Shown piece after piece: positions 1 through 64,000 of a DNA stretch of 64,000 nucleotides (position 1 is the stretch's first letter; each line of letters starts with the position of its first letter). The stretch spans positions 1 to 64,000 of the forward strand of contig CALQLF020000003.1 of the NCBI GenBank assembly GCA_943331345.2. Direction: 5' to 3'. Position numbers and translations under genes: made by a program. This DNA is from Candidatus Planktophila lacus. Lineage in GTDB: Bacteria; Pseudomonadota; Gammaproteobacteria; Steroidobacterales; Steroidobacteraceae. The notes beneath the pieces are model-generated. The model ran no database searches and had not been told where the DNA came from. It was given only the letters and a program-made list of their open reading frames with translations.

Positions 1-2787
1 CTACCGCGCCGCTTGGTGTTGTTCGGCACCACCCACGTGCCGCGGCAGTCCCTCGAAGCGGTAGCGGAATTAGCCAAGGTCAGTCAGGTGGTCATGGCGG
101 TGCCAAACCCTTGCCGGCACTATTGGGCAGACCTCTTGCCGGACCGGGAAATGCTGCGGGCGCCCTCGCGCCGCCATGCACCGCGTCCCGGCATGCCGGG
201 TGAGGGCGCGTCGCTGGCGCAGTTGGCTCCCCATGGTCATCCCTTGCTGGCCGGTTGGGGGCGCCAGTCGCGAGATTTCATCCGCCTGCTAGATGAATAC
301 GACAGTGCGGCCCAAAGTCGGGCCCGCTTCGACGACCGTCGCGTCGATCTCTTCGATGAGGGCGGCGTGGAACCCGGTGCGCCGTTGCTGGAGCAAGTAC
401 AAGCCCGCATCCGCGATCTGGTCCCGGTTGGCGAAAATCCGCCGCCGCCGCTGGCCGCCGCAGATCGGTCCATCGTTTTCCACATCGCCCACAACGCGCA
501 GCGCGAAGTGGAAATCCTGCACGACCAGCTGTTGCGTTTGTTCGCGGAAGGGCTGGCAGGAAAGCCGCTCGCGCCGCGTGAAGTCGTGGTGATGATGCCG
601 GATGTGGCGGCGTTTGAACCCGCCATTCGTTCGGTCTTCGGCCAGCACGAACGCACCGACGACCCGCGTCGCATTCCCTACCGCGTAGCGGATTTGCGTG
701 ACCGTGGACGCTCACCGTTGTTGGTCGCCGTGGAATGGCTGCTCGGTGCGCGCACGGAACGTTTCACACAGTCCAGTTTGCGCGCCTTGCTCGAGGTTCC
801 GGCGCTGCAAGCCCGTTTCGGGTTAGCGGCCAGCGATATCCCGTTGGTGGCCCGTTGGCTGGAAGACGCGCGCGTTCGCTGGGGGCTGCATAGCGCTCAG
901 CGTGAATCCCTTGGCCTCGGCGAGGCCGGTGAACAGAACACCTGGGAATTTGGTTTGCAGCGGTTGCTGCTGGGCTATGCCATTGGCGAGGGGCACCTGG
1001 AAGCTATCGAGGCCAGCACCGAAGTCGGTGGGCTCGAGGCTGCCTTGCTGGGGCCGGTAGCGGACCTCTTCGCTGCCATTGCGCAGTGGTGGGAACAGGC
1101 CCGTGTGAACCGCACACCCCGTGAGTGGGCGCTGGTGCTGCGTTCTCTGTTGCAGCAGTTGTTCAGTGCTTCTGGTGAACCAGACCGTGTCCTGTTGTTG
1201 GCGCTAGACGAAGCGCTCTCCACGTGGCTCGAGGCTTGCGAAGACGCGGGCTTCATCGAGTCCGTAGACCTCGATGTCGTTCGCGAGGCCTGGCTCGAAA
1301 CCGTCGACGACCCGGGCGTTGCCCGGCGCTTTCACGCGGGCGGCGTCACGTTCTGCACCCTGTTGCCGCTGCGTGCCGTCCCGTTCAAGGTGGTCTGCCT
1401 GCTCGGCATGAACGATGGCGACTATCCACGCCGTACTCTCCGGACGGACTTCGATCTCATGGCGCGCCCGCTCATGGCTCGCCCCGGCGACCGTTCCGGC
1501 CGCGATGACGACCGCCAACTCATGTTGGACGCCTTGCTGTCTTCGCGGCAGCAGTTGTATGTGAGCTGGGCCGGGCGCAGCCCGCGCGATGACAGCGAAC
1601 AGCCGCCCTCGGTGCTGGTGGCGCAGCTACGCGACTACCTCGCGGCGGTGTGGGGCCCGGCGGCTGTCGAAGAGCGCACCACGGTCCACCCCTTGCAGCC
1701 TTTCAGTCGGCGTTACTTTCTGGCCGGGAACCCGCAAGGCAGCAGCGCCGTGTTCACGTATGCGCGCGAATGGCGCGAGGCGTACCGCGCGGAGTGCGCG
1801 GCGGTGTTGGCGCCAGCAACCATGCCAGTAGTAGAGACCATGGGCGGAGTTGCCGCAGCTGCGGACCCCGTCCCCGTGGTGTCGCCCACGGCCGAGGAGC
1901 TCGCGCGGTTCCTGCAGAACCCCGTCCGTGAGTACTTCAAGTTGCGGCTTGGCGTTGCCTTTCCCCGGCTGGATGAAAACACGCCCGACGAAGAACCGTT
2001 TGTCGTGGGGGGTCTGGAAGGTTGGGGCCTCATGCAGGACGTGTTGCGTTCCGTGGAAACCCGGGTCAGTCGCGAACCGCTACCTGTGGTCTCCGGTGCA
2101 GTCGAGGACTGGGTTCAAGAGGAGTTGGGTCGCCTGCAGCGTGCGGGTCGCCTGCCCTTGGGCGCGCCCGGCGCAAACTTGCGTATCGCGCTGCAGTCTC
2201 GTCTGTCGTCCATGGTGGTTCGCTGGGTGCAAGCGCGACAGGCGGGTGAAGGTGCGCAACTGCTCGCCAGCCGTTTGTGCAACTCCAAGCGCAAATTGAA
2301 GCCCGAGAAGTTACTCGGTGCGTGGGTGGAGCTGCTGCAGGCCGGGCAAGCCGGGCAGCAATCGCCACAGCGTTTGGTGGCACCCGACGGCACGTTGTTG
2401 CTGAAGCCGCCCGCGGCGGAAACCTGCACTGCGGTGCTACAGGGGCTGGTCACGGCGCGTCAGGTGGGTCTGGCGGGTGCAGGTCCACTGCCGACAGCCA
2501 TCAAAACGGGTCTCGCCTTGCTGAAAGATGGCGACCCGGGTGTTGCTTACGAGGGCAATGGCTACGAGCAGCGCGGCGAAGTGGAAGATCCCTGCCTAGC
2601 GCGGCTCTATCCCGACTACGAATCCTTGCTGGAAGCCGGCCCGTCGCCCGTCGAGGACGTCTCCAGCTTTGCTTACTGGAGCCAGCAGCTCTATGGCGCG
2701 TTCAGCGCTTGGGCCGCCGAACAAGGAACGCTGGAAGACTATGCCGGCAGTGAAGCGGCGGTAACGGGAGGCGAAGCGGATGAGTGA
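1..2787 (+). CDS. recC: RecBCD enzyme subunit RecC (5' end outside window)
   Basis: RecC is the subunit of the RecBCD helicase-nuclease that holds the complex together and scans for Chi during double-strand break repair. The frame is open from base 1, so the gene begins upstream; 928 codons are visible, against roughly 1100 in known RecC proteins, so about the first 150-200 residues are missing. Stretches typical of the family are visible, for example CLLGMNDGDYPR in the inactive helicase-like half. The last codons overlap the recB start by 8 bases (2780-2787), which argues for translational coupling. The identity is also fixed by recB and recD directly downstream. The ptrA gene that separates recC from recB in E. 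coli is absent here. Confidence 0.93.
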   Translation, partial: LPRRLVLFGTTHVPRQSLEAVAELAKVSQVVMAVPNPCRHYWADLLPDREMLRAPSRRHAPRPGMPGEGASLAQLAPHGHPLLAGWGRQSRDFIRLLDEYDSAAQSRARFDDRRVDLFDEGGVEPGAPLLEQVQARIRDLVPVGENPPPPLAAADRSIVFHIAHNAQREVEILHDQLLRLFAEGLAGKPLAPREVVVMMPDVAAFEPAIRSVFGQHERTDDPRRIPYRVADLRDRGRSPLLVAVEWLLGARTERFTQSSLRALLEVPALQARFGLAASDIPLVARWLEDARVRWGLHSAQRESLGLGEAGEQNTWEFGLQRLLLGYAIGEGHLEAIEASTEVGGLEAALLGPVADLFAAIAQWWEQARVNRTPREWALVLRSLLQQLFSASGEPDRVLLLALDEALSTWLEACEDAGFIESVDLDVVREAWLETVDDPGVARRFHAGGVTFCTLLPLRAVPFKVVCLLGMNDGDYPRRTLRTDFDLMARPLMARPGDRSGRDDDRQLMLDALLSSRQQLYVSWAGRSPRDDSEQPPSVLVAQLRDYLAAVWGPAAVEERTTVHPLQPFSRRYFLAGNPQGSSAVFTYAREWREAYRAECAAVLAPATMPVVETMGGVAAAADPVPVVSPTAEELARFLQNPVREYFKLRLGVAFPRLDENTPDEEPFVVGGLEGWGLMQDVLRSVETRVSREPLPVVSGAVEDWVQEELGRLQRAGRLPLGAPGANLRIALQSRLSSMVVRWVQARQAGEGAQLLASRLCNSKRKLKPEKLLGAWVELLQAGQAGQQSPQRLVAPDGTLLLKPPAAETCTAVLQGLVTARQVGLAGAGPLPTAIKTGLALLKDGDPGVAYEGNGYEQRGEVEDPCLARLYPDYESLLEAGPSPVEDVSSFAYWSQQLYGAFSAWAAEQGTLEDYAGSEAAVTGGEADE

Positions 2788-5700
2788 TTCGCTCAACCCA
2801 GCGCTCGACCCGCTTACCTTGCCTCTACGCGGCACGCGCCTCATCGAGGCCAGTGCGGGCACCGGCAAGACGTTCACCATTGCCGCCTTGTATGTGCGGC
2901 TGGTGCTGGGCCATGGCGATACGGGGCTGCCCGCACTCCTGCCGTCGCAAGTGCTCGTCATGACGTTCACCAAAGCCGCCACGCGTGAACTTTCGCACCG
3001 CATTCGCTCGCGTCTGGTGGAGGCAGCAGCCTGCTTCCGTGGCGCGCAGCCGCCAGAGCGTTACGACGCCTTCCTGCAAAGCTTGCTGGCCGCTTACCCG
3101 GACCCTGCCAAGCGTGAAGAAGCCGCTTGGCGTTTGGCCAGTGCGGCGGAGTCGATGGACGAAGCGGCGGTGTTCACCATCGACGCTTGGTGCCAGCGCA
3201 TGTTGCGTGAACACGCCTTTGACAGCGGCTCGTTGTTCGACGAAGAACTGCAGCCCAACGAAACCGCGTTGCTGCTCGAGGCGGCCGCGGACTACTGGCG
3301 ACAGCAGGTTTATCCACTCGGCATCAAGGAAGCCGATTTGGTGCTCGGCAGCTTCGAGGATGTGGCCACTTTGGCATCCTCTTGTCGTGGGTTGCTGACG
3401 GAAGACTGGTCGGCAACGGAATACGCCACGCCGTTAAGTGAAAGGCTCGACACTTTCCTTGAAGAACGGCAGCAGCTCATCGAGGGCTGGCCGGAGCGTG
3501 TGCAGCGGTTGCGGGCTTGGGTAGCGGGCGTGGTGGAAGCCAAGCCTTACCCTTTCCACGGTACCAAGTTTGCCAGCCGTCACTTGCTGAAATGGCTTGG
3601 AGAATTGGAGTCGTGGATCGCGGCAGGCGGCATCAGTCGCCCAGCGAAGGACGCGAACTTGCGCCGGTTTACTACTGCATTTCTGGAGACGGTGCGCAAC
3701 GACAAGGTGTCTGCGGTTCCTTTGCCCCCGGAATGCGCAGAGTTGGATGAATTGCTGGCAGCCGTGGATGCTGTTGCCCCGCTGGACGCCCAAGTACGTG
3801 GGCACGCGGCGGCTTCGCTCGCGGCCCGCATGCAATGGCTGAAGCAGCAACAGCGCCGGTTTGGCTTTGCCGACTTGCTCGACCGCTTGCATGCAGCGCT
3901 CGGTACGCCGGGAACGGAAGCGGGCAAGGCCTTGCGCGACCGTATCCGCGCACAGTACCCGGTGGCTTTGGTGGATGAATTCCAGGACACCTCCCCACGG
4001 CAGCTCGCTATTTTCGACAAGGTCTACTGCCTGGAGGAGAACCGTCAAGACCGGGCCTTGTTACTCATCGGGGATCCGAAGCAGTCTATCTACGCGTTTC
4101 GTGGTGCGGACATCTACAGCTACCTTGAGGCGCGTAGCGCGACCGCGGGCCGCCACTACGCCCTGCCGACGAACTTCCGTTCCACAGCGCCCATGGTGGC
4201 AGCCGTCAACGCCTTGTTCAGCGAAGCAGAAGTACGTGAACCGCAAGGTGCTTTCAGGCTCGGCAGCGAGTCCGGGGCCGGCTTGCCGTTTGTCGCCGTA
4301 GGTGCGCGTGGGCGGCAGGAGACGCTGGTTTGCGTTCAAGATGGCTCGCCACAACCCGTAGTTCCACTCACTTTCTGCACCGATGACTTCTGCGAATCGC
4401 AACGCAAAAGCCGCCGTCGCTATGCAAGGCTCGGGGCTTTGCGTATTGCGGCGTGGTTGCATGGAGAAATGGCGGGGTTCCGCGCCGACACTCCTGAAGC
4501 GCCAACGGACGTGGCTCCCGTGCGCAGGCTGCGGCCTGCCGATATCGTGGTGCTGGTACGCACCGGCGTAGAAGCGGCCGTCATGCGTCGCGAGCTACGT
4601 CGGTTGGGTATTCAGTCGGCGTATCTCTCCGAAGGAGATTCCGTTTTTTCCACGCCGGAAGCCGCGGACTTGCTGCGCGTGTTGCAGGCCATTGCCTCGC
4701 CACGCGAAACGCGGCTGGCTCGTGCCGCCTTGGCTACCGGGCTGGTGGGGCGCCGTCTGGAAGAACTGCAGCGCCTTGCCGTCGATGAAGAAGCTTTCGA
4801 CGCCGCATGCACTAGCCTGCGCGATCTGCAGCAGGTATGGCAAACGCATGGTGTGTTGGCCATGGTGCGCGAAGCCTTGCATCTGTTCGGTGTGCCGGCC
4901 CGTTGGTTGGCAGCAACGGATGGCATGGGTGAGCGACGCTTGACGAATATGCTGCAACTAGGCGAGCTCTTGCAGGCGGCGAGCCAGCAGGTCGAAGGCG
5001 AAATGGCGCTGGTGCATTGGCTTTCGCTGCAGGTAGCGAACGGCGAAGCGGATACCCCCATGGGCGGTGCCGACGACCCGCAGCTACTGCGGCTGGAAAG
5101 CGATGCCGAACTGGTGCGTATCGTCACCATCCACAAATCGAAGGGGCTCGAATACCCGGTGGTGTTGCTGCCGTTTGCCACGCACCATCGTCCCGTCACC
5201 GCGCGCTTCACGAAGTTCGTGCGCACCCGGGTGGTCGAAAACGGCGTTGCGCTGCGACGGCTGGAGCTCGCACCCGATAGCAGGGCGCTGGAAGCTGCCG
5301 AGTTCGAGCGACAGCAGGAAGATTTGCGCTTGCTGTATGTGGCGCTCACGCGCGCTCGTCATGCGGTTTGGGTGGGCGCCCCCACGCTCTGTTTCGGCAA
5401 TAGTCCAAAGTGTGTGTGGGCGGGCAGTGCGCTCGGCTACCTGCTCCACGCGAGTGAACCCACGAAGGCAGAGTCGTGCGTCGAGGCCGTGAAGTCCTTC
5501 GCGGCGCGGCATGCGGACGTGGCCGTGGAAACGCCTGCTGCGGTAGAGGAACGGGTGCCGCTGGCCGTGGAGCTCGAGGCGGTTTCAAGCGCGAGTGCCC
5601 TGGTGCCAGCGCTACCGTATACCGCGGAATTCGAACGCTATTGGACCCTCCATAGTTATTCCGGTTTGGTGCGTAGCGCGCATGGCCCTTCGCATGCCGC

Positions 5701-6616
5701 TGGCGCGTCCGCTGTTGCTGCCGCCGCGCCTTCGCCCGATACGGATTCGCGGGCTCGGGAACGCCGCAACGACGAACCTGAAGAAGGGCCGCGCGTCGCG
5801 CCGTCGCCGGGCACTGGGGATGCACCCGTCTTGGCATTGCTTCCTGCGCGCCATCGGTTCCCGGCCGGTGCCGTGCACGGCGATTTTCTGCACAAGCAGC
5901 TCGAGTGGTTGGCGGCAGAAAACTTCGCGCTTGGCAGTGGCAGCGAACAGGCCGCGGCGGTGCAGCGCGAACTGGTGGCGCGCTGCGAACGCACGGCATG
6001 GCGTGAGCACTCCGCGGATGTCGTCGAACTGTTGAGCGCGGTGGTGTCGTCGCCGTTGCCCGTATCGAGCAACCCTATGTCGACCAACCCTGCGTCGACC
6101 ACGCCCGTGACATTGGCGCAGCTGTCGCAGACGGTTCCCGAGATGGAATTCTGGATGCCCGCGGATGGCCTAGTGCCTACCGAAATCGACCAGCTCTGTA
6201 CACGCCATATCTTGCCGGGGCTGGAGCGTTCCGCCTTGTCTGGCGTCGCGCTGCGCGGTTTGCTGAAGGGCGTGATGGACCTGGTGTTCGAACACGAAGG
6301 CCGCTATTGGGTGTTGGACTACAAGTCCAACCGGCTCGGTGCCGACGATGCGGCTTACACGCCCGCGGCGATGGACGAGGCGATTGCCAAGCACCGCTAT
6401 GACGTGCAGGCGGTGTTGTACCTCTTGGCCTTGCACCGGCAACTGCAAGCGAGGCTCGGCGCGGCTTATCGCCCGAAGGAGCAGTTGGGGGGTGCCATCT
6501 ACTTGTTCCTGCGTGGCACGGCCGGAACTGCCCATGGCTGCGCCACCATCACCCCGCCTTGGGAGGTGTTGGAGGCGCTCGAGCGTCGCTTGCCGGCGGT
6601 AGGGAGCGGGCCATGA
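2780..6616 (+). CDS. recB: RecBCD enzyme subunit RecB (helicase/nuclease)
   Basis: RecB is the 3'-5' helicase and the only nuclease of RecBCD, resecting DNA ends and loading RecA. The protein has 1278 residues, about 100 more than E. coli RecB. It shows a UvrD-type Walker A at residues 24-31 (ASAGTGKT), the DEFQDTSPRQL Walker B, the GDPKQSIYAFRGAD motif, IHKSKGLEYPV and LLYVALTRARHAVW. The C-terminal nuclease domain has the GVMDLVFE and DYKSN motifs near residues 1160-1185, so it should be active. A low-complexity Ala/Pro/Ser stretch and a repeated SNPMSTNPASTTP-type linker precede the nuclease. The start overlaps recC and the stop overlaps recD (ATGA at 6613-6616). Confidence 0.96.
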   Translation: MSDSLNPALDPLTLPLRGTRLIEASAGTGKTFTIAALYVRLVLGHGDTGLPALLPSQVLVMTFTKAATRELSHRIRSRLVEAAACFRGAQPPERYDAFLQSLLAAYPDPAKREEAAWRLASAAESMDEAAVFTIDAWCQRMLREHAFDSGSLFDEELQPNETALLLEAAADYWRQQVYPLGIKEADLVLGSFEDVATLASSCRGLLTEDWSATEYATPLSERLDTFLEERQQLIEGWPERVQRLRAWVAGVVEAKPYPFHGTKFASRHLLKWLGELESWIAAGGISRPAKDANLRRFTTAFLETVRNDKVSAVPLPPECAELDELLAAVDAVAPLDAQVRGHAAASLAARMQWLKQQQRRFGFADLLDRLHAALGTPGTEAGKALRDRIRAQYPVALVDEFQDTSPRQLAIFDKVYCLEENRQDRALLLIGDPKQSIYAFRGADIYSYLEARSATAGRHYALPTNFRSTAPMVAAVNALFSEAEVREPQGAFRLGSESGAGLPFVAVGARGRQETLVCVQDGSPQPVVPLTFCTDDFCESQRKSRRRYARLGALRIAAWLHGEMAGFRADTPEAPTDVAPVRRLRPADIVVLVRTGVEAAVMRRELRRLGIQSAYLSEGDSVFSTPEAADLLRVLQAIASPRETRLARAALATGLVGRRLEELQRLAVDEEAFDAACTSLRDLQQVWQTHGVLAMVREALHLFGVPARWLAATDGMGERRLTNMLQLGELLQAASQQVEGEMALVHWLSLQVANGEADTPMGGADDPQLLRLESDAELVRIVTIHKSKGLEYPVVLLPFATHHRPVTARFTKFVRTRVVENGVALRRLELAPDSRALEAAEFERQQEDLRLLYVALTRARHAVWVGAPTLCFGNSPKCVWAGSALGYLLHASEPTKAESCVEAVKSFAARHADVAVETPAAVEERVPLAVELEAVSSASALVPALPYTAEFERYWTLHSYSGLVRSAHGPSHAAGASAVAAAAPSPDTDSRARERRNDEPEEGPRVAPSPGTGDAPVLALLPARHRFPAGAVHGDFLHKQLEWLAAENFALGSGSEQAAAVQRELVARCERTAWREHSADVVELLSAVVSSPLPVSSNPMSTNPASTTPVTLAQLSQTVPEMEFWMPADGLVPTEIDQLCTRHILPGLERSALSGVALRGLLKGVMDLVFEHEGRYWVLDYKSNRLGADDAAYTPAAMDEAIAKHRYDVQAVLYLLALHRQLQARLGAAYRPKEQLGGAIYLFLRGTAGTAHGCATITPPWEVLEALERRLPAVGSGP

Positions 6617-8583
6617 ATACTGTCTGGCTGAATTCCGAAGCGCAGGCCGTGTTGGCTCGGCTGGAAAGCTGGCGGGAGCGTGGTTGGCTGCGGCGCTTGG
6701 ATGTGGCCTTCGCGCGTTTCATGGCAGCGCTGCCTGGCCAATGTCCTCCGGAGGGCGGTGCACTGGCGCCCGCCGCACCGCTGCCCTTGTTGTTGGCATC
6801 GGCGCTGTTATCGAAGCTGGAAGGCCGTGGACACTGTTGCTTGCCCCTGCAGGAACTGGTTGACGGCAGCGGTGAGTTGCTCGGTTTCGAGCCGGAGGCC
6901 TTGGCGGAATTGCGCGCTTGGTGGTCCGCGCTCACCGCCGCCAACCCCGCTTGGTACGAACACTGGCTGGTGGACGCCGCGCCGGAGTTGCTGCCCGCAG
7001 GGAGTGCTGCAGTGGCCCCTTTGGTTTGGCGTCATGGTCGGCTTTACCTGCGCCGTTTCTGGAATGGCGAGCGGCGCGTGGCACAAGACCTCTTGGCCCG
7101 CGCGAGTGCGCGCCAAGAGTGGTCGGCGGCACAGCAAGCGTTGAAGGAAGAATGGCTTCCGCGCTTGTTCCCGCCAGTACAAGGCGAAACCGATTGGCAG
7201 CGTGAAGCCTGCGAAGTGGGCTTGGGCGGCAGGGTGGTGCTCATCACCGGTGGTCCTGGTACCGGCAAGACGTATACCGCCGCGCGGCTTTATACGCTGC
7301 TGCAGTTGCTGCACGGGCACGCCGAAGGTGCGCCTCTCCGGGTTGCCCTCGCGGCACCGACGGGCAAAGCGGCGGGCCGTCTTCACCAGTCCATCGCCAA
7401 GGCGCTGGGCGAACTGGCACGGCAGTTTGGCGAAGCCTTGCCCGTGTCCGTGCGTGCGGAGCAGCTGCCGGCCGCGCAAACCCTGCACCGGTTGCTGGGG
7501 GCGCGTCCGGATACCCGCGCCTTCAAGCGAGATGCGGGGCACCCCATCGATTGCGATGTGCTCTTCATCGACGAAGCGTCGATGGTGGATTTGGAAATGA
7601 TGGATGCGGTGCTTGCGGCCTTGCCGGCCACCGCGCTGCTGGTGTTGCTGGGAGATCCGGACCAGCTCGAGAGCGTGGAGGCCGGTGCCGTACTGGCGGA
7701 CTTGTGCGCGGCGCCGGCCGGTTCACCTTTGCACGCGCGTGTGGTGAAGTTGCAGCGAAGCCTGCGTTTTTCCAAGCCCATCGGAACTTTGGCGGCGGCC
7801 ATCAATGCCGGCGACAGCGCCGCTGTGTGGGCGGCTCTCCAGAGCGACCCGGCGACGCAGTGTCTGGCCCGGGCCACGCCTTCTCAGGTCGTGGCTCAAG
7901 TGGTGCCGCAGGGTGGAATGCTGGAGGTGCCAGCGCTGGTATCGCGGGCTACGCCAGTAGCCCCCGATAGCACGGCGATGCATTCTTCGGGCTACTTGGC
8001 CTACGCCCAGTGGCTCCAAGCTCGCCCTGCCAAGGCGGAAGACTTCAAGCCTTGGGCGCGCGAATTGTTGCGGCAGTTCGATACTTGCCGCGTGTTGTGT
8101 GCGGTCCGGGAAGGTGCCTGGGGTGTGGAGGGCTTGAACGCGGCTATCGAGCAGGCTCTCGCGCAGCAGGGGCTCATCAATCCTTCTGGCGACTGGTATG
8201 AGGGCCGCCCGGTCATGGTGACGCGCAACGACTCTTCCGTTGGCGTTGCCAACGGCGATGTGGGCCTTGTGCTGCGCTCGCCTGAAGGTGGTTGGCGCGC
8301 GTGGTTTGCGGAGGGCGACAGCGTGCGCTCCGTTGGCACTTCGCGTCTTGCCGACGTGCAAACGGCGTTCGCGCTCACCATCCACAAAAGTCAGGGTTCC
8401 GAGTTCCGGCAAGTGGTAGTGGCGCTGGGGCCGGAGCCTTCGCAGCACTTGACGCGTGAACTGCTTTATACCGCTGTCACGCGGGCAAGCCAGCGCGTCA
8501 CGGTGGTGGCTGGCACAGCTGCCGTGGTGGAAGCTGCCGTAGAGCGGCGCACGTTACGGGCAGGCGGACTGGAGTTGGGGTAA
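6613..8583 (+). CDS. recD: RecBCD enzyme subunit RecD (5'-3' helicase)
   Basis: RecD is the fast 5'-3' superfamily 1 helicase of RecBCD. The ATG at 6613 overlaps the recB stop in an ATGA and is preferred over an in-frame start 18 codons upstream inside recB. The protein has 656 residues; known RecD is about 610. Seen in sequence: Walker A GGPGTGKT at residues 213-220, FIDEASMVDLEMM near 320, LLGDPDQLESVEAGAVL just after, and IHKSQGSEF near the C-terminus, followed by LLYTAVTRA. All helicase motifs are intact. It is the last gene of the recCBD operon; about 100 bp separate it from the next gene, which has its own candidate promoter. Confidence 0.96.
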   Translation: MNTVWLNSEAQAVLARLESWRERGWLRRLDVAFARFMAALPGQCPPEGGALAPAAPLPLLLASALLSKLEGRGHCCLPLQELVDGSGELLGFEPEALAELRAWWSALTAANPAWYEHWLVDAAPELLPAGSAAVAPLVWRHGRLYLRRFWNGERRVAQDLLARASARQEWSAAQQALKEEWLPRLFPPVQGETDWQREACEVGLGGRVVLITGGPGTGKTYTAARLYTLLQLLHGHAEGAPLRVALAAPTGKAAGRLHQSIAKALGELARQFGEALPVSVRAEQLPAAQTLHRLLGARPDTRAFKRDAGHPIDCDVLFIDEASMVDLEMMDAVLAALPATALLVLLGDPDQLESVEAGAVLADLCAAPAGSPLHARVVKLQRSLRFSKPIGTLAAAINAGDSAAVWAALQSDPATQCLARATPSQVVAQVVPQGGMLEVPALVSRATPVAPDSTAMHSSGYLAYAQWLQARPAKAEDFKPWARELLRQFDTCRVLCAVREGAWGVEGLNAAIEQALAQQGLINPSGDWYEGRPVMVTRNDSSVGVANGDVGLVLRSPEGGWRAWFAEGDSVRSVGTSRLADVQTAFALTIHKSQGSEFRQVVVALGPEPSQHLTRELLYTAVTRASQRVTVVAGTAAVVEAAVERRTLRAGGLELG

Positions 8584-8620
8584 GAGACAGCAATGCCAAG
8601 CCTACGGCCCACGCATTGAC

Positions 8621-8649
8621 TTGACCTACCCAGAGTGCGGGCATACGGT
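8621..8649 (+). promoter_or_regulatory. Putative sigma-70 promoter of the M20 hydrolase gene
   Basis: TTGACC at 8621-8626 and TACGGT at 8644-8649 are separated by 17 bases, about 40 bp before the hydrolase start. The -35 is good and the -10 is poor, so this is only a candidate. It lies in the 104-bp gap between recD and the next gene. Confidence 0.3.
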
Positions 8650-8687
8650 GCAAGCTCCAGTTTCAGTTGGTTTCGTCCGGAGTTGTC

Positions 8688-9989
8688 ATGCGCTTTTCGC
8701 CCGCTTTGCTCGCCGTCGCTGCCGCTTGCGGTTTGTTGCCCGCCACGGCGGCCACACTCCACACGGACATTCAACAACGTGCGGCGCAAGTAGAGCCGAA
8801 GGTCATCGCCTGGCGCCATGACATTCACCAGCACCCGGAGCTGGGTAACCGTGAAACCCGAACCGCGGCGCTGGTAGCCGAGCAGTTGCGGTCGCTGAAA
8901 TTCGACGAAGTGCGCACCGGGGTGGCGCATACGGGCGTCGTCGGCGTCCTGAAGGGCGGGCTGCCCGGGCCCGTGGTGGCTTTGCGTGCGGACATGGACG
9001 CGCTGCCGGTGACGGAACCTGCAGGCTTGCCGTTCGCTTCCACGGTGCGCACAGAGTATGGCGGGCAGCAAGTAGGTGTCATGCATGCCTGCGGCCACGA
9101 TGCGCATACCGCCATGCTGATGGGCGCGGCGGAAGTGCTCGCCGGCATGCGGGCGAAGCTGCGTGGCACGGTGGTGTTCCTGTTCCAGCCGGCGGAAGAA
9201 GGCCCGCCGCTCGGGGAGGACGGCGGTGCCGCCATGATGGTGAAGGAAGGCGCGCTGGACCATCCGCCGGTTCAGGCCGTGTTTGGATTGCATGTCATGC
9301 CGCGGGTTTCTGGCACGCTGGCTTATCGTTCAGGCGGTGCCATGGCTGGCGCGCGCATGTTCCGCATCAAGGTGAAAGGCCAGCAGACCCATGGCGCCAT
9401 GCCTTGGGCCGGCAAGGACCCGGTCATCACTGCTGCGCAGATCATCACCGCGCTGCAGTTCATTCCCTCGCGGCAAGTGGACCTCACCAAGGGCCCGGCG
9501 CTCATCAGTGTGGGCTCCGTACATGGCGGCATCCGCAGCAACATCATTCCGGAAGAGGTGGTGCTGGAAGGCACCATCCGTAGCCTGGACCCGGCGCAAA
9601 TGGTTGACATGGAGCAGCGCCTCGAACGCACCGCGACCAATATCGCCGCAGCCTCCGGGCTCACAGCCGAGGTGCAGGTTTACGGCGGCGCACCGGTGAC
9701 CTTCAACGACCCGGCCTTGGTGGACCGCATGCTGCCCTCGCTACGTCGGGCGGAAGTGGGTGCTACGGCGGTGAAGGAAGCAGTGCCGGGTTTGGTGGCG
9801 GAAGACTTCGCCGTCTATCAGGAAAAAGTGCCGGGGTTCTTCTTTTTCCTGGGCGTGAACCCGCCAGGGTTGAGCGAAGCCGATGCCGCGGCCAACCACT
9901 CGCCGTTGTTCAAAGTGGACGACGCGGCGTTGAAGGTGGGCGTGGCTGCGCTCGCGACGGTGGCCGTCGACTACTTGGGCGCGAAGTAG
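8688..9989 (+). CDS. Exported M20-family amidohydrolase (carboxypeptidase-like)
   Basis: Metal-dependent amidohydrolase of the M20D group (hippurate hydrolase, N-acyl-amino-acid or IAA-conjugate hydrolase relatives), which cleaves N-acyl or peptide amide bonds; the substrate cannot be read from sequence. ATG 8688 is chosen over an upstream GTG at 8667 because GGAG sits about 7 bases before it and it yields a clean signal peptide (MRFSPALLAVAAACGLL, then PATAA), so the enzyme is probably periplasmic. Metal-ligand regions are present: RADMDALPV near residue 102, MHACGHDAH near 131-140 and FQPAEEGP near 170. The length of 433 residues is normal. It stands alone, downstream of recD and convergent with the RIO kinase gene. 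Confidence 0.88.
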   Translation: MRFSPALLAVAAACGLLPATAATLHTDIQQRAAQVEPKVIAWRHDIHQHPELGNRETRTAALVAEQLRSLKFDEVRTGVAHTGVVGVLKGGLPGPVVALRADMDALPVTEPAGLPFASTVRTEYGGQQVGVMHACGHDAHTAMLMGAAEVLAGMRAKLRGTVVFLFQPAEEGPPLGEDGGAAMMVKEGALDHPPVQAVFGLHVMPRVSGTLAYRSGGAMAGARMFRIKVKGQQTHGAMPWAGKDPVITAAQIITALQFIPSRQVDLTKGPALISVGSVHGGIRSNIIPEEVVLEGTIRSLDPAQMVDMEQRLERTATNIAAASGLTAEVQVYGGAPVTFNDPALVDRMLPSLRRAEVGATAVKEAVPGLVAEDFAVYQEKVPGFFFFLGVNPPGLSEADAAANHSPLFKVDDAALKVGVAALATVAVDYLGAK

Positions 9990-10007
9990 CGCGCCCGGGT
10001 TCCGCTC

Positions 10008-10871
10008 TCAGTCGTTGTCCGGCTCGAGTGCCGCCGCACGAGCCAGTTCGCGCCGTATGGCTTCTTCGCGCGCTTCGTCGATGGCCATGACGATTTCGTC
10101 CACATTGGTTTCGCTCTCGTCTTTCACGAACACGCCGGTCAACGGCGTTTCGGGGAGCAGCAAACCTTGCTCGAACAGCGCCCACATCTCGTTGGCGTAG
10201 TCCGTTGCCAGGAGTTCCGGCGCGAAGCGGCCTAGCGTTTCGGTGATGTTGCCCACATCCCGCTGGAGCATCGCGAGCGCATTGTTGTTGGCGGCGGCAT
10301 TCACTGCCTGCGGCAGGTCGATGATGACGGGGCCTTCGGGGCCGACCAACACGTTGAATTCGGATAGGTCGCCATGGATGAGGCCGACGCAAAGCATGCG
10401 CACGACCTGACGGATGAGGAACGCGTGGAACTCGCGGGCCTGTTCCGGCGCTAGCTCCACTTCGCCGAGGCGCGGGGCGGAATGGCCTTCGGCGTCCGTG
10501 ACCAGCTCCATGAGCAGCACGCCGCTAAAGAAGCCGAACGGCTGCGGCACGCGTACGCCGGCGGCAACGAGCTGGTACAGCGCGTCTACCTCGGTGTTCT
10601 TCCAGGCGGATTCTTGTTCCTTGCGGCCGTAGCTGGTGCTCTTGGCCATGGCGCGGGCCTGACGGCTGCCGCGCACTTTGCGACCTTCCTGGTATTGCGC
10701 ACGCGCCTGAAAGCTGCGGGTGCCCATGTCCTTGTAGACCTTGGCGCAGCGCACTTCCTTGCCACAGCGGACCACGTAAACGGAAGCTTCCTTGCCGCTT
10801 TTCAGCTGGCGACGCACCTCGTCGATGATGCCGTCATCGAGGAGAACTTGGAGGGCTTCGGGGATACGCAT
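10008..10871 (-). CDS. RIO-type serine/threonine protein kinase
   Basis: An atypical protein kinase of the RIO1 family, a group best known from archaeal and eukaryotic ribosome maturation but also present in many gammaproteobacteria, where the role is poorly defined. The 287-residue protein has the RIO nucleotide-binding loop (GKEASVY, 26-32), the family stretch STSYGRKEQESAW at 79-90, the catalytic HGDLSEFN at 166-173 with its Asp, and the metal-binding IIDLPQA at 183-189 in place of the kinase DFG. All key residues are present, so it is probably active. The C-terminus is acidic (LEPDND). It follows tRNA-Pro and ispB on the same strand, 17 bp from the tRNA. Confidence 0.88.
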   Translation of the reverse strand: MRIPEALQVLLDDGIIDEVRRQLKSGKEASVYVVRCGKEVRCAKVYKDMGTRSFQARAQYQEGRKVRGSRQARAMAKSTSYGRKEQESAWKNTEVDALYQLVAAGVRVPQPFGFFSGVLLMELVTDAEGHSAPRLGEVELAPEQAREFHAFLIRQVVRMLCVGLIHGDLSEFNVLVGPEGPVIIDLPQAVNAAANNNALAMLQRDVGNITETLGRFAPELLATDYANEMWALFEQGLLLPETPLTGVFVKDESETNVDEIVMAIDEAREEAIRRELARAAALEPDND

Positions 10872-10888
10872 GAGGTGGAAGACAAAAG

Positions 10889-10965
10889 TGGTCGGGATGA
10901 CAGGATTTGAACCTGCGACACCTACGTCCCGAACGTAGTGCTCTACCAGGCTGAGCTACATCCCG
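10889..10965 (-). tRNA. tRNA-Pro (anticodon CGG)
   Basis: Read on the minus strand this is a complete cloverleaf: 7-bp acceptor stem (CGGGATG paired with CATCCCG), D-arm AGCTCAGCCTGGTAGAGC, anticodon stem CTACG/CGTAG with loop TTCGGGA (anticodon CGG), and T-arm containing GGTTCAAATCC. The 3' CCA is encoded (TGG on the plus strand at 10889-10891). It lies between ispB and the RIO kinase gene, all on the same strand. No integrase or duplicated tRNA end is seen nearby. Confidence 0.96.
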
Positions 10966-10972
10966 ACTGGGC

Positions 10973-12007
10973 TTACGTGTTGCGGATAACCGCGAACCGT
11001 GCGAGAGCCAACAGCGCTTCTTTATAGGGGGACCCGGGGAGACCCTCCAGCGCAGCTGAGGCCCGCAGTGCCTCGTCTTCAGCGAGCCTCGCAGTATAGG
11101 TCAGACCGCCAGTTGATTCAATCATGGCGGTGATTTCATCCAGATATTCGAGGCCGCCGAACTCGATGGCTTGGCGGATGAGCGCTTGCTGCACGGGCGT
11201 AGCGTGGCGCAGCGCATGGATGAGCGGCAGGGTCGGTTTGCCTTCGGCAAGGTCATCGCCGAGGTTCTTGCCGCGCTCGCCCACGTCGCTACGGTAGTCC
11301 AGTGCATCGTCGACCAACTGAAACGCGTTACCCAAATGCTTGCCATAAGTGGCGAGGGCGCTGCACACCGCCGGACTGGCACCGGCCAGCACGCCGGCCA
11401 CTTCGCCGCCGGCTTCGAACAGGCGGGCGGTCTTGCGGTAAATAACCTCGAAGTAGCGCTCCTCGGTGGTATCCGGGTCGCGCAGGTTCATGAGCTGCAG
11501 CACCTCGCCGGCGGCGATGGTGTTGGTGGCGTCCGCCAGAATGGCCATGATGGCCATACGGTCCAGCTTCACCATCATCTGGAAGGCGCGGCTGTAGAGG
11601 AAATCCCCGACCAGAACGCTGGCGGTGCTGCCGAACACCTCGTTGGCGGTGTCCCGGCCACGGCGCTGGCTGCTTTCGTCCACTACGTCGTCGTGGAGGA
11701 GGGTGGCGGTGTGGATGAACTCGACCAGCGCGGCGGCGCTGGCGTGGTGCTGGCCGGTGTACCCGGCAGCCCGAGCCGCCAGTACTACCAGCAGGGGACG
11801 CAGGCGCTTCCCGCCGGCGCCGATGATGTATTCGGCTATGCTGTTGACCAGCACCACATCCGAGGCCAATTCGGTGCGAATGGCATGGTCGACAGCGGCC
11901 AGGTCCTCCCGGACCGGGGCGCGGATGGCCGCCAAAAGGGTGGCGGGGTCTACCGGGACGCTTCCTTGTGCCTCGGATTGCTGGATGGGTTGGGGGACGG
12001 CGTTCAC
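10973..12007 (-). CDS. ispB: All-trans polyprenyl diphosphate synthase (octaprenyl type)
   Basis: A prenyltransferase that extends farnesyl diphosphate with isopentenyl diphosphate to make the quinone side chain. The 344-residue protein has both aspartate-rich motifs: [10 protein letters not shown] (DDVVD at 106-110) and, near residue 233, [22 protein letters not shown] around 66-73 is the substrate-binding motif. Position next to and divergent from rplU-rpmA is the conserved gammaproteobacterial location of ispB, which favours octaprenyl synthase over shorter-chain relatives; chain length itself cannot be read. An N-terminal extension of about 20 residues rich in Gln and Pro is unremarkable. 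The stop lies 7 bases from the tRNA-Pro gene. Confidence 0.93.
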
Positions 12008-12060
12008 CTCTCCATCTTAGCAACCCCCGGGCGGTAGCCCAACCCCGGGGTAGTGCCGAT

Positions 12061-12089
12061 TTGACCCAAGGGCTTGTTCCGATTAAAAT
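12061..12089 (+). promoter_or_regulatory. Sigma-70 promoter of rplU-rpmA
   Basis: TTGACC (12061-12066), a 17-base spacer and TAAAAT (12084-12089) form the best promoter in the window. It lies about 70 bp upstream of rplU, in the divergent gap with ispB, and is oriented for the ribosomal protein genes. Confidence 0.65.
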
Positions 12090-12159
12090 TCCGGGCTCTT
12101 TCCGGGGCCTCCCTTTGGGGCTGGCCTCTTTCCACTGTTTCGCACCAAGGTTCAAGCAC

Positions 12160-12471
12160 ATGTTTGCGGTCATCAACACGGGCGGTAAGCAGTACCGCGT
12201 CAGCGAGGGTACGGTCGTTCGCATCGAGAAACTCGAGGCGGAGGCTGGTGCCACGGTCGAATTCGACCAGGTTCTCCTCGTGGGCGCTGGCGCCGACATC
12301 AAGGTCGGCAAGCCGCTCGTGGCTGGCGCCAAGGTCACGGCCACCGTGGAAGCCCACGGCAAGGCGGACAAGGTCGTCATCGTCAAGTTCCGTCGCCGCA
12401 AGCACTACAAGCGCGAGAAGGGTCACCGCCAGCAGTACACGCTGATCAAGGTCACCGGCATCTCGGCCTAA
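12160..12471 (+). CDS. rplU: 50S ribosomal protein L21
   Basis: L21 binds 23S rRNA in the large ribosomal subunit. The 103-residue product starts [14 protein letters not shown], the canonical L21 N-terminus, and ends with the basic [17 protein letters not shown] tail region. The length matches E. coli L21 exactly, which settles the start at 12160. It is first in the conserved order rplU-rpmA-obgE and is followed 84 bp later by rpmA. Confidence 0.98.
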
Positions 12472-12555
12472 ATTCTGCTGCGAGCCCGGTGGCTAAAGGC
12501 TGCCGGGGTTGCGGTTCGGTTTTCCAGTTTTCATGTTTTGAAGGTGTAACAAGCC

Positions 12556-12819
12556 ATGGCACATAAAAAGGCAGGCGGCAGTACCAAGAACGGCCGCGAG
12601 TCGCACAGCAAGCGTCTGGGCGTGAAGAAGTTCGGCGGCGAACACGTGCTCGCCGGCAACATCCTCATCCGCCAGCGCGGCACGCTCTACAAGGCCGGCC
12701 GCAACGTCGGTATCGGCACGGACCACACCTTGTTTGCACTCATCGAGGGCAAGGTGGCGTTCCAGAAGAAGGGCCCTGAACAGCGCACCTTCGTCAGCAT
12801 CGAGCCGCTGGCTGCCTGA
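12556..12819 (+). CDS. rpmA: 50S ribosomal protein L27
   Basis: L27 reaches the peptidyl-transferase centre with its flexible N-terminus. The 87-residue product begins [16 protein letters not shown], the usual L27 start in proteobacteria with no cleavable extension, and contains [13 protein letters not shown]. Length is close to E. coli L27 (85). It is co-transcribed with rplU and is followed by an intrinsic terminator before obgE. Confidence 0.98.
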
Positions 12820-12849
12820 GGCAGCTTCAGCAGTTCGCTGCCCGTAGAA

Positions 12850-12871
12850 CCCCGGCCTCGGCCGGGGTTTT
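12850..12871 (+). terminator. Intrinsic terminator after rpmA
   Basis: A perfect GC palindrome (12850-12867, 7-8 bp stem) is followed directly by TTTT. It sits 30 bases after the rpmA stop and 20 bases before obgE, so it probably attenuates read-through from the ribosomal protein genes into the GTPase gene. Confidence 0.75.
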
Positions 12872-12887
12872 GCTTTCCGGAGACTGA

Positions 12888-13913
<1,026 letters not shown>

Positions 13914-13935
13914 CGCGCGCTAGCACTCCAAACGC

Positions 13936-13963
13936 AAAAAAGCCGGCGAAAGCCGGCTTTTTT
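13936..13963. terminator. Bidirectional terminator between obgE and rpsT
   Basis: A run of A, then AGCCGGC, a short GAAA-type loop and GCCGGCT, then a run of T. The symmetry makes it work for both converging genes, obgE on plus and rpsT on minus. Confidence 0.9.
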
Positions 13964-14011
13964 GTGGGCGCCCCGGTTGCACTTGGCAGGCCGGGGTGGG
14001 TGCCGCGCGAA

Positions 14012-14284
14012 TTACTTCGCAGCAGCAGCCTTCTTCGCACCAGCCGCGAGGCGGCTCTTGTAACGAGCAGCAGCATTCTTGTGAATGATGCCCTTGTTGA
14101 CCATGCTGTCGATGACCGGCTGGGCGGCCTTCAGGGCAGCAGCGGCGTCTTCCGGCTTGCCGGCGTCGAGGGCGGCACGCACCTTCTTGATGGCGGTGCG
14201 CATGCGCGAGCGCTGCGTCATGTTATGGGCCCGGCGCTTCACTGCCTGGCTGGCGCGCTTCTCGGCAGACTTGATATTGGCCAA
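14012..14284 (-). CDS. rpsT: 30S ribosomal protein S20
   Basis: S20 binds 16S rRNA in the small subunit. The family N-terminus [11 protein letters not shown] is matched by codons TTG GCC AAT ATC AAG..., so translation starts at TTG 14284, giving 90 residues. GGAG lies a few bases upstream. A UUG start is known for E. coli rpsT, where it matters for autoregulation. The sequence is rich in Lys, Arg and Ala ([18 protein letters not shown]), as expected, and ends AKKAAAAK. It is divergent from murJ and converges on obgE. Confidence 0.95.
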
Positions 14285-14360
14285 GGGAAACTCCGCAAAA
14301 AACTGTGCAAGAAAACGTTTGTTCTGTAAGTGGCCCCGAAACCGGGTCCACTTGGAGCCG

Positions 14361-14392
14361 CATATGGTGCCCGTGAGCGGTGTTTTTGTCAA
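14361..14392 (-). promoter_or_regulatory. Putative rpsT promoter
   Basis: A perfect TTGACA (minus strand, 14392-14387) is followed after 17-20 bases by a weak CATATG/CACCAT -10. It lies about 75 bp upstream of the TTG start of rpsT in the 212-bp divergent gap with murJ. Confidence 0.4.
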
Positions 14393-14496
14393 CGGCTATA
14401 GGTGTTTAGCCTCAAGTGCGCCCAAGGGGCCGGGGCTTGCTGCGCTGCCCACTTGGCTTCGCCTCGGTGGCCCGGCACGGGTAGACTGCCAACCCC

Positions 14497-16089
14497 ATGA
14501 GTGTGCTGCGCAATACCTCGCTGGTCGGGGCCATGACCTTTCTTTCCCGGCTCTCCGGCATGGTGCGGGACCAGGTCTACTCGGTCATGTTTGGCGCGGG
14601 GCCGCTCATGGACGCCTTTTTGGTGGCCTTCAAGATCCCGAATTTTCTCCGCCGCATCACCGGCGAGGGGGCTTTCAGTCAGGCCTTCGTGCCGGTGGTC
14701 TCGGAATATAGGCATCAGAAGTCCGAAGAGGAGCAGCGGGAACTCATCGCCGGGGTCATGGGCACCTTTGGCGTGGTTTTGGCCGGTATTACGGCCATCG
14801 GTGTCATCGCGGCGCCGCTGGTCATCATGCTGTTCGCCCCGGGGTTCGATACGGGCGGCGAACGGCATGAACTGGCCATCGACATGCTCCGCTGGACCTT
14901 CCCGTACATCTTCTTTATTTCCCTGACGGCGCTGGCTGGCGGCGTGGTGAACAGCTACGGCCGCTTCGGTGCCGCCGCCTTCAATTCGGTGCTGCTGAAC
15001 TTGGTGATGATCGTGTCGGCCTCGTATGTGGCGCCACGCTGCGAACGTCCAGGTATAGCGCTGGCGGTGGGCGTCTTCATCGCCGGCGTGGTGCAACTGG
15101 CCATGCAGTTATGGGGCCTGAAGCGGCTCGGGCTGCTGCGGCGCCCGCAGTTTTCGCTGCTGCACGAAGGCGTGCGGCGGGTTGGGAAACTGATGTTGCC
15201 GGGCATTTTCGGTAGTTCCGTGGCGCAAATCTCCCTGCTGCTGGACACCTGGATTGCCTCGTTTCTGGTCACCGGTAGCATTGGCTGGATGTACTACGCC
15301 GACCGGCTCGTGGAATTTCCGATGGGCGTGTTCTCCATCGCGCTGGCCACCGTCATTCTGCCGGGCCTGTCGGCGCACTACGCGGCGCAGAGTGGCGAGC
15401 GCTTCAACACCATGCTGGACTGGGCACTGCGCATGGTGTTTCTGGTGACGGTGCCGGCGGCGGTGGGTTTGTTCACGCTCGCCGGGCCTTTGTGCGCCAC
15501 CATTTACGGCTACGGCAAGTTCCACAGCCAAGACGTCGTCATGGCGTCGTACGCGCTCATGACCTACTCGGTGGGCTTGCTGGCGTTCAGCCTGGTGAAG
15601 GTGCTGGCGCCCGGGTATTTCGCTCGACAGGACACCAAAACGCCCGTTCGGGTCGGCATCATCTCGCTGTCCACGAACATGGGTTTCAACCTGTTGGTGG
15701 TGGTGCCATACGCCTATTTCGGCGGTACCGCGCCGCACGCTTTGCTGGCCCTGTCGACCGGCATTGGCGCCTATGTGAATTGCCTCCTGCTATGGCGGGG
15801 GCTGCGCCGACAGGGCGTGTACCGCCCGGCCATGGCGCGCTGGCGCAAGTTGGCGCTGCAGTTAGTGCTGGCCAACGTGGCCATGGGCTTGTTCCTCTGG
15901 TGGTCAGCGGGCTCCTGGGCAACCTGGATGGAGTGGCACTGGTCCGCGCGTGTGCTGCGCCTGGCGCTCTGTGTGGTCGGTGGCATGGGTCTTTATGCCG
16001 GCGTGCTCTGGGTGACGGGGCTCCGTCCGCGAGACCTCAGGATGCCGGCCCCCGAGCCTCTGCCCGCGTCGCCTGCGCAGGTACAATAA
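14497..16089 (+). CDS. murJ: Lipid II flippase MurJ
   Basis: MurJ flips the peptidoglycan precursor lipid II across the inner membrane. The 530-residue protein is hydrophobic with about 14 membrane segments, and shows the MVF-family N-terminus TFLSRLSGMVRDQVYSVMFGAG and the RRITGEGAFSQAFVPV motif that lines the central cavity. Length agrees with E. coli MurJ (511). It opens the murJ-ribF-ileS-lspA-ispH run; ribF starts only 4 bases after its stop. Confidence 0.95.
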   Translation: MSVLRNTSLVGAMTFLSRLSGMVRDQVYSVMFGAGPLMDAFLVAFKIPNFLRRITGEGAFSQAFVPVVSEYRHQKSEEEQRELIAGVMGTFGVVLAGITAIGVIAAPLVIMLFAPGFDTGGERHELAIDMLRWTFPYIFFISLTALAGGVVNSYGRFGAAAFNSVLLNLVMIVSASYVAPRCERPGIALAVGVFIAGVVQLAMQLWGLKRLGLLRRPQFSLLHEGVRRVGKLMLPGIFGSSVAQISLLLDTWIASFLVTGSIGWMYYADRLVEFPMGVFSIALATVILPGLSAHYAAQSGERFNTMLDWALRMVFLVTVPAAVGLFTLAGPLCATIYGYGKFHSQDVVMASYALMTYSVGLLAFSLVKVLAPGYFARQDTKTPVRVGIISLSTNMGFNLLVVVPYAYFGGTAPHALLALSTGIGAYVNCLLLWRGLRRQGVYRPAMARWRKLALQLVLANVAMGLFLWWSAGSWATWMEWHWSARVLRLALCVVGGMGLYAGVLWVTGLRPRDLRMPAPEPLPASPAQVQ

Positions 16090-16093
16090 CGCG

Positions 16094-17044
16094 ATGGAAA
16101 TTCTGCGCGGCCCGGCGGGACTCGCGCCCGTGACGGGCGCGTCTGTCGTGGCCATTGGTAACTTCGACGGCGTCCACCTCGGCCATCAGGCCCTGGTGGC
16201 GGCTGTGCTGGAAGCAACGGCGCAAGGCGGTGGTACCCCTACCGTGCTGACCTTCGAGCCCCACCCGCGTGAAGTGTTGGCCCGTGCCGCCCATCGCGGC
16301 GTCACGGAGGTTCCCGCCCGCCTGCAACGCCTGCGCGAAAAAGTGCCGGTACTGGCGGCCCTTGGTGTGCAGCGCTTGGTGGTGGCGCGCTTCAATGACC
16401 GCCTGCGTATACAAGCGCCTGCCGAATTTGTGGAAAGTTTTCTGGTGGAGTTGCTGCTCGTCCGGCATTTGGTCGTGGGCGAGGGCTTCCGCTTCGGGCA
16501 TCGGGGTGCGGGCACCGTAGACACCTTGCGGGAGGTCGGCGCCCGTTGTGGCTTCACCGTGCAGGCCGTGCCGTTGGTATCGCTGCAAGGGGTAGCCGTG
16601 TCCAGCACTACCGTGCGCGAAGCACTGGACGCCGGTAACCTGCCGTTTGCGGCGCAGTTGCTTGGGCGGTCCTATGCGGTGACCGCGCGTGTGCAGCGAG
16701 GCAAGCAGTTGGGGCGTACCTTGGGTTACCCCACGCTGAATTTGCGGTTGCATCGTCGGCGGGTGCCGTTGGGTGGCATCTTCGCGGTGCGGGTCACGGG
16801 CGGCGGCTTGGAGCATTGGCCCGGTGTGGCCTCGCTCGGCACGCGGCCGACGGTGGACGTCGACGGCGAAGTTCTCCTCGAAGTGCATCTGTTCGACTGG
16901 CAGGGAGACCTGTACGGTGCGCATGTGACGGTGGAGTTCGTGGCTTGGCAGCGGCCGGAACTGCGTTTCGAGAGTCTCGAGGCGCTGGTGCTGCAGATGA
17001 ACGAAGATGCTGCCGAGGCGCGGCGCCGGTTGGCGGCCGCCTGA
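16094..17044 (+). CDS. ribF: Bifunctional riboflavin kinase / FAD synthetase
   Basis: RibF phosphorylates riboflavin to FMN and adenylylates FMN to FAD. The 316-residue protein has the nucleotidyltransferase signature GNFDGVHLGHQAL near residues 22-34, VVGEGFRFGHRGAGTV near 130-145 and VSSTTVREAL near 170, then the kinase domain with GRTLGYPTLNL near 213-223. Both domains are present and the length is normal. No FMN riboswitch is seen. It is translationally close to murJ upstream, with ileS 25 bp downstream. Confidence 0.96.
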   Translation: MEILRGPAGLAPVTGASVVAIGNFDGVHLGHQALVAAVLEATAQGGGTPTVLTFEPHPREVLARAAHRGVTEVPARLQRLREKVPVLAALGVQRLVVARFNDRLRIQAPAEFVESFLVELLLVRHLVVGEGFRFGHRGAGTVDTLREVGARCGFTVQAVPLVSLQGVAVSSTTVREALDAGNLPFAAQLLGRSYAVTARVQRGKQLGRTLGYPTLNLRLHRRRVPLGGIFAVRVTGGGLEHWPGVASLGTRPTVDVDGEVLLEVHLFDWQGDLYGAHVTVEFVAWQRPELRFESLEALVLQMNEDAAEARRRLAAA

Positions 17045-17069
17045 AGCTCAAGGTTGACGAGGAACTGAA

Positions 17070-19955
17070 GTGGATTACAAGACGACAGTGAACCTGCCCC
17101 AAACCGGCTTTCCTATGAAGGCCGACCTGGCCAACCGGGAGCCTGCGCAACAGGCTTGGTGGGCGGAGCAGGGCATTTATGCGCGCCAGCGTGCCCAGGC
17201 GAAGGCTGAAGGCCGCCCGCAGTTCGTGCTGATGGATGGCCCGCCGTATGCCAACGGCACCATCCACATTGGCCACGCCGTCAACAAGGTGCTGAAAGAC
17301 ATCATCGTGAAGTCGCGCTCCATGGCCGGCTTCGATGCGCCCTATGTGCCAGGCTGGGACTGCCATGGCTTGCCCATCGAGCACCAGGTAGAGAAGACCC
17401 ACGGCCGCGTTGGCGCCAAGCTCGACGCCAAGGCGTTCCGGGCTGCCTGCCGTGAATACGCTGCCAAGCAGGTGGCGGGGCAGAGCGTCGATTTCCAGCG
17501 CCTTGGTGTGCTCGGCGATTGGGATAACCCGTACTTGACGATGGCGCCTGGCTTCGAAGCCGCGCAGTTGCGGGCCTTCGCGAAGATTCTCGACAACGGC
17601 CACGTGGTGAAAGGCTTCAAGCCCGTGCATTGGTGCCTGGATTGCCGCAGTTCGCTTGCCGAAGCGGAAGTGGAATACGAAGACCGCACCAGCCCGTCCA
17701 TCGATGTGCTGTATGCGGTGGTCGACGGCGCGGATTTAGCGCAGCGCTTTGGTTTGGCAACTGCCGTGGCAGACGCCAATGTGGTCATTTGGACCACCAC
17801 TCCGTGGACGTTACCCGCCAGCCAAGCCGTGACGCTGGGCGCTGAGTTGGCCTATGTGCTGGCGCGGCTTGCCGATGGCAGGCTGGTCGTGGTGGCAGAA
17901 GAATTGTTGGGTGGTGTCACCGGGCGTGCTGCCAAGGAAGTCGCTAGCAAGCTCGCTCCTACAGCAGAAGTAACGGCGGCGGAAGTGCTCGCGCGCGCCA
18001 CTGGCGCGCAACTCGAAGGGCTGCAGTTGCATCACCCGTTCCTTGAGCGAGTGGTGCCTGTCCTGCTGGGTGACCATGTCACGCTCGACGCCGGCACTGG
18101 CTGCGTGCACACCGCGCCGGGCCACGGCATGGAAGACTTTCAGGTAGGCCAGAAGTATGGCTTGTCTGTCGATAACCCGGTGGCTGGTGATGGCCGGTTC
18201 GTGGAAGGCACGTTGTACGTGGCTGGCCAGAAGGTGTTTGAAGCGAACGCGGGCATCGTTGAACTGCTTCGCGAGCGTAGTCGCTTGCTGGCGTATGCGC
18301 CCTACCACCACAGCTACCCGCATTGCTGGCGTCACAAGACGCCGCTCATTTTCCGGGCCACGCCGCAGTGGTTCATCAGCATGGAGAAGCAGGGCCTGCG
18401 TACTGGTGCGCTCGAAGGCATCACGCAGGTGGCGTGGACGCCGGCGTGGGGCCAGAACCGCATCACGGCCATGATCGCCAATCGCCCGGACTGGTGCGTC
18501 TCGCGCCAGCGTACGTGGGGAGTGCCCATTCCGCTGTTCACGCATCGGCTCACCGGCGAACTGCATCCGCGCACGCAGGAGCTCATTGCTACCGTGGCTG
18601 ACCGCGTTGCCGTTCACGGCATCGACGCTTGGTTCGACCTCGATCCAGCCGAGTTGCTGGGCGCGGAGGCAGCGGACTACGACAAGTCGAAGGACGTGAT
18701 GGACGTCTGGGTGGACAGCGGCGTGGTGCATCACTGCATCCCGTATTTGTTCCCCGGCATGCCCGAAGTGGCGGACCTTTACCTCGAAGGTTCGGACCAG
18801 CACCGTGGCTGGTTCCATTCCTCGCTGCTCACTTCGGTGGCCATGCATGGTCGCCCGCCTTACCGCGGCGTGCTGACGCACGGCTTTGTGGTGGACGACA
18901 AGGGTCGCAAGATGTCGAAGAGCCTCGGCAACGTGGTGCTGCCGCAGAAGGTGGTGGGTACGTTGGGTGCGGATGTGCTGCGTCTGTGGGTGGCAGCTAC
19001 TGACTACAGTAACGAGATGGGTGCGTCGGACCAGATTCTGACGCGCACGGCGGATTCCTACCGTCGTATTCGTAACACTGTGCGCTTCTTGCTGGGCAAC
19101 CTCACAGGCTTCACGCCGGCTACGGACAGCGTGCCGGCCGCAGAGTTGGTCGCCATCGATGCTTGGGCGCTTGGTCGTACAGCAGCGCTGCAGGCAGAGA
19201 TTCAGGCGGCTTACCAAACCTACCAGTTCCACCAGATCTACCAGCAGTTGCATCAGTTCTGCGTGGTGGATCTTGGCGGCTTCTGGTTGGACATCATCAA
19301 GGACCGTCTCTACACCACACCCGCTAGCAGCCTGGCGCGTCGTTCTGCGCAGACGGTGATGTACCACCTGCTCGAAGCCATGGTGCGGTGGTTGGCGCCC
19401 ATCACGAGTTTCACCGCCGAAGAAATCTGGAAGTTCCTGCCGGCACCTGCCACAGGCGAGTCGCGGGCGGAGAGCGTGTTCCTCACCACTTGGTATGAGT
19501 TGCCGGTGGCCGCGGGTGCCGTTGCAGCGGAGACAATGCCGCAATGGGATGCAGTCGTTGCGCTCAAGTCCGCGGTGGCAGCGCCCATCGAGGCACTTCG
19601 GGCCGCGGGACAACTGGGTTCTGGTCTCGAGGCTGAAGTGGACCTCTATGTGAATGACGCCGTGTTCGAAGGCCTCGGTGGATTGGGAGGTGCCGGTGAC
19701 GAACTTCGCTTCGTGCTTATCACCAGCGCCGCCCGCTTGCATCCGCTGGCCGCTGCGCCTGAAGGCGCCACGGCAGCGAAGCTGGAAGGCAGCGCCGGCG
19801 AGTTGCGTATCGTGGTGACGCCGAGTACGGCACCCAAGTGCGTCCGTTGCTGGCACCGCCGTGCGGATATCGGGATGCATCCAGAACATCCGGAGCTCTG
19901 CGGACGTTGTGTCGGCAACCTCGCCGGCGCAGGAGAGACGAGGGTTTGGGCATGA
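17070..19955 (+). CDS. ileS: Isoleucyl-tRNA synthetase
   Basis: Charges tRNA-Ile with isoleucine and edits misactivated valine. The 961-residue class I enzyme has the HIGH motif in [12 protein letters not shown] near 57-67, [10 protein letters not shown] and [12 protein letters not shown] in the editing domain, and KMSKS at 614-618. A C-terminal zinc site is formed by CVRCW and CGRCV. GTG 17070 is the assigned start. The editing domain contains about 12 extra residues compared with E. coli IleS, including VASKLAPT at 291-298, and the DNA for those residues (17940-17963) is a REP palindrome. The stop overlaps the lspA start (ATGA). Confidence 0.96.
17940..17963. repeat. REP palindrome inside ileS
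   Basis: The 24 bases differ at two positions from the REP at 27643-27666 (GTCGCGAGCAAGCTCGCTCC then CACA). They are read in frame as VASKLAPT, residues 291-298 of IleS, in the editing domain, at a place where the protein is about 12 residues longer than E. coli IleS. Confidence 0.75.
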
Positions 19956-20509
19956 GTGAAAAAGATAACCCCTTGCTGGAGGGCGTGTTGACGGACCCCG
20001 TCGAGACGGTGCGCCGCCAACTGATGTCGGGCAGCAATGCCTTACCCTTGCTGTGGTTGTCTTTGTTCGTGGTGTTGTTGGACCAGGCGACGAAGCTGTG
20101 GATTGTCGCGGTATTCCGTCTTTATGAGCGCCTGCCCGTGGTGCCGGTGCTGGAGATTACGCGCTTGCACAACACTGGTGCGGCCTTCAGTTTTCTGGCG
20201 GATGCCGGTGGCTGGCAGCATTGGTTTTTCGTTGGCTTGGCAGTGTTGGTCAGCGTCGGCATTACTGCGTGGCTGCGCCAACTAGACCCGCGTCAGCAGC
20301 CGCTGGTGTGTGTCGGTTTGGCCTCTATCCTCGGTGGTGCCATCGGTAATGTCATCGACCGCCTGCTACATGGACACGTGGTCGATTTCATCCATTTCCA
20401 CTGGGCCGACCACTGGTTCCCCGCGTTCAACGTGGCCGACATTGCCATCACGACGGGTGCGGGGTTGCTGATTCTGGATGCCTTGCTGGAAGGGCGTCGC
20501 AAGTCATGA
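19952..20509 (+). CDS. lspA: Lipoprotein signal peptidase II
   Basis: Inner-membrane aspartic peptidase that removes signal peptides from lipoproteins. ATG 19952 overlaps the ileS stop. The 185-residue protein has a cytoplasmic N-terminal extension of about 25 residues before the first membrane segment, somewhat longer than usual; four membrane segments follow. Catalytic motifs are seen: [25 protein letters not shown] with the first Asp, and FNVADIAI with the second Asp. No fkpB (slpA) follows; the next gene, ispH, overlaps by ATGA. Confidence 0.96.
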
Positions 20510-21459
20510 AGCTGTTGCTAGCCAATCCGCGTGGCTTCTGCGCTGGTGTCGATCGTGCTATCGACATCGTGGAGCGCGCCATCACCCTGTTTGGTGCTCC
20601 TATTCATGTGCGCCATGAAGTGGTGCACAACAAGTACGTGGTGGAGCGGTTGCGCGCGCTCGGTGCCTTGTTCGTCGAGGAACTCGATGAAGTACCCGAT
20701 GGCGCCACGGTCATCTTCAGTGCGCATGGCGTGAGCCGCGCCGTGCAACAGGAAGCGAAGCGCCGTACGCTGACGGTGTTCGACGCTACTTGCCCGCTGG
20801 TGACCAAGGTGCACATGCAGGTCACGCGCTACGCACGTGAAGCGCGCGAGGTTGTGCTTATCGGGCATGCAGGCCACCCCGAGGTGGAAGGCACGATGGG
20901 TCAGTTCGACAGCGCGTTGGGTGGCCGCATTTTGTTGGTGGAGACCCCCGAGGATGTGGTGGGTCTTGATATTCGCGACCCGGCACGCTTGGCGTTTGTG
21001 ACGCAGACGACGTTGTCTGTGGATGACACCGCGCGCGTGGTCGAGGCCCTGCGTGCACGCTTCCCGGAGTTAGTGGCGCCGCGCAACGAGGATATCTGCT
21101 ACGCCACGCAAAACCGCCAAGATGCGGTGAAAGCGCTGGTGGAAGAGTGCGATATCGTTATCGTGGTGGGTAGCCGCAGCAGTTCCAACAGCAACCGCTT
21201 GCGCGAGATTGCCGAGAAGGCCGGCCTGCCGGGGTATTTGGTGGATGGTCCCGAGGACCTCCAGCGCGAGTGGTTCGTGGGCCGCCAATGCGTGGGCGTT
21301 ACGGCTGGTGCTTCCGCCCCGGAGGTGCTCGTGCTTCGCGTGGTGGAGCAGTTGGTGGCTTGGGGAGCCGAGCCGGCAGCTGAGTTGCCGGGGCGCGAGG
21401 AACACGTTGTGTTCGCGTTGCCCAAGCCCTTGCGTGAGGCGCGGGCGGCCAAGCCTTAG
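20506..21459 (+). CDS. ispH: 4-hydroxy-3-methylbut-2-enyl diphosphate reductase
   Basis: IspH carries out the last step of the MEP isoprenoid pathway, making IPP and DMAPP with a [4Fe-4S] cluster. The 317-residue protein has the three cluster cysteines in [14 protein letters not shown] (C12), [12 protein letters not shown] (near 96) and [11 protein letters not shown] (near 197), plus SSSNSNRL for substrate binding. Its ATG overlaps the lspA stop. It ends the murJ-to-ispH gene run and converges on the minor pilin operon, as in Pseudomonas. Confidence 0.97.
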
Positions 21460-21461
21460 CT

Positions 21462-21517
21462 TACTGGCCGTGGCCTACCGGCCGTAGCGTACTGGCCTTG
21501 GTGTTCCGGTCTTAGCG
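21462..21517. repeat. Four imperfect 14-bp tandem repeats
   Basis: Four units of 14 bases, TACTGGCCGTGGCC, TACCGGCCGTAGCG, TACTGGCCTTGGTG and TTCCGGTCTTAGCG, lie head to tail between the ispH stop and the last codons of the pilE-like gene. GGCC cores could form hairpins and help end both converging transcripts. Confidence 0.7.
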
Positions 21518-21976
21518 TCGCCAGCAATCGCGACTGGTGTCGCGGCCGTCCATGGCGCGCGCAAACCCCATCCCTGTCGTATCTAGGCGCAGTTCGGCGC
21601 AGGCGGGGTCGTTTCCCGGGTTCATGGCTACGGCTTGCAGTTCCCAGCTTTCTTCGGTTAAAGCCACCAGACTGAAGTTCCACCCGGCCGGTGGCAAAAT
21701 GGGGGATGCGAGATCTGTAGCGGCGGTTGCTGAGGGTGATGCTGTTAGCCGCGACGCGTAGAAGCCGTACTGCAAGCGATGGGTTTCCTGTGCGGCCGCC
21801 AGCCGCCACAAGGCCATGCGTACCTCGTGCCGAGCTGCACGCGCGCGTACTGCGGCATAGCCGTCCGTAGCCAGCAGCATGAGCATGGCCGAGATGGCGA
21901 GCACTACCAGCATCTCCAGCAGGGAGAAGCCGTGCCTCATTGGCTGATAGCGCTTTGCCGGCCAACGCCACTTCAT
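21512..21976 (-). CDS. pilE: Minor type IV pilin, PilE-like
   Basis: Minor pilin of the type IV pilus assembly-priming set. The ATG at 21976 overlaps the pilX stop (ATGA) and has GAGGT about 7 bases before it, so it is preferred over ATG 21940. The 154-residue preprotein has a basic leader ending MRHG, cleaved before FSLLEMLVVL, with Glu at +5 for subunit pairing and a methylatable Phe at +1. Two cysteines near the C-terminus (PACAEL and RDCWRR) could close the pilin D-loop. Its position at the end of the cluster facing ispH is that of pilE in Pseudomonas. Confidence 0.82.
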   Translation of the reverse strand: MKWRWPAKRYQPMRHGFSLLEMLVVLAISAMLMLLATDGYAAVRARAARHEVRMALWRLAAAQETHRLQYGFYASRLTASPSATAATDLASPILPPAGWNFSLVALTEESWELQAVAMNPGNDPACAELRLDTTGMGFARAMDGRDTSRDCWRR

Positions 21977-22443
21977 GGTGCTACCTCGGCGCTGCGCCAG
22001 ACCGTGCGTTGGGCGGGAAGGGCCATGCTGGTACCGCTCGCGGGTACATAGGCGAAGTCCTGTTCGAGTTGTACTGCGGCTCCACGCCCTGCCCGGGCTA
22101 GGGCCACAGCCCGTTCATGCCGTTCGGTGGTGGGTGCGCCGTTCGCTGCCACGGCGGTAGCCCACTGGCCCAAGGGGCGCACTTGCAGCCACACTTTCAC
22201 ACCATGGCTGGTCGTCCAGTTCGCTTCCCACGGAGCGTTACGAGCGGGTGCTTCCCTTATGGCATAGGCCAGAGTGTCTTCGGCTGCTTCAAAGGCAACC
22301 CGACGAAACCAAGCCGCTTGGCTCGCTCGAGTATCTAGTGTGGCGCTCGCCACCATGGACACGGCCAGCACTCCACATAGTGACAACACCAGCAATAACA
22401 CTGGCAGCAGGAAACCCAGCGATTTGGCAGCGATGCGGTTCAT
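21973..22443 (-). CDS. pilX: Minor type IV pilin, PilX-like
   Basis: Probable PilX, a minor pilin placed at the pilus tip. ATG 22443 overlaps the pilW stop (ATGA); ATG 22449 two codons upstream is equally possible. The roughly 156-residue protein has a short basic leader, a hydrophobic helix starting GFLLPVLLLVLSL and no Glu at +5. Lack of Glu5 is typical of the PilX/GspK type that caps the structure. The remainder is small and Ala-rich. PilY1 should follow pilX in this operon but is absent; pilE follows directly. Confidence 0.72.
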   Translation of the reverse strand: MNRIAAKSLGFLLPVLLLVLSLCGVLAVSMVASATLDTRASQAAWFRRVAFEAAEDTLAYAIREAPARNAPWEANWTTSHGVKVWLQVRPLGQWATAVAANGAPTTERHERAVALARAGRGAAVQLEQDFAYVPASGTSMALPAQRTVWRSAEVAP

Positions 22444-23339
22444 GTCCATGGGCTGGCCGTTCCGTTGCGCAGCAATACCATTCGTTGCGCGGTGCGCTTC
22501 AAGGCCGGCAGCCGTAGCGAACGCGAGGTGACGGTGAGGAGTAACAGGCGACCTGAGGACCCCGTGGGCGAGGGCACCACGCTCACTGCCAAGCGTTCGA
22601 TGCCTGGCACCAGTTCTTCGTCCTCGAAACGTGGCCCGCTGGTGCCACCGACCAATTGCTTGCGACGCAGGCTGGGTTGGTTGCGTACCCCGGTACTGTC
22701 GCGCGAAACGTAGAAGGCATTCACTACCAGCAACGTTTGCATGGGCGTTGGTGGTGACTGCGCCGTAGGGACGGCACCAGGCGCTAGCGCTGACTGCAGC
22801 GCCACGCCCACCATTCCGTTGCGGAGTCGTCCAGCGATGGGCGTGCTTTCCACCCAAAGCGCTCCGGCGTCTTCCGCGGTAAGCGCCATGGTGGCGCGGC
22901 GAGTAAGCAATAAGTCGCTGCCTGCCATGGCGCGCCCATCGGGGCCAGCGGCACAGAGCAGTGGCCAGGCACCCGTGGCCCAAGTTTTCCATTGCACGGG
23001 GTGGCCTAAGTCTTGTGCCAGAGAGGGGACACAGCGACCGCCCACCGCGAGCGATGAGACTTCAGCCGTTCCCAGTGGCGAACTGCCTTCCAGTACGGTC
23101 CGGCTTGAGAGGAGCCCATAGGCTCCGCTTTGGCGCACCTCGCTTTCCAGCAAATCCAGGGCGGCGCGGGTTTGCTCCTGCAACTCCAAGGCGGCCAGCA
23201 GTTCGCGGGCGGCGCGACTGGAAACTTGTAGCCATTGCGTTGCCGCCACGAGCAGCAGGCCAGCCATTGCCAAGGCCGCCAGCAGTTCGATAAGGCTCAT
23301 CCCGGCGGCGAGCCTGCTGCTGAGTAAGCGCTGGTTCAT
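22440..23339 (-). CDS. pilW: Minor type IV pilin, PilW-like
   Basis: PilW-family minor pilin of the priming complex. ATG 23339 overlaps the upstream gene's stop (ATGA). The 299-residue preprotein has a leader MNQRLLSSRLAAG cleaved before MSLIELLAALAMAGLLL, with Glu at +5. A globular domain follows containing SGAYGLLSS and scattered cysteines (GRCVPS, PLLCAA), which is typical of PilW in length and plan. It is co-translated with its neighbours. Confidence 0.82.
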   Translation of the reverse strand: MNQRLLSSRLAAGMSLIELLAALAMAGLLLVAATQWLQVSSRAARELLAALELQEQTRAALDLLESEVRQSGAYGLLSSRTVLEGSSPLGTAEVSSLAVGGRCVPSLAQDLGHPVQWKTWATGAWPLLCAAGPDGRAMAGSDLLLTRRATMALTAEDAGALWVESTPIAGRLRNGMVGVALQSALAPGAVPTAQSPPTPMQTLLVVNAFYVSRDSTGVRNQPSLRRKQLVGGTSGPRFEDEELVPGIERLAVSVVPSPTGSSGRLLLLTVTSRSLRLPALKRTAQRMVLLRNGTASPWT

Positions 23340-24118
23340 GGGTGACTTTCCGTGGCCAACTTCAGTCCGCCCGTGGCTGCCGTGGCCAACCAACCCCCGG
23401 CCCCGGCGACGGGTTGCCACGACAAGGCCAGTGTTGGGTTCAGTGTGGGGCTCAGCGGGGGATTGGCGCTGTTTACGCCTCCACCGCCGTACGTCGCCCG
23501 CCAGGCCGCCGCTAGTGGTGCCGCTTCCACGGGGAAGGTGGCCTGCGCGCCCAGCAGGCGCGAGCCTTCGTTGGCTGCAGTAAGGGCGTCTAGCGCTACT
23601 GACTGAAGGGTGGAACTGGCGACGGCTTGCCGGGCTTGCAGCAGCCCTTGTGCCAGCGCCAGAGCACTGACGGTGAGCAGCAGGAGCCCGGCTAACACCT
23701 CAGCAAGAGCGAAGCCGCACTGGCCACTGGCGGTGCGCACGCGGCCGGAGCGGGCCACCACGAGGCTGCGACCGGTGCTGCGGCGGTCGCAAAGGGTGAG
23801 GGTAGCTGGCGTGGCATTGCCGGAGGGACTGAACAGGATGGCGCTGCGGTTGATGGCCACCCGCTGCCCCGCGGGCAACGCCCGGTAGCGGAACTCCACC
23901 ACGCGTCCGGTAGCGAGTGCCTCGCTGCGGGCCAGCGCCAGCCCCCGTGCCAGTTCATCGAGCGTGGCTTGGAGTTGCAGGTCCAGCGCCCACGTCTGCA
24001 GCCCCGGGGCCGCCAGGCCCGCCAGCAGTGCTAGCGCGAGCAGCACCACCAGCAGTTCGGGCAAGGTGTTCCCTGAAGAGGGCCGCTGTCCGCGCCCGTG
24101 GTGCCTCTGCCGCTGCAT
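23336..24118 (-). CDS. Fused minor pilin: FimT/FimU-like half plus PilV-like half
   Basis: One 260-residue frame holds two pilins. Residues 1-133 look like FimT/FimU (GspH): leader ending SSG, then NTLPELLVVLLALALLAG with Glu at +5, and a domain ending with the family features LTLCDRR and LVVARSGRVR. Residues 135-260 look like PilV: a second cleavage-type site, QCG then FALAEVLAGLLLLTVSALA, again with Glu at +5, then an Ala-rich domain. Separate genes lie here in Pseudomonas. The start at 24118 has AAGGAGG 7 bases upstream. A GTG (codon 127) lies 9 codons before the internal FALAE site and could start a separate PilV. The two halves could be a true fusion or the result of a lost stop. Confidence 0.72.
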   Translation of the reverse strand: MQRQRHHGRGQRPSSGNTLPELLVVLLALALLAGLAAPGLQTWALDLQLQATLDELARGLALARSEALATGRVVEFRYRALPAGQRVAINRSAILFSPSGNATPATLTLCDRRSTGRSLVVARSGRVRTASGQCGFALAEVLAGLLLLTVSALALAQGLLQARQAVASSTLQSVALDALTAANEGSRLLGAQATFPVEAAPLAAAWRATYGGGGVNSANPPLSPTLNPTLALSWQPVAGAGGWLATAATGGLKLATESHP

Positions 24119-24246
24119 CTTTGCCCCTCCTTGGGCGAAACCAGGAGTGGGAGACTAAGCGGCAGGGCGGTGGAAAACACTGCCCATTCGTGATGTATTT
24201 ACATGAAAACAAGCACTTGCGAGTGGCGGAAGACGGATTACTGACC

Positions 24247-24267
24247 TATTATCAGCAAAATGGATAA
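24247..24267 (+). promoter_or_regulatory. -10 element and short inverted repeat at the Irr-like gene start
   Basis: TATTAT (24247-24252) lies 7 bases before the ATG at 24260, which suggests a leaderless transcript. TTATC (24249-24253) and GATAA (24263-24267) form a short inverted repeat that covers the start codon and could be an operator. No good -35 and no Shine-Dalgarno are visible. Confidence 0.3.
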
Positions 24268-24727
24268 GTTGACTCCGACTGATGCTTCTTCCGCCTTGGT
24301 GGCAAGTACGCCGCTGCTGGCGACGGAAGCGGCGGTACGTGCTCGGTTTGCCGCTAGCGGTATCGGTTGCACCTCCCAGCGTTTGCTGGTGGGGCAGGTG
24401 CTCTTCGCGCGTGACCAGCACGTTTCGGCGGACCGCCTGTTGGCCATGGTCGTGGCCGCGGGTGCACGGGTTTCCAAGGCGACGGTCTACAACACCTTGA
24501 ACCTCTTTGCCGACCACGGTCTGGTGCGCGCCCTGCAGATGGACGGCGACCACACGGTGTTCGATAGCAATACGGCGCCACACCACCACCTCTACGATGA
24601 GCAGAGCGGTGAACTCTGCGATGTGGCCGTGGACGAAGTGGCGTTCGCCAGACTTCCGCAGTTGCCCTCCGGTACAGAACTTGCCGGGCTTGATGTGGTA
24701 CTGCGTGTGCGGCGGCGCACACCCTAG
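24260..24727 (+). CDS. Fur-family regulator, Irr-like
   Basis: A metal- or heme-responsive repressor of the Fur superfamily. The 155-residue protein has the winged-helix N-terminal half (GIGCTSQRLLVGQVLF; VSKATVYNTLNLFADHGLV) and a dimer domain with VFDSNTAPHHHLYDEQSGEL. The structural-zinc CxxC pairs of Fur, Zur and PerR are missing. The SNTAPHHH and GELCDV segments match the Irr branch, in which heme rather than iron itself is sensed. The start is uncertain: there is no clear ribosome site, and the first 28 residues are poorly conserved-looking. It stands alone, divergent from the pilin operon and followed by tRNA-Thr. Confidence 0.8.
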   Translation: MDKLTPTDASSALVASTPLLATEAAVRARFAASGIGCTSQRLLVGQVLFARDQHVSADRLLAMVVAAGARVSKATVYNTLNLFADHGLVRALQMDGDHTVFDSNTAPHHHLYDEQSGELCDVAVDEVAFARLPQLPSGTELAGLDVVLRVRRRTP

Positions 24728-24786
24728 CCATAAGCCGTCTTGGCTGGAAGCGCTGCTTCCCCTATACTCCCGCGTCTTGATTGAGC

Positions 24787-24862
<76 letters not shown>

Positions 24863-24873
24863 TCCCTTCGGGG

Positions 24874-24930
24874 CCCGCTTGCGGGTTCCATCATCGGGCC
24901 CTTCGGGGCCGTCCTGGCGGGCCGCCCGCC
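24874..24930. other. Three consecutive GC hairpins between tRNA-Thr and fumarase
   Basis: CCCGC/GCGGG (24874-24885), GGCCC/GGGCC with a TTCG loop (24897-24910) and GGCGGG/CCCGCC (24916-24930) follow one another in the 113-bp gap. The first is followed by only two T, so a standard terminator is not clear. They may process the tRNA 3' end or shape the fumarase leader. Confidence 0.45.
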
Positions 24931-24975
24931 GCGGGTCCAGGCGCGGTCGACGCCCTGCCGAAGTAGCAGGCCGCC

Positions 24976-26505
24976 ATGACCATCATCCGTGAAGCCGATT
25001 TCGTGCAGAGCATCGCCGATGCGCTGCAGTTCATCTCCTATTACCACCCGGCGGACTACCTCCAGCATTTGGCGCGCGCCTATGAGCGCGAGCAGTCGCC
25101 GGCGGCCAAGGACGCCATCGCGCAAATCCTCACGAACTCCCGCATGTGCGCCGAAGGGCGCCGCCCCATTTGTCAGGACACCGGCATCGTCAACGTGTTC
25201 CTGAAGGTGGGCATGGAGGTGCGTTGGGACACGCGCTTGTCGCTCAACGAACTGGTGAACGAAGGCGTGCGTCGCGCCTACAACCACCCGGACAACAAAC
25301 TGCGCGCTTCTGTCGTGGCCGACCCAGCGTTCAGCCGTCGCAATACCAAGGACAACACGCCTGCCGTCATTCATACGGAGTTGGTGCCTGGTGGCCAAGT
25401 CGAAGTGACTGTGGCGGCCAAGGGCGGCGGTTCGGAAAATAAATCCAAGTTCGTCATGCTCAACCCTTCCGACAGCATCGTCGATTGGGTACTGAAGACC
25501 GTGCCGACGATGGGGGCTGGCTGGTGCCCGCCTGGCATGTTGGGTATTGGTATCGGTGGTACGGCCGAGAAGGCCATGCTCATGGCGAAAGAATCGCTGA
25601 TGGAGCCGCTCGACATGCATGAGTTGCTCGAGCGTGGTCCGGCCAGTGCGTTGGAAGAACTGCGCATTGAACTCTACGAGAAGGTGAATGCGCTCGGTAT
25701 TGGTGCGCAAGGCCTTGGTGGCTTGTCGACGGTGCTGGACGTGAAGGTAGTCGACTACCCAACCCACGCTGCCTCGAAGCCGGTGGCGATGATTCCGAAC
25801 TGCGCCGCCACCCGTCACGCGCACTTCGTGCTGGATGGCTCCGGCCCGGCGCTGCTGGAGCCGCCGTCGCTCGACAGTTGGCCCAAGGTGGGCTGGACGC
25901 CGGGAAATGACTCGCGCCGCGTGAACCTCGACACGCTGACGCGCGAAGAAGTGAAGCAGTGGAAGCCTGGCGAGACGCTCCTGTTGAACGGCAAGATGCT
26001 CACCGGCCGCGATGCCGCGCATAAGCGCATTGCCGACCTCTATGCCAAGGGCGAGTCGTTGCCGGAAGGCGTGGACCTGCGTAACCGCGTTATCTATTAC
26101 GTGGGCCCCGTGGACCCTGTGCGCGACGAAGTGGTGGGCCCTGCTGGCCCCACCACGGCCACCCGCATGGACAAGTTCACGGACCTGATGCTCGAGAAGA
26201 CCGGCTTGCTGGCGATGATTGGCAAGGCGGAGCGTGGGCCCGCTGCCATCGAGTCCATCCGCAAGCACGAATCCGCCTACCTCATGGCGGTGGGCGGCGC
26301 AGCCTACTTGGTCTCCAAGGCCATTCGTTCCTCACGCGTGGTGGCGTTCGCCGACCTTGGCATGGAAGCCATCTACGAGTTCGAGGTGAAGGACATGCCC
26401 GTGACGGTGGCGGTGGACGCTACTGGCACCAGCGTGCACAACACTGGCCCGGCCGAGTGGGCCGGGAAGATCAAAACGCTGAATATTCCGGTGCGCGTGG
26501 CGTGA
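24976..26505 (+). CDS. fumA: Fumarate hydratase, class I (iron-sulfur)
   Basis: Converts fumarate and malate in the TCA cycle with an oxygen-sensitive [4Fe-4S] cluster. The 509-residue protein joins the alpha domain (RRPICQDTGIVNVFLKVG; KGGGSENKSKF) and the beta domain (GPVDPVRDEVVGPAGPTTATRMD; GKAERG) found in class I fumarases. Cysteines in PICQDTG, GWCPPG and IPNCAATRH are suitable cluster ligands. Length is close to E. coli FumA (548). It follows tRNA-Thr and is not in an obvious operon. Confidence 0.95.
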   Translation: MTIIREADFVQSIADALQFISYYHPADYLQHLARAYEREQSPAAKDAIAQILTNSRMCAEGRRPICQDTGIVNVFLKVGMEVRWDTRLSLNELVNEGVRRAYNHPDNKLRASVVADPAFSRRNTKDNTPAVIHTELVPGGQVEVTVAAKGGGSENKSKFVMLNPSDSIVDWVLKTVPTMGAGWCPPGMLGIGIGGTAEKAMLMAKESLMEPLDMHELLERGPASALEELRIELYEKVNALGIGAQGLGGLSTVLDVKVVDYPTHAASKPVAMIPNCAATRHAHFVLDGSGPALLEPPSLDSWPKVGWTPGNDSRRVNLDTLTREEVKQWKPGETLLLNGKMLTGRDAAHKRIADLYAKGESLPEGVDLRNRVIYYVGPVDPVRDEVVGPAGPTTATRMDKFTDLMLEKTGLLAMIGKAERGPAAIESIRKHESAYLMAVGGAAYLVSKAIRSSRVVAFADLGMEAIYEFEVKDMPVTVAVDATGTSVHNTGPAEWAGKIKTLNIPVRVA

Positions 26506-26511
26506 GGCAGG

Positions 26512-26736
26512 CTACGCGGCTTTGCGGAACATCGAGCCCAGTGCCTGCCGGCCGGTGGCCGTGAACAGGGCAATGGGCCAGGTGACGGCGCAAAGCAGGC
26601 GTGCCGCTAGCACGCCGGTAGCGCGTTCATGGGCTTCGCTGGTCGGGCTGGTGCCCAAGCCTAGGCCGAGCGCCACCACGCACAGCACGAAACCGACGAA
26701 CACCCAGGCCAGCAGCAGGAAGCGGATGACAAGCAT
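26512..26736 (-). CDS. Small hypothetical inner-membrane protein
   Basis: I do not recognise a family. The 74-residue product begins MLVIRFLLLAWVFVGFVLCV, forming one membrane segment with a second around LLCAVTWPIALFTATG, and ends with basic residues (GSMFRKAA). A GTG at 26742 two codons upstream is an alternative start. The ribosome site is weak. Its start is only 18 bases from the acyltransferase ATG on the other strand, leaving little room for two promoters, so expression is uncertain. It fills what would otherwise be a 249-bp gap after fumarase. Confidence 0.45.
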   Translation of the reverse strand: MLVIRFLLLAWVFVGFVLCVVALGLGLGTSPTSEAHERATGVLAARLLCAVTWPIALFTATGRQALGSMFRKAA

Positions 26737-26754
26737 GTTCACAGGATACACCGC

Positions 26755-27615
26755 ATGACGTGGCTGTTTCGCGCCCTGTCCCGTCTGCCCCTGCCGGTGC
26801 TGTATGCCTTGGGTCGGGCGTTGGGTTTCCTGCTGTTCAACGTGTTGAACGTGCGCGGCGGCGTGGTGAAGGACAACCTCGCGCGTTCTTTCCCGGAACG
26901 TTCGCAAGCGGAGCGCCGCCAACTGTGGCGGGCCTATCACCGGCAGGTGATGGATGTGGCCATGGAAACCATCAAAGGCTTCACCTTGCCGGCAGAACAA
27001 CTGCGCGAGCGGGTGGTGCTGGAAGGCTTCGAACCCGTGCTGGCGGAAATTTCGGCCGGTCGTTCGTTGATGATTGTCACTTCGCATCACTGCAACTGGG
27101 AATGGCTGTTGCTGCGGCTGACCGAGGCCCTGCCGTGTCCGGTCGATGCTATCTACAAGACGCTGCAGCCGGCGGGCGTCGACGAAGCGTTTCTAGCTAT
27201 GCGTTCGCGTTTTGGTGGGCGCATGGTGTCGGCCAAGGAAGTGCTGAAGCGCATTCTCGGGCGCCGCGAAAATCCACGCGTTATCGCGTTGGTGGCGGAC
27301 CAGGTACCGCTTTCCGCCGCCAACAAGATTTGGCTGAAGTTCCTCGGGCAGGACACGGCGTTTTTTGCCGGCCCGGAAGAAATTAGCCGGGCGCTGAAGT
27401 TGCCGGTGTATTTTTTGGCGATGGAACGTGTGGAGCGTGGGCACTACCGTGTTAGCGCGGAGTTGCTGTCACGTCCGGGCGAGGGCGGGGAAGTGCCGAA
27501 GGAAACCACGCGCCGCTATGTGCAGCGCCTCGAGGCCCACTTGTTGATGCACCCCGCGGACTGGTTCTGGGGCCATCGGCGCTGGAAGCTGCAGAAGCAC
27601 TTGTACAGCAAATAG
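26755..27615 (+). CDS. Lysophospholipid/lipid A acyltransferase, LpxL family
   Basis: Inner-membrane acyltransferase of the LpxL/HtrB (LPLAT) family that adds a secondary acyl chain to lipid A or a related lipid. The 286-residue protein has an N-terminal membrane anchor, the catalytic HHCNWEW (HX4E-type) near residue 107-113, and the DQVP segment near 182. Length is slightly under E. coli LpxL (306). Chain preference and whether lipid A, a phospholipid or an ornithine lipid is the acceptor cannot be read. A REP array follows the stop. Confidence 0.82.
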   Translation: MTWLFRALSRLPLPVLYALGRALGFLLFNVLNVRGGVVKDNLARSFPERSQAERRQLWRAYHRQVMDVAMETIKGFTLPAEQLRERVVLEGFEPVLAEISAGRSLMIVTSHHCNWEWLLLRLTEALPCPVDAIYKTLQPAGVDEAFLAMRSRFGGRMVSAKEVLKRILGRRENPRVIALVADQVPLSAANKIWLKFLGQDTAFFAGPEEISRALKLPVYFLAMERVERGHYRVSAELLSRPGEGGEVPKETTRRYVQRLEAHLLMHPADWFWGHRRWKLQKHLYSK

Positions 27616-27642
27616 GCCAAGCGTAGCGAGCAAGTAGATCTT

Positions 27643-27778
27643 GTCGCGAGCAAGCTCGCTCCCACAAGTGCTGCTGGAGCCTTTATTGTAGGAGGGAGCT
27701 TGCTCCCGACCGCGCTACCTTGTAGGAGGGAGCTTGCTCCCGACCGCGCTGATTTGTAGGAGGGAGCTTGCTCCCGAC
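27643..27778. repeat. Intergenic REP array (one inverted and three tandem copies)
   Basis: GTCGCGAGCAAGCTCGCTCC at 27643-27662 (followed by CACA) faces three copies of a TGTAGGAGGGAGCTTGCTCC type element at 27687-27710, 27721-27744 and 27755-27778. The three are spaced exactly 34 bases apart. This is the REP palindrome type known from Pseudomonas and Xanthomonas. It fills the gap between two converging genes, where it may end transcripts or protect 3' ends. A decayed half copy lies just upstream, near 27623-27640. Confidence 0.88.
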
Positions 27779-27780
27779 TC

Positions 27781-29760
27781 TTAGCCTAACTTGCTGTCGA
27801 GATGCGCCGCCAACGCGCGAATGGTGGGGTGGTCGAACAGTTCAGTGAGGTCCACCACGCCCGGGTGGTCGCGGTCGACCTCTTCGTGAATCTGGATGAG
27901 CACGAGTGAGCTCGCACCGACCTCGAACAGGTTGTCATCCAGCCCCACATCCTTCGGTGCCATGGCGGCATCGATAATATTCTTCAGGCGCTGCTCCATC
28001 GCAGTGCACGCCAATGCAGCACCCGGCGCGCTGGTATCCGCCAGCGCAGCCTCATGCTGTGCGCGCAGCGTCGCTATCTCGGCCATTTCAGCGGCGAATG
28101 CGCCATCGAGGTATTCCTTCGCCAGCAAGCCACGCTGCAGTTTGCCGCTGGTGGTCTTCGGGATGCGCTTTACCGGCACCACATGCGCCACTTCGAGGCC
28201 AGCATGCTCGTTGACCATGCGCGCCACGGCATCGGCGGTAGGCAGGAAATCTTCCATGGACCCTCGGTGCAGCACAAACAGCGTCAGTTCGTCCGCTTCG
28301 GCGCCATTCGGGCGACAGGCCGCTGCCACTACCTTGCCGAGTTCCAAACTTGGCGCGCGGATGGCGATGTTCTCGAGGTCGTGCGGGTAGTAGTTCTGGC
28401 CGTTGACGAAGATAATTTCCTTCGCACGGCCCGTGATGATGACTTCACCCTCGTGATACAGGCCGAGGTCGCCAGTATCGAGCCAGCCATCGGCAGTGAT
28501 GACGCGGGCGTTCACGTCCGGTAACTGGAAGTAGCCGGAGGTCACATTGGGCCCGCGAATTTCCAGATGCCCGACAGTGCCTGCCGGCAGTGCCTGCCGG
28601 GCTTCATCGGTAAAGCGCACTTCGGTGTTCGGGATGGGCGTACCAACGCCCATCAGAGCCAAGGCTTCCGGGGCAGCGGCGTCGACTACGCGCGCGGCTT
28701 CACCGACGCCAAGATGATGGCGGTCGAAATGCACCACGCGATAAGTACCTTCGGCGCTGCGGAACGTCATGGCCAAGGTGGCTTCCGCGAGGCCGTACAC
28801 AGGGTACATGGACGACTTTGGCAAGCCACTCGGTGTCATGCGCTCGAGGAATTCTTCAGTGAGTTCGGGCGAGATGGGCTCGGCGCCGTTGAACAAGATG
28901 CGCACGTGCTTCAAGTTCATGCCATCCACGGGTCGGTCACCCAGCACCTTCAGGAAGTGGCGATAGCCGAAATTGGGTGAGCACAGCACCGTGCAGTGGT
29001 GACGGTCTGCCAGTTGTAGCCACAACAGTGGGCGCCGAATGAACAACTCCGTGGGCATGATATGGACGTTCATACCGGCGGCGTACATGAAAAAATTCAT
29101 GCCGATGAGACCCATATCGTGGGTCAGCGGCATCCAGCTGAGGGCGTTGTCCGCACCCGTCAGGCGTGCAGCCTGCACAACGCTGCGCAGGTTGGCGACG
29201 AGGTTGCCGTGGGTGAGCACCACCCCCTTGGGTTCGCTGGTGGAGCCCGAAGAAAACTGGATGAAGGCAGTGTCGTTGGGGGAGGGAATGAGCAGGTCTG
29301 CGTGGTGCGCAAGACTGTCGATTTCGTCCACGAGAAAGGCGCGCGCCCGCAGTGCGGCCACGGCGGCCTCTTCACCCGCTTCACGACCGAAGGCTTCCAA
29401 ACGCTCCAGCGTCTTGCGGTCGGTGTAGAGCCAAGGGTTGCCCAGTTGCTGCGCAATTCGCAGCAGCTTGTACTTGTGCTCGTCGCTGATGCCGGTGGCT
29501 ACTGGCACGGCCACCAAGCCGCCGGCAAGGCTGGCCCAATAGCCGTCGAGGAACTGTTCGTTGTTGGCGAGGTAGAGGATGACCGCGTCGCTACGCCGCG
29601 CGCCACGCTGCTGCAGCAGGTGCAGCAGGCCCAAGGCACGCTCGTGGAGTTCCGCGAACGTGACTTCACGCGAGCTGTCGCCGCTCTCGTGATGGAAGAT
29701 GGAACGGTCGAGCTTCGCGTTGTCGCGGAGAATCTCGTTCAGCGTGTTCGCGAAGTTCAT
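27781..29760 (-). CDS. Acyl-AMP ligase with C-terminal acyl carrier domain
   Basis: An adenylate-forming enzyme of the fatty acyl-AMP ligase type, expected to activate a carboxylic (fatty) acid as acyl-AMP and pass it to its own carrier domain. The 659-residue protein has the AMP-binding P-loop SSGSTSEPKGV at 170-180, YGLAEATLAM near 345, GWLDTGDLG near 435 and the late lysine in PKTTSGKLQR near 560. Residues about 585-659 are a phosphopantetheine carrier; FEVGASSL holds the modifiable Ser618, with Ser rather than the usual Asp or His just before it. Its ATG overlaps the P450 stop, so the two work together. Chain length and the final product are unknown. Confidence 0.88.
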   Translation of the reverse strand: MNFANTLNEILRDNAKLDRSIFHHESGDSSREVTFAELHERALGLLHLLQQRGARRSDAVILYLANNEQFLDGYWASLAGGLVAVPVATGISDEHKYKLLRIAQQLGNPWLYTDRKTLERLEAFGREAGEEAAVAALRARAFLVDEIDSLAHHADLLIPSPNDTAFIQFSSGSTSEPKGVVLTHGNLVANLRSVVQAARLTGADNALSWMPLTHDMGLIGMNFFMYAAGMNVHIMPTELFIRRPLLWLQLADRHHCTVLCSPNFGYRHFLKVLGDRPVDGMNLKHVRILFNGAEPISPELTEEFLERMTPSGLPKSSMYPVYGLAEATLAMTFRSAEGTYRVVHFDRHHLGVGEAARVVDAAAPEALALMGVGTPIPNTEVRFTDEARQALPAGTVGHLEIRGPNVTSGYFQLPDVNARVITADGWLDTGDLGLYHEGEVIITGRAKEIIFVNGQNYYPHDLENIAIRAPSLELGKVVAAACRPNGAEADELTLFVLHRGSMEDFLPTADAVARMVNEHAGLEVAHVVPVKRIPKTTSGKLQRGLLAKEYLDGAFAAEMAEIATLRAQHEAALADTSAPGAALACTAMEQRLKNIIDAAMAPKDVGLDDNLFEVGASSLVLIQIHEEVDRDHPGVVDLTELFDHPTIRALAAHLDSKLG

Positions 29761-31178
29761 GGGGTTTTCCTGAAATGCACGCGGAAGCGCAGTGGGCGCA
29801 AAGCCCGCAAATTGACTGCCGCTTCAATGGGAATGGGGCCTTCGTCGAGGTACTCGAGGCGATAGCGCCGTGCCATGCGGGCCAAGTGCACAGTCATCTC
29901 GTACAGCGCGAAGTTCTCGCCAACGCAGTGACGGGGGCCGGCAGCGAAGGGGATGTAGACCCATTTTTCGCGAGCGGCCTCCGCCTCGGGCAAGAAACGC
30001 TCTGGGCGATACGCTTCCGGCTCGGGCCAGTACGTCGGGTGGCGTTGGATGAGGTAGGGGCTCAGCATGACGTCAGTGCCGGGCGGCACCAGATAGCCGC
30101 CTAGTACGTCTTCTTCCACGCTACGCCGCGTTAGCAGCCAGCCTGGCGGGTAGAGGCGCATGGCCTCTTTCAGCACGGCCTGCGTCCATACCAGTTGTTC
30201 GCTGGCAGCGTAAGTCATGCTGCGCGGGCCGCTATTGGTTGGTGCAACAGCGGCACCTGCCTGTGCCACGGCCGCACAGTCGATGGCATCCACTTCCGCT
30301 TCGAGGCGTTCCAGCGCCGCCGGGTGCGTGGCCACCAAATACCAAGCCCAGTTCAGGGCGCTGGCCGAGGTTTCATGCCCAGCCACCACCAATGTCAGCG
30401 CCTCGTCGACCATCTCACGGTCCGGCATGGGGCGGTCGTCTTTGTCGCGCGCGTCCATGAGCATCTGCAGGAAGTCGAAACGTTCCCACTGCCCCGCGCG
30501 CCGGGCGGCGACGAGTTCCACGACCAACTTGGCGAGCGACCGGAATTTATAGGCGAACAGCAGGTCGCGTGCGGAATGTTCCGTAACGACAGCAAAGGGG
30601 TTGTGGCCGCCCATCCGCGTTTCCAACCAAGCGAGGTCTTCACCGAAGATGGAGCGCAGGATGATGTCGAGCGTCAGTTCACTCATCTCGGCGGTGATGT
30701 CGAAGGGAGCGCCCGAATGGACTGCCGCGTCCCAGCGCTCCTGCGCGTTATCGAGGGCTGTGTCTATGACAGCAGCGTATTGCTCCACCATCTTGCGATG
30801 GAAGGTTGGCTGAATCATGCGGCGCTGGCGCTTCCAGAAGTCGCCCTCGCTGACCATGATGCCGTTGCCGAGCAGGATTTTGACGCGGTCTAACCCGACG
30901 CCTTTGGTGTAATTGCGGTGGTTGGTCACCAGCAGACGCTTGATGTCGTCCGGGTGGTTGCAGATCCAGGTGTCACGCTTGCGCCCCGGCGCATAGACCC
31001 GGTAGAGGTCGCCTAGTTCCTGTGTGCTGGCCACCAGCAGTTCCAAGCTGTCCTCGGTAGAGGCTACATCGAACTGCGCGGCCGACAATGGCGGCAGACC
31101 GATACGGGTCGGTTCTAGGCGTCGCGCTGGCGTTTCTTCCGCTAGGTCGACCGGCTTGTCGGTGTCGGGGTTGGACAT
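29757..31178 (-). CDS. Cytochrome P450
   Basis: Heme monooxygenase, 473 residues, soluble. Seen: I-helix oxygen-activation motif AGHETS near 290, the K-helix ExxR in KEAMRLYPPGW near 355, and the heme-binding loop FAAGPRHCVGENFA near 420 with the thiolate Cys. The pattern resembles fatty-acid hydroxylases of the CYP4/CYP102 kind more than CYP101-type enzymes, by eye only. No fused reductase is present and no ferredoxin partner lies beside it. The stop overlaps the start of the acyl-AMP ligase-carrier gene, so the substrate may be a free or carrier-bound acyl chain. Confidence 0.92.
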   Translation of the reverse strand: MSNPDTDKPVDLAEETPARRLEPTRIGLPPLSAAQFDVASTEDSLELLVASTQELGDLYRVYAPGRKRDTWICNHPDDIKRLLVTNHRNYTKGVGLDRVKILLGNGIMVSEGDFWKRQRRMIQPTFHRKMVEQYAAVIDTALDNAQERWDAAVHSGAPFDITAEMSELTLDIILRSIFGEDLAWLETRMGGHNPFAVVTEHSARDLLFAYKFRSLAKLVVELVAARRAGQWERFDFLQMLMDARDKDDRPMPDREMVDEALTLVVAGHETSASALNWAWYLVATHPAALERLEAEVDAIDCAAVAQAGAAVAPTNSGPRSMTYAASEQLVWTQAVLKEAMRLYPPGWLLTRRSVEEDVLGGYLVPPGTDVMLSPYLIQRHPTYWPEPEAYRPERFLPEAEAAREKWVYIPFAAGPRHCVGENFALYEMTVHLARMARRYRLEYLDEGPIPIEAAVNLRALRPLRFRVHFRKTP

Positions 31179-31253
31179 CGGGCTATTTTACCGGAAGGAC
31201 GAGGACTTCGCGGATACGGGGCTGCCGAAACCCGGCAGGCCTTGGGAACGGCG

Positions 31254-31284
31254 TTGGGTGTGTTGGGGCACCTAAGGGTATAAT
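31254..31284 (+). promoter_or_regulatory. Promoter of the GT2/ArnT-like operon
   Basis: A perfect TATAAT at 31279-31284 is preceded by TTGGGT at 31254-31259 (19-base spacer). It lies 25 bases before the GTG start of the glycosyltransferase, in the divergent gap with the P450 gene. Confidence 0.55.
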
Positions 31285-31309
31285 CCGCGTTTTCCACAGG
31301 GAGCACGCT

Positions 31310-32038
31310 GTGCCTGCGCCGGACCTCTCCGTCGTCATTCCGGTCTGCAATGAGCAGGACAACGTCGCGCCGCTGGCGCGCGAAATTGTCGTCGCTCTCG
31401 CGGGGCGACAGTTCGAAATCCTGTTCGTGGACGACGGCAGCACGGATGCGACGTTGGAGCGGTTGCGGGGTTTGCGCACGGAAATTCCGCAGTTGCGGGT
31501 GCTCCGTCATTCTCGCCGCAGCGGTCAGAGTTATGCCGTGGCTTCCGGTGTGCGTGCCGCGGCCGCGGAGTGGGTGGCTACGCTCGATGGCGATGGTCAG
31601 AACGACCCCGCGGATATTCCCTCCCTGCTGGCGGCGCAACTTGCGGCTGACGGTAACGTCCGCCTGGTGATGGGAAACCGTGCCGCTAATCGTCGTGATA
31701 CTTGGCTGCGGCGTCTACAGAGTCGTATCGCCAACGGCGTGCGTGCCTCGCTGCTCAAGGACGACACCGTGGATTCCGGTTGCGGCATCAAGTTGCTGCA
31801 TCGGCCAACGTTTCTGGCCTTGCCGTTCTTCAACCACATGCACCGCTTCATGCCGGCGCTTTATCGTCGGCAGGGCGCCGTGGTGCTGTCGGTGCCGGTG
31901 AACCATCGGCCACGTCTGCAGGGTACTTCCAAGTACGGCCTACTGAACCGCCTCTGGGTCGGGGTCGTCGATATCCTGGGCGTCATGTGGTTGCAGTCCC
32001 GCTTTGCGCCGGGTCTCGTCGTCGAAGAGGACTGCTGA
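31310..32038 (+). CDS. Family 2 glycosyltransferase (dolichol/undecaprenyl-phosphate sugar synthase type)
   Basis: Likely moves a sugar from a nucleotide donor to a polyprenyl phosphate for later use by the ArnT-like enzyme. GTG 31310 is chosen because GGGAG precedes it and the protein then begins PAPDLSVVIPVCNEQDN, the GT2 start. Of 242 residues, FVDDGSTDAT near 42-51, LDGDGQNDP (DxD) near 91-99 and GNRAANRRDTWLRR are GT2/DPM1 features. Unlike ArnC it lacks two clear C-terminal membrane helices. The next gene starts 1 base after its stop. Confidence 0.88.
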   Translation: MPAPDLSVVIPVCNEQDNVAPLAREIVVALAGRQFEILFVDDGSTDATLERLRGLRTEIPQLRVLRHSRRSGQSYAVASGVRAAAAEWVATLDGDGQNDPADIPSLLAAQLAADGNVRLVMGNRAANRRDTWLRRLQSRIANGVRASLLKDDTVDSGCGIKLLHRPTFLALPFFNHMHRFMPALYRRQGAVVLSVPVNHRPRLQGTSKYGLLNRLWVGVVDILGVMWLQSRFAPGLVVEEDC

Positions 32039-32039
32039 T

Positions 32040-32345
32040 ATGGCGTTTCGTCTCGATGCCAATCACGTCTGGCTGGGAATCGGATTTCTCGGGCAGGCAT
32101 TGTTTTCCGCGCGCTTCATCGTGCAGTGGATAGCCAGTGAGCGCGAGAAGCGCAGTGTCATTCCCCACCTGTTCTGGTGGTTTAGCCTTGGCGGCGGCAT
32201 GACCTTGTTGTTGTATGCCATCTATCGTGGCGACCCCGTGTTCATCCTCGGGCAGGCCACCGGCCTTGTCGTGTACTTGCGCAATCTTTACTTCGTCATG
32301 CGCGAGGCGAAGGACAAGCGCGCGGAGGCTGGGGCCGCCCCTTGA
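32040..32345 (+). CDS. LAB_N-domain membrane protein
   Basis: Small integral membrane protein of the family often called lipid A biosynthesis N-terminal domain (PF07578). Of 101 residues, WLGIGFLGQALFSARFIVQW is highly characteristic, followed by EREKRSVIPHLFWWFSLGGG and GQATGLVVYLRNLYF; about three membrane segments. The name is historical: it has no LpxB activity and may help move or select a lipid-linked sugar. It lies between GT2 and the ArnT-like gene, a common arrangement, and its stop overlaps the next start by TTGA. Confidence 0.87.
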   Translation: MAFRLDANHVWLGIGFLGQALFSARFIVQWIASEREKRSVIPHLFWWFSLGGGMTLLLYAIYRGDPVFILGQATGLVVYLRNLYFVMREAKDKRAEAGAAP

Positions 32346-34081
32346 GTCCTTGGCGTCTTTCCTGGCGCGACCTCGCGTGGCTACTGTTGCTGGCAACTGT
32401 GGTCCTCGGGGCGGGGTTAGGATGGCGGGCCCCTTGGCCGGCGGATGAACCGCGTTTCGCGCTCATCGCGCGCGATATGGCGCATGGCGCTTCTTGGTGG
32501 GTGCCGCAGATCGGCGGTGACCTGTACCAAGATAAGCCGCCCTTGTTCTTCTGGGCCATCGCCGTTAGCTATCTCGTCACGGGTTCACTGCAAGTCGCGT
32601 TCCTGCTGCCTTCATTGCTTGCCGGCTTGCTCGCGGTGGCGCTGGTTTGGGATCTGGCTTACCGCTTGTGGTCACGGACAGTGGCAGTGCACGCGGCCCT
32701 GCTGCTGCTCGCTACTGTGCAGTTCCTCTTGCAGGCGCGGGCCGCGCAAATAGACGGCTTCTTGTTGGCGTTCACTGTGCTGTCCTTGTACGGCATGGCT
32801 CGCCACCTGTTACTCGGACCGGCCTGGGGCTGGTACGCCGTTGCGGGGTTGTCGGCGGGCCTTGGGGTAGCCACCAAAGGAGTGGGCTTCCTGCCATTGC
32901 TGCTGCTAATGCCGTGGTGGGGACTGGCGCGTGCCGGGTTCGCCTTTCCCGCCATCCGTGGCGGATGGCGTTGGGCTTTGGCGCCGCTCGGGTTGGTGGT
33001 GGGTGTTGGCTTGTGGTTGGTGCCAATGCTGTTGGTAGTGGCCTCCTCCAGCGATCCTGCCTACGCCGCTTATCGTGACGAACTGCTGTTTCAGCAGACG
33101 TTCCAGCGTTACGCACACGCTTGGCATCATCAGGCGCCGCCTTGGTTCTTCCTCGTGAATGTCATTCCCGGGCTTTGGTTGCCGGGAACCTTGCTATTGC
33201 CTTGGGTGCTGGGGCTGAAGGGTTTGCGCGCTACTGGAGAGGCTGCCGCTACGTGGCAAGACCATTGGCGCTCGCGTGACCCTCGTGCCTTGCTGTTCCT
33301 CGGCTGGGTGCTGGTGGTGGTGCTGTTCTTCTCGTTGTCCGCGGGCAAGCGCGGTGTTTATGTGCTGCAGGCAGTGCCTGCCTTCGTGTTGGCCTTGGCG
33401 CCGTTCTTGCCCGCTCTTGCCGCGCGGCGCGGCGTGCGCTGGTTGTTCTTCGGCATAACGGCGTTGTTGGTGCTGTCGCTTGCCGGTGCCGTGGCTTGGT
33501 TTCTGCGGGGTGGCCGTGCTTGGTGGCAGGCGCTGGCGACACAAAACGGTATTGCCGATGCGCAGGCCTTGTTGCCGCCGTTGTTGGCGATTGCATTGGC
33601 AGGGCTGGTGGCGCTGGTGTGGTTCCGTTGGCAGCGCGCCACCTTGGCGCTGTTGGTGACCTTGTGGGCTGCGGTCATCGTGCAAGGTTGGTGGATCAAT
33701 CCGTTGCTCGATGAATCGCGGTCGTTCCGGCATTTCATGCAGCAGGTGCAGTTGGCGACCGGGCCCGAACACGAACTGGGCTTGGTGAATTACCGCGAGC
33801 AGTTCTTGCTGCAGGCTACCCGTCCAGTCGTGAACTTCGGGCATCGTCGCTGGCGCGAAGGCGGGCAAGAACCCCGCGATGCGGCGCGTTGGCTCAACGC
33901 CGCACCGGGACGCGTGTTACTGGTGGAAGAGGGGCTGCTGCGGGAGTGTTTTTCCACCAGTCCGCGGCGTTTGGTGGGGCATGCCAGTCGGCAGGCTTGG
34001 TATTTGGTGGATGCGCCCGCGGCCGCCCACTGCGCCGCGCAAGGGTCGGAGGCGGCTGCAAGGCGCTACGTCCCTTGGTAG
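32342..34081 (+). CDS. ArnT-like glycosyltransferase (PMT family)
   Basis: Multi-spanning GT-C enzyme, 579 residues with about 12 hydrophobic segments, of the ArnT/PMT_2 family that transfers a sugar from a polyprenyl carrier to lipid A or another envelope acceptor. The first periplasmic loop has the family DEPR motif near residue 34, with RDMAHGASWW and YQDKPPLFFW downstream. The start is TTG 32342, which overlaps the previous stop (TTGA) and has GGAG upstream; no better start exists nearby. Whether the sugar is aminoarabinose or another cannot be told. Confidence 0.86.
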   Translation: MSPWRLSWRDLAWLLLLATVVLGAGLGWRAPWPADEPRFALIARDMAHGASWWVPQIGGDLYQDKPPLFFWAIAVSYLVTGSLQVAFLLPSLLAGLLAVALVWDLAYRLWSRTVAVHAALLLLATVQFLLQARAAQIDGFLLAFTVLSLYGMARHLLLGPAWGWYAVAGLSAGLGVATKGVGFLPLLLLMPWWGLARAGFAFPAIRGGWRWALAPLGLVVGVGLWLVPMLLVVASSSDPAYAAYRDELLFQQTFQRYAHAWHHQAPPWFFLVNVIPGLWLPGTLLLPWVLGLKGLRATGEAAATWQDHWRSRDPRALLFLGWVLVVVLFFSLSAGKRGVYVLQAVPAFVLALAPFLPALAARRGVRWLFFGITALLVLSLAGAVAWFLRGGRAWWQALATQNGIADAQALLPPLLAIALAGLVALVWFRWQRATLALLVTLWAAVIVQGWWINPLLDESRSFRHFMQQVQLATGPEHELGLVNYREQFLLQATRPVVNFGHRRWREGGQEPRDAARWLNAAPGRVLLVEEGLLRECFSTSPRRLVGHASRQAWYLVDAPAAAHCAAQGSEAAARRYVPW

Positions 34082-34142
34082 AGATTATTATTTTCTTTGT
34101 TTTACAGTCACCTATATTGCTTTCCTAAACGAAGGTGACACA

Positions 34143-34157
34143 ATGCATTCCAAGTAG
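34143..34157 (+). other. Four-codon ORF (ATG ... amber) before the GGDEF-EAL gene
   Basis: GAAGGTG ACACA ATG CAT TCC AAG TAG: a good ribosome site and ATG give only MHSK before an amber codon. The ATG is in the same frame as the GGDEF-EAL gene starting at 34170 or 34188, so it may be the original start broken by a nonsense change, or a leader that controls reinitiation. Confidence 0.6.
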
Positions 34158-34169
34158 CCGCCACTCAAG

Positions 34170-36929
34170 GTGGTTCAGGGGGATGCGTTGACCGTGGCCT
34201 ACCGCGATCCTGCAAGCCAGGGAGTTTTTTTCGGGTCTGCCTCCGGGCTCCCGGAAGGCCGCGACTTCACTGCTTCCGACCTCCTGTCCCCACAGTTGTG
34301 GGACCGTCGCGCCGCCCTGGCGCCACTGGGTATAGACGTTTCCTGCACCAAAATCGCCATCGACTTCCAGTCGTTACAGGCCGCCACGGCCGAGGCTGTG
34401 CTGCAGCAAAGTACTGAAATTCTGCGGGAAGCCACACGGGCAGACGCCGCCTTCATCGCGCTCTATGACGCCACGGCTTCGCGCGTCGAACGTGTGGTCG
34501 CCGCCAAGGCGCACTTCACGGGTGCGGCACCGGAGACCCTCGCTGGCGTCCCACTGGACAGCCTGCCGTGGATTCGCGAGCGTCTAGGCCATAGCCGCCT
34601 GCTGGAAATTCGCGACACCCTGCAGGCCCGTAATGACCTCGCCGGCGAAGCGCTGGTGTTCGGCGAACGCGGCTTGCGCGCGCTGTTGGTGGTGGGCTTT
34701 GCGGTACGCGGCAAGCCCGCTGGCTTCATCGGTTTGGGCACTGCCATGCCGGTGGAGGGGTGGGATGTTTCCTTCCACCTGCTGCTGAAACTGGTGGGCA
34801 TCAGCCTCGGCACCGGCCTAGACCGTGTGGCCCTAGCGCGTGACCACGAGATGCTGCGGGAACGCACTGCGCTTGTGGACAGTTGCGCCAATGACGGCGT
34901 TTGGGAATACGACGCGCAAACGCAGGAAACCCACTTCAGCGCCCGCTGGAAAGCCATGTTGGGCTATGGGTCGGGCGAGTTGGATGGACGCGGGCCGGGC
35001 TGGCGGCAGTTGGTCCACCCTGAAGACCTGCCGTTGTTATCGCAGCAGATTCGCGACCATGTTTCCGGGCAAACCGGGCCGGTGCGCAGCTTGCACCGCC
35101 TGCGCCATCAAGACGGTGACTGGCGTTGGGTGGAAAGCCGCCTGCGTGCGCAACTGGATGCCGGTGGTGCGCTCCGCCGCTTGGTGGCCGTGGAGTTCGA
35201 TGTCACGGAACGCAAGCGCTATGAAGAAGCGCTGTTCCGTGAAAAAGAAAATGCGCAGGTCACGCTGCACAGCATTGGCGATGGCGTCATCACCGCCGAC
35301 CGGCATGGGCAGGTGGAATACTTGAACCCGGTGGCTGAAGCACTCACAGGTTGGCACTTGACCGAGGTGCTGGGCCGCGATATCGGCGAGGTGTTTCGTA
35401 CTTTCCACGAGGAAACTTGCGAGGCCTTGGAAAACCCCTTGCTCGCTTCGGTGCGGCAACAGCAACCGGTGAAGGCTTTGCGGCCTACGCTGCTGGTACG
35501 TCGCGATGGCAATGAACTCTATGTGCAGAGCACTGCCGCGCCAAGGCGCAGTGGTGCGGGCGAGATAGTGGGTGGCGTGCTCGTGTTCCACGACGTCACC
35601 GAATCGCGGGAGTTGCAGCGGCGCCTGACCTACCACGCGAGCCATGATGTGCTCACCGGCTTGCCGAACCGCCGCGAGTTCGAGCAGCGTCTGGAGCGTG
35701 CTTTGAAGGCTGCCCAGGCGGGTGAGGGCAGTTATGCGCTGCTCCATCTGGACCTGGACCAGTTCCGGATCGTGAATGACACCTGTGGCCACAACGCCGG
35801 TGATGCGCTGTTGGGTCAACTGGGCACTCTGCTGAAAGGTAAAGTTCGTTGGCGTGATGCGCTGGCGCGGTTGGGTGGCGATGAATTCGCAGTGCTGCTA
35901 GAGCACTGTGCGGTGGATGAGGCCTTGCGCCTCGCCGAAGGCCTGCGCGAAGCAGTCCGCGGTTTCCGTTTCACTTGGGGCGAGCGTTCCTTCCGCCTCG
36001 GAGCGAGCATCGGTTTGGTCACTCTCAACGCCGAGACACCCGATGTGGCCGCAGCGCTGTCTGCTGCCGATGGTGCCTGCAACGCCGCGAAGGAAGCGGG
36101 CCGCAATCGCGTCCATTGCTTTGAGGAAAACGACCTCGATCTGATGCGGCGCCGTCGCGAGATGCAGTGGGCAGCGCGTATCAACGCGGCGCTCGAGGAA
36201 GGGCGTTTCGAACTGCATCGCCAGACCATCATGCCGCTGCAGACCGAAGAGGCGGGCAGCCATTTTGAACTGCTCATCCGCATGCGCGACGAACAGGGCA
36301 AGCTGGTGCCGCCCGATCATTTCATCGCCGCAGCAGAACGCTACAACCTCATGCCGGCTATTGATCGCTGGGTAGTGGAGAATGCCTTCCGTTGGCTGGT
36401 CTCGGCGGCGGATGAGCGCGCCGGTCTTGCCATGTGCGCCATCAACCTGTCTGGCCAGAGCATGGGCGACGACCAGTTCCTGCCGTTCGTCATCCAGCAG
36501 TTCCGCACCAGCGGCCTCGACGCCACAAAGATCTGCTTCGAAATCACCGAGACTTCCGCCATCGCGAATTTCTCGCAGGCCAGTCGTTTCATTCAGGCGC
36601 TGCATGGCTTGGGCTGCAAGTTCGCGTTGGACGACTTCGGCACCGGTTTGTCTTCCTTCGGTTACCTGAAGCATTTCCCCGTTGATTTCCTGAAGATTGA
36701 TGGAAGCTTCGTGAAGGACTTGGTGAACGATTCCGTTGACCGCGAGATGGTGCGATCCATCAACGAGATTGGCCACCTGACTGGCAAGAAGACCATCGCG
36801 GAGTACGCCGAGAGCGAGGAGATCATCGAACTCCTGCGCGCCTTGGGGGTGGACTATGCCCAAGGCTACGGGGTAGCGATGCCCGAGAAACTGACCGCGG
36901 GTGAAGGTTGGGCCAGCCACTTGGCTTGA
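34170..36929 (+). CDS. GAF-PAS-PAS-GGDEF-EAL c-di-GMP enzyme
   Basis: Predicted c-di-GMP synthase/phosphodiesterase, up to 919 residues, without membrane segments. Order by eye: GAF about 65-215, PAS about 235-350, PAS about 355-475, GGDEF 480-640 and EAL 660-905. ARLGGDEFAVLL is intact and RWRD five residues before it is a product-inhibition I-site. In the EAL domain FELLIRM replaces EAL by ELL, while EITETSAI, LDDFGTGLSSF, LKIDGSFV and TIAEYAES are kept, so hydrolysis is likely. The start is uncertain: GTG 34170 lacks a ribosome site, TTG 34188 has AGGGGG 5-6 bases before it, and the best ATG (34143) is followed by an amber codon. An AT-rich gap of 88 bp precedes it. Confidence 0.85.
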   Translation: MVQGDALTVAYRDPASQGVFFGSASGLPEGRDFTASDLLSPQLWDRRAALAPLGIDVSCTKIAIDFQSLQAATAEAVLQQSTEILREATRADAAFIALYDATASRVERVVAAKAHFTGAAPETLAGVPLDSLPWIRERLGHSRLLEIRDTLQARNDLAGEALVFGERGLRALLVVGFAVRGKPAGFIGLGTAMPVEGWDVSFHLLLKLVGISLGTGLDRVALARDHEMLRERTALVDSCANDGVWEYDAQTQETHFSARWKAMLGYGSGELDGRGPGWRQLVHPEDLPLLSQQIRDHVSGQTGPVRSLHRLRHQDGDWRWVESRLRAQLDAGGALRRLVAVEFDVTERKRYEEALFREKENAQVTLHSIGDGVITADRHGQVEYLNPVAEALTGWHLTEVLGRDIGEVFRTFHEETCEALENPLLASVRQQQPVKALRPTLLVRRDGNELYVQSTAAPRRSGAGEIVGGVLVFHDVTESRELQRRLTYHASHDVLTGLPNRREFEQRLERALKAAQAGEGSYALLHLDLDQFRIVNDTCGHNAGDALLGQLGTLLKGKVRWRDALARLGGDEFAVLLEHCAVDEALRLAEGLREAVRGFRFTWGERSFRLGASIGLVTLNAETPDVAAALSAADGACNAAKEAGRNRVHCFEENDLDLMRRRREMQWAARINAALEEGRFELHRQTIMPLQTEEAGSHFELLIRMRDEQGKLVPPDHFIAAAERYNLMPAIDRWVVENAFRWLVSAADERAGLAMCAINLSGQSMGDDQFLPFVIQQFRTSGLDATKICFEITETSAIANFSQASRFIQALHGLGCKFALDDFGTGLSSFGYLKHFPVDFLKIDGSFVKDLVNDSVDREMVRSINEIGHLTGKKTIAEYAESEEIIELLRALGVDYAQGYGVAMPEKLTAGEGWASHLA

Positions 36930-36955
36930 ATGAGCCAGCCATTTGGCTTGAATGA
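36912..36955. repeat. 22-bp tandem duplication at the GGDEF-EAL stop
   Basis: GCCAGCCACTTGGCTTGAAT and its copy, with one mismatch, lie head to tail at 36912-36933 and 36934-36955. The first copy encodes the last residues and the stop of the c-di-GMP enzyme; the second is non-coding. Confidence 0.85.
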
Positions 36956-36965
36956 GCCGGGCCCA

Positions 36966-36994
36966 AAAAGAAAGGCCCGCACTAGGCGGGCCTT
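36966..36994 (-). terminator. Terminator of the PuuD-like gene
   Basis: On the minus strand AAGGCCCGC pairs with GCGGGCCTT (9 bp, 5-base loop) and is followed by TTTCTTTTT. It is 55 bases after the stop of the minus-strand membrane protein gene and may also end the plus-strand c-di-GMP enzyme transcript. Confidence 0.8.
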
Positions 36995-37049
36995 CCACGA
37001 CAGTCGGCCGCAAAGGCCGAATCTAGCAGCTTTTAGGCTGCCTTCATCT

Positions 37050-37658
37050 TCAGAACGGCAGACCGTGCTTGGCAGCGCCCATGCACAGCAGCATCGGCAC
37101 GGAGAGCACGAAGTTCGTGCGCGAGGCCAGCATGGCCACCTTGCGCGCCTTGGCCTTCTCGTCGTCCGTGGCGGCCACAATGCCGAGCACCTTCTTCTGG
37201 TTCGGCCAGATGAAGTGCCAGACGTTGAACAGCATGATAGTGCCGAGCCAGGCGCCTACACCGATGGTCTGGAAGCCGTCGGCGAAGGTGAAGGTCTTAT
37301 GCAGCGAAGCCATACCGCCGTAGCCACCCGCCGTGCCAGCCACCAAGTAGTAAGCGCCCGACACCCAGGTCACCAGGGCGGCATAACGGAACCACAGCAG
37401 CGCGCGGGGCGCGACGTACTTGTTGATGCCAGCGCCACCCGGGCCACCAGCGTCGGCAGCGGCAGCAGCGAGGGCCGGCATCTGCACGAGGTTGAAGTAG
37501 TAGAGGAGGCCGATCCAGCAGACGCCGGCGACGATGTGCAGCGTGCGCATCAGGTTGGCGTGGTCGAAGGCGACGCCGCCGGTCAGTGCAATGCTGACGA
37601 CGATGGCGAGCGCGATGGCGGTGCTGATGGCACCTTTCACGGTAAGCAATGGATTCAT
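37050..37658 (-). CDS. PuuD-type (Urate_ox_N) membrane protein without cytochrome domain
   Basis: A 202-residue membrane protein with about five segments whose features fit the membrane half of PuuD, the urate hydroxylase fused to cytochrome c: LHIVAGVCWIGLLYYFNLVQMP near 41-62, RALLWFRYAALVTWVSG near 85-101 and NVWHFIWPNQKKVLG near 145-159. The C-terminal cytochrome c of PuuD is absent, and no purine-degradation gene lies nearby, so urate oxidation is not implied. Many bacteria encode such lone proteins with no known role. Several His and Trp could hold heme. GGGAG precedes the ATG and a strong terminator follows. Confidence 0.72.
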   Translation of the reverse strand: MNPLLTVKGAISTAIALAIVVSIALTGGVAFDHANLMRTLHIVAGVCWIGLLYYFNLVQMPALAAAAADAGGPGGAGINKYVAPRALLWFRYAALVTWVSGAYYLVAGTAGGYGGMASLHKTFTFADGFQTIGVGAWLGTIMLFNVWHFIWPNQKKVLGIVAATDDEKAKARKVAMLASRTNFVLSVPMLLCMGAAKHGLPF

Positions 37659-37839
37659 CTGGAGTCTCCCTCTAGGTCTTCGGGCGGTGCGCTGCGGAAT
37701 TCGTTGGATGCCAAGTGGGCGCTTTGTGGGCTGCGCCTGTACTGGACATTCCGGTTACCCTCCGCCGCGCGTTGAAGGCTAGCCGACACACCCCCATAAT
37801 TCAACCAGCCCGGTAGTCCCGCCGGCAGGAGCTGCCCCG

Positions 37840-38049
37840 TTGTCCGACGTCTCACCCTTGCGGAAGCCCGCACCCCGCTCGCCCTGTATCAACGTTTGTA
37901 CGCTGGACCCTGCGGGCAGTTGCCTAGGTTGCCATCGTACGCGGGCAGAAATTGCCGGCTGGGTGCGCGCTACGGCGGACCAGCAGTGGGCCATCGTTAC
38001 GGCGGCTGAAGTACGCCGTCGGGGCACCCCGGTGGGTAGCGTCCTCTAA
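37840..38049 (+). CDS. DUF1289 small cysteine protein
   Basis: A 69-residue protein of the DUF1289 family, known by SPCINVCTLDPAGSCLGCHRT: four cysteines in a CxxxC...CxxC arrangement that probably bind a metal or cluster, followed by an EIAGW helix. The function is unknown. TTG 37840 is used as start because AGGAG lies about 9 bases before it and no ATG precedes the Cys motif. It is encoded 57 bp upstream of grxD, on the same strand. Confidence 0.75.
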   Translation: MSDVSPLRKPAPRSPCINVCTLDPAGSCLGCHRTRAEIAGWVRATADQQWAIVTAAEVRRRGTPVGSVL

Positions 38050-38106
38050 GCCACCGTCCGCATGCGACAATAGTCGCCAGTCTTCCCGTTTTCCCGAGGT
38101 CATTCC

Positions 38107-38427
38107 ATGCTTACCCCAGAAGTCCGCGCCCGCATCGAGAGCCAGTTGGCTGCCGCCCCGGTGGTGCTGTACATGAAGGGTTCGCCCGATTTCCCGCAGT
38201 GCGGCTTTTCCGCGCAAGCGGTGGCTGCATTGCGCGCCTGCAAGACGGCCTTCCAGCACGTGAACATCTTCGAGGAGCCTGAAGTCCGTGAGGGCTTGAA
38301 GGAATTCTCGCAGTGGCCCACCTACCCCCAGCTTTACGTGAAGGGTGAACTCATCGGCGGCTGCGACATCATTCTGCAGATGTATCGCAGCGGTGAATTG
38401 CAGCAGGTGCTCGCCGCGGCCAACTAA
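38107..38427 (+). CDS. grxD: Monothiol glutaredoxin (Grx4 type)
   Basis: Binds and delivers [2Fe-2S] clusters with glutathione, often together with BolA. The 106-residue protein has the monothiol active site CGFS preceded by KGSPDFPQ near 22-34, WPTYPQLYV and GGCDIILQMY for glutathione. In E. coli GrxD the residue run is MKGSPKLPSCGFS; the length is normal. It converges on rnt, an arrangement (grxD/rnt neighbours) also seen in E. coli. GAGG lies before the ATG. Confidence 0.96.
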   Translation: MLTPEVRARIESQLAAAPVVLYMKGSPDFPQCGFSAQAVAALRACKTAFQHVNIFEEPEVREGLKEFSQWPTYPQLYVKGELIGGCDIILQMYRSGELQQVLAAAN

Positions 38428-38470
38428 GGCCGCAGTTTGGTAGCGGCCAGCCGCGGCCCACGAGGCGGCT
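38428..38470. other. Two GC hairpins between converging grxD and rnt
   Basis: GGCCGC/GCGGCC (38428-38448, 9-base loop) and AGCCGC/GCGGCT (38449-38470, 10-base loop) stand back to back right after the grxD stop. No T-run follows, so they are not standard terminators, but the convergent position suggests a role in 3' end formation. Confidence 0.4.
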
Positions 38471-38479
38471 GCAGAGCAC

Positions 38480-39172
38480 CTACTCCGCCGTAGGCTCCAA
38501 CTGCGGGTTCCCTTCGGGTTCCACGCCGCGCATGGCCTTCTGGCGCTCCAGGCCAGCCTCGAACATGGGCTGGAACTGGTTGCAGATGGCGCAGAACAGG
38601 TCTGCCGTGCGCTGGGCGTCATAGGACGCCGAATGCGCCGCTTCCTCGTCCCAATCCAGACCGGCGGCAATGGCCGCGCGCGCCAGTACCGTCTGGCCGT
38701 AGGCAACGCCACCCAAGGTGGCCGTATCAAAACTGCTGAACGGATGGAACGGGCTGCGCTTGATGCCGCAACGGGTAATGGCGGCGTTCAGGAACCCCAA
38801 ATCGAACGAACTGTTGTGCCCGACCAGAATGGCGCGCGTGCAGCCATGCTGTTTCACGGCTTTGCGCACTTCATTGAAGATGCGGTCCAGCGCGTCTTTT
38901 TCCGGAATGGCCGGGCGCAAGGGGTGGTGCGGGTCGATGCCGTTCACGGCGAGCGAAGCCGGCTCCATGTTCGCACCCGGAAACGGCTGCACGTGGAAGC
39001 GATGCGTCTCGCCGCGACTGAGCATGCCGTCGTCGTTCATTTCCAGCAGCACGGCAGCTATTTCCAAGAGCGCGTCTGTTTTGGAATTGAAGCCGCCGGT
39101 CTCGAGGTCTACCACTACTGGCAGGAAGCCGCGGAAGCGCCGGCCGAGCAGCGAAGGCGATTCAATACCCAT
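38480..39172 (-). CDS. rnt: Ribonuclease T
   Basis: DEDDh 3' exonuclease that trims tRNA, 5S and other stable RNA ends. The 230-residue protein begins [29 protein letters not shown], with the first catalytic DxE, then [13 protein letters not shown] with the second Asp and [14 protein letters not shown] with the His and final Asp. Basic residues for RNA binding are present. Length is near E. coli RNase T (215). Its ATG overlaps the pyrC stop by one base. Confidence 0.96.
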
Positions 39173-40218
39173 CAGGCGCAGGCTCCGGTAACCAGTTCCC
39201 AGGCGAGGCTTTCGCCGGCACGGTAGGGAACGAGTTCGCCGCCAGCGAACGGGAAAGAGGCGGGAACGGCTACGGCGTTGCGGCGCAGCGTGATGCTGGA
39301 AGTGTTGCGCGGCAAGCCGTAGTAATCGGCACCGAAGTGGCTGGCGAAGCCTTCCAGGCGGTCCAGTTTGCCCACCGAATCGAAGGCCTCGGCATACAGT
39401 TCAATGCCTGCATGCGCCGAATACACGCCAGCGCAGCCACAGGCGTGCTCTTTCAGGTGTTTCGCATGCGGTGCGCTGTCGGTACCGAGAAAGAACTTTG
39501 GGTTGCCGCTGGTGGCGGCGTCGAGCAATGCCTCGCGGTCACGCTCGCGCTTCAGCACTGGCAGGCAGTACAGATGCGGACGCAGGCCACCACGGAACAT
39601 GTCGGTACGGTTATTCAGCAGATGCTGCGGCGTGAGCGTGGCGGCTACCTGTGCCCCTTGGGCGCGCACGAACTGCACCGCGTCGAGCGTGGTGGCGTGT
39701 TCAAATATCAGGCGCAGGCGCGGGAAGCGTCGTACCAGTGGTGCCGCAGTGCGTTCGATGAATACGCGTTCGCGGTCGAAGACGTCGACGTCACCATCCG
39801 TCACTTCGCCATGAAGCAGGAAGGGCACGCCGCGTTCTTCCATACGTTCCAGGACGGGGTACACACGGGCGAGATCCGTGACGCCCGCATCACTGTTGGT
39901 GGTGGCACCCGCCGGGTAGTACTTGAAGCCGATGATTCCCGCGGTGTCTGCGGCGAGGTCGACCTCCTCCAGAGGTGTGTTGTCCGTGAGGTACAAGGCC
40001 ATCAGTGGGCTGAAGGTGCAGTCCGGCGGCAAGGCGGCATGAATACGCGAACGGTAGGCCAAGGCTGCCGCCACGGTAGTGACCGGGGGCTTGAGGTTCG
40101 GCATGACCACAGCGCGCCCGAAGCGCTGCGCTGTGTGCAGCACCACAGCGCGTAGGGCTTCGCCATCGCGCAGGTGCAGGTGCCAATCGTCGGGGCGGGC
40201 AATGGTGAGTTGGTCCAT
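39172..40218 (-). CDS. pyrC: Dihydroorotase
   Basis: Closes carbamoyl-aspartate to dihydroorotate in pyrimidine synthesis. The 348-residue class II enzyme starts [19 protein letters not shown] with the zinc ligands H13 and H15, and has [16 protein letters not shown] with the bridging Lys, LLHGEVTD and FEHATT His ligands and FLGTDSAPH with the catalytic Asp. All catalytic residues are kept and length matches E. coli PyrC. It lies between the aminopeptidase (5 bp upstream) and rnt, on the same strand. Confidence 0.97.
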
Positions 40219-40223
40219 GGGGC

Positions 40224-41804
40224 TCAGGAAATCCTTGCAGGGGTACGGTGGTGGACAGCGCCAGCAGGGCGGCTATCCAATGCCTGCAGGAGGCTCTCGT
40301 CCTGCAGCAGGGTGGTGGCGTAGCGCACGCCAAACCCGGTGATGTCGGTGGTGATGTGGGCAAGGCCCCCATGCCGCGTAGCGGAGGCGAGGTCCAGATG
40401 GATCCACGGCAGGCCATTGCCAACGAAGCGCTGCAAGAAGCGCGCAGCGTAAATATGGTCGCCTTTACCTTCCACCGGGCATTGGATGATGTCGGCGACT
40501 TTGGACTCGAGTTCCTGGTCGAAATCCGCATCCAAAGGGAAGGCCCAGACGCGTTCGCCACAGTGGCGGCCTATCGCCTCCAGTTCGTTGCGCTGGCCGA
40601 GCCTGTTGGTGAAGAGACCCGCGTAGCGTTCCGTGAGTGCGCCAACGCAGGCGCCGGTGAGCGTGGCGAAGTCGATGAGGGCGCGCGGCTTGGTACGTGA
40701 CGCTAGAGCCAAGGCGTCGGCCAGCAGCATGCGACCTTCAGCATCCGTGTGGATGATCTGAATGGTGGTGCCGTTGCTGGCGACCACGACGTCTTGCGGC
40801 TTGTACGCCTGCGCGGCCAAGTGGTTTTCGGCCAGCGCCAACCAGGCATCTACTGGTGCCGGGTGCTGCAATTCGGTCAAGGCCAATAGCGTGCCGAGGG
40901 CCACAGCGCTACCAGCCATATCGGTGTGCATGTCAAGCATGCTGCGGTGGGGTTTCAGATTCACGCCACCGGTATCGAAGCAGACGCCTTTACCGACCAG
41001 TGCCACGGGCGCCAAGGATTGCTTGGAGCCTTGGCCTAGCTTGCGGGCGGGGCGGTACTGCACGCGAAGGAGGCAGGCATCCGCTGCCGCGTTACCTTGC
41101 GCCACGGCGAGAAAGGCGCCAGCACCCGCACGGCGCAGGGCGGCTTCGTCGTCGATGACCAGTTTCCAGCCCTGTTGGCGGGCGAGCGCCTGCACGCGCT
41201 TGCGGTAGAGCGCGGGCGTGAGGTGGTTGCCTGGCAAGGCGGTCAGCCAGCGGGCGAGGGCGCCACCACGCTCGACGGCTTGCCATTTCCGCAAGGCGCC
41301 GAGCCCTAGGGCGACTGGCACAGCCACCGGGAGTGGCGCGTGGGCAGCTTTTGCTTTGGTCGCTTGGCTGCGCAATGTTGGTAATGCGTAACGGCTGGCT
41401 ACCCAAGCGGACCAAAGGGCTTCGCGCGTGGTGTCGTCGGCACCCCACAGCACCACTTCATCCGCGGCCACGGCCTGCGCCGACTGCACCAGTTTCCCAG
41501 CTTGCGTCAGGGCCTCGAAGGCGCTGGCTTCCGTGCCAAGCACGCGGATAAACAGGTTGGCGGCCTGACGACCCGTGACGATGGCGGCACTCAGGGCGCC
41601 TGGCGCGGCACCTTGAGCGCGGTTATGTGCCGCCCACAATGCTTGCGCCTCAGGGCCCAGTTCAACCACTGCCTGAGCGAGTTCAGTGGGGCTGCCCAAG
41701 AGCAGCAGGGCGCGGCGTCGATTGCCGCGCAGAGCACTGCCGAGGGTGGTCGCTCGCCGGTAGGGTGCGTCCGGCAAGAGGGGCAATAAAGGAATGGTCG
41801 ACAT
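40224..41804 (-). CDS. M17 leucyl aminopeptidase family protein
   Basis: Two-zinc aminopeptidase that releases N-terminal residues. The 526-residue protein has the catalytic C-terminal half with GKGVCFDTGGVNLKP (Lys and Asp ligands) near 285 and IHTDAEGRMLLADAL near 365, the latter with His for the more usual Asn at the NTDAEGR start. The N-terminal domain is divergent. It matches the PepA/PepB group; which one cannot be said. It is first of three on this strand, with pyrC and rnt behind it. Confidence 0.88.
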   Translation of the reverse strand: MSTIPLLPLLPDAPYRRATTLGSALRGNRRRALLLLGSPTELAQAVVELGPEAQALWAAHNRAQGAAPGALSAAIVTGRQAANLFIRVLGTEASAFEALTQAGKLVQSAQAVAADEVVLWGADDTTREALWSAWVASRYALPTLRSQATKAKAAHAPLPVAVPVALGLGALRKWQAVERGGALARWLTALPGNHLTPALYRKRVQALARQQGWKLVIDDEAALRRAGAGAFLAVAQGNAAADACLLRVQYRPARKLGQGSKQSLAPVALVGKGVCFDTGGVNLKPHRSMLDMHTDMAGSAVALGTLLALTELQHPAPVDAWLALAENHLAAQAYKPQDVVVASNGTTIQIIHTDAEGRMLLADALALASRTKPRALIDFATLTGACVGALTERYAGLFTNRLGQRNELEAIGRHCGERVWAFPLDADFDQELESKVADIIQCPVEGKGDHIYAARFLQRFVGNGLPWIHLDLASATRHGGLAHITTDITGFGVRYATTLLQDESLLQALDSRPAGAVHHRTPARIS

Positions 41805-41870
41805 ACTGGCGCGAAGTTTGCCTGAAAGCCGGCCCGGGCGCTTGGCGGTGCATCGGTATCGGCTTCACGA

Positions 41871-41876
41871 TATAAT
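41871..41876 (+). promoter_or_regulatory. -10 element of the aceE promoter
   Basis: A perfect TATAAT is centred about 80 bases before the aceE ATG in the divergent gap with the M17 peptidase gene. No clear -35 stands 16-18 bases upstream, so an activator or extended contact may be needed. Confidence 0.45.
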
Positions 41877-41952
41877 GAAGTTTGACCTACGTTGTCACCG
41901 AAGGTTTTTGCGCGTCTGCGGTGCGCCCGCGACGCCTTTTCGAGGGACTCCG

Positions 41953-44643
41953 ATGACCGAAAACAATCGCCTGCCGGACATGGATCCGGCAGAGACGCAA
42001 GATTGGCTTGAGTCAATAGACAGTGTACTGAGGGTTTGCGGAAAAGCGCGCGCCCACTTCCTGATCGAGCGTCTCATCGACCACGCGCGCCGCAACGGTG
42101 CCTACCTGCCGTACACGCCGAACACGGCGTACGTGAACACCATTGGCGTGGAGCGCGAAAAGGCGTATCCCGGCGACCGCGCCTTGGAGCGCCGACTGGA
42201 GGCGTACCTGCGCTGGAACGCCATGGCGATGGTGGTGGCGGCCAACCGGCAGAGCAGCGAGTACGGCGGCCATATCTCTACCTACGCCTCGTCGGCGACG
42301 TTGTATGAAGTGGGCTTCAACCATTTCTGGCGTGCCCCTACGCCGGAAAATGGCAGCGGCGACTTGATCTACGTGCAGGGCCATTCGAGCCCCGGCATCT
42401 ATGCCCGCGCTTATTTGGAAGGCCGCTTGAGCGACGACCAACTGCGCCACTTCCGTCAGGAAGTGGGCGGCAAGGGCTTGTCGTCTTATCCGCACCCTTG
42501 GCTGATGCCTGACTTCTGGCAGTTCCCGACGGTGTCGATGGGCCTTGGTCCTTTGATGGGCATTTATCAGGCGCGCTTTATGCGCTATCTGGAACATCGT
42601 GGTCTTGTGCCGGCTTCGGACCGCAAGGTGTGGTGCTTCCTCGGCGACGGCGAGATGGACGAACCCGAGTCGATGGGTGCGCTCACCATGCCGGTACGCG
42701 AGAAGCTCGACAACTTGGTATTCGTCGTCAACTGCAATCTGCAGCGGCTGGATGGCCCAGTGCGTGGCAACGGCAAGATCATTCAGGAACTGGAAGCGGC
42801 GTTCCTCGGCGCCGGCTGGAATGTCATCAAGGTGTTATGGGGTAGCCGCTGGGATCCTTTGCTGGCGCGTGACACGAACGGTACGCTGCGACAGCTCATG
42901 GAAGAGTGCGTCGACGGCGAGTACCAGAATTTCAAGCAGAAGGGCGGCGCCTACACGCGCGAGCACTTCTTCGGCAAATACCCTGAACTGCGCGAGATGG
43001 TCGCTAACCTGAGCGATGAAGAGATTTGGCGCCTGCAGCGCGGCGGCCATGATTCCATGAAGGTGTGGAATGCCTACGCCGCGGCTATGGCGCACGAGGG
43101 TGGGCCGACGGTCATCTTGGCGCACACGGTGAAGGGCTTCGGCATGGGCAAGGCTGGCGAAGGCCAGAACACGGCCCACCAGCAGAAGAAGCTGGACGAG
43201 GAAGCGCTGCGTGCCTTCCGCGACCGCTTCAATATCCCGGTGAGCGATGACGAAATTGGCAAGCTGCCGTTCCGTCGCCCGGCCGACGACAGCCCGGAGA
43301 TGAAGTACCTGCTCGAGCGTCGCAGTGCGCTAGGCGGCTCGCTGCCGGCACGCAAGGTGAGCCAGCAGCGTCTACCGGTGCCGGCGCTGGCAGCATTCCA
43401 GGGCTTGCTGGAGTCGAGTGGCGACCGCGAGATTTCCACCACCATGGCCTTCGTACGGCTGCTCGGTGTGTTGCTGAAGGACAAGGCTTTCGGTCCTCAC
43501 GTGGTGCCCATCGTTCCCGACGAGGCGCGCACCTTCGGCATGGAAGGCTTGTTCCGACAGATTGGTATCTATTCCTCGGCGGGTCAGTTGTACACGCCGC
43601 AGGACGCGGACCAATTGCTGTACTACCGCGAGGACCGCAAGGGCCAGATTCTCGAAGAAGGCATCAACGAAGCCGGCGCCATCTGTTCGTGGATTGCCGC
43701 GGGTAGTGCCTATGCGAACCATGGCATTCCCATGGTGCCGTTCTATATCTATTACTCCATGTTCGGCTTCCAGCGCGTCGGCGACTTCATCTGGGCTGCT
43801 GCCGACTTGCAGGTGAAGGGCTTCCTTCTGGGTGCCACGGCTGGCCGTACCACGCTAGCGGGCGAAGGCCTGCAGCATCAGGACGGCCACAGCTTGCTGC
43901 TGGCAAGCACGGTGCCGAACTGCGTCGCTTACGACCCTTGCTATGCCTACGAGTTGGCAGTCATCGTGCAAGACGGCTTGCGCCGCATGTATGGTGAAGG
44001 CGAGAGCATCTTCTACTACCTGACGGTAATGAACGAGAACTACACGCATCCGGCCATGCCGGAAGGCGTGGAGGCCGGTATCTTGAAGGGCATGTACCAG
44101 CTGCGGGCCGGCACTACAGCGCCCACCAAGAGCAAGGCCAAGGCCGTGCCGCGCGTGCGTCTGCTGGGTAGTGGCACCATCCTGCGCGAGGTCGAGGCTG
44201 CGGCCGCGATGCTCGAAGCGGACCACGGCATTGCCGCAGACGTGTTCAGCGTCACCAGTTTCGGCGAGATGCGTCGCGAGGCCATCGATGCCGAGCGCTG
44301 GAATTTGCTGCACCCCGAAGCTACTCCCCGCACGCCCTATGTTGCCAGCGTGCTGGCCGCAGGCAGTGGTCCGGTGGTGGCGGCAACGGACTACATGCGC
44401 AGCATTCCTGACCAGGTACGTCAGTGGGTACCGGGGCGCTATGTCACGCTCGGCACAGATGGCTTTGGGCGCAGCGACTGCCGCGCGCAGTTGCGTAGCC
44501 ATTTCGAGGTGGACCGTCGCTATGTGGTGGTTGCGGCATTGAAGGCGCTGGCCGACGACGGATTGGTCACGGCCGCCACGGTAGCGAAGGCTATCGCCGC
44601 TTACGGTATCGACCCCGAGAAGCCCAGCCCGGTGCTGAGCTGA
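41953..44643 (+). CDS. aceE: Pyruvate dehydrogenase E1 component (homodimeric)
   Basis: Thiamine-diphosphate-dependent decarboxylase that feeds pyruvate into acetyl-CoA synthesis. ATG 41953 is preferred to an in-frame GTG at 41794: GAGGGA lies 7 bases upstream and the product then starts MTENNRLPDMDPAETQDW as in the family. The 896-residue protein has QGHSSPGIYARAYLEGRL, the FLGDGEMDEPES thiamine site near 231 and HTVKGFGMG. It is the homodimeric alpha2-type E1. It leads the aceE-aceF-lpdA operon, with aceF 10 bases after its stop. Confidence 0.97.
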   Translation: MTENNRLPDMDPAETQDWLESIDSVLRVCGKARAHFLIERLIDHARRNGAYLPYTPNTAYVNTIGVEREKAYPGDRALERRLEAYLRWNAMAMVVAANRQSSEYGGHISTYASSATLYEVGFNHFWRAPTPENGSGDLIYVQGHSSPGIYARAYLEGRLSDDQLRHFRQEVGGKGLSSYPHPWLMPDFWQFPTVSMGLGPLMGIYQARFMRYLEHRGLVPASDRKVWCFLGDGEMDEPESMGALTMPVREKLDNLVFVVNCNLQRLDGPVRGNGKIIQELEAAFLGAGWNVIKVLWGSRWDPLLARDTNGTLRQLMEECVDGEYQNFKQKGGAYTREHFFGKYPELREMVANLSDEEIWRLQRGGHDSMKVWNAYAAAMAHEGGPTVILAHTVKGFGMGKAGEGQNTAHQQKKLDEEALRAFRDRFNIPVSDDEIGKLPFRRPADDSPEMKYLLERRSALGGSLPARKVSQQRLPVPALAAFQGLLESSGDREISTTMAFVRLLGVLLKDKAFGPHVVPIVPDEARTFGMEGLFRQIGIYSSAGQLYTPQDADQLLYYREDRKGQILEEGINEAGAICSWIAAGSAYANHGIPMVPFYIYYSMFGFQRVGDFIWAAADLQVKGFLLGATAGRTTLAGEGLQHQDGHSLLLASTVPNCVAYDPCYAYELAVIVQDGLRRMYGEGESIFYYLTVMNENYTHPAMPEGVEAGILKGMYQLRAGTTAPTKSKAKAVPRVRLLGSGTILREVEAAAAMLEADHGIAADVFSVTSFGEMRREAIDAERWNLLHPEATPRTPYVASVLAAGSGPVVAATDYMRSIPDQVRQWVPGRYVTLGTDGFGRSDCRAQLRSHFEVDRRYVVVAALKALADDGLVTAATVAKAIAAYGIDPEKPSPVLS

Positions 44644-44653
44644 GGAGCAAACC

Positions 44654-45961
44654 ATGAGCAGTAACGTGGAAGTGCGCGTACCCGACATCGGCGGTGCGGC
44701 TGGTGTGAAGGTCATCGAAGTGCTCGTCGCCGTGGGTGACGCGGTTGAGAAAGAGCAATCGCTGGTAACGCTCGAAAGCGAGAAGGCGACCATGGATGTG
44801 CCTTCTACCGCCGCAGGCCGAGTGGTCGCGGTGCATGTCGCGGCGGGCGCTGAGGCTACGGAAGGCACGCTGGTGGTGACACTGGAAGTAGCGGGCGAGG
44901 CCAAGGTTGCCGCTGCTGTAACCCCCGCGGCTATTGTGGGAGCGAGCTTGCTCGCGACTCCTGCCACCGCTGCTGTAACCCCCGCGGCTATTGTGGGAGC
45001 GAGCTTGCTCGCGACTCCTGCACTGCCTGCCATCAACGAAACTACTTTCGCCAAGGCACACGCGAGCCCGTCGGTACGTCGCTTCGCGCGCGAGCTCGGC
45101 GTGGATCTCGGTCAAGTACGCGGCAGTGGGCAGAAGGGACGCGTTTCCCACGACGACGTGAAGGCTTGGGTAAAGCAGACCTTGGCTGCCGCTGGGACGC
45201 GCGGCGCGGCGGGGGGCTCGTTGCCGAAATTGCCGGAAGTGGATTTCGCGAAGTTCGGCCCCGTGCGTGTCGTGCCCCTTACCCGCATTCAGAAAATCAG
45301 CGGACCGCGCCTGCACGCCAGCTGGGTGAACTTGCCGCACGTCACGCAGTTCGACCAAGCGGACATTACCGGCATGGAAGCCACGCGCCAGGAACTGAAG
45401 GATTCTGCGGCCGAAAAGGGCGTGAAGCTGACACCTTTGGCGTTCGTCGTGCGTGCGTGTGCGCGGGTCATCGCGAAGTTTCCGAAGTTCGCCTCCTCGC
45501 TGGATGCGGCTGGCGAAAACTTGGTCTACAAGCAGTACCTGCATATCGGCTTCGCGGCGGATACGCCGAACGGTCTGGTCGTACCGGTCATTCGTGATGC
45601 TGATCGCAAGGACGTTTACGAAATTGCCCGTGAGCTGGCGGAGCTCTCGGCAAAGGCTCGTGCGGGGCAATTGAAGGCCGCCGAGATGCAGGGTGGCTGC
45701 TTCACCATCAGTTCGCTTGGTGGCATCGGTGGTACTGCGTTCACGCCCATCATCAATGCGCCGGAAGTCGCCATCCTCGGCGTCTCGAAGAGCAGCCAGC
45801 AGCCCCATTGGGATGGCAAGCAATTCGTGCCGCGCTTGATGTTGCCGCTGTCGCTGTCGTATGACCACCGCGTCATCGATGGGGCGGATGGCGCGCGGTT
45901 CACGGCGGCGCTGGCGCTGGAACTGGCGAACGTCGCTGGCCTCCTGGAGGCAGTACCGTGA
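44654..45961 (+). CDS. aceF: Dihydrolipoamide acetyltransferase (E2 of PDH)
   Basis: Transfers the acetyl group to CoA and forms the core of the PDH complex. Of 435 residues: lipoyl domain 1-80 with ESEKATMDVPS (Lys lipoylated near 44), linker 85-130, E1/E3-binding domain about 137-170 (ASPSVRRFARELGVDLGQV), and catalytic domain from 205, with SYDHRVIDGADGARF holding the active His. Only one lipoyl domain is present; E. coli has three. The linker contains two 19-residue copies of [19 protein letters not shown] encoded by a REP-bearing 57-bp duplication. The stop overlaps the lpdA start (GTGA). Confidence 0.96.
   Translation: MSSNVEVRVPDIGGAAGVKVIEVLVAVGDAVEKEQSLVTLESEKATMDVPSTAAGRVVAVHVAAGAEATEGTLVVTLEVAGEAKVAAAVTPAAIVGASLLATPATAAVTPAAIVGASLLATPALPAINETTFAKAHASPSVRRFARELGVDLGQVRGSGQKGRVSHDDVKAWVKQTLAAAGTRGAAGGSLPKLPEVDFAKFGPVRVVPLTRIQKISGPRLHASWVNLPHVTQFDQADITGMEATRQELKDSAAEKGVKLTPLAFVVRACARVIAKFPKFASSLDAAGENLVYKQYLHIGFAADTPNGLVVPVIRDADRKDVYEIARELAELSAKARAGQLKAAEMQGGCFTISSLGGIGGTAFTPIINAPEVAILGVSKSSQQPHWDGKQFVPRLMLPLSLSYDHRVIDGADGARFTAALALELANVAGLLEAVP
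44910..45021. repeat. 57-bp tandem duplication carrying REP palindromes in aceF
   Basis: Two copies start at 44910 and 44967 and agree exactly for 55 bases. Each carries a REP element, GTGGGAGCGAGCTTGCTCGC plus GAC (44936-44958 and 44993-45015). In frame each REP reads VGASLLAT, residues 95-102 and 114-121, inside the swinging-arm linker. Confidence 0.9.
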
Positions 45962-47742
45962 GCGCGCAGGATGTCCTGGTACCGGACCTCGGTGGTTCCG
46001 CCGATGTGCCCGTCATCGCCGTGCTCGTTAAGGCTGGCGATGTAGTACAGAAGGAAGACCCGCTGTTCACGCTGGAAAGCGAGAAGGCGACCATGGATGT
46101 GCCGGCGCCGTTTGCGGGCACCGTCGAGGCCTTGCTGGTGGAGGTCGGCACGAAGGTTAGTACCGGTTCGCTGGTGGCGCGCATTGCGGCAGCGGACAGT
46201 CGCGAGCAAGCTCGCTCCCACAGTGCAGGGGACAGTCGCGAGCAAGTGGCCTCCCACGGTGCTGCTGAAAGTCGCGAGCAAGTTCCCTCACACACTGAAG
46301 TTTCGGGTGCGGCAGCGGATGAACCGGCCGCCGACGTGCATATTCCCTTGCTCGTTCTCGGCGCCGGGCCCGGCGGTTACACCGCTGCCTTCCGCGCCGC
46401 AGACCTCGGTCTTGAAGTCGGACTGGTGGAACGTTGGCCTACTTTGGGTGGTGTTTGTCTGAATGTGGGTTGCATTCCTTCGAAGGCCTTGCTGCATGCG
46501 GCGAAGGTCATTGAAGAAGCCCATGACATGTCGGCGCTAGGGGTGCAGTTCGCGCCGCCAGTCATCGACAACGTGAAGCTGAAGGGCTGGAAAGACCGCG
46601 TGGTGGGCAAGCTCACCACGGGCCTCACTGGGCTCGCCAAGCAGCGCAAGGTCAAAGTCCTGCGGGGCACCGGTACTTTTTTGTCCGCGCACCGTCTGGT
46701 AGTCACTGCCGAAGACGGCAGCCGCCAGGTCGTCGGGTTCGAGCAGTGCATCATCGCCGCGGGCAGCGAGCCGGTGAAGCTGCCGGCATTCCCGGCGGAT
46801 CCGCGCATTCTCGACAGCACCAGCGCGCTGGAATTGGCGCGTATCGATGGACGCTTGCTAGTGATTGGCGGTGGCATCATCGGTCTGGAAATGGCCTGCG
46901 TCTACGACGCCTTGGGCGCCAAGGTGTCTGTGGTCGAGCTCGGTGCGGGCCTCATGCCGGGTGCCGACCGCGACCTCGTGCGCCCGCTCGAAAAGCGCCT
47001 GAAAGCACGCTACGAAGCCATTTTGACCGGCACGAAAGTCGTCGCCATCGAGGCGTTGCCGGAAGGGTTGCGCGTTACTTTCGAAGGCAAGGGCGCGCCT
47101 GAGCCGCAGGTCTATGACCAGGTGCTGGTGGCCGTGGGCCGTGTACCGAACGGCAAGCGTCTGGAAGCCGCTGCGGCTGGGGTGGACGTGGATGCTCGTG
47201 GCTTCATTGCCGTGGACAAGCAGATGCGCACGAACGTGCCGCACATCTTCGCCATCGGCGATGTGGTGGGACAGCCCATGTTGGCCCACAAGGCCACGCA
47301 TGAAGGCAAGCTGGCCGCCGAAGTAGCCGCGGGTGAAAAGCGTGCTTTCGACGCTCGCGTCATTCCTTCCGTGGCCTATACCGACCCGGAGGTGGCTTGG
47401 GTGGGTTTGACGGAAACCCAGGCGGCCGAGCAGGGCATCAAAGTGGAGAAGGGCGTGTTCCCTTGGGCGGCTTCCGGTCGTGCTTTGGCACTAAACCGCG
47501 ACGAGGGCTTCACGAAGCTGTTGTTCGACCCGACCACTCATCGGTTGCTGGGCGCAGGCCTGGTCGGGCCAAACGCAGGCGAACTCATCGGTGAGGTGGC
47601 GTTGGCCGTGGAGATGGGGGCGGACGCTGCCGACATCGGCAACACCATCCACCCCCACCCGACGCTCAGCGAAACGGTCGCATTCGCCGCAGAAGCGTTT
47701 GAGGGCACACTCACGGATCTGTACCTGCCGAAGCGGAAATAA
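45958..47742 (+). CDS. lpdA: Dihydrolipoamide dehydrogenase with N-terminal lipoyl domain (E3)
   Basis: Flavoprotein that reoxidises the lipoyl groups with NAD+. The start is GTG 45958, overlapping the aceF stop; the protein has 594 residues against about 475 for plain E3. The extra 115 residues are a lipoyl domain (ESEKATMDVPAP near 41-52) plus a linker of three 12-residue repeats (80-115) encoded by decaying REP copies. The E3 part has VLGAGPGGYTAAF, GGVCLNVGCIPSK (redox disulfide), VIGGGIIGLE, AIGDVVG and the C-terminal HPHPTLSE with the catalytic His. This E3-with-lipoyl plan is known from Neisseria and related bacteria. Confidence 0.97.
   Translation: MSAQDVLVPDLGGSADVPVIAVLVKAGDVVQKEDPLFTLESEKATMDVPAPFAGTVEALLVEVGTKVSTGSLVARIAAADSREQARSHSAGDSREQVASHGAAESREQVPSHTEVSGAAADEPAADVHIPLLVLGAGPGGYTAAFRAADLGLEVGLVERWPTLGGVCLNVGCIPSKALLHAAKVIEEAHDMSALGVQFAPPVIDNVKLKGWKDRVVGKLTTGLTGLAKQRKVKVLRGTGTFLSAHRLVVTAEDGSRQVVGFEQCIIAAGSEPVKLPAFPADPRILDSTSALELARIDGRLLVIGGGIIGLEMACVYDALGAKVSVVELGAGLMPGADRDLVRPLEKRLKARYEAILTGTKVVAIEALPEGLRVTFEGKGAPEPQVYDQVLVAVGRVPNGKRLEAAAAGVDVDARGFIAVDKQMRTNVPHIFAIGDVVGQPMLAHKATHEGKLAAEVAAGEKRAFDARVIPSVAYTDPEVAWVGLTETQAAEQGIKVEKGVFPWAASGRALALNRDEGFTKLLFDPTTHRLLGAGLVGPNAGELIGEVALAVEMGADAADIGNTIHPHPTLSETVAFAAEAFEGTLTDLYLPKRK
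46195..46302. repeat. Three 36-bp REP-derived units in lpdA
   Basis: REP-like cores start at 46199, 46235 and 46271, exactly 36 bases apart. The first is perfect (GTCGCGAGCAAGCTCGCTCC then CACA) and the next two are decayed in the second half. In frame they read DSREQARSHSAG, DSREQVASHGAA and ESREQVPSHTEV, residues 80-115 between the lipoyl domain and the flavoprotein domain. Confidence 0.9.
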
Positions 47743-47855
47743 TGTTTCCTGATTGCGCCGCAGGCTAGTTTGCGGGGCCTGCCGTACGGACTTTTCCCTG
47801 TCCGCCCAATAACCTACAAACTATTGCGCTGCAAAACAGTTACACTATGCGGCCT

Positions 47856-47861
47856 TATACT
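47856..47861 (+). promoter_or_regulatory. Candidate -10 for the DEAD-box helicase gene
   Basis: TATACT lies 12 bases before the ATG at 47873, inside an AT-richer stretch of the 130-bp gap after lpdA. A matching -35 is not clear. If used, the leader would be very short. Confidence 0.25.
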
Positions 47862-47872
47862 AGGCGTACGCC

Positions 47873-50026
47873 ATGAACTCTCCTCAGGATTCCACCGAGA
47901 ATCCCTCCGCAGCGAATCCCGCTGAGGCGGCCGAAGCCGCCATCACTTTCGCTAGCCTCGGACTTGCCGCGCCAGTGCTCGAAGCGCTCTTGGCGGTCGG
48001 TTACGAATCTCCTTCGCCCATCCAAGCCGCCACCATTCCGGCATTGCTGGAAGGCAAGGACGTGCTCGGCCAGGCACAGACCGGTACTGGCAAGACCGCG
48101 GCCTTCGCCCTGCCACTGCTCTCTGGGCTAGACCTCAACGTCGCCGGCGTGCAGGCTCTGGTCATGGTGCCTACCCGTGAACTGGCCATTCAGGTGGCCG
48201 AGGCGTTCAACAAGTACGCCGCCAAGATGCCCGGTTTTCATGTGCTGCCCATCTACGGTGGCCAGAGCTATACCCCGCAGTTGAACGCCTTGCGTCGCGG
48301 CGTTCACGTGGTGGTTGGCACCCCGGGTCGCATCATGGACCACCTCGATCGCGGCACACTGTCGCTCGAGGCTGTGCGTTACGTGGTGCTCGACGAAGCC
48401 GACGAGATGCTCCAGATGGGCTTCGTCGATGCCATCGAGCAGATTCTCGGCAAGGTACCGCCAGAACGTCAGGTGGCGTTGTTCTCGGCCACCATGGCAC
48501 CGCAAATCAAGCGCATTGCGAAAACGCATCTACGTTCGCCGCGCGAAATCAACATTCAGGGCAAGACCACTACCTCGGCGAATATCCGCCAGCGCTATTG
48601 GGTGGTCAGCGGTCTGCACAAGCTGGACGCGCTCACGCGCATCCTCGAAGTGGAGCCGTTCGACGCCATGCTGGTGTTTACGCGTACCAAGCAGTCGACG
48701 GTGGAGTTGGCTGAACGTCTCGAAGCTCGCGGCTTCTCTGCCGCAGCGCTGAATGGCGACATTCTGCAGGCGCAGCGTGAACGCACCATCGCAGCGCTGA
48801 AGGCCGGCAAGATCGACATTCTGGTTGCCACCGACGTGGCCGCGCGCGGTCTCGACGTGGAGCGTATTGGCCATGTCGTGAACTTCGATGTGCCTTACGA
48901 CACCGAAAGCTATGTGCACCGTATCGGTCGCACGGGCCGTGCCGGACGCAAGGGTGAGGCCATCCTGTTCATCGCGCCACGCGAACGCAACATGCTTTCG
49001 GCGATTGAACGCGCCACGCGTTCGCCGCTCGAGCCGATGCGTCTGCCGACTGTCAGCGATGTGAATGAAGCGCGTATCACCAAGTTCCGTGAACGACTGG
49101 AAGCGGTCATCACGGAAGGTGTCTCTACCGAATACCGTAGTGTCATCGAGTCCGTCGTGCGCGAGTCCGGTCAGGACCTGCTCGACGTGGCTGCCGCGCT
49201 TGCTCGCATGGCGCAGGGCGAAACGCCGCTGCTGCTGCCGGGTGGTGAAGAGCCGGGCAGCCGCGACGGCGCCCCGCGTTCGTTGCCACCGGAAGACCGG
49301 CAGGGTCGTCCTCGCGACCGTCTGGCCGAGATGCTGGAAGAAGAGCAGCGCCCGAACGGCAAGTATGTGTCCCGCGAAGATCGCTTCGGTCCGCAGCAGG
49401 TTTATCGCCTTGAAGTGGGCCGCGCCCACGGCGTGCAGCCAGGCAACATCGTGGGCGCCATTGCGCACACGGCGGACCTCGCCGGCAACCAGATCAACGG
49501 CGTCGACATTCACTTCGACCACACGCTCGTCCGCTTGCCGGCAGGGCTGTCGCCGGAAGTGCTGGGCAAGATTTCCGAGGTGAAGGTGCGCGGGCGTTCG
49601 CTAGACATCAAGCCCGCTGAGGCCGGTGCTGGCGAAGGTGCACCTCGTGGCCCGCGTCAGTTCGAAGGCGGCGGGCGTCCGTTCCAGGGCGGTGGCCGTC
49701 CTCCGTTCCACGGCAGCGGTCCGCGTCATTTCCAAGGCGGTGGTCGCCCCTTCGAGGGTGGTGGCCGTCCGTTTGAAGGGGGTGGCCCGCGTTCGTTCGA
49801 AGGTGGTGGCCGTCCTTCGTTCCCACCGCGCGGTCGTCCGTTCGAGGGTGGCGCTCCGCGTCCCTTCGAAGGTGGTGGTCGTCCGTTCGAGGGTGGCGCT
49901 CCGCGTCAGTTCGAAGGTGGCGCTCGTCCGCCGTTCGAGGGCGGTGCCCGTCCCCCGCGTCCGTTTGCCGGGCGCCCGTTCAGCGGTCCTTCGAAGCCGC
50001 ATCGCAAGGGTCCGCCAAAGCGCTGA
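47873..50026 (+). CDS. deaD: DEAD-box RNA helicase, DeaD/CsdA type
   Basis: ATP-dependent RNA helicase used in ribosome assembly, mRNA decay and cold growth. The 717-residue protein has TFASLGLAAPVLEAL (Q-motif region), GQAQTGTGKTAA near 65-76, PTRELAIQV, VLDEADEML (DEAD at 173-176), LFSATM, DVAARGLDVE and HRIGRTGRAG. Residues about 500-580 form the DbpA-type RNA-binding domain (VYRLEVGRAHGVQPGNIVGAI). From about 590 to the end is a 120-residue Gly/Arg/Pro/Phe tail of FEGGGRP-type repeats, longer and more regular than the E. coli DeaD tail. A basic C-terminus (HRKGPPKR) ends it. Confidence 0.95.
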   Translation: MNSPQDSTENPSAANPAEAAEAAITFASLGLAAPVLEALLAVGYESPSPIQAATIPALLEGKDVLGQAQTGTGKTAAFALPLLSGLDLNVAGVQALVMVPTRELAIQVAEAFNKYAAKMPGFHVLPIYGGQSYTPQLNALRRGVHVVVGTPGRIMDHLDRGTLSLEAVRYVVLDEADEMLQMGFVDAIEQILGKVPPERQVALFSATMAPQIKRIAKTHLRSPREINIQGKTTTSANIRQRYWVVSGLHKLDALTRILEVEPFDAMLVFTRTKQSTVELAERLEARGFSAAALNGDILQAQRERTIAALKAGKIDILVATDVAARGLDVERIGHVVNFDVPYDTESYVHRIGRTGRAGRKGEAILFIAPRERNMLSAIERATRSPLEPMRLPTVSDVNEARITKFRERLEAVITEGVSTEYRSVIESVVRESGQDLLDVAAALARMAQGETPLLLPGGEEPGSRDGAPRSLPPEDRQGRPRDRLAEMLEEEQRPNGKYVSREDRFGPQQVYRLEVGRAHGVQPGNIVGAIAHTADLAGNQINGVDIHFDHTLVRLPAGLSPEVLGKISEVKVRGRSLDIKPAEAGAGEGAPRGPRQFEGGGRPFQGGGRPPFHGSGPRHFQGGGRPFEGGGRPFEGGGPRSFEGGGRPSFPPRGRPFEGGAPRPFEGGGRPFEGGAPRQFEGGARPPFEGGARPPRPFAGRPFSGPSKPHRKGPPKR
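49660..49980 (+). repeat. Degenerate repeats encoding the FEGGGRP tail of DeaD
   Basis: More than a dozen imperfect 18-24-base units (TTCGAAGGTGGTGGTCGTCC-like) encode FEGGGRP, FEGGAPR and FQGGGRP. The repeats are in frame and keep third-position changes that are mostly silent. Confidence 0.85.
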
Positions 50027-50076
50027 CCCTGCGTCATCGGCGGCGTCGGCTCAGCGGTGCCGCCTACGCTGGCTCT

Positions 50077-51333
50077 TCAGGGCAGTAGCCCCATCTTCCG
50101 CAGCTTCGGCGTGACCACCGGAATGGTCAGCATCGTGCTGCCGACGGCCATCAGCAGTAAAGCCGTGAATGTCGTCGGCGTGATGACTGCCTTGTCGAGC
50201 AGGATGTTGGCGAAGATGATCATGATGAGCGCCTTCGTCTGCAGCAGCCAGCCGATGAGCGAGGCTTCGCCAGGTGCCCAGCCCAGGAACTTGCCTGCTA
50301 TGCGTAGCCCGACCAGCTTGCCTACCACCGCGGCCGCGAGCAGTCCGCCCGCCGCGAGAAATACCTGAACCCCACCGGCTGCCCATTGCGTCCGCAAGCC
50401 AGTACTCAGGAAGAACACGGGCATCATCACCAGCAAGACGTGGTGCCGGAGTTTGTCTAGCGAATCGCGGTCGAACCAATCGCTATCCGTTACCGCGCCG
50501 GCCAGAAAGGCGCCCACCATGAAGTGCAGGCCGGACCAGTCGGCGCCCCATGCGCAGGCCGCCAGCCAGATGAGGCTGGCGTACCAGCGGTCGGCCATCG
50601 GAATGCGGCGCATACCCCAGCGGAATAGGGTGACGAGTACCGCGAAGCCGGCCAGAAACAAGAGTTGTCGGCCCACGCGGTTCCAGTCCATGAGGATCAG
50701 CGCCAGCACGCCCCAGATGGCGATGTCATCCAAGCTAGCGTAACGCAGGATGCGTTGACCCAGCGGTTGCCGCAGCAGGGCAAGGCGTTCCAGGAATAGC
50801 ACCAGGATGGGGAGCGCGGTGACGGCGCATGACATGCCCACACCCAAGACAAATTGCCATGGCGCTGTGCCCGCACCCATCCAGAGGGAATGCATGGCAC
50901 GTGCATCCGTTTCAGCTGCAAGGCCTGAAGACGCCGTAGTAGCCAGGGCCTCGCCACCGTTCCACACCAACAGAGCGGCAACGCCTGCCCCCGCCAGCAA
51001 GGGGGTGAATAATGCTAGTCCTGCCGTGATGCTGGTTTCGCCGCGCTTGCGCCACGCATCCCGCAGGTCCAGTTCCACGCCGGCCAGCCAGACGAACAGG
51101 ATGACCGCCCACCAGGCAATGCCATTCAGCGACTGGACAACTTTCGGGTTGAACACGAATGCGTAGTAATCCGGATACGCGGCGCCAAGTACGCCAGGGC
51201 CCAGGAGGATGCCGCCGACGATTTGCACCACGACCAGCGGCGCCCAGTAGTCCGTGCGGCCCAGACGCCACAACAGGTAGGGCGCTGTGAAAATGATAAG
51301 CAGCGCGATGAGGAAAATTTCAGTGGTGTTCAT
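50077..51333 (-). CDS. CPA2-family cation/proton antiporter
   Basis: Inner-membrane antiporter of the Na+/H+ or K+/H+ exchanger superfamily, 418 residues with about 11-12 membrane segments. Features: LVVVQIVGGILLGPGVLG near 37-54, FVWLAGVELDL near 85, and LHFMVGAFLAGAVTDSD near 268. No C-terminal TrkA-N (NAD-binding) domain follows, unlike KefB/KefC. ATG 51333 is chosen; a TTG two codons upstream is the alternative. The ion cannot be determined. It converges on deaD with a 50-bp gap. Confidence 0.85.
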   Translation of the reverse strand: MNTTEIFLIALLIIFTAPYLLWRLGRTDYWAPLVVVQIVGGILLGPGVLGAAYPDYYAFVFNPKVVQSLNGIAWWAVILFVWLAGVELDLRDAWRKRGETSITAGLALFTPLLAGAGVAALLVWNGGEALATTASSGLAAETDARAMHSLWMGAGTAPWQFVLGVGMSCAVTALPILVLFLERLALLRQPLGQRILRYASLDDIAIWGVLALILMDWNRVGRQLLFLAGFAVLVTLFRWGMRRIPMADRWYASLIWLAACAWGADWSGLHFMVGAFLAGAVTDSDWFDRDSLDKLRHHVLLVMMPVFFLSTGLRTQWAAGGVQVFLAAGGLLAAAVVGKLVGLRIAGKFLGWAPGEASLIGWLLQTKALIMIIFANILLDKAVITPTTFTALLLMAVGSTMLTIPVVTPKLRKMGLLP

Positions 51334-51399
51334 TCGCAACGTTATCCCTTACGTTGGACAGGACTTCATCAAAACGCACAGCAGCATGCTGCCTTGGAC

Positions 51400-51825
51400 T
51401 TACAGCGACCGCAAAGCCGCCAAGTAGCGTTGCTCGTCTGGAGCTACGCCCTGACGCTGTGCGTCCCACAGTGCTGCGCCGAGCGGCTCCATCATTAGGT
51501 GTTCTGCTTCGTGGGCGGAATCGTGCCGCCGCACGAGCAAGGTGTGAACGTCGCGGATGCCCTTGGGGCGGTCCGTCGATACTTGCTCGCGCAAGGCTAG
51601 ATGCATGCCCATGTGCAGAAATGGGTTGGTTTGCCCTTGTTCTGGCGTCCAGTCGCGGTCGAGTGCGTCGGGCGTCAGTAACGAGTGGTACTCCGGGTGC
51701 AGCGCCACCACATCCGCTACTTGCGCTTGTAGCGGCGTGAGTGGCAGGCCTTCGGAGTGCCGCTGCCAGGCTTCCAGGTACATGCGTCGCAGGGCGTCGC
51801 GCTGTTGGTCATGGAACACGGGCAT
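51400..51825 (-). CDS. DUF1841 family protein
   Basis: A 141-residue soluble protein of the DUF1841 family, recognised by NPFLHMGMHLALREQVSTD and HDSAHEAEHLMMEPLGAALW near the C-terminal half. Function unknown; the His-rich HDSAHEAEH hints at metal binding. Its ATG overlaps the nth stop by one base (TGATG), so it is translated after nth. This pairing with nth is common in related bacteria. Confidence 0.82.
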   Translation of the reverse strand: MPVFHDQQRDALRRMYLEAWQRHSEGLPLTPLQAQVADVVALHPEYHSLLTPDALDRDWTPEQGQTNPFLHMGMHLALREQVSTDRPKGIRDVHTLLVRRHDSAHEAEHLMMEPLGAALWDAQRQGVAPDEQRYLAALRSL

Positions 51826-52490
51826 CAGCGGGGCTCCGGTGTGGGCAACGTGCCCTTGGCGATGAGTTTGCGACCATGGCGGCACAGGTCTGCCACGAAG
51901 CAACGCTTGCAATCGGGTTTGTGGGCCTTGCACACATAGCGTCCATGCAAAATGAGCCAGTGGTGCGCATCCAGCAGAAACTCTGCCGGCACGCGCTTGA
52001 GCAAGGCGTCTTCGACGGCGCGTACGGTCTTGCCCGGCGCCAAGCCGGTGATATTCGAAACTCGAAAGATATGCGTATCTACGGCCATCGTGGGCTGTCC
52101 GAAGGCCGTGTTCAGCACGACGTTTGCCGTCTTGCGCCCCACTCCGGGCAGCGCCTCGAGCGCGGCCCTGTCCGTGGGTACTTCGCCACCATGTTCTGCT
52201 AATAGCTGCCGGCACAGTTCGATAACGTTCTTGGCCTTGGCGTTGAACAGGCCGATGTGTTTCACGTACGGCGTCAGGCCAACTACATCCAAAGCGAGTA
52301 TCGCTGCCGGTGTGTTGGCGACGGAGTAGAGCCGACGGGTGGCCAAGTTCACGCTCTTGTCGGTGGCTTGCGCCGACAGCACTACTGCAACCAGCAACTC
52401 GAACGGGGAGTGGTACTCCAGTTCCGTTTTTGGCGAGGGGTTCAGGGTCCGCAGTCGCGTGAAGAACTCGCGGCGTTGTTCAGGGTTCAT
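51825..52490 (-). CDS. nth: Endonuclease III
   Basis: Base-excision repair glycosylase/AP lyase for oxidised pyrimidines. The 221-residue protein has the helix-hairpin-helix [18 protein letters not shown] with the catalytic Lys near 120, [11 protein letters not shown] with the catalytic Asp near 138, and the C-terminal [4Fe-4S] motif [17 protein letters not shown] near 187-203 in CX6CX2CX5C spacing. Length matches E. coli Nth (211). The start overlaps the rnfB-like stop (ATGA). Confidence 0.97.
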
Positions 52491-53065
52491 GTCGGCTCTG
52501 CCTCCGTACTATGGTCTGCGCGCCAACGGGCGGCGCGCTCGGCCAAGGCTAAAGCTCGCTGCTGCTCGCGTTGCTCGCGGCGGCGGTCGTGGTTTTCTTG
52601 ACGGTTGCGGTGGTGCTGCGCTTCGCTGGCAAGCACTTCAGCGCTACGGGGTGGTGCGCCGGTGGGTTCGAGGCGGATGCAGTCCACCGGGCAAGGGGCG
52701 ATACATAGTTCGCAGCCATTGCACTCGCTGGCAATGACGGTATGCAGCAACTTGCGGGCACCAATGATGGCATCGACCGGGCAGGCGGGCAGACACTTCG
52801 CGCAGCCGATGCACACGCTTTCGTCGATGATGGCCACGCGCGGCGGCAGGAACTCGCCACAACTCGGGTCGAGTGGCGTTGCCGTCACACCTAGTGTTGC
52901 TGCCAGATTGGCGAGCGTGGACGGCCCACCGGGCGGGCAACGGTTGGGTGCGGCCTCGCCAGTGGCCATGGCGATAGCGTAGGGGCGACAGCCGGCGTAG
53001 CCACAACGCGTGCACTGCGTCTGCGGCAGCAGTGCATCCAAGCGGTCCGCAAGCGTGGCGTCCAT
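52487..53065 (-). CDS. RnfB/RsxB-like ferredoxin without membrane anchor
   Basis: Electron-transfer iron-sulfur protein of the Rnf/Rsx subunit B type, 192 residues. It has the N-terminal cluster motif CTRCGYAGC near 18-26, with another Cys in NRCPPGG, and two ferredoxin clusters: [17 protein letters not shown] near 113 and [17 protein letters not shown] near 143. The N-terminal membrane helix of RnfB is missing. ATG 53065 is chosen over upstream starts. The tail is charged and helical ([17 protein letters not shown]). No other rnf gene is in the window. In E. coli, rsxABCDGE lie directly before nth. Confidence 0.86.
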
Positions 53066-53084
53066 GCGGTACTGCGCGCCAGCG

Positions 53085-55202
53085 TTACTTGATGAGGCTG
53101 CCCGTGACCGCGCCGGCATCCGGCGACAGCACGAAGATGCCACCGGCGCCGTTTTCCGCCGCCAGCACCATGCCCTCGCTGGTGCCGAAGCGCATCTTGC
53201 GCGGCTTCAGGTTGGCGACAATGACCACTTGGCGGCCCACCAATTGCTCCGGGGCATAGGCGGAACGGATGCCAGAGAAAATGGTTCGCTCGATAGCGGT
53301 GCCGTCGGCACTGGTGCCTAGGCTGACGCGCAGCTTCAGCAGTTTGTCGGAGCCCTCGACTGCCGAGGCCTCCAGTACTTCCGCGACGCGTAACTCGACC
53401 TTCATCAGGGCTTCGAGATCGATTTCGGGAGTGGCACCTGCCGCGGGCGCCGCTGCCTTGCTCGCGGTCGCTTCTTTCTGCGCAGGCTTGGGCTCTGCGA
53501 TGGGCTCGCTCACTGTCGGTGGCGTTACCACCAACTGTGCTACCACCTTGGCGTCCAGGCGCGTGGCCAGCGCTTCGTAGGCGCGGATGGCGTGGTCGAG
53601 CAAGGGCGTGTCGAGTTGTTCCCAACGGCTGATGGGTGACTGCAGGAACGCTTCGGCGCCCGCTGCTAGGTTCGGCATGACGGGCTTCAGAAAACCTACC
53701 AGCGAACGGAAGAGATTCAGGCCCTGCGTACACACGGCCTGCACTTCGGTCGCCTTGGCCGGGTCTTTTGCCAGCAACCAGGGCTTCTGTGTGTCGATGT
53801 ACTGGTTGGCCTTGTCTGCCAGCATCATCACTTCACGCACGGCGGCCGCGTAGTCGCGGGCTTCGTAGAGCGCCTGAATGCGTGGGCGGGCTGCTACAAA
53901 TTCCGCAAACAGGCCGGGCTCCGGGAGCGTCGCGGCCAGGCGGCCCTCGAAGCTGCGGGTGAGGAAGCCCGCGCAGCGGCTGCCGATGTTCACTACCTTG
54001 CCGACTACTTCGGCGTTGAAGCGGCTGGTGAAGTCTTCGAGGCTCAAGTCCATGTCATCAAGACCGGACGTGAGCTTGCTCGCGAAATAAAAGCGCAGCG
54101 GCTCCGCGGGCAGCAGGTCGAGGTACTGGCGCGCGGTGATGAACGTGCCGCGACTCTTCGACATCTTCTGGCCGTTCACGGTAAGGAAGCCGTGAACGAA
54201 CACGCCATTCGGCGTGCGCATCCCGGCACCATTCAGGACGGCGGGCCAGAACAGCGCGTGGAAATACAGGATGTCCTTGCCGATGAAGTGGTAGAGCTCG
54301 GTGCCCGACGAACGAGCGCCTTCGGCCCCCCAGAACTCGTCATGAGTGGCGGCGACATCGACACCGCGCTTGGCGGACAGGGCGTCGAAGCTGCCGATGT
54401 AGCCGATGGGTGCGTCGAGCCAGACATAGAAGAACTTGCCGGGAGCACCGGGGATGCCAAAGCCGAAGTACGGTGCATCGCGCGAGATGTCCCAGTCGCG
54501 AAGGCCTGCGGTAAACCACTCGTCCAGCTTGTTGGCCACGCCCGCGTCCACGGTGCCGCTACGTACCCACTCTTTCAGCAAGGCTTCGAAGTGGCCCAAC
54601 TGAAAGAACAAGTGCTCGCTGTCGCGTTCTTCGGGCGTGGTACCCGAGACCGCCGACACCGGGTCGATGAGTTCAGACGGGGAGTAGGTGGCGCCGCATT
54701 TCTCGCAGCTGTCGCCGTACTGGTCCGCCGCCTTGCAGCGGGGGCAGGTGCCCTTCACGTAGCGGTCCGGCAGGAACATGCCGGCCTTGGCATCGTAGGC
54801 CTGACGGATGGTGCGGCGCGAGATATGGCCAGCCGCATCCAGTGACTGGAAAATCTGCTCCGTACGCGCGCGGTTCTCGGACGCATTGGTGCTATGGAAA
54901 TGGTCGAAGTCGATACCGAAGGCGGCGAAGTCCGCCGCGTGCTCGGCACCGACGCGCGCAATGAGTTCTTCCGGCGTAATGCCCTCGGACTGGGCCCGCA
55001 ACATGATCGGGGTGCCGTGGGTGTCGTCCGCACAGACGTAGTAGCACTCGTTGCCGGCCATCTTCTGGTGACGCACCCAGATGTCGGTTTGGGTGTATTC
55101 CACCAAGTGGCCTAGATGCAGCGGGCCGTTGGCGTAGGGCAGGGCACTGGTAACGAGAATGCGGCGCATGGCGGGCGTAGGTCCGAAACGGTAATGCGCC
55201 AT
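53085..55202 (-). CDS. metG: Methionyl-tRNA synthetase
   Basis: Charges tRNA-Met. The 705-residue class I enzyme has [18 protein letters not shown] (HLGH variant of HIGH) near 20-37, the Zn knuckle [17 protein letters not shown], and [13 protein letters not shown] near 340 with KMSKS. Residues about 600-705 are a tRNA-binding domain ([29 protein letters not shown]). An alternative start is ATG 55169, giving [15 protein letters not shown]. It precedes rnfB on the same strand; the gap is 19 bp. Confidence 0.97.
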
Positions 55203-55231
55203 TATGCCAAAGCGAGTGCCAACCCCGGCCG

Positions 55232-55909
55232 CTATCGCACTTCGGCCAAGTGCCCCACTTTCACGAAGAACCGGCCGCCCTCAGGCGCCGTGTAGGTGTC
55301 GCTGGTGCCGGGCGGGCGCCGCGACCACAGGCCGGTGGCCACGGAGTACAACTCTTCGCCAGCCGGCGGTACACCTGCCGCGTGGGGCAAGGCGAACTGA
55401 CTGCCCGGCGCCGCTTCCAGCAGCCAACTGGCCTCAATGCCTTCGCCCCCCAACCACAGCCCTCGCAGGCTGCCCTGCAGGGCAGGGAGGGTGCGCCAGG
55501 CCGGGTTGGTGTCACTGGTGTCCACTACGAGCCTGCCAGCGGCAGAAATGCTCGGCGCGGCCACTCGGCTGGCTGTCAGGTGGCGCAATTTCACGAGTAG
55601 CTCGCAGCCCTCGACGCTGCCGGGAGCATGGGTTTCGCCATGCGCGTTGCGCATGAACGTGCCCACCGGGTAGCTGCCGTGTTCGTCGTGGAAGGTGCCC
55701 GACAGCACGAGAATTTCTTCGCCAAACGGGTGGCCATGCGGCGGAAAGACGGAGCCGGCGGCATAGGTGACGCGCGAGGTGCAACGGGCCTGTTCCGCGC
55801 CGTCGCGTTCGATCATCTTGCGGTGAACACCAGCCGCTGGCGAGGGTACCCACGCCAGCTGTGTGCTGTCTACGTCGGCGGGAAGGGCTAGGTCTGCATG
55901 CAATTGCAT
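55232..55909 (-). CDS. ChrR-like bicupin protein
   Basis: A 225-residue cupin related to the C-terminal domain of ChrR anti-sigma factors. The first cupin has [18 protein letters not shown] and [15 protein letters not shown], giving His/Glu metal ligands; a second, weaker cupin half lies in the C-terminal 90 residues ([15 protein letters not shown]). The zinc-binding anti-sigma domain of ChrR is absent and no sigma-factor gene is nearby, so its job is open: enzyme, small-molecule sensor or scaffold. It begins 7 bases after the PilT-like stop, at the end of the kinase operon. Confidence 0.72.
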
Positions 55910-55916
55910 GGATGGC

Positions 55917-56984
55917 CTAGCTCGGTTCGCGGTCGCGATATTGCTCGAACTTCGCCTTGTTGAAGGCCTTGGCGTAGGCGCTCTTGCCGGTGATGCGACG
56001 TGTTTCCATCAGCTGCTGCAAGGCCATATCCATGGTGCGCATACCGTGCTGGGCACCGGACTGCATCACGGTTTCCAATTGGTCGTTCTTGCCCTGCCGG
56101 ATGAGGTTCGCCACGGCGGGCGTGTTCACCATGATCTCCAGCGCAGCCACGCGGCCGGGGGTGCCGGCGGTGGGCACCAACTGTTGCGACACCACGCCAC
56201 GCAGGCTGGTGGACAGCATGGCCCGCACTTGGCCCTGCTTGTCCGCAGGGAAGGCGTTGATGATGCGGTCGACGGTAGGCGCAGCGCCGTTGGTATGCAG
56301 CGTACCCATCACCAGAATGCCGGTCTCTGCGGCGGTGACCGCTATGCTGATCGTTTCCAGATCGCGCATTTCTCCGACGAGGATGACATCCGGGTCTTCG
56401 CGGAGGGCGCCATGAACGGCGGACGCAAAGGAAGGGGCATGGACGCCGACTTCGCGCTGGCTGATGAGACACCCTTTGCGGTGGTGCACGAACTCGATGG
56501 GGTCCTCGATGGTGAGGATGTGCCCCTTCGTACGCGCGTTGATGTCGTCCACCATCGCGGCGAGCGTGGTGCTCTTGCCGCTGCCGGTCTTGCCCGTGAC
56601 GAGGATGAGGCCGTTGGAGGATTTGCACAGCGCCCGCACCGCGTCGGGCATGGCGAGTTCGTCCAGAGTTTTGGTGCGGCTCGGAATGACGCGGAATACG
56701 GCACCGAGGCCCCCCAGATGGCGCAGCACGTTCACGCGAAAGCGCGCCACTTCCGGGATGGAATGCGCGAAGTCCGCACCGTCCTGCTTATCCAGGCGGT
56801 CCTGTGCGCGCTTGGGCATGATCTCCAGCAGCATTTCCTGCACGGCTTGAGGCTGCAGTGGTTCGGTGGCGAGGGGTTGTAGTTCGCCGTATTGGCGCAG
56901 CCTGGGCGGGTCTCCGGCCATGAAGTGCAAATCGGAGCCGTTGCGCTTCAAGACCTCGAGCAGGTACTCGTCGATGCGTGCCAT
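55917..56984 (-). CDS. PilT/PilU-family twitching ATPase (second copy)
   Basis: Hexameric secretion-type ATPase that powers pilus retraction, 355 residues. Seen: NGSDLHFMAGDPPRLRQYG at the N-terminus, Walker A GKTGSGKSTT near 134-143, the Asp box IEDPIEFVHHRK, the Walker B region DPDVILVGEMRD and the His box GTLHTNGA. Compared with the neighbour it has Asn where PilT has Thr in LHTT. The arrangement is close to the PilT group. It begins 10 bases after its paralog; the two share perhaps half of their residues by eye. Confidence 0.87.
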   Translation of the reverse strand: MARIDEYLLEVLKRNGSDLHFMAGDPPRLRQYGELQPLATEPLQPQAVQEMLLEIMPKRAQDRLDKQDGADFAHSIPEVARFRVNVLRHLGGLGAVFRVIPSRTKTLDELAMPDAVRALCKSSNGLILVTGKTGSGKSTTLAAMVDDINARTKGHILTIEDPIEFVHHRKGCLISQREVGVHAPSFASAVHGALREDPDVILVGEMRDLETISIAVTAAETGILVMGTLHTNGAAPTVDRIINAFPADKQGQVRAMLSTSLRGVVSQQLVPTAGTPGRVAALEIMVNTPAVANLIRQGKNDQLETVMQSGAQHGMRTMDMALQQLMETRRITGKSAYAKAFNKAKFEQYRDREPS

Positions 56985-56994
56985 GCGCGTGTCC

Positions 56995-58086
56995 TCAGCC
57001 TGCCGTTTCGAACTTGGGCACCAGCGACGGGTCCGTCACGAAGCGCGCGAAAGACTTCTTGTCGGTAGCGTAGTGGTAGGCGTCATCTGGGTCGATTTCC
57101 TTGGCCTGCAAGGCTGCATTCAAGGCCTGGTCTAGAGTCTGCATACCAAGGTCGCGCCCGGTCTGCAACTGTGCCGGCAACTGGAAGGTCTGGTCCGTCT
57201 GTATGAGCTTGGCGATGGCGCGCGTCATGACGAGCGTCTCCACGACGGCGCGCCGACCCTTGCCGTCCGGCTTCTTCACCAGCACTTGGGTGATGACAGC
57301 GATGAGACTCTGGCCGAGGAAGCTCTTGGTCTGCTCGCGCTCCTCGATGGGCAGGGCGTCGAGGATACGGTCGACCGTCTTGGTGGCACTGGTGGTGTGC
57401 AGCGTACCGAACACCAAGTGCCCGGTCTCGGCAGCGGTCATCGCCATGCGGATGGTCTCGGCATCGCGCATTTCACCGACGAGGATGACGTCCGGATCTT
57501 CGCGCATCGCGGCACGAACGCCATCGGCGAAAGTGGGTACGTGGGTATGGAGTTCGCGCTGCACTACTTGGGATTGCTGGCTGCGGTGGACGAACTCGAT
57601 GGGGTCTTCAAGGGAAATGATGTTCACCCGGCGCGTACGGTTCAGGTGATCGATCATCGCGGCGAGGGTGGTGCTCTTGCCCGTACCCGTGGCGCCAGTG
57701 ACGAGAATCATGCCTTGGTGATTGTCCAGCAGGCTGGTGACTATCGGTGGCAGACCAAGGTCTGCGAGTAATGGTGTCGTGTCTGGGATGGCGCGGAACA
57801 CCGCGCCGACGCCAGTGTCCTTGCGAAACACGTTGGCACGAAAGCGGGTGCCGTCTTCAGCGACATAGGAGAAGTCGAGGTCGAGGCCTTGGCGGAACTG
57901 CGTCACCAGGTTTGGTGTGAGAATTTCCGCGATATAGCCTTCGAGTTCCGAAGGGCCCAAGTCGCGAAAACGCACCGGTAACAGGTCGCCGGAGAGGCGC
58001 AACATCGGGGGCACGCCCACGGCCAAGTGGATGTCCGAGGCGCCTTGCGCCCGTCCGAGCTTCAGGAAGGCGTCGATGCGGGGCAT
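56995..58086 (-). CDS. PilT/PilU-family twitching ATPase (first copy)
   Basis: Secretion ATPase of the PilT group, 363 residues. It has QGASDIHLAVGVPPMLRLSG near 14-33, Walker A GATGTGKSTT near 132-141, the Asp box SLEDPIEFVHRSQQ, DPDVILVGEMRD and GTLHTTSATKTVDR (His box). All catalytic elements are present. It follows the HEAT-kinase by only 3 bases and precedes the second copy by 10. No pilus assembly genes surround it, and a normal pilT-pilU pair probably lies elsewhere, so these two may serve a dedicated machine. Confidence 0.87.
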   Translation of the reverse strand: MPRIDAFLKLGRAQGASDIHLAVGVPPMLRLSGDLLPVRFRDLGPSELEGYIAEILTPNLVTQFRQGLDLDFSYVAEDGTRFRANVFRKDTGVGAVFRAIPDTTPLLADLGLPPIVTSLLDNHQGMILVTGATGTGKSTTLAAMIDHLNRTRRVNIISLEDPIEFVHRSQQSQVVQRELHTHVPTFADGVRAAMREDPDVILVGEMRDAETIRMAMTAAETGHLVFGTLHTTSATKTVDRILDALPIEEREQTKSFLGQSLIAVITQVLVKKPDGKGRRAVVETLVMTRAIAKLIQTDQTFQLPAQLQTGRDLGMQTLDQALNAALQAKEIDPDDAYHYATDKKSFARFVTDPSLVPKFETAG

Positions 58087-58089
58087 GGG

Positions 58090-60609
58090 TCAGGTTCCCG
58101 GCAGAAAAGCGGTGAGAGCCAGTCGCAACTCGTCCATGGTCTGGAAGCGGCGGGTCTTGTCCACGGCCATGGCCTGCATGACCAGGTCTGAGAGGCCGGC
58201 GGGCAGGTCCCGGTTGATTTCACTGGGTGGCGCTGCTTTGCCCTGCACATGTTGGTACATGACGGACATGTGGTCGCCGCGGCTATACGGCGGAATGCCG
58301 GTAAGCATCTCGTAAAGGATGACGCCGAGCGAGTAGACGTCGGAGCGCGGGTCGACCTTCTTGCCGAGGATTTGTTCCGGCGCCATGTATTTCGGCGAGC
58401 CAATGACATAGCCGGTTTTGGTGAGCGCGGTGTCTGTGTCGCGCTGCGCGGCAGCAACGCCGAAGTCCACAATCTTCAGCAGGTCTTCGTCATTGATGAG
58501 GACGTTAGCGGGCTTGAGGTCGCGATGGATGATGCCCACTTGGTGGGCCACGGCCATGCCGCTGGCAATGTCGATGCCGAACTGCAAGGCGCGGTGCAGC
58601 GCCAGTGGTTTGTCCTCGCGCAGTTCCATGGACAAAGTGTGGCTTGGAAAGTACTCCATCGAGATGGCATACAACCCTTGCAAGGCGATGAAGTCATAGA
58701 TGCGAATGACGTTGCGGTGCGTGATCTTGCGGGAGTAGCGCAGTTCATGGACGAAGCGTTTGAGCACCTCCTCGTCCTGCGCCACGTTGGCGTTCAGGAA
58801 CTTCAGGATGAGCCGTTCGTCGACTACCGTGTCTTCCATCAGCAGTACGGTGCCGAAGGCGCCCTTGCCGATTTTTTCGAGGTACTTGTAGCGCCCCTCG
58901 ATGATATCGCCCGGCTTGAGTTCGCCAATGTCGAGACGAGGAACGCCGGCGGCAATGGGGGGGTTCTGGTTGATGGTGCTGCCGGAGCCCCCCTGGGTAC
59001 CGCCCAAGGTTCCAGCGAGATTTCCTACGGCCGTGGTGGACAAGCGCCCGACACCGGTGCCGGCCAGCGACGGGCTCTGACTGCCGGGCAGATGGACTTG
59101 GCCGGTGGTTTCATCCAGCAGCGTGTGCGCCGGCTCTTGCAGCAAACGCGCGTGCTGCGCTGCCATCACCATGCTGGGGGAGAAGCGTGCTTCGATGGCT
59201 TCGATGGCGCTGAGTGCGGCGTTGTGCAGGGCTACGTCGCTGGTTTCCACGGCCAGTTGGCGGATGGCTTGGCGAACCGACTCGGCGTTACTATCGTCGA
59301 CGAGTCGCGCTGCCGCGGTGACGGCCTCCGCGCGCACCGACGGTTCCGGGTGCAGGAACTGGTCGACGACGGCCTGCAAGGCCTGCGGATCACCGAGCTT
59401 TCCCAGGGCGCGCAGGGCAGTGGGAATGCTGCGCGGCTCACCGCGGAGCATTTCCAGCATGCGCGGCACGGCCTTGCGATTGCCAATTTCGGCGAGGGCG
59501 TCCACGGCACGTTCGCTCACCCACCAGTCGGTGTCGTGCGTCGCCTCGATGAGGCTGTCGACTGCGCGGGTATCCTTGGTCTGGTTCAAGATTTCGATGG
59601 CGGCACGACGCACATCGCCGTCCCGATCGCGTACCAATTGGAGAACAGCCTGCAGTACGCGTGGCCCGCCGATTTTAGCGAGTGCGTCAGCAGCGCGCGA
59701 GCGTACCCACCAGTCGGCGTCCTTGATGGCATCGAGCAGAAACTTCACGGAAGCGGCGTCACCGACTTCGTTCAGCACCTCGACTGCCGCACGTCGAGCA
59801 TATTCGTTTTCGTCTTTCAGTACTTCCACGAGGTGAGGGACCACTGCGGCATCGCCGGCGCGGATGAGTACTTCCACGGCGCGGTTCTGCACCTCCATGT
59901 CCGAGTCACGCAGCAGGCGGGCGATGATTGCCACATCGACCGGGCCGCTCATTTGCGCGATGGCGTTGAGGGCTGCGCCACGGATGAGTCGGTTCGTGTC
60001 CCGGAGTTGCGTTTGCAGTGCGGTGCGTACGAGTGGATCGTCGAAGCGCGAGACCAACTGGATGATGTTGAGGCGTGCTACCGGGTCTTTGCCGTCGATG
60101 CGTGCCAGCAAATCCGGCAGCGCGGAGGCGTCCATGATCTCGCCGATGATGCGAAACAGGGCGCTGCGGTTTGTTCCTTCCTGATGATAGGCCGCCTGCA
60201 GCAAGTCGCGGACGGTCAGGCGCACGCGATGGGCATTGATGATTTCCATCACCTGCGTGCGGGGCAGTTCAGGCGACTGCAGCAGGCCGAGGATATTGGC
60301 CGGCGGAACGTTTTTGGCGCCGGCGAGCGCCCAACCCACCCCGGCCACTACGCGCGGGTTGGGGTCGCATAGGCCTTTAACGAATTCGGGGAAGTTGCGG
60401 GCGTCTGCCAACTGGGCGAGCACGTCCACGAACGCGAGGGTGGCCTTCTTTTCGCTCCGGCCGAGCTCGGCAATGACCAAGGGCACAACCGAGGGCCCCA
60501 GAGCGGTCAGTTTCGTCAGCGCAACACGAACTTCCGGACGCCCCGGATCGCTCGCTTCGCGGACGGTTGTCAGCAACCGGTCCGCACGCATGGAAGTGAA
60601 TAGCCCCAT
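58090..60609 (-). CDS. HEAT-repeat Ser/Thr protein kinase
   Basis: A Hanks-type kinase joined to an N-terminal scaffold, 839 residues from ATG 60609 (TTG 60642 and ATG 60591 are alternatives). Residues about 10-480 form HEAT/PBS repeats, with near-copies such as DADWWVRSRAADALAKIG and DTDWWVSERAVDALAEIG. A Gly/Ser-rich linker follows. The kinase domain fills 565-839: GKGAFGTV loop, LILKFLN Lys, HRDLKPAN catalytic loop, DFGVA and KYMAPEQ. All needed residues are present; there is no membrane helix or C-terminal sensor. It heads an operon with two PilT-like ATPases and a cupin (gaps 3, 10 and 7 bases), which are its likely targets or partners. Confidence 0.88.
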   Translation of the reverse strand: MGLFTSMRADRLLTTVREASDPGRPEVRVALTKLTALGPSVVPLVIAELGRSEKKATLAFVDVLAQLADARNFPEFVKGLCDPNPRVVAGVGWALAGAKNVPPANILGLLQSPELPRTQVMEIINAHRVRLTVRDLLQAAYHQEGTNRSALFRIIGEIMDASALPDLLARIDGKDPVARLNIIQLVSRFDDPLVRTALQTQLRDTNRLIRGAALNAIAQMSGPVDVAIIARLLRDSDMEVQNRAVEVLIRAGDAAVVPHLVEVLKDENEYARRAAVEVLNEVGDAASVKFLLDAIKDADWWVRSRAADALAKIGGPRVLQAVLQLVRDRDGDVRRAAIEILNQTKDTRAVDSLIEATHDTDWWVSERAVDALAEIGNRKAVPRMLEMLRGEPRSIPTALRALGKLGDPQALQAVVDQFLHPEPSVRAEAVTAAARLVDDSNAESVRQAIRQLAVETSDVALHNAALSAIEAIEARFSPSMVMAAQHARLLQEPAHTLLDETTGQVHLPGSQSPSLAGTGVGRLSTTAVGNLAGTLGGTQGGSGSTINQNPPIAAGVPRLDIGELKPGDIIEGRYKYLEKIGKGAFGTVLLMEDTVVDERLILKFLNANVAQDEEVLKRFVHELRYSRKITHRNVIRIYDFIALQGLYAISMEYFPSHTLSMELREDKPLALHRALQFGIDIASGMAVAHQVGIIHRDLKPANVLINDEDLLKIVDFGVAAAQRDTDTALTKTGYVIGSPKYMAPEQILGKKVDPRSDVYSLGVILYEMLTGIPPYSRGDHMSVMYQHVQGKAAPPSEINRDLPAGLSDLVMQAMAVDKTRRFQTMDELRLALTAFLPGT

Positions 60610-60797
60610 CCGCAGGATTATGCCACAGCGGGTTGCCGCCAACCCTCGCCAAATCAGTGGGTTGGGTCGCAGAATCCGGTATCATGCTGCGCTGTTGGAA
60701 AGGGTGTCGGCAGGGACTGCCCTAGTGCCCTTTCCAGCGTTGTTCGCCGGGTTTTCCGGCGGTTTTTCCTTGTCGCGCCACGAGCACCACCTGCACC

Positions 60798-61910
60798 ATG
60801 CCTGCTGCCAATTCTCCGGAAGCCATCGCCGCCTTGGGCGTCGAACTCAGCGACCGTGCCGCTGCCTGCCTTGATCCGGTGGTAGGGGTCCCGTTGGGTG
60901 CGTTGGGCGCCGTACGCGTAGCGCCAGCGGGAGCGGGTTGGCGGGTGGCGGTGCAGTTGCCGTTCCCGGTGGGCGGTCCGGCCGGCGGACATGCCGCCGC
61001 TCTGTTGCCGGTATTGGCGGCGGCGCTCGGGGTTGAACCCGCGGCGCTCACGCTCGAACTGTCTGCCCATATCCCCACCGGCGCCGTGCAGGGCCAACTG
61101 ACACCGCTACCGGGCATCCGCAATGTCATCGCCGTAGCTTCGGGCAAAGGCGGGGTCGGCAAGAGCACCGTCGCCGTCAATCTCGCGCTCGCGCTGTCCG
61201 CTCAGGGCGCTCGGGTCGGTCTGCTCGATGCCGACATTTACGGGCCGAGCGTGCCGTTGCTGCTGGGTTTGCAAGGCGAAAGGCCGCTGTCCCGTGACGG
61301 CAAGTCCTTCGACCCTTTGCGGGCGCATGGCATCGAAGCCATCTCCATCGGCTTCCTCATCGACGCCGAACAGCCCATGGTGTGGCGTGGTCCCATGGTG
61401 ACGCAGGCACTCACGCAGTTGCTGAGCGACACCCGCTGGGCCGAACTCGACTACCTGCTGGTGGACATGCCGCCGGGTACGGGTGACATCCAGTTGACGC
61501 TGGCGCAGCGGGTGCCCGTCAGTGGCGCCATCATCGTCACCACGCCGCAAGACATTGCCCTGCTCGACGCCCGCAAGGGGCTGAAGATGTTCGAGAAGGT
61601 GCAGGTCCCCGTGCTCGGCATCGTGGAGAACATGGCGGTACATACCTGCAGCCAGTGCGGCCACACCGAAGCCGTGTTTGGCGAAGGTGGCGGTGAACGC
61701 ATGGCCGCCGACTACCACGTACCTTTACTCGGGCGCCTGCCCCTGCATCGGCGTATTCGCGAGGATGCGGACGCGGGTTGCCCGACGGTCGCAGCGGATC
61801 CGGAAGGGCCGGTGGCCTTGCTTTACCATGCGGCGGCGCGGCGCGCAGTCGCGGAACTGGCCCTGCGGACAGCCCCGGCGGGCCCCGTCATCACGGCAGA
61901 CGACACCTGA
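60798..61910 (+). CDS. apbC: Iron-sulfur cluster carrier ATPase ApbC/Mrp
   Basis: P-loop ATPase of the Mrp/NBP35 family that carries [4Fe-4S] clusters to apo-proteins. The 370-residue protein has a degenerate N-terminal MIP18-like domain, a deviant Walker [15 protein letters not shown] near 115-127, [22 protein letters not shown] and the cluster-binding CSQC near 280. Length equals E. coli Mrp (369). It is divergent from the HEAT-kinase and 52 bp upstream of dcd. Confidence 0.95.
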
Positions 61911-61962
61911 AACAGCAGCGCTGCGCCGGCAAGGGGCTGGCGGCGGCACGAGGGAGCGAGCG

Positions 61963-62529
61963 ATGAGCATCAAGGCAGACCACTGGATTCGGCGCATGGC
62001 CGAACAGCAAGGCATGATCGAACCCTTCGAGCCTGGGCAGGTGCGCAGTGTCGACGGTCAGAAGATCGTGTCTTACGGCACTTCCAGCTATGGCTACGAC
62101 GTCCGTTGCTCGCGCGAGTTCAAGATCTTCACGAATATCAACAGCACCATCGTCGACCCGAAGTCCTTCGATCCGCAGAGCTTCGTCGATGTAGAAGCGG
62201 ATGTCTGCATTATTCCGCCCAACAGTTTTGCGCTGGCGCGCACCGTGGAGTATTTCCGTATCCCGCGCAGCGTGCTAACGGTGTGCCTCGGCAAGAGCAC
62301 TTATGCGCGCTGCGGCATCATCGTGAATGTCACGCCGCTGGAGCCGGAGTGGGAGGGCCACGTGACGCTGGAGTTCTCGAACACCACGCCGTTGCCGGCA
62401 AAGATCTACGCGAACGAAGGCGTAGCGCAGATGTTGTTCTTTGAGAGCGACGAAATCTGTGGCACGAGTTATGCGGACCGCGGTGGCAAGTATCAGGGCC
62501 AGGTTGGCGTTACGTTGCCGAAGACCTGA
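61963..62529 (+). CDS. dcd: dCTP deaminase
   Basis: Deaminates dCTP to dUTP for dTMP synthesis. ATG 61963, preceded by GAGGGAG, gives 188 residues starting [19 protein letters not shown], as in the family. Features: [33 protein letters not shown] with the substrate-binding Arg, and the catalytic Glu in [18 protein letters not shown]. Length and residues are normal. It is in the conserved apbC-dcd pair. Confidence 0.97.
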
Positions 62530-62553
62530 ACCGCCGGCGGTGTCTGGCAACGG

Positions 62554-63414
62554 CTAAGGCAGCAGTTGCCAAGACAGAACGCTGAACGACATGAGCGGCT
62601 TGCTGCCGGCTACTTGTTCGGCTTTCACCGCTACATAGCCGAAGGCCGGCGCATACCACGTGCGCGTTACGCGGTTTGAACCCGGGCGACGAGAACTCCA
62701 CACCAGCGTGTCCACCGGGCCGAGCGCCGTCTGCAAGCGTTCGCGCCCTTCGAAGGCGTAGTCATAGTCCTTCGCTGTCGCCTTTTCCACCATCACCAGT
62801 CGTTGCGGTGCGCGGCCCTGCTGCAACAACCACCGAACCTGCAGCCCTACGGTCAAGGCATCTTGCATGCCCGGCGCCAGCGGTAAATCAACGGTCTGGT
62901 TCTCTGCCACGCCATTTATCCGGTTGCGGCTCCAATCGAACGTTAGTCGGATATCGCGCGCGGTGGACTTGCCGCCGTCCTCCAGACTGTATTCCTGCGG
63001 GCGTAGGCCATCGTTGGCCACCGTGAAGGTAGTGCGTTGGGTGATGATGCCGGGCAAAAACAGCGCGGCCAGGCCTTGGGGCGTAGAGCGATTGGTGAAG
63101 CGATACCGGGCTTCGCCATCGCCCGGAAGTGCCTCGAGACGAATTTCACTGATGCCTGCATCGATGCCGCGATAGCGCACGGCATAGCGAGCCGTGTGGG
63201 GTGTGAAGGCTTTGCCGTTGGCGGTGGGCGCGTTGATGGTTGCCACCGTGGCTGTCGTCGTGGTCGCCGCGGTGGGTGGTGGCTGCGCCGCCGCGGGGCG
63301 CGTCTGCATACTGAGCGTCAATACGCCGAGCGCTGTTAGCAGTAAGGGCAGCAGCCCTCGGTAGTGCTGCGCATGTCGACTAGCGTTAGGCAAGCATGTA
63401 ACGGGCAAGGTCAT
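62554..63414 (-). CDS. DUF3108 periplasmic protein
   Basis: A 286-residue exported protein of the DUF3108 family. The start is ATG 63414, not ATG 63420: GGGAGG abuts the first ATG and so is correctly spaced (6 bases) only for the second. The signal peptide has hydrophobic LLPLLLTALGVLTLS with cleavage after TRPAAAQ. The mature part begins with a low-complexity TTTTATVATINAPT segment and contains ARYAVRYRGIDAGISEIRLE and FGYVAVKAEQ, family features of a beta-rich outer-membrane-related protein. Function is unknown; it is paired with purN in several proteobacteria. Confidence 0.78.
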   Translation of the reverse strand: MTLPVTCLPNASRHAQHYRGLLPLLLTALGVLTLSMQTRPAAAQPPPTAATTTTATVATINAPTANGKAFTPHTARYAVRYRGIDAGISEIRLEALPGDGEARYRFTNRSTPQGLAALFLPGIITQRTTFTVANDGLRPQEYSLEDGGKSTARDIRLTFDWSRNRINGVAENQTVDLPLAPGMQDALTVGLQVRWLLQQGRAPQRLVMVEKATAKDYDYAFEGRERLQTALGPVDTLVWSSRRPGSNRVTRTWYAPAFGYVAVKAEQVAGSKPLMSFSVLSWQLLP

Positions 63415-63420
63415 GGACAT

Positions 63421-63426
63421 CCTCCC
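63421..63426 (-). promoter_or_regulatory. Ribosome-binding site that fixes the DUF3108 start
   Basis: GGGAGG on the minus strand touches ATG 63420 directly, which is too close for initiation, and stands 6 bases from ATG 63414. The second ATG is therefore the start. Confidence 0.7.
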
Positions 63427-63451
63427 GGTAGCCTGCGTTCCGGCACCTGTT

Positions 63452-64000
63452 TCAGGGTGCCGCGACCGCGAGGGGTTCTTGCAATGGGGCGCCATCGAAA
63501 CTCGGGTGGCCTGCTTGCCAAGCCAACCGTCCTTGCGCCGCCCAACGCGCCACGGTGGGGTAGAGCTTGCGCTCTGCTGCCTGAACGCGCGCTGAAAGGC
63601 TGTCGAAGTTGTCTCCGACGACCACAGGAACCCGCACTTGGGCAATGCGTGGGCCACCGTCGAGTTCGGCGGTGACGAAATGCACCGTGCTACCGTGTTC
63701 AGTGCAGCCATCGGCCAATGCACGTTCGTAAGTGTGCAGGCCCGGGTAGAGCGGTAGCAGTGAAGGGTGGATGTTCAGCAGACGCCCGGCGAAGCGTTCG
63801 CAAAAGCCCGGGGTGAGGATGCGCATGTATCCGGCCAACAAGATCCAATCCGGCGCGCTTGCCGCCACAAGATCGCCGAAGGCGCCGTCGAAGGCTTCGC
63901 GGGACGCGAAATCGCGAGGTGACAAAGCCTGTGCGGCCAGTGCGCGCTCGCGCGCAATCTCGAGGCCGTAGGCATCCACCTTGTCGGAGAACACTCCGCA
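63452..64000 (-). CDS. purN: Phosphoribosylglycinamide formyltransferase 1 (5' end outside window)
   Basis: Transfers a formyl group from 10-formyl-tetrahydrofolate to GAR in purine synthesis. About 182 codons are visible; the frame stays open to the window edge, so about the first 25-30 residues, with the glycine-rich GAR-binding loop, are missing. Catalytic elements are visible: GYMRILTPGF, NIHPSLLPLYPGLHTYERAL with the conserved Asn and His, and ELDGGP and VVVGDN with the catalytic Asp in the latter. The strand and spacing (37 bp) suggest co-transcription with the DUF3108 gene downstream. Confidence 0.95.
   Translation of the reverse strand, partial: CGVFSDKVDAYGLEIARERALAAQALSPRDFASREAFDGAFGDLVAASAPDWILLAGYMRILTPGFCERFAGRLLNIHPSLLPLYPGLHTYERALADGCTEHGSTVHFVTAELDGGPRIAQVRVPVVVGDNFDSLSARVQAAERKLYPTVARWAAQGRLAWQAGHPSFDGAPLQEPLAVAAP

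Follow-up and report, generated by a model that had tools for sequence, protein, structure and literature searches.

The window analysed here, a stretch of 64,000 nucleotides, comes from contig 3 of a 3.17-Mb genome assembled in 184 contigs (labelled G000). The genome belongs to a Steroidobacteraceae-like gammaproteobacterium whose named relatives are gammaproteobacteria of the Steroidobacteraceae type; among them are the cultured Povalibacter uvarum, Peristeroidobacter soli, P. agariperforans and Steroidobacter gossypii. The features of the locus are presented in Table 1. Four open reading frames follow one another on the minus strand with intergenic gaps of 3, 10 and 7 bases, exactly as described for a four-gene operon in the initial annotation of this DNA. 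They code for a Ser/Thr kinase with HEAT repeats, two ATPases of the PilT family (A and B) and a cupin. The metG gene, which that annotation did not include, begins 29 bases past the cupin gene in the same direction.

Table 1. Genes and features of the kinase-motor locus, with positions in the window
Feature	Position	Strand	Basis
HEAT-repeat Ser/Thr kinase, 839 aa, first gene of the module	58090..60609	-	Pfam HEAT_2 and Pkinase; AlphaFold; Foldseek PknB/Stk1; start supported by homologues
Kinase HEAT arm, hyper-conserved part, residues about 255-372 (DWWVRSRAADAL, DWWVSERAVDAL), possible docking face	59494..59847	-	Conservation over 51 homologues; invariant columns
Kinase domain: G-loop, catalytic Lys, HRDLKPAN, DFG, activation-loop Thr	58102..58926	-	Motif match
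PilT-family ATPase, clade A	56995..58086	-	TIGR01420, 410.7 bits; own clade
PilT-family ATPase, clade B	55917..56984	-	TIGR01420, 446.7 bits; own clade; first His-box His replaced by Ile/Val
Cupin_7 protein, genus-level addition outside the conserved module	55232..55909	-	Pfam, NCBIfam, locus comparison
metG, usual gene after the module in this order, not a module part	53085..55202	-	ORF, Pfam, locus comparison
apbC/mrp, divergent upstream neighbour in this family, not a module part	60798..61910	+	Pfam, locus comparison

The kinase, the two ATPases and the cupin

The identities first given to the kinase and the two ATPases are confirmed by Pfam and NCBIfam matches. The kinase matches HEAT_2 with an E-value of 3e-50 and Pkinase with 3e-49. 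In its AlphaFold model (mean pLDDT 80), residues 2-478 form about 30 HEAT helices, and a disordered linker leads from these to a kinase domain similar to that of PknB/Stk1. The G-loop, the catalytic Lys, the HRD and DFG motifs and the activation-loop Thr, which together characterize the Hanks type, are all found in the window protein and in 44 of its 51 homologues. The score against the equivalog for PknB/Stk1 PASTA kinases is 280.9 bits, below its cut-off of 450, and the window kinase has no clear membrane segment. The section of the HEAT arm highlighted in Table 1 is as conserved among the homologues as the catalytic core. This conservation exceeds the needs of a mere spacer and would fit a putative docking face.

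Both ATPases have a T2SSE match in Pfam and exceed the cut-off of 319.1 bits of the NCBIfam PilT/PilU family. The Walker A, Walker B and Asp boxes are kept in both window proteins and form invariant columns among the homologues. The position of the PilT motif AIRNLIRE is occupied by AIAKLIQT in A and by AVANLIRQ in B, and Ile or Val replaces the first histidine of the His box in all 48 members of the B clade. Neither protein has the combination of AIRNLIRE with both His-box histidines that marks canonical PilT. In a tree of 145 PilT-family proteins, A belongs to a clade of 50 members (support 100) and B to a clade of 48 members (support 99), both separate from the clade of P. aeruginosa PilT and from the clade with the solved PilU chains. 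The tree joins A and B as sisters, with a moderate support of 83; it was built by a quick method and contains two very long branches, so that its deep part is uncertain. A and B represent two unnamed subfamilies of the PilT family, with a predicted role in retraction.

The fourth protein was initially described as ChrR-like. It matches Cupin_7 (E 3e-31), but its score for the ChrR anti-sigma family is 30 bits against a curated cut-off of 124.5. The cupin gene is present in the three genomes of the window's genus (g1) where the locus was seen, namely those of the window, G015 and G035. None of the other loci among about 100 in the family contains it, and it is also absent from the loci found elsewhere in the class. 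Since the cupin is confined to one genus, it was rejected as a part of the module, and the idea of a ligand-sensing cupin fails. The position of its gene, 7 bases behind that of motor B in genus g1, could suggest that the cupin senses a ligand and that the kinase relays the signal to the motors; however, its distribution and its score both speak against this, and such a role is very improbable. The cupin is a local add-on, a passenger in genus g1. What stands of the signalling module proposed at first is the kinase with A and B, which form one conserved module linked to type IV pili.

Conservation of the gene order

The kinase is present in 54 of 60 genomes of the family, 106 of 147 of the taxonomic order and 32 of 275 of the class; 28 of these last 32 lie outside the order and come from 18 families. 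A sample of 299 genomes of the phylum, searched at a strict threshold, added no kinase, but the entries shown were all of the same class and may say little about others. In 27 loci of other genomes of the family that were read in depth, dcd and apbC are located divergently upstream, followed by the kinase, A and B in this order and then by metG if the contig extends so far. Among the named loci, apbC is upstream of the kinase in 80 of 80, and wherever more than 600 bases remain beyond the kinase (75 loci) the next gene is motor A. The complete order kinase, A, B is found in 71 of the 72 named loci with room for both motors. The exception (L122:8455-9600) has after the kinase a motor that is similar to clade A at its start and to canonical PilT at its end, for which gene conversion and an assembly chimaera are offered as alternative explanations.

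The conservation of gene order is far beyond chance. A lack of it had been named at the outset as the observation that would speak against a module; instead, the order of the genes is conserved within the taxonomic order and in the 18 families outside it. Of the four genes noted at that time, the kinase, A and B are conserved in this way, but the cupin is not. The distances of the kinase, A and B are correlated with coefficients of 0.90-0.94, which, in a calculation run without a control gene, represent shared descent and not coupling.

It is important to consider whether the site alone could explain this arrangement. The module lies between metG and apbC/dcd throughout the family, and the trio might be held together by these housekeeping neighbours with no functional link between its members. 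However, in the 18 families outside the order the trio is kept although its flanks differ: these are the riboflavin/nusB/thiL/pgpA genes and gltX in some genomes and FHA and PP2C genes in others. In addition, G340, the only one of these genomes with the motors on a different contig from the kinase, has kept all three genes. A mere accident of location is therefore hardly credible.

Pilus genes, partner genes and the predicted mechanism

The initial annotation found no pilus structural gene. This is correct for the neighbourhood but not for the genome, where pilA-pilB-pilC are located on contig 17 and pilM and pilO on contig 15. In the order of the window, the kinase is limited to genomes with pilus machinery: every one of the 27 kinase-bearing genomes tested has PilO, against 7 of 23 genomes that lack the kinase (Fisher p 5e-8, with kinship ignored). 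The kinase and PilO are jointly absent in several lineages (f12, f13, g30, g13 and g9). Outside the order the difference is not significant (23/25 versus 13/18, p 0.11). A search for clades A and B covered 31 genomes. Both were present in all six kinase-bearing genomes tested, while neither was found in any of 18 genomes that are intact and pilus-positive but lack the kinase; this comparison likewise takes no account of kinship. Two drafts were set apart: G090, in which a B gene ends about 500 bases from a contig end, and G052 (75% complete), which shows neither A nor B.

Canonical PilT and PilU-like genes are found elsewhere in the genomes that bear the module. For this reason A and B were rejected as the sole PilT and PilU of the genome. 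At least five PilT-family genes are present in 13 of the 16 kinase-bearing genomes counted. In the window genome, one PilT and two PilU-like genes are consecutive on contig 41, beside yggS and proC (L049:9180-12481); a third PilT-family gene at this canonical locus was seen again in several relatives. Two very divergent PilT-family ATPases, below the family cut-off and with long branches in the tree, are located near each other in G432 (L225:2221-6081). On contig 24 of G371, at a distance from the kinase module, a divergent PilU-like ATPase gene directly follows a gene with an FHA domain (L229:2504-3616).

Across many gammaproteobacteria with type IV pili, the kinase and two motor subfamilies are inherited together, which suggests that the pilus motor has a switch, or a read-out, based on phosphorylation that is as yet undescribed. 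We consider it rather probable that the trio serves the type IVa pilus as an accessory motor module under the control of the kinase. The module would be an old accessory, whose hexameric ATPases A and B would work at the pilus base alongside canonical PilT/PilU and drive pilus dynamics. The cytoplasmic HEAT-repeat kinase would set the timing of A and B by phosphorylating them or a shared partner, to which the HEAT arm, chiefly its hyper-conserved middle, probably tethers it. A search for clade-specific Ser/Thr residues in A and B gave weak phosphosite candidates. The need of the genome for these motors may also be other than retraction. If the proposal is correct, a Ser/Thr kinase that is dedicated to two motor subfamilies and encoded together with them would be an added layer of control on pilus motors, and kinase-linked motors would account for part of the multiplicity of PilT paralogues.

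Additional components are found in 20 loci compared from outside the order (class loci). FHA proteins are readers of phosphothreonine, and FHA or FHA-cyclase genes accompany the motors in 13 of these loci; an FHA gene directly follows motor B in eight, and an FHA-adenylate cyclase gene is located within two genes of motor B in five. A PP2C gene is nearby in five. Just upstream of the kinase, 17 of the 20 loci have a gene for a protein of about 155 residues with two Sm-like barrels in tandem (for example L203:3439-3954), with weak DUF6812/Hfq matches in Pfam below the cut-off. Its model has no Foldseek match under an E-value of 0.001, and its likeness to Hfq rests on Foldseek probabilities of 0.90-0.99 with target TM-scores of about 0.5-0.65. 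In three class loci a related gene is found between motor B and the FHA-cyclase (L199:8884-9618, L207:9891-10559 and L209:3003-3692); the product of the second, the one scanned, is a gag-type aspartyl protease. In the order of the window, the module locus has no FHA, PP2C or Sm-like genes.

Two other loci of the window genome are of related content. On contig 88 there is a gene for an FHA-adenylate/guanylate cyclase (L268:4049-4957) with the same domain make-up as the motor-side cyclase of other families. On contig 36, genes for a CHASE2-Ser/Thr kinase, a PP2C phosphatase and an FHA protein are consecutive (L242:4985-9248), and this operon is kept in the ten kinase-bearing genomes read (L242-L251). 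It is a second, separate phospho-signalling set in the module-bearing genomes. The PP2C-FHA pair was rejected as the cognate eraser and reader of the module, since its place in a separate operon makes the link one of co-occurrence only.

In other gammaproteobacteria, the FHA proteins, the PP2C phosphatase and the tandem Sm-like protein are built into the module locus. A full Ser/Thr phospho-circuit on the pilus motor may be proposed tentatively. The HEAT kinase and, in many lineages, a tandem Sm-like adaptor would bind two dedicated PilT-family hexamers; FHA proteins would serve as readers, a PP2C phosphatase as eraser and an FHA-cyclase as output, the whole acting beside surface sensing by histidine kinases or replacing it.

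The flow of information could also be reversed. In that case A and B would be sensors, either of the engagement of the motor or of contact with a surface, and the kinase would report the state of the pilus to FHA proteins and the FHA-adenylate cyclase, as a Ser/Thr counterpart of Pil-Chp. The position of the FHA and cyclase genes beside motor B, the similar cyclase gene on contig 88 and the canonical PilT/PilU on hand for the work of retraction are in favor of this reading, and in P. aeruginosa the dynamics of the pilus are already an input to cAMP, according to a review (PMC11656802). However, the cyclase gene is missing from the module locus in the order of the window, and we regard a reversed flow as unlikely.

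It is distinctly less easy to believe that the kinase serves chiefly as a scaffold or assembly factor and keeps A and B, which might be a mixed motor, at the pilus base, while its catalysis serves its own control and the motors are not phosphorylated by it. The long HEAT arm with its highly conserved block, and the Sm-like partner in most class loci, would suit such a role; cyanobacterial Hfq is a structural partner of PilB and binds its C-terminal extension (PMC12288463). However, the intact catalytic motifs of the kinase count against a pure scaffold, as do the FHA and PP2C genes that accompany the locus. The kinase-controlled motor module remains the preferred reading.

Comparison with known systems

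The initial annotation knew of no described system with this set of genes, and none was found in the open-licence literature searched; no kinase-PilT operon is described there. The enzyme families are known, while their combination is undescribed in that literature, old and rarely separated.

A and B resemble canonical PilT and PilU (P. aeruginosa PilT, 3jvu; PilU, 9n32; V. cholerae PilU, 10my) in their TIGR01420 membership, their Walker A, Walker B and Asp boxes and the presence of type IVa pili alongside. They differ in forming two other clades, in having a kinase in the operon and in the loss of the first His-box histidine in B and of AIRNLIRE in A. The review mentioned above gives c-di-GMP, cAMP/Pil-Chp, PilZ/FimX and inhibitory peptides as the known inputs to pilus motor ATPases (PMC11656802). 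Pil-Chp surface sensing is similar to the proposed module as a phosphorylation pathway tied to pilus dynamics and an adenylate cyclase. However, it uses His-Asp chemistry, and the passages on kinases in this 2024 review name histidine or sensor kinases only (PMC11656802).

The archaellum of Sulfolobus, which is related to type IV pili as a member of the same family of machines, is controlled by eukaryotic-like kinases and an FHA protein (ArnA with an FHA domain, ArnB, the kinases ArnC and ArnD, and PP2A; PMC4307647). Its target, however, is archaellum gene expression, and a kinase-motor operon is not described in that paper. The Hfq-PilB pair of cyanobacteria is a precedent for a protein of the Sm fold at a pilus motor. 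There the partner is the assembly ATPase PilB, Hfq has a single Sm domain and the review names no Ser/Thr kinase (PMC12288463), while the Sm-like protein found outside the order of the window has tandem Sm domains. The kinase itself shares the fold and the motifs of its catalytic domain with Hanks kinases of the PknB/Stk1 type, but it has a HEAT arm where these have a membrane segment and PASTA domains.
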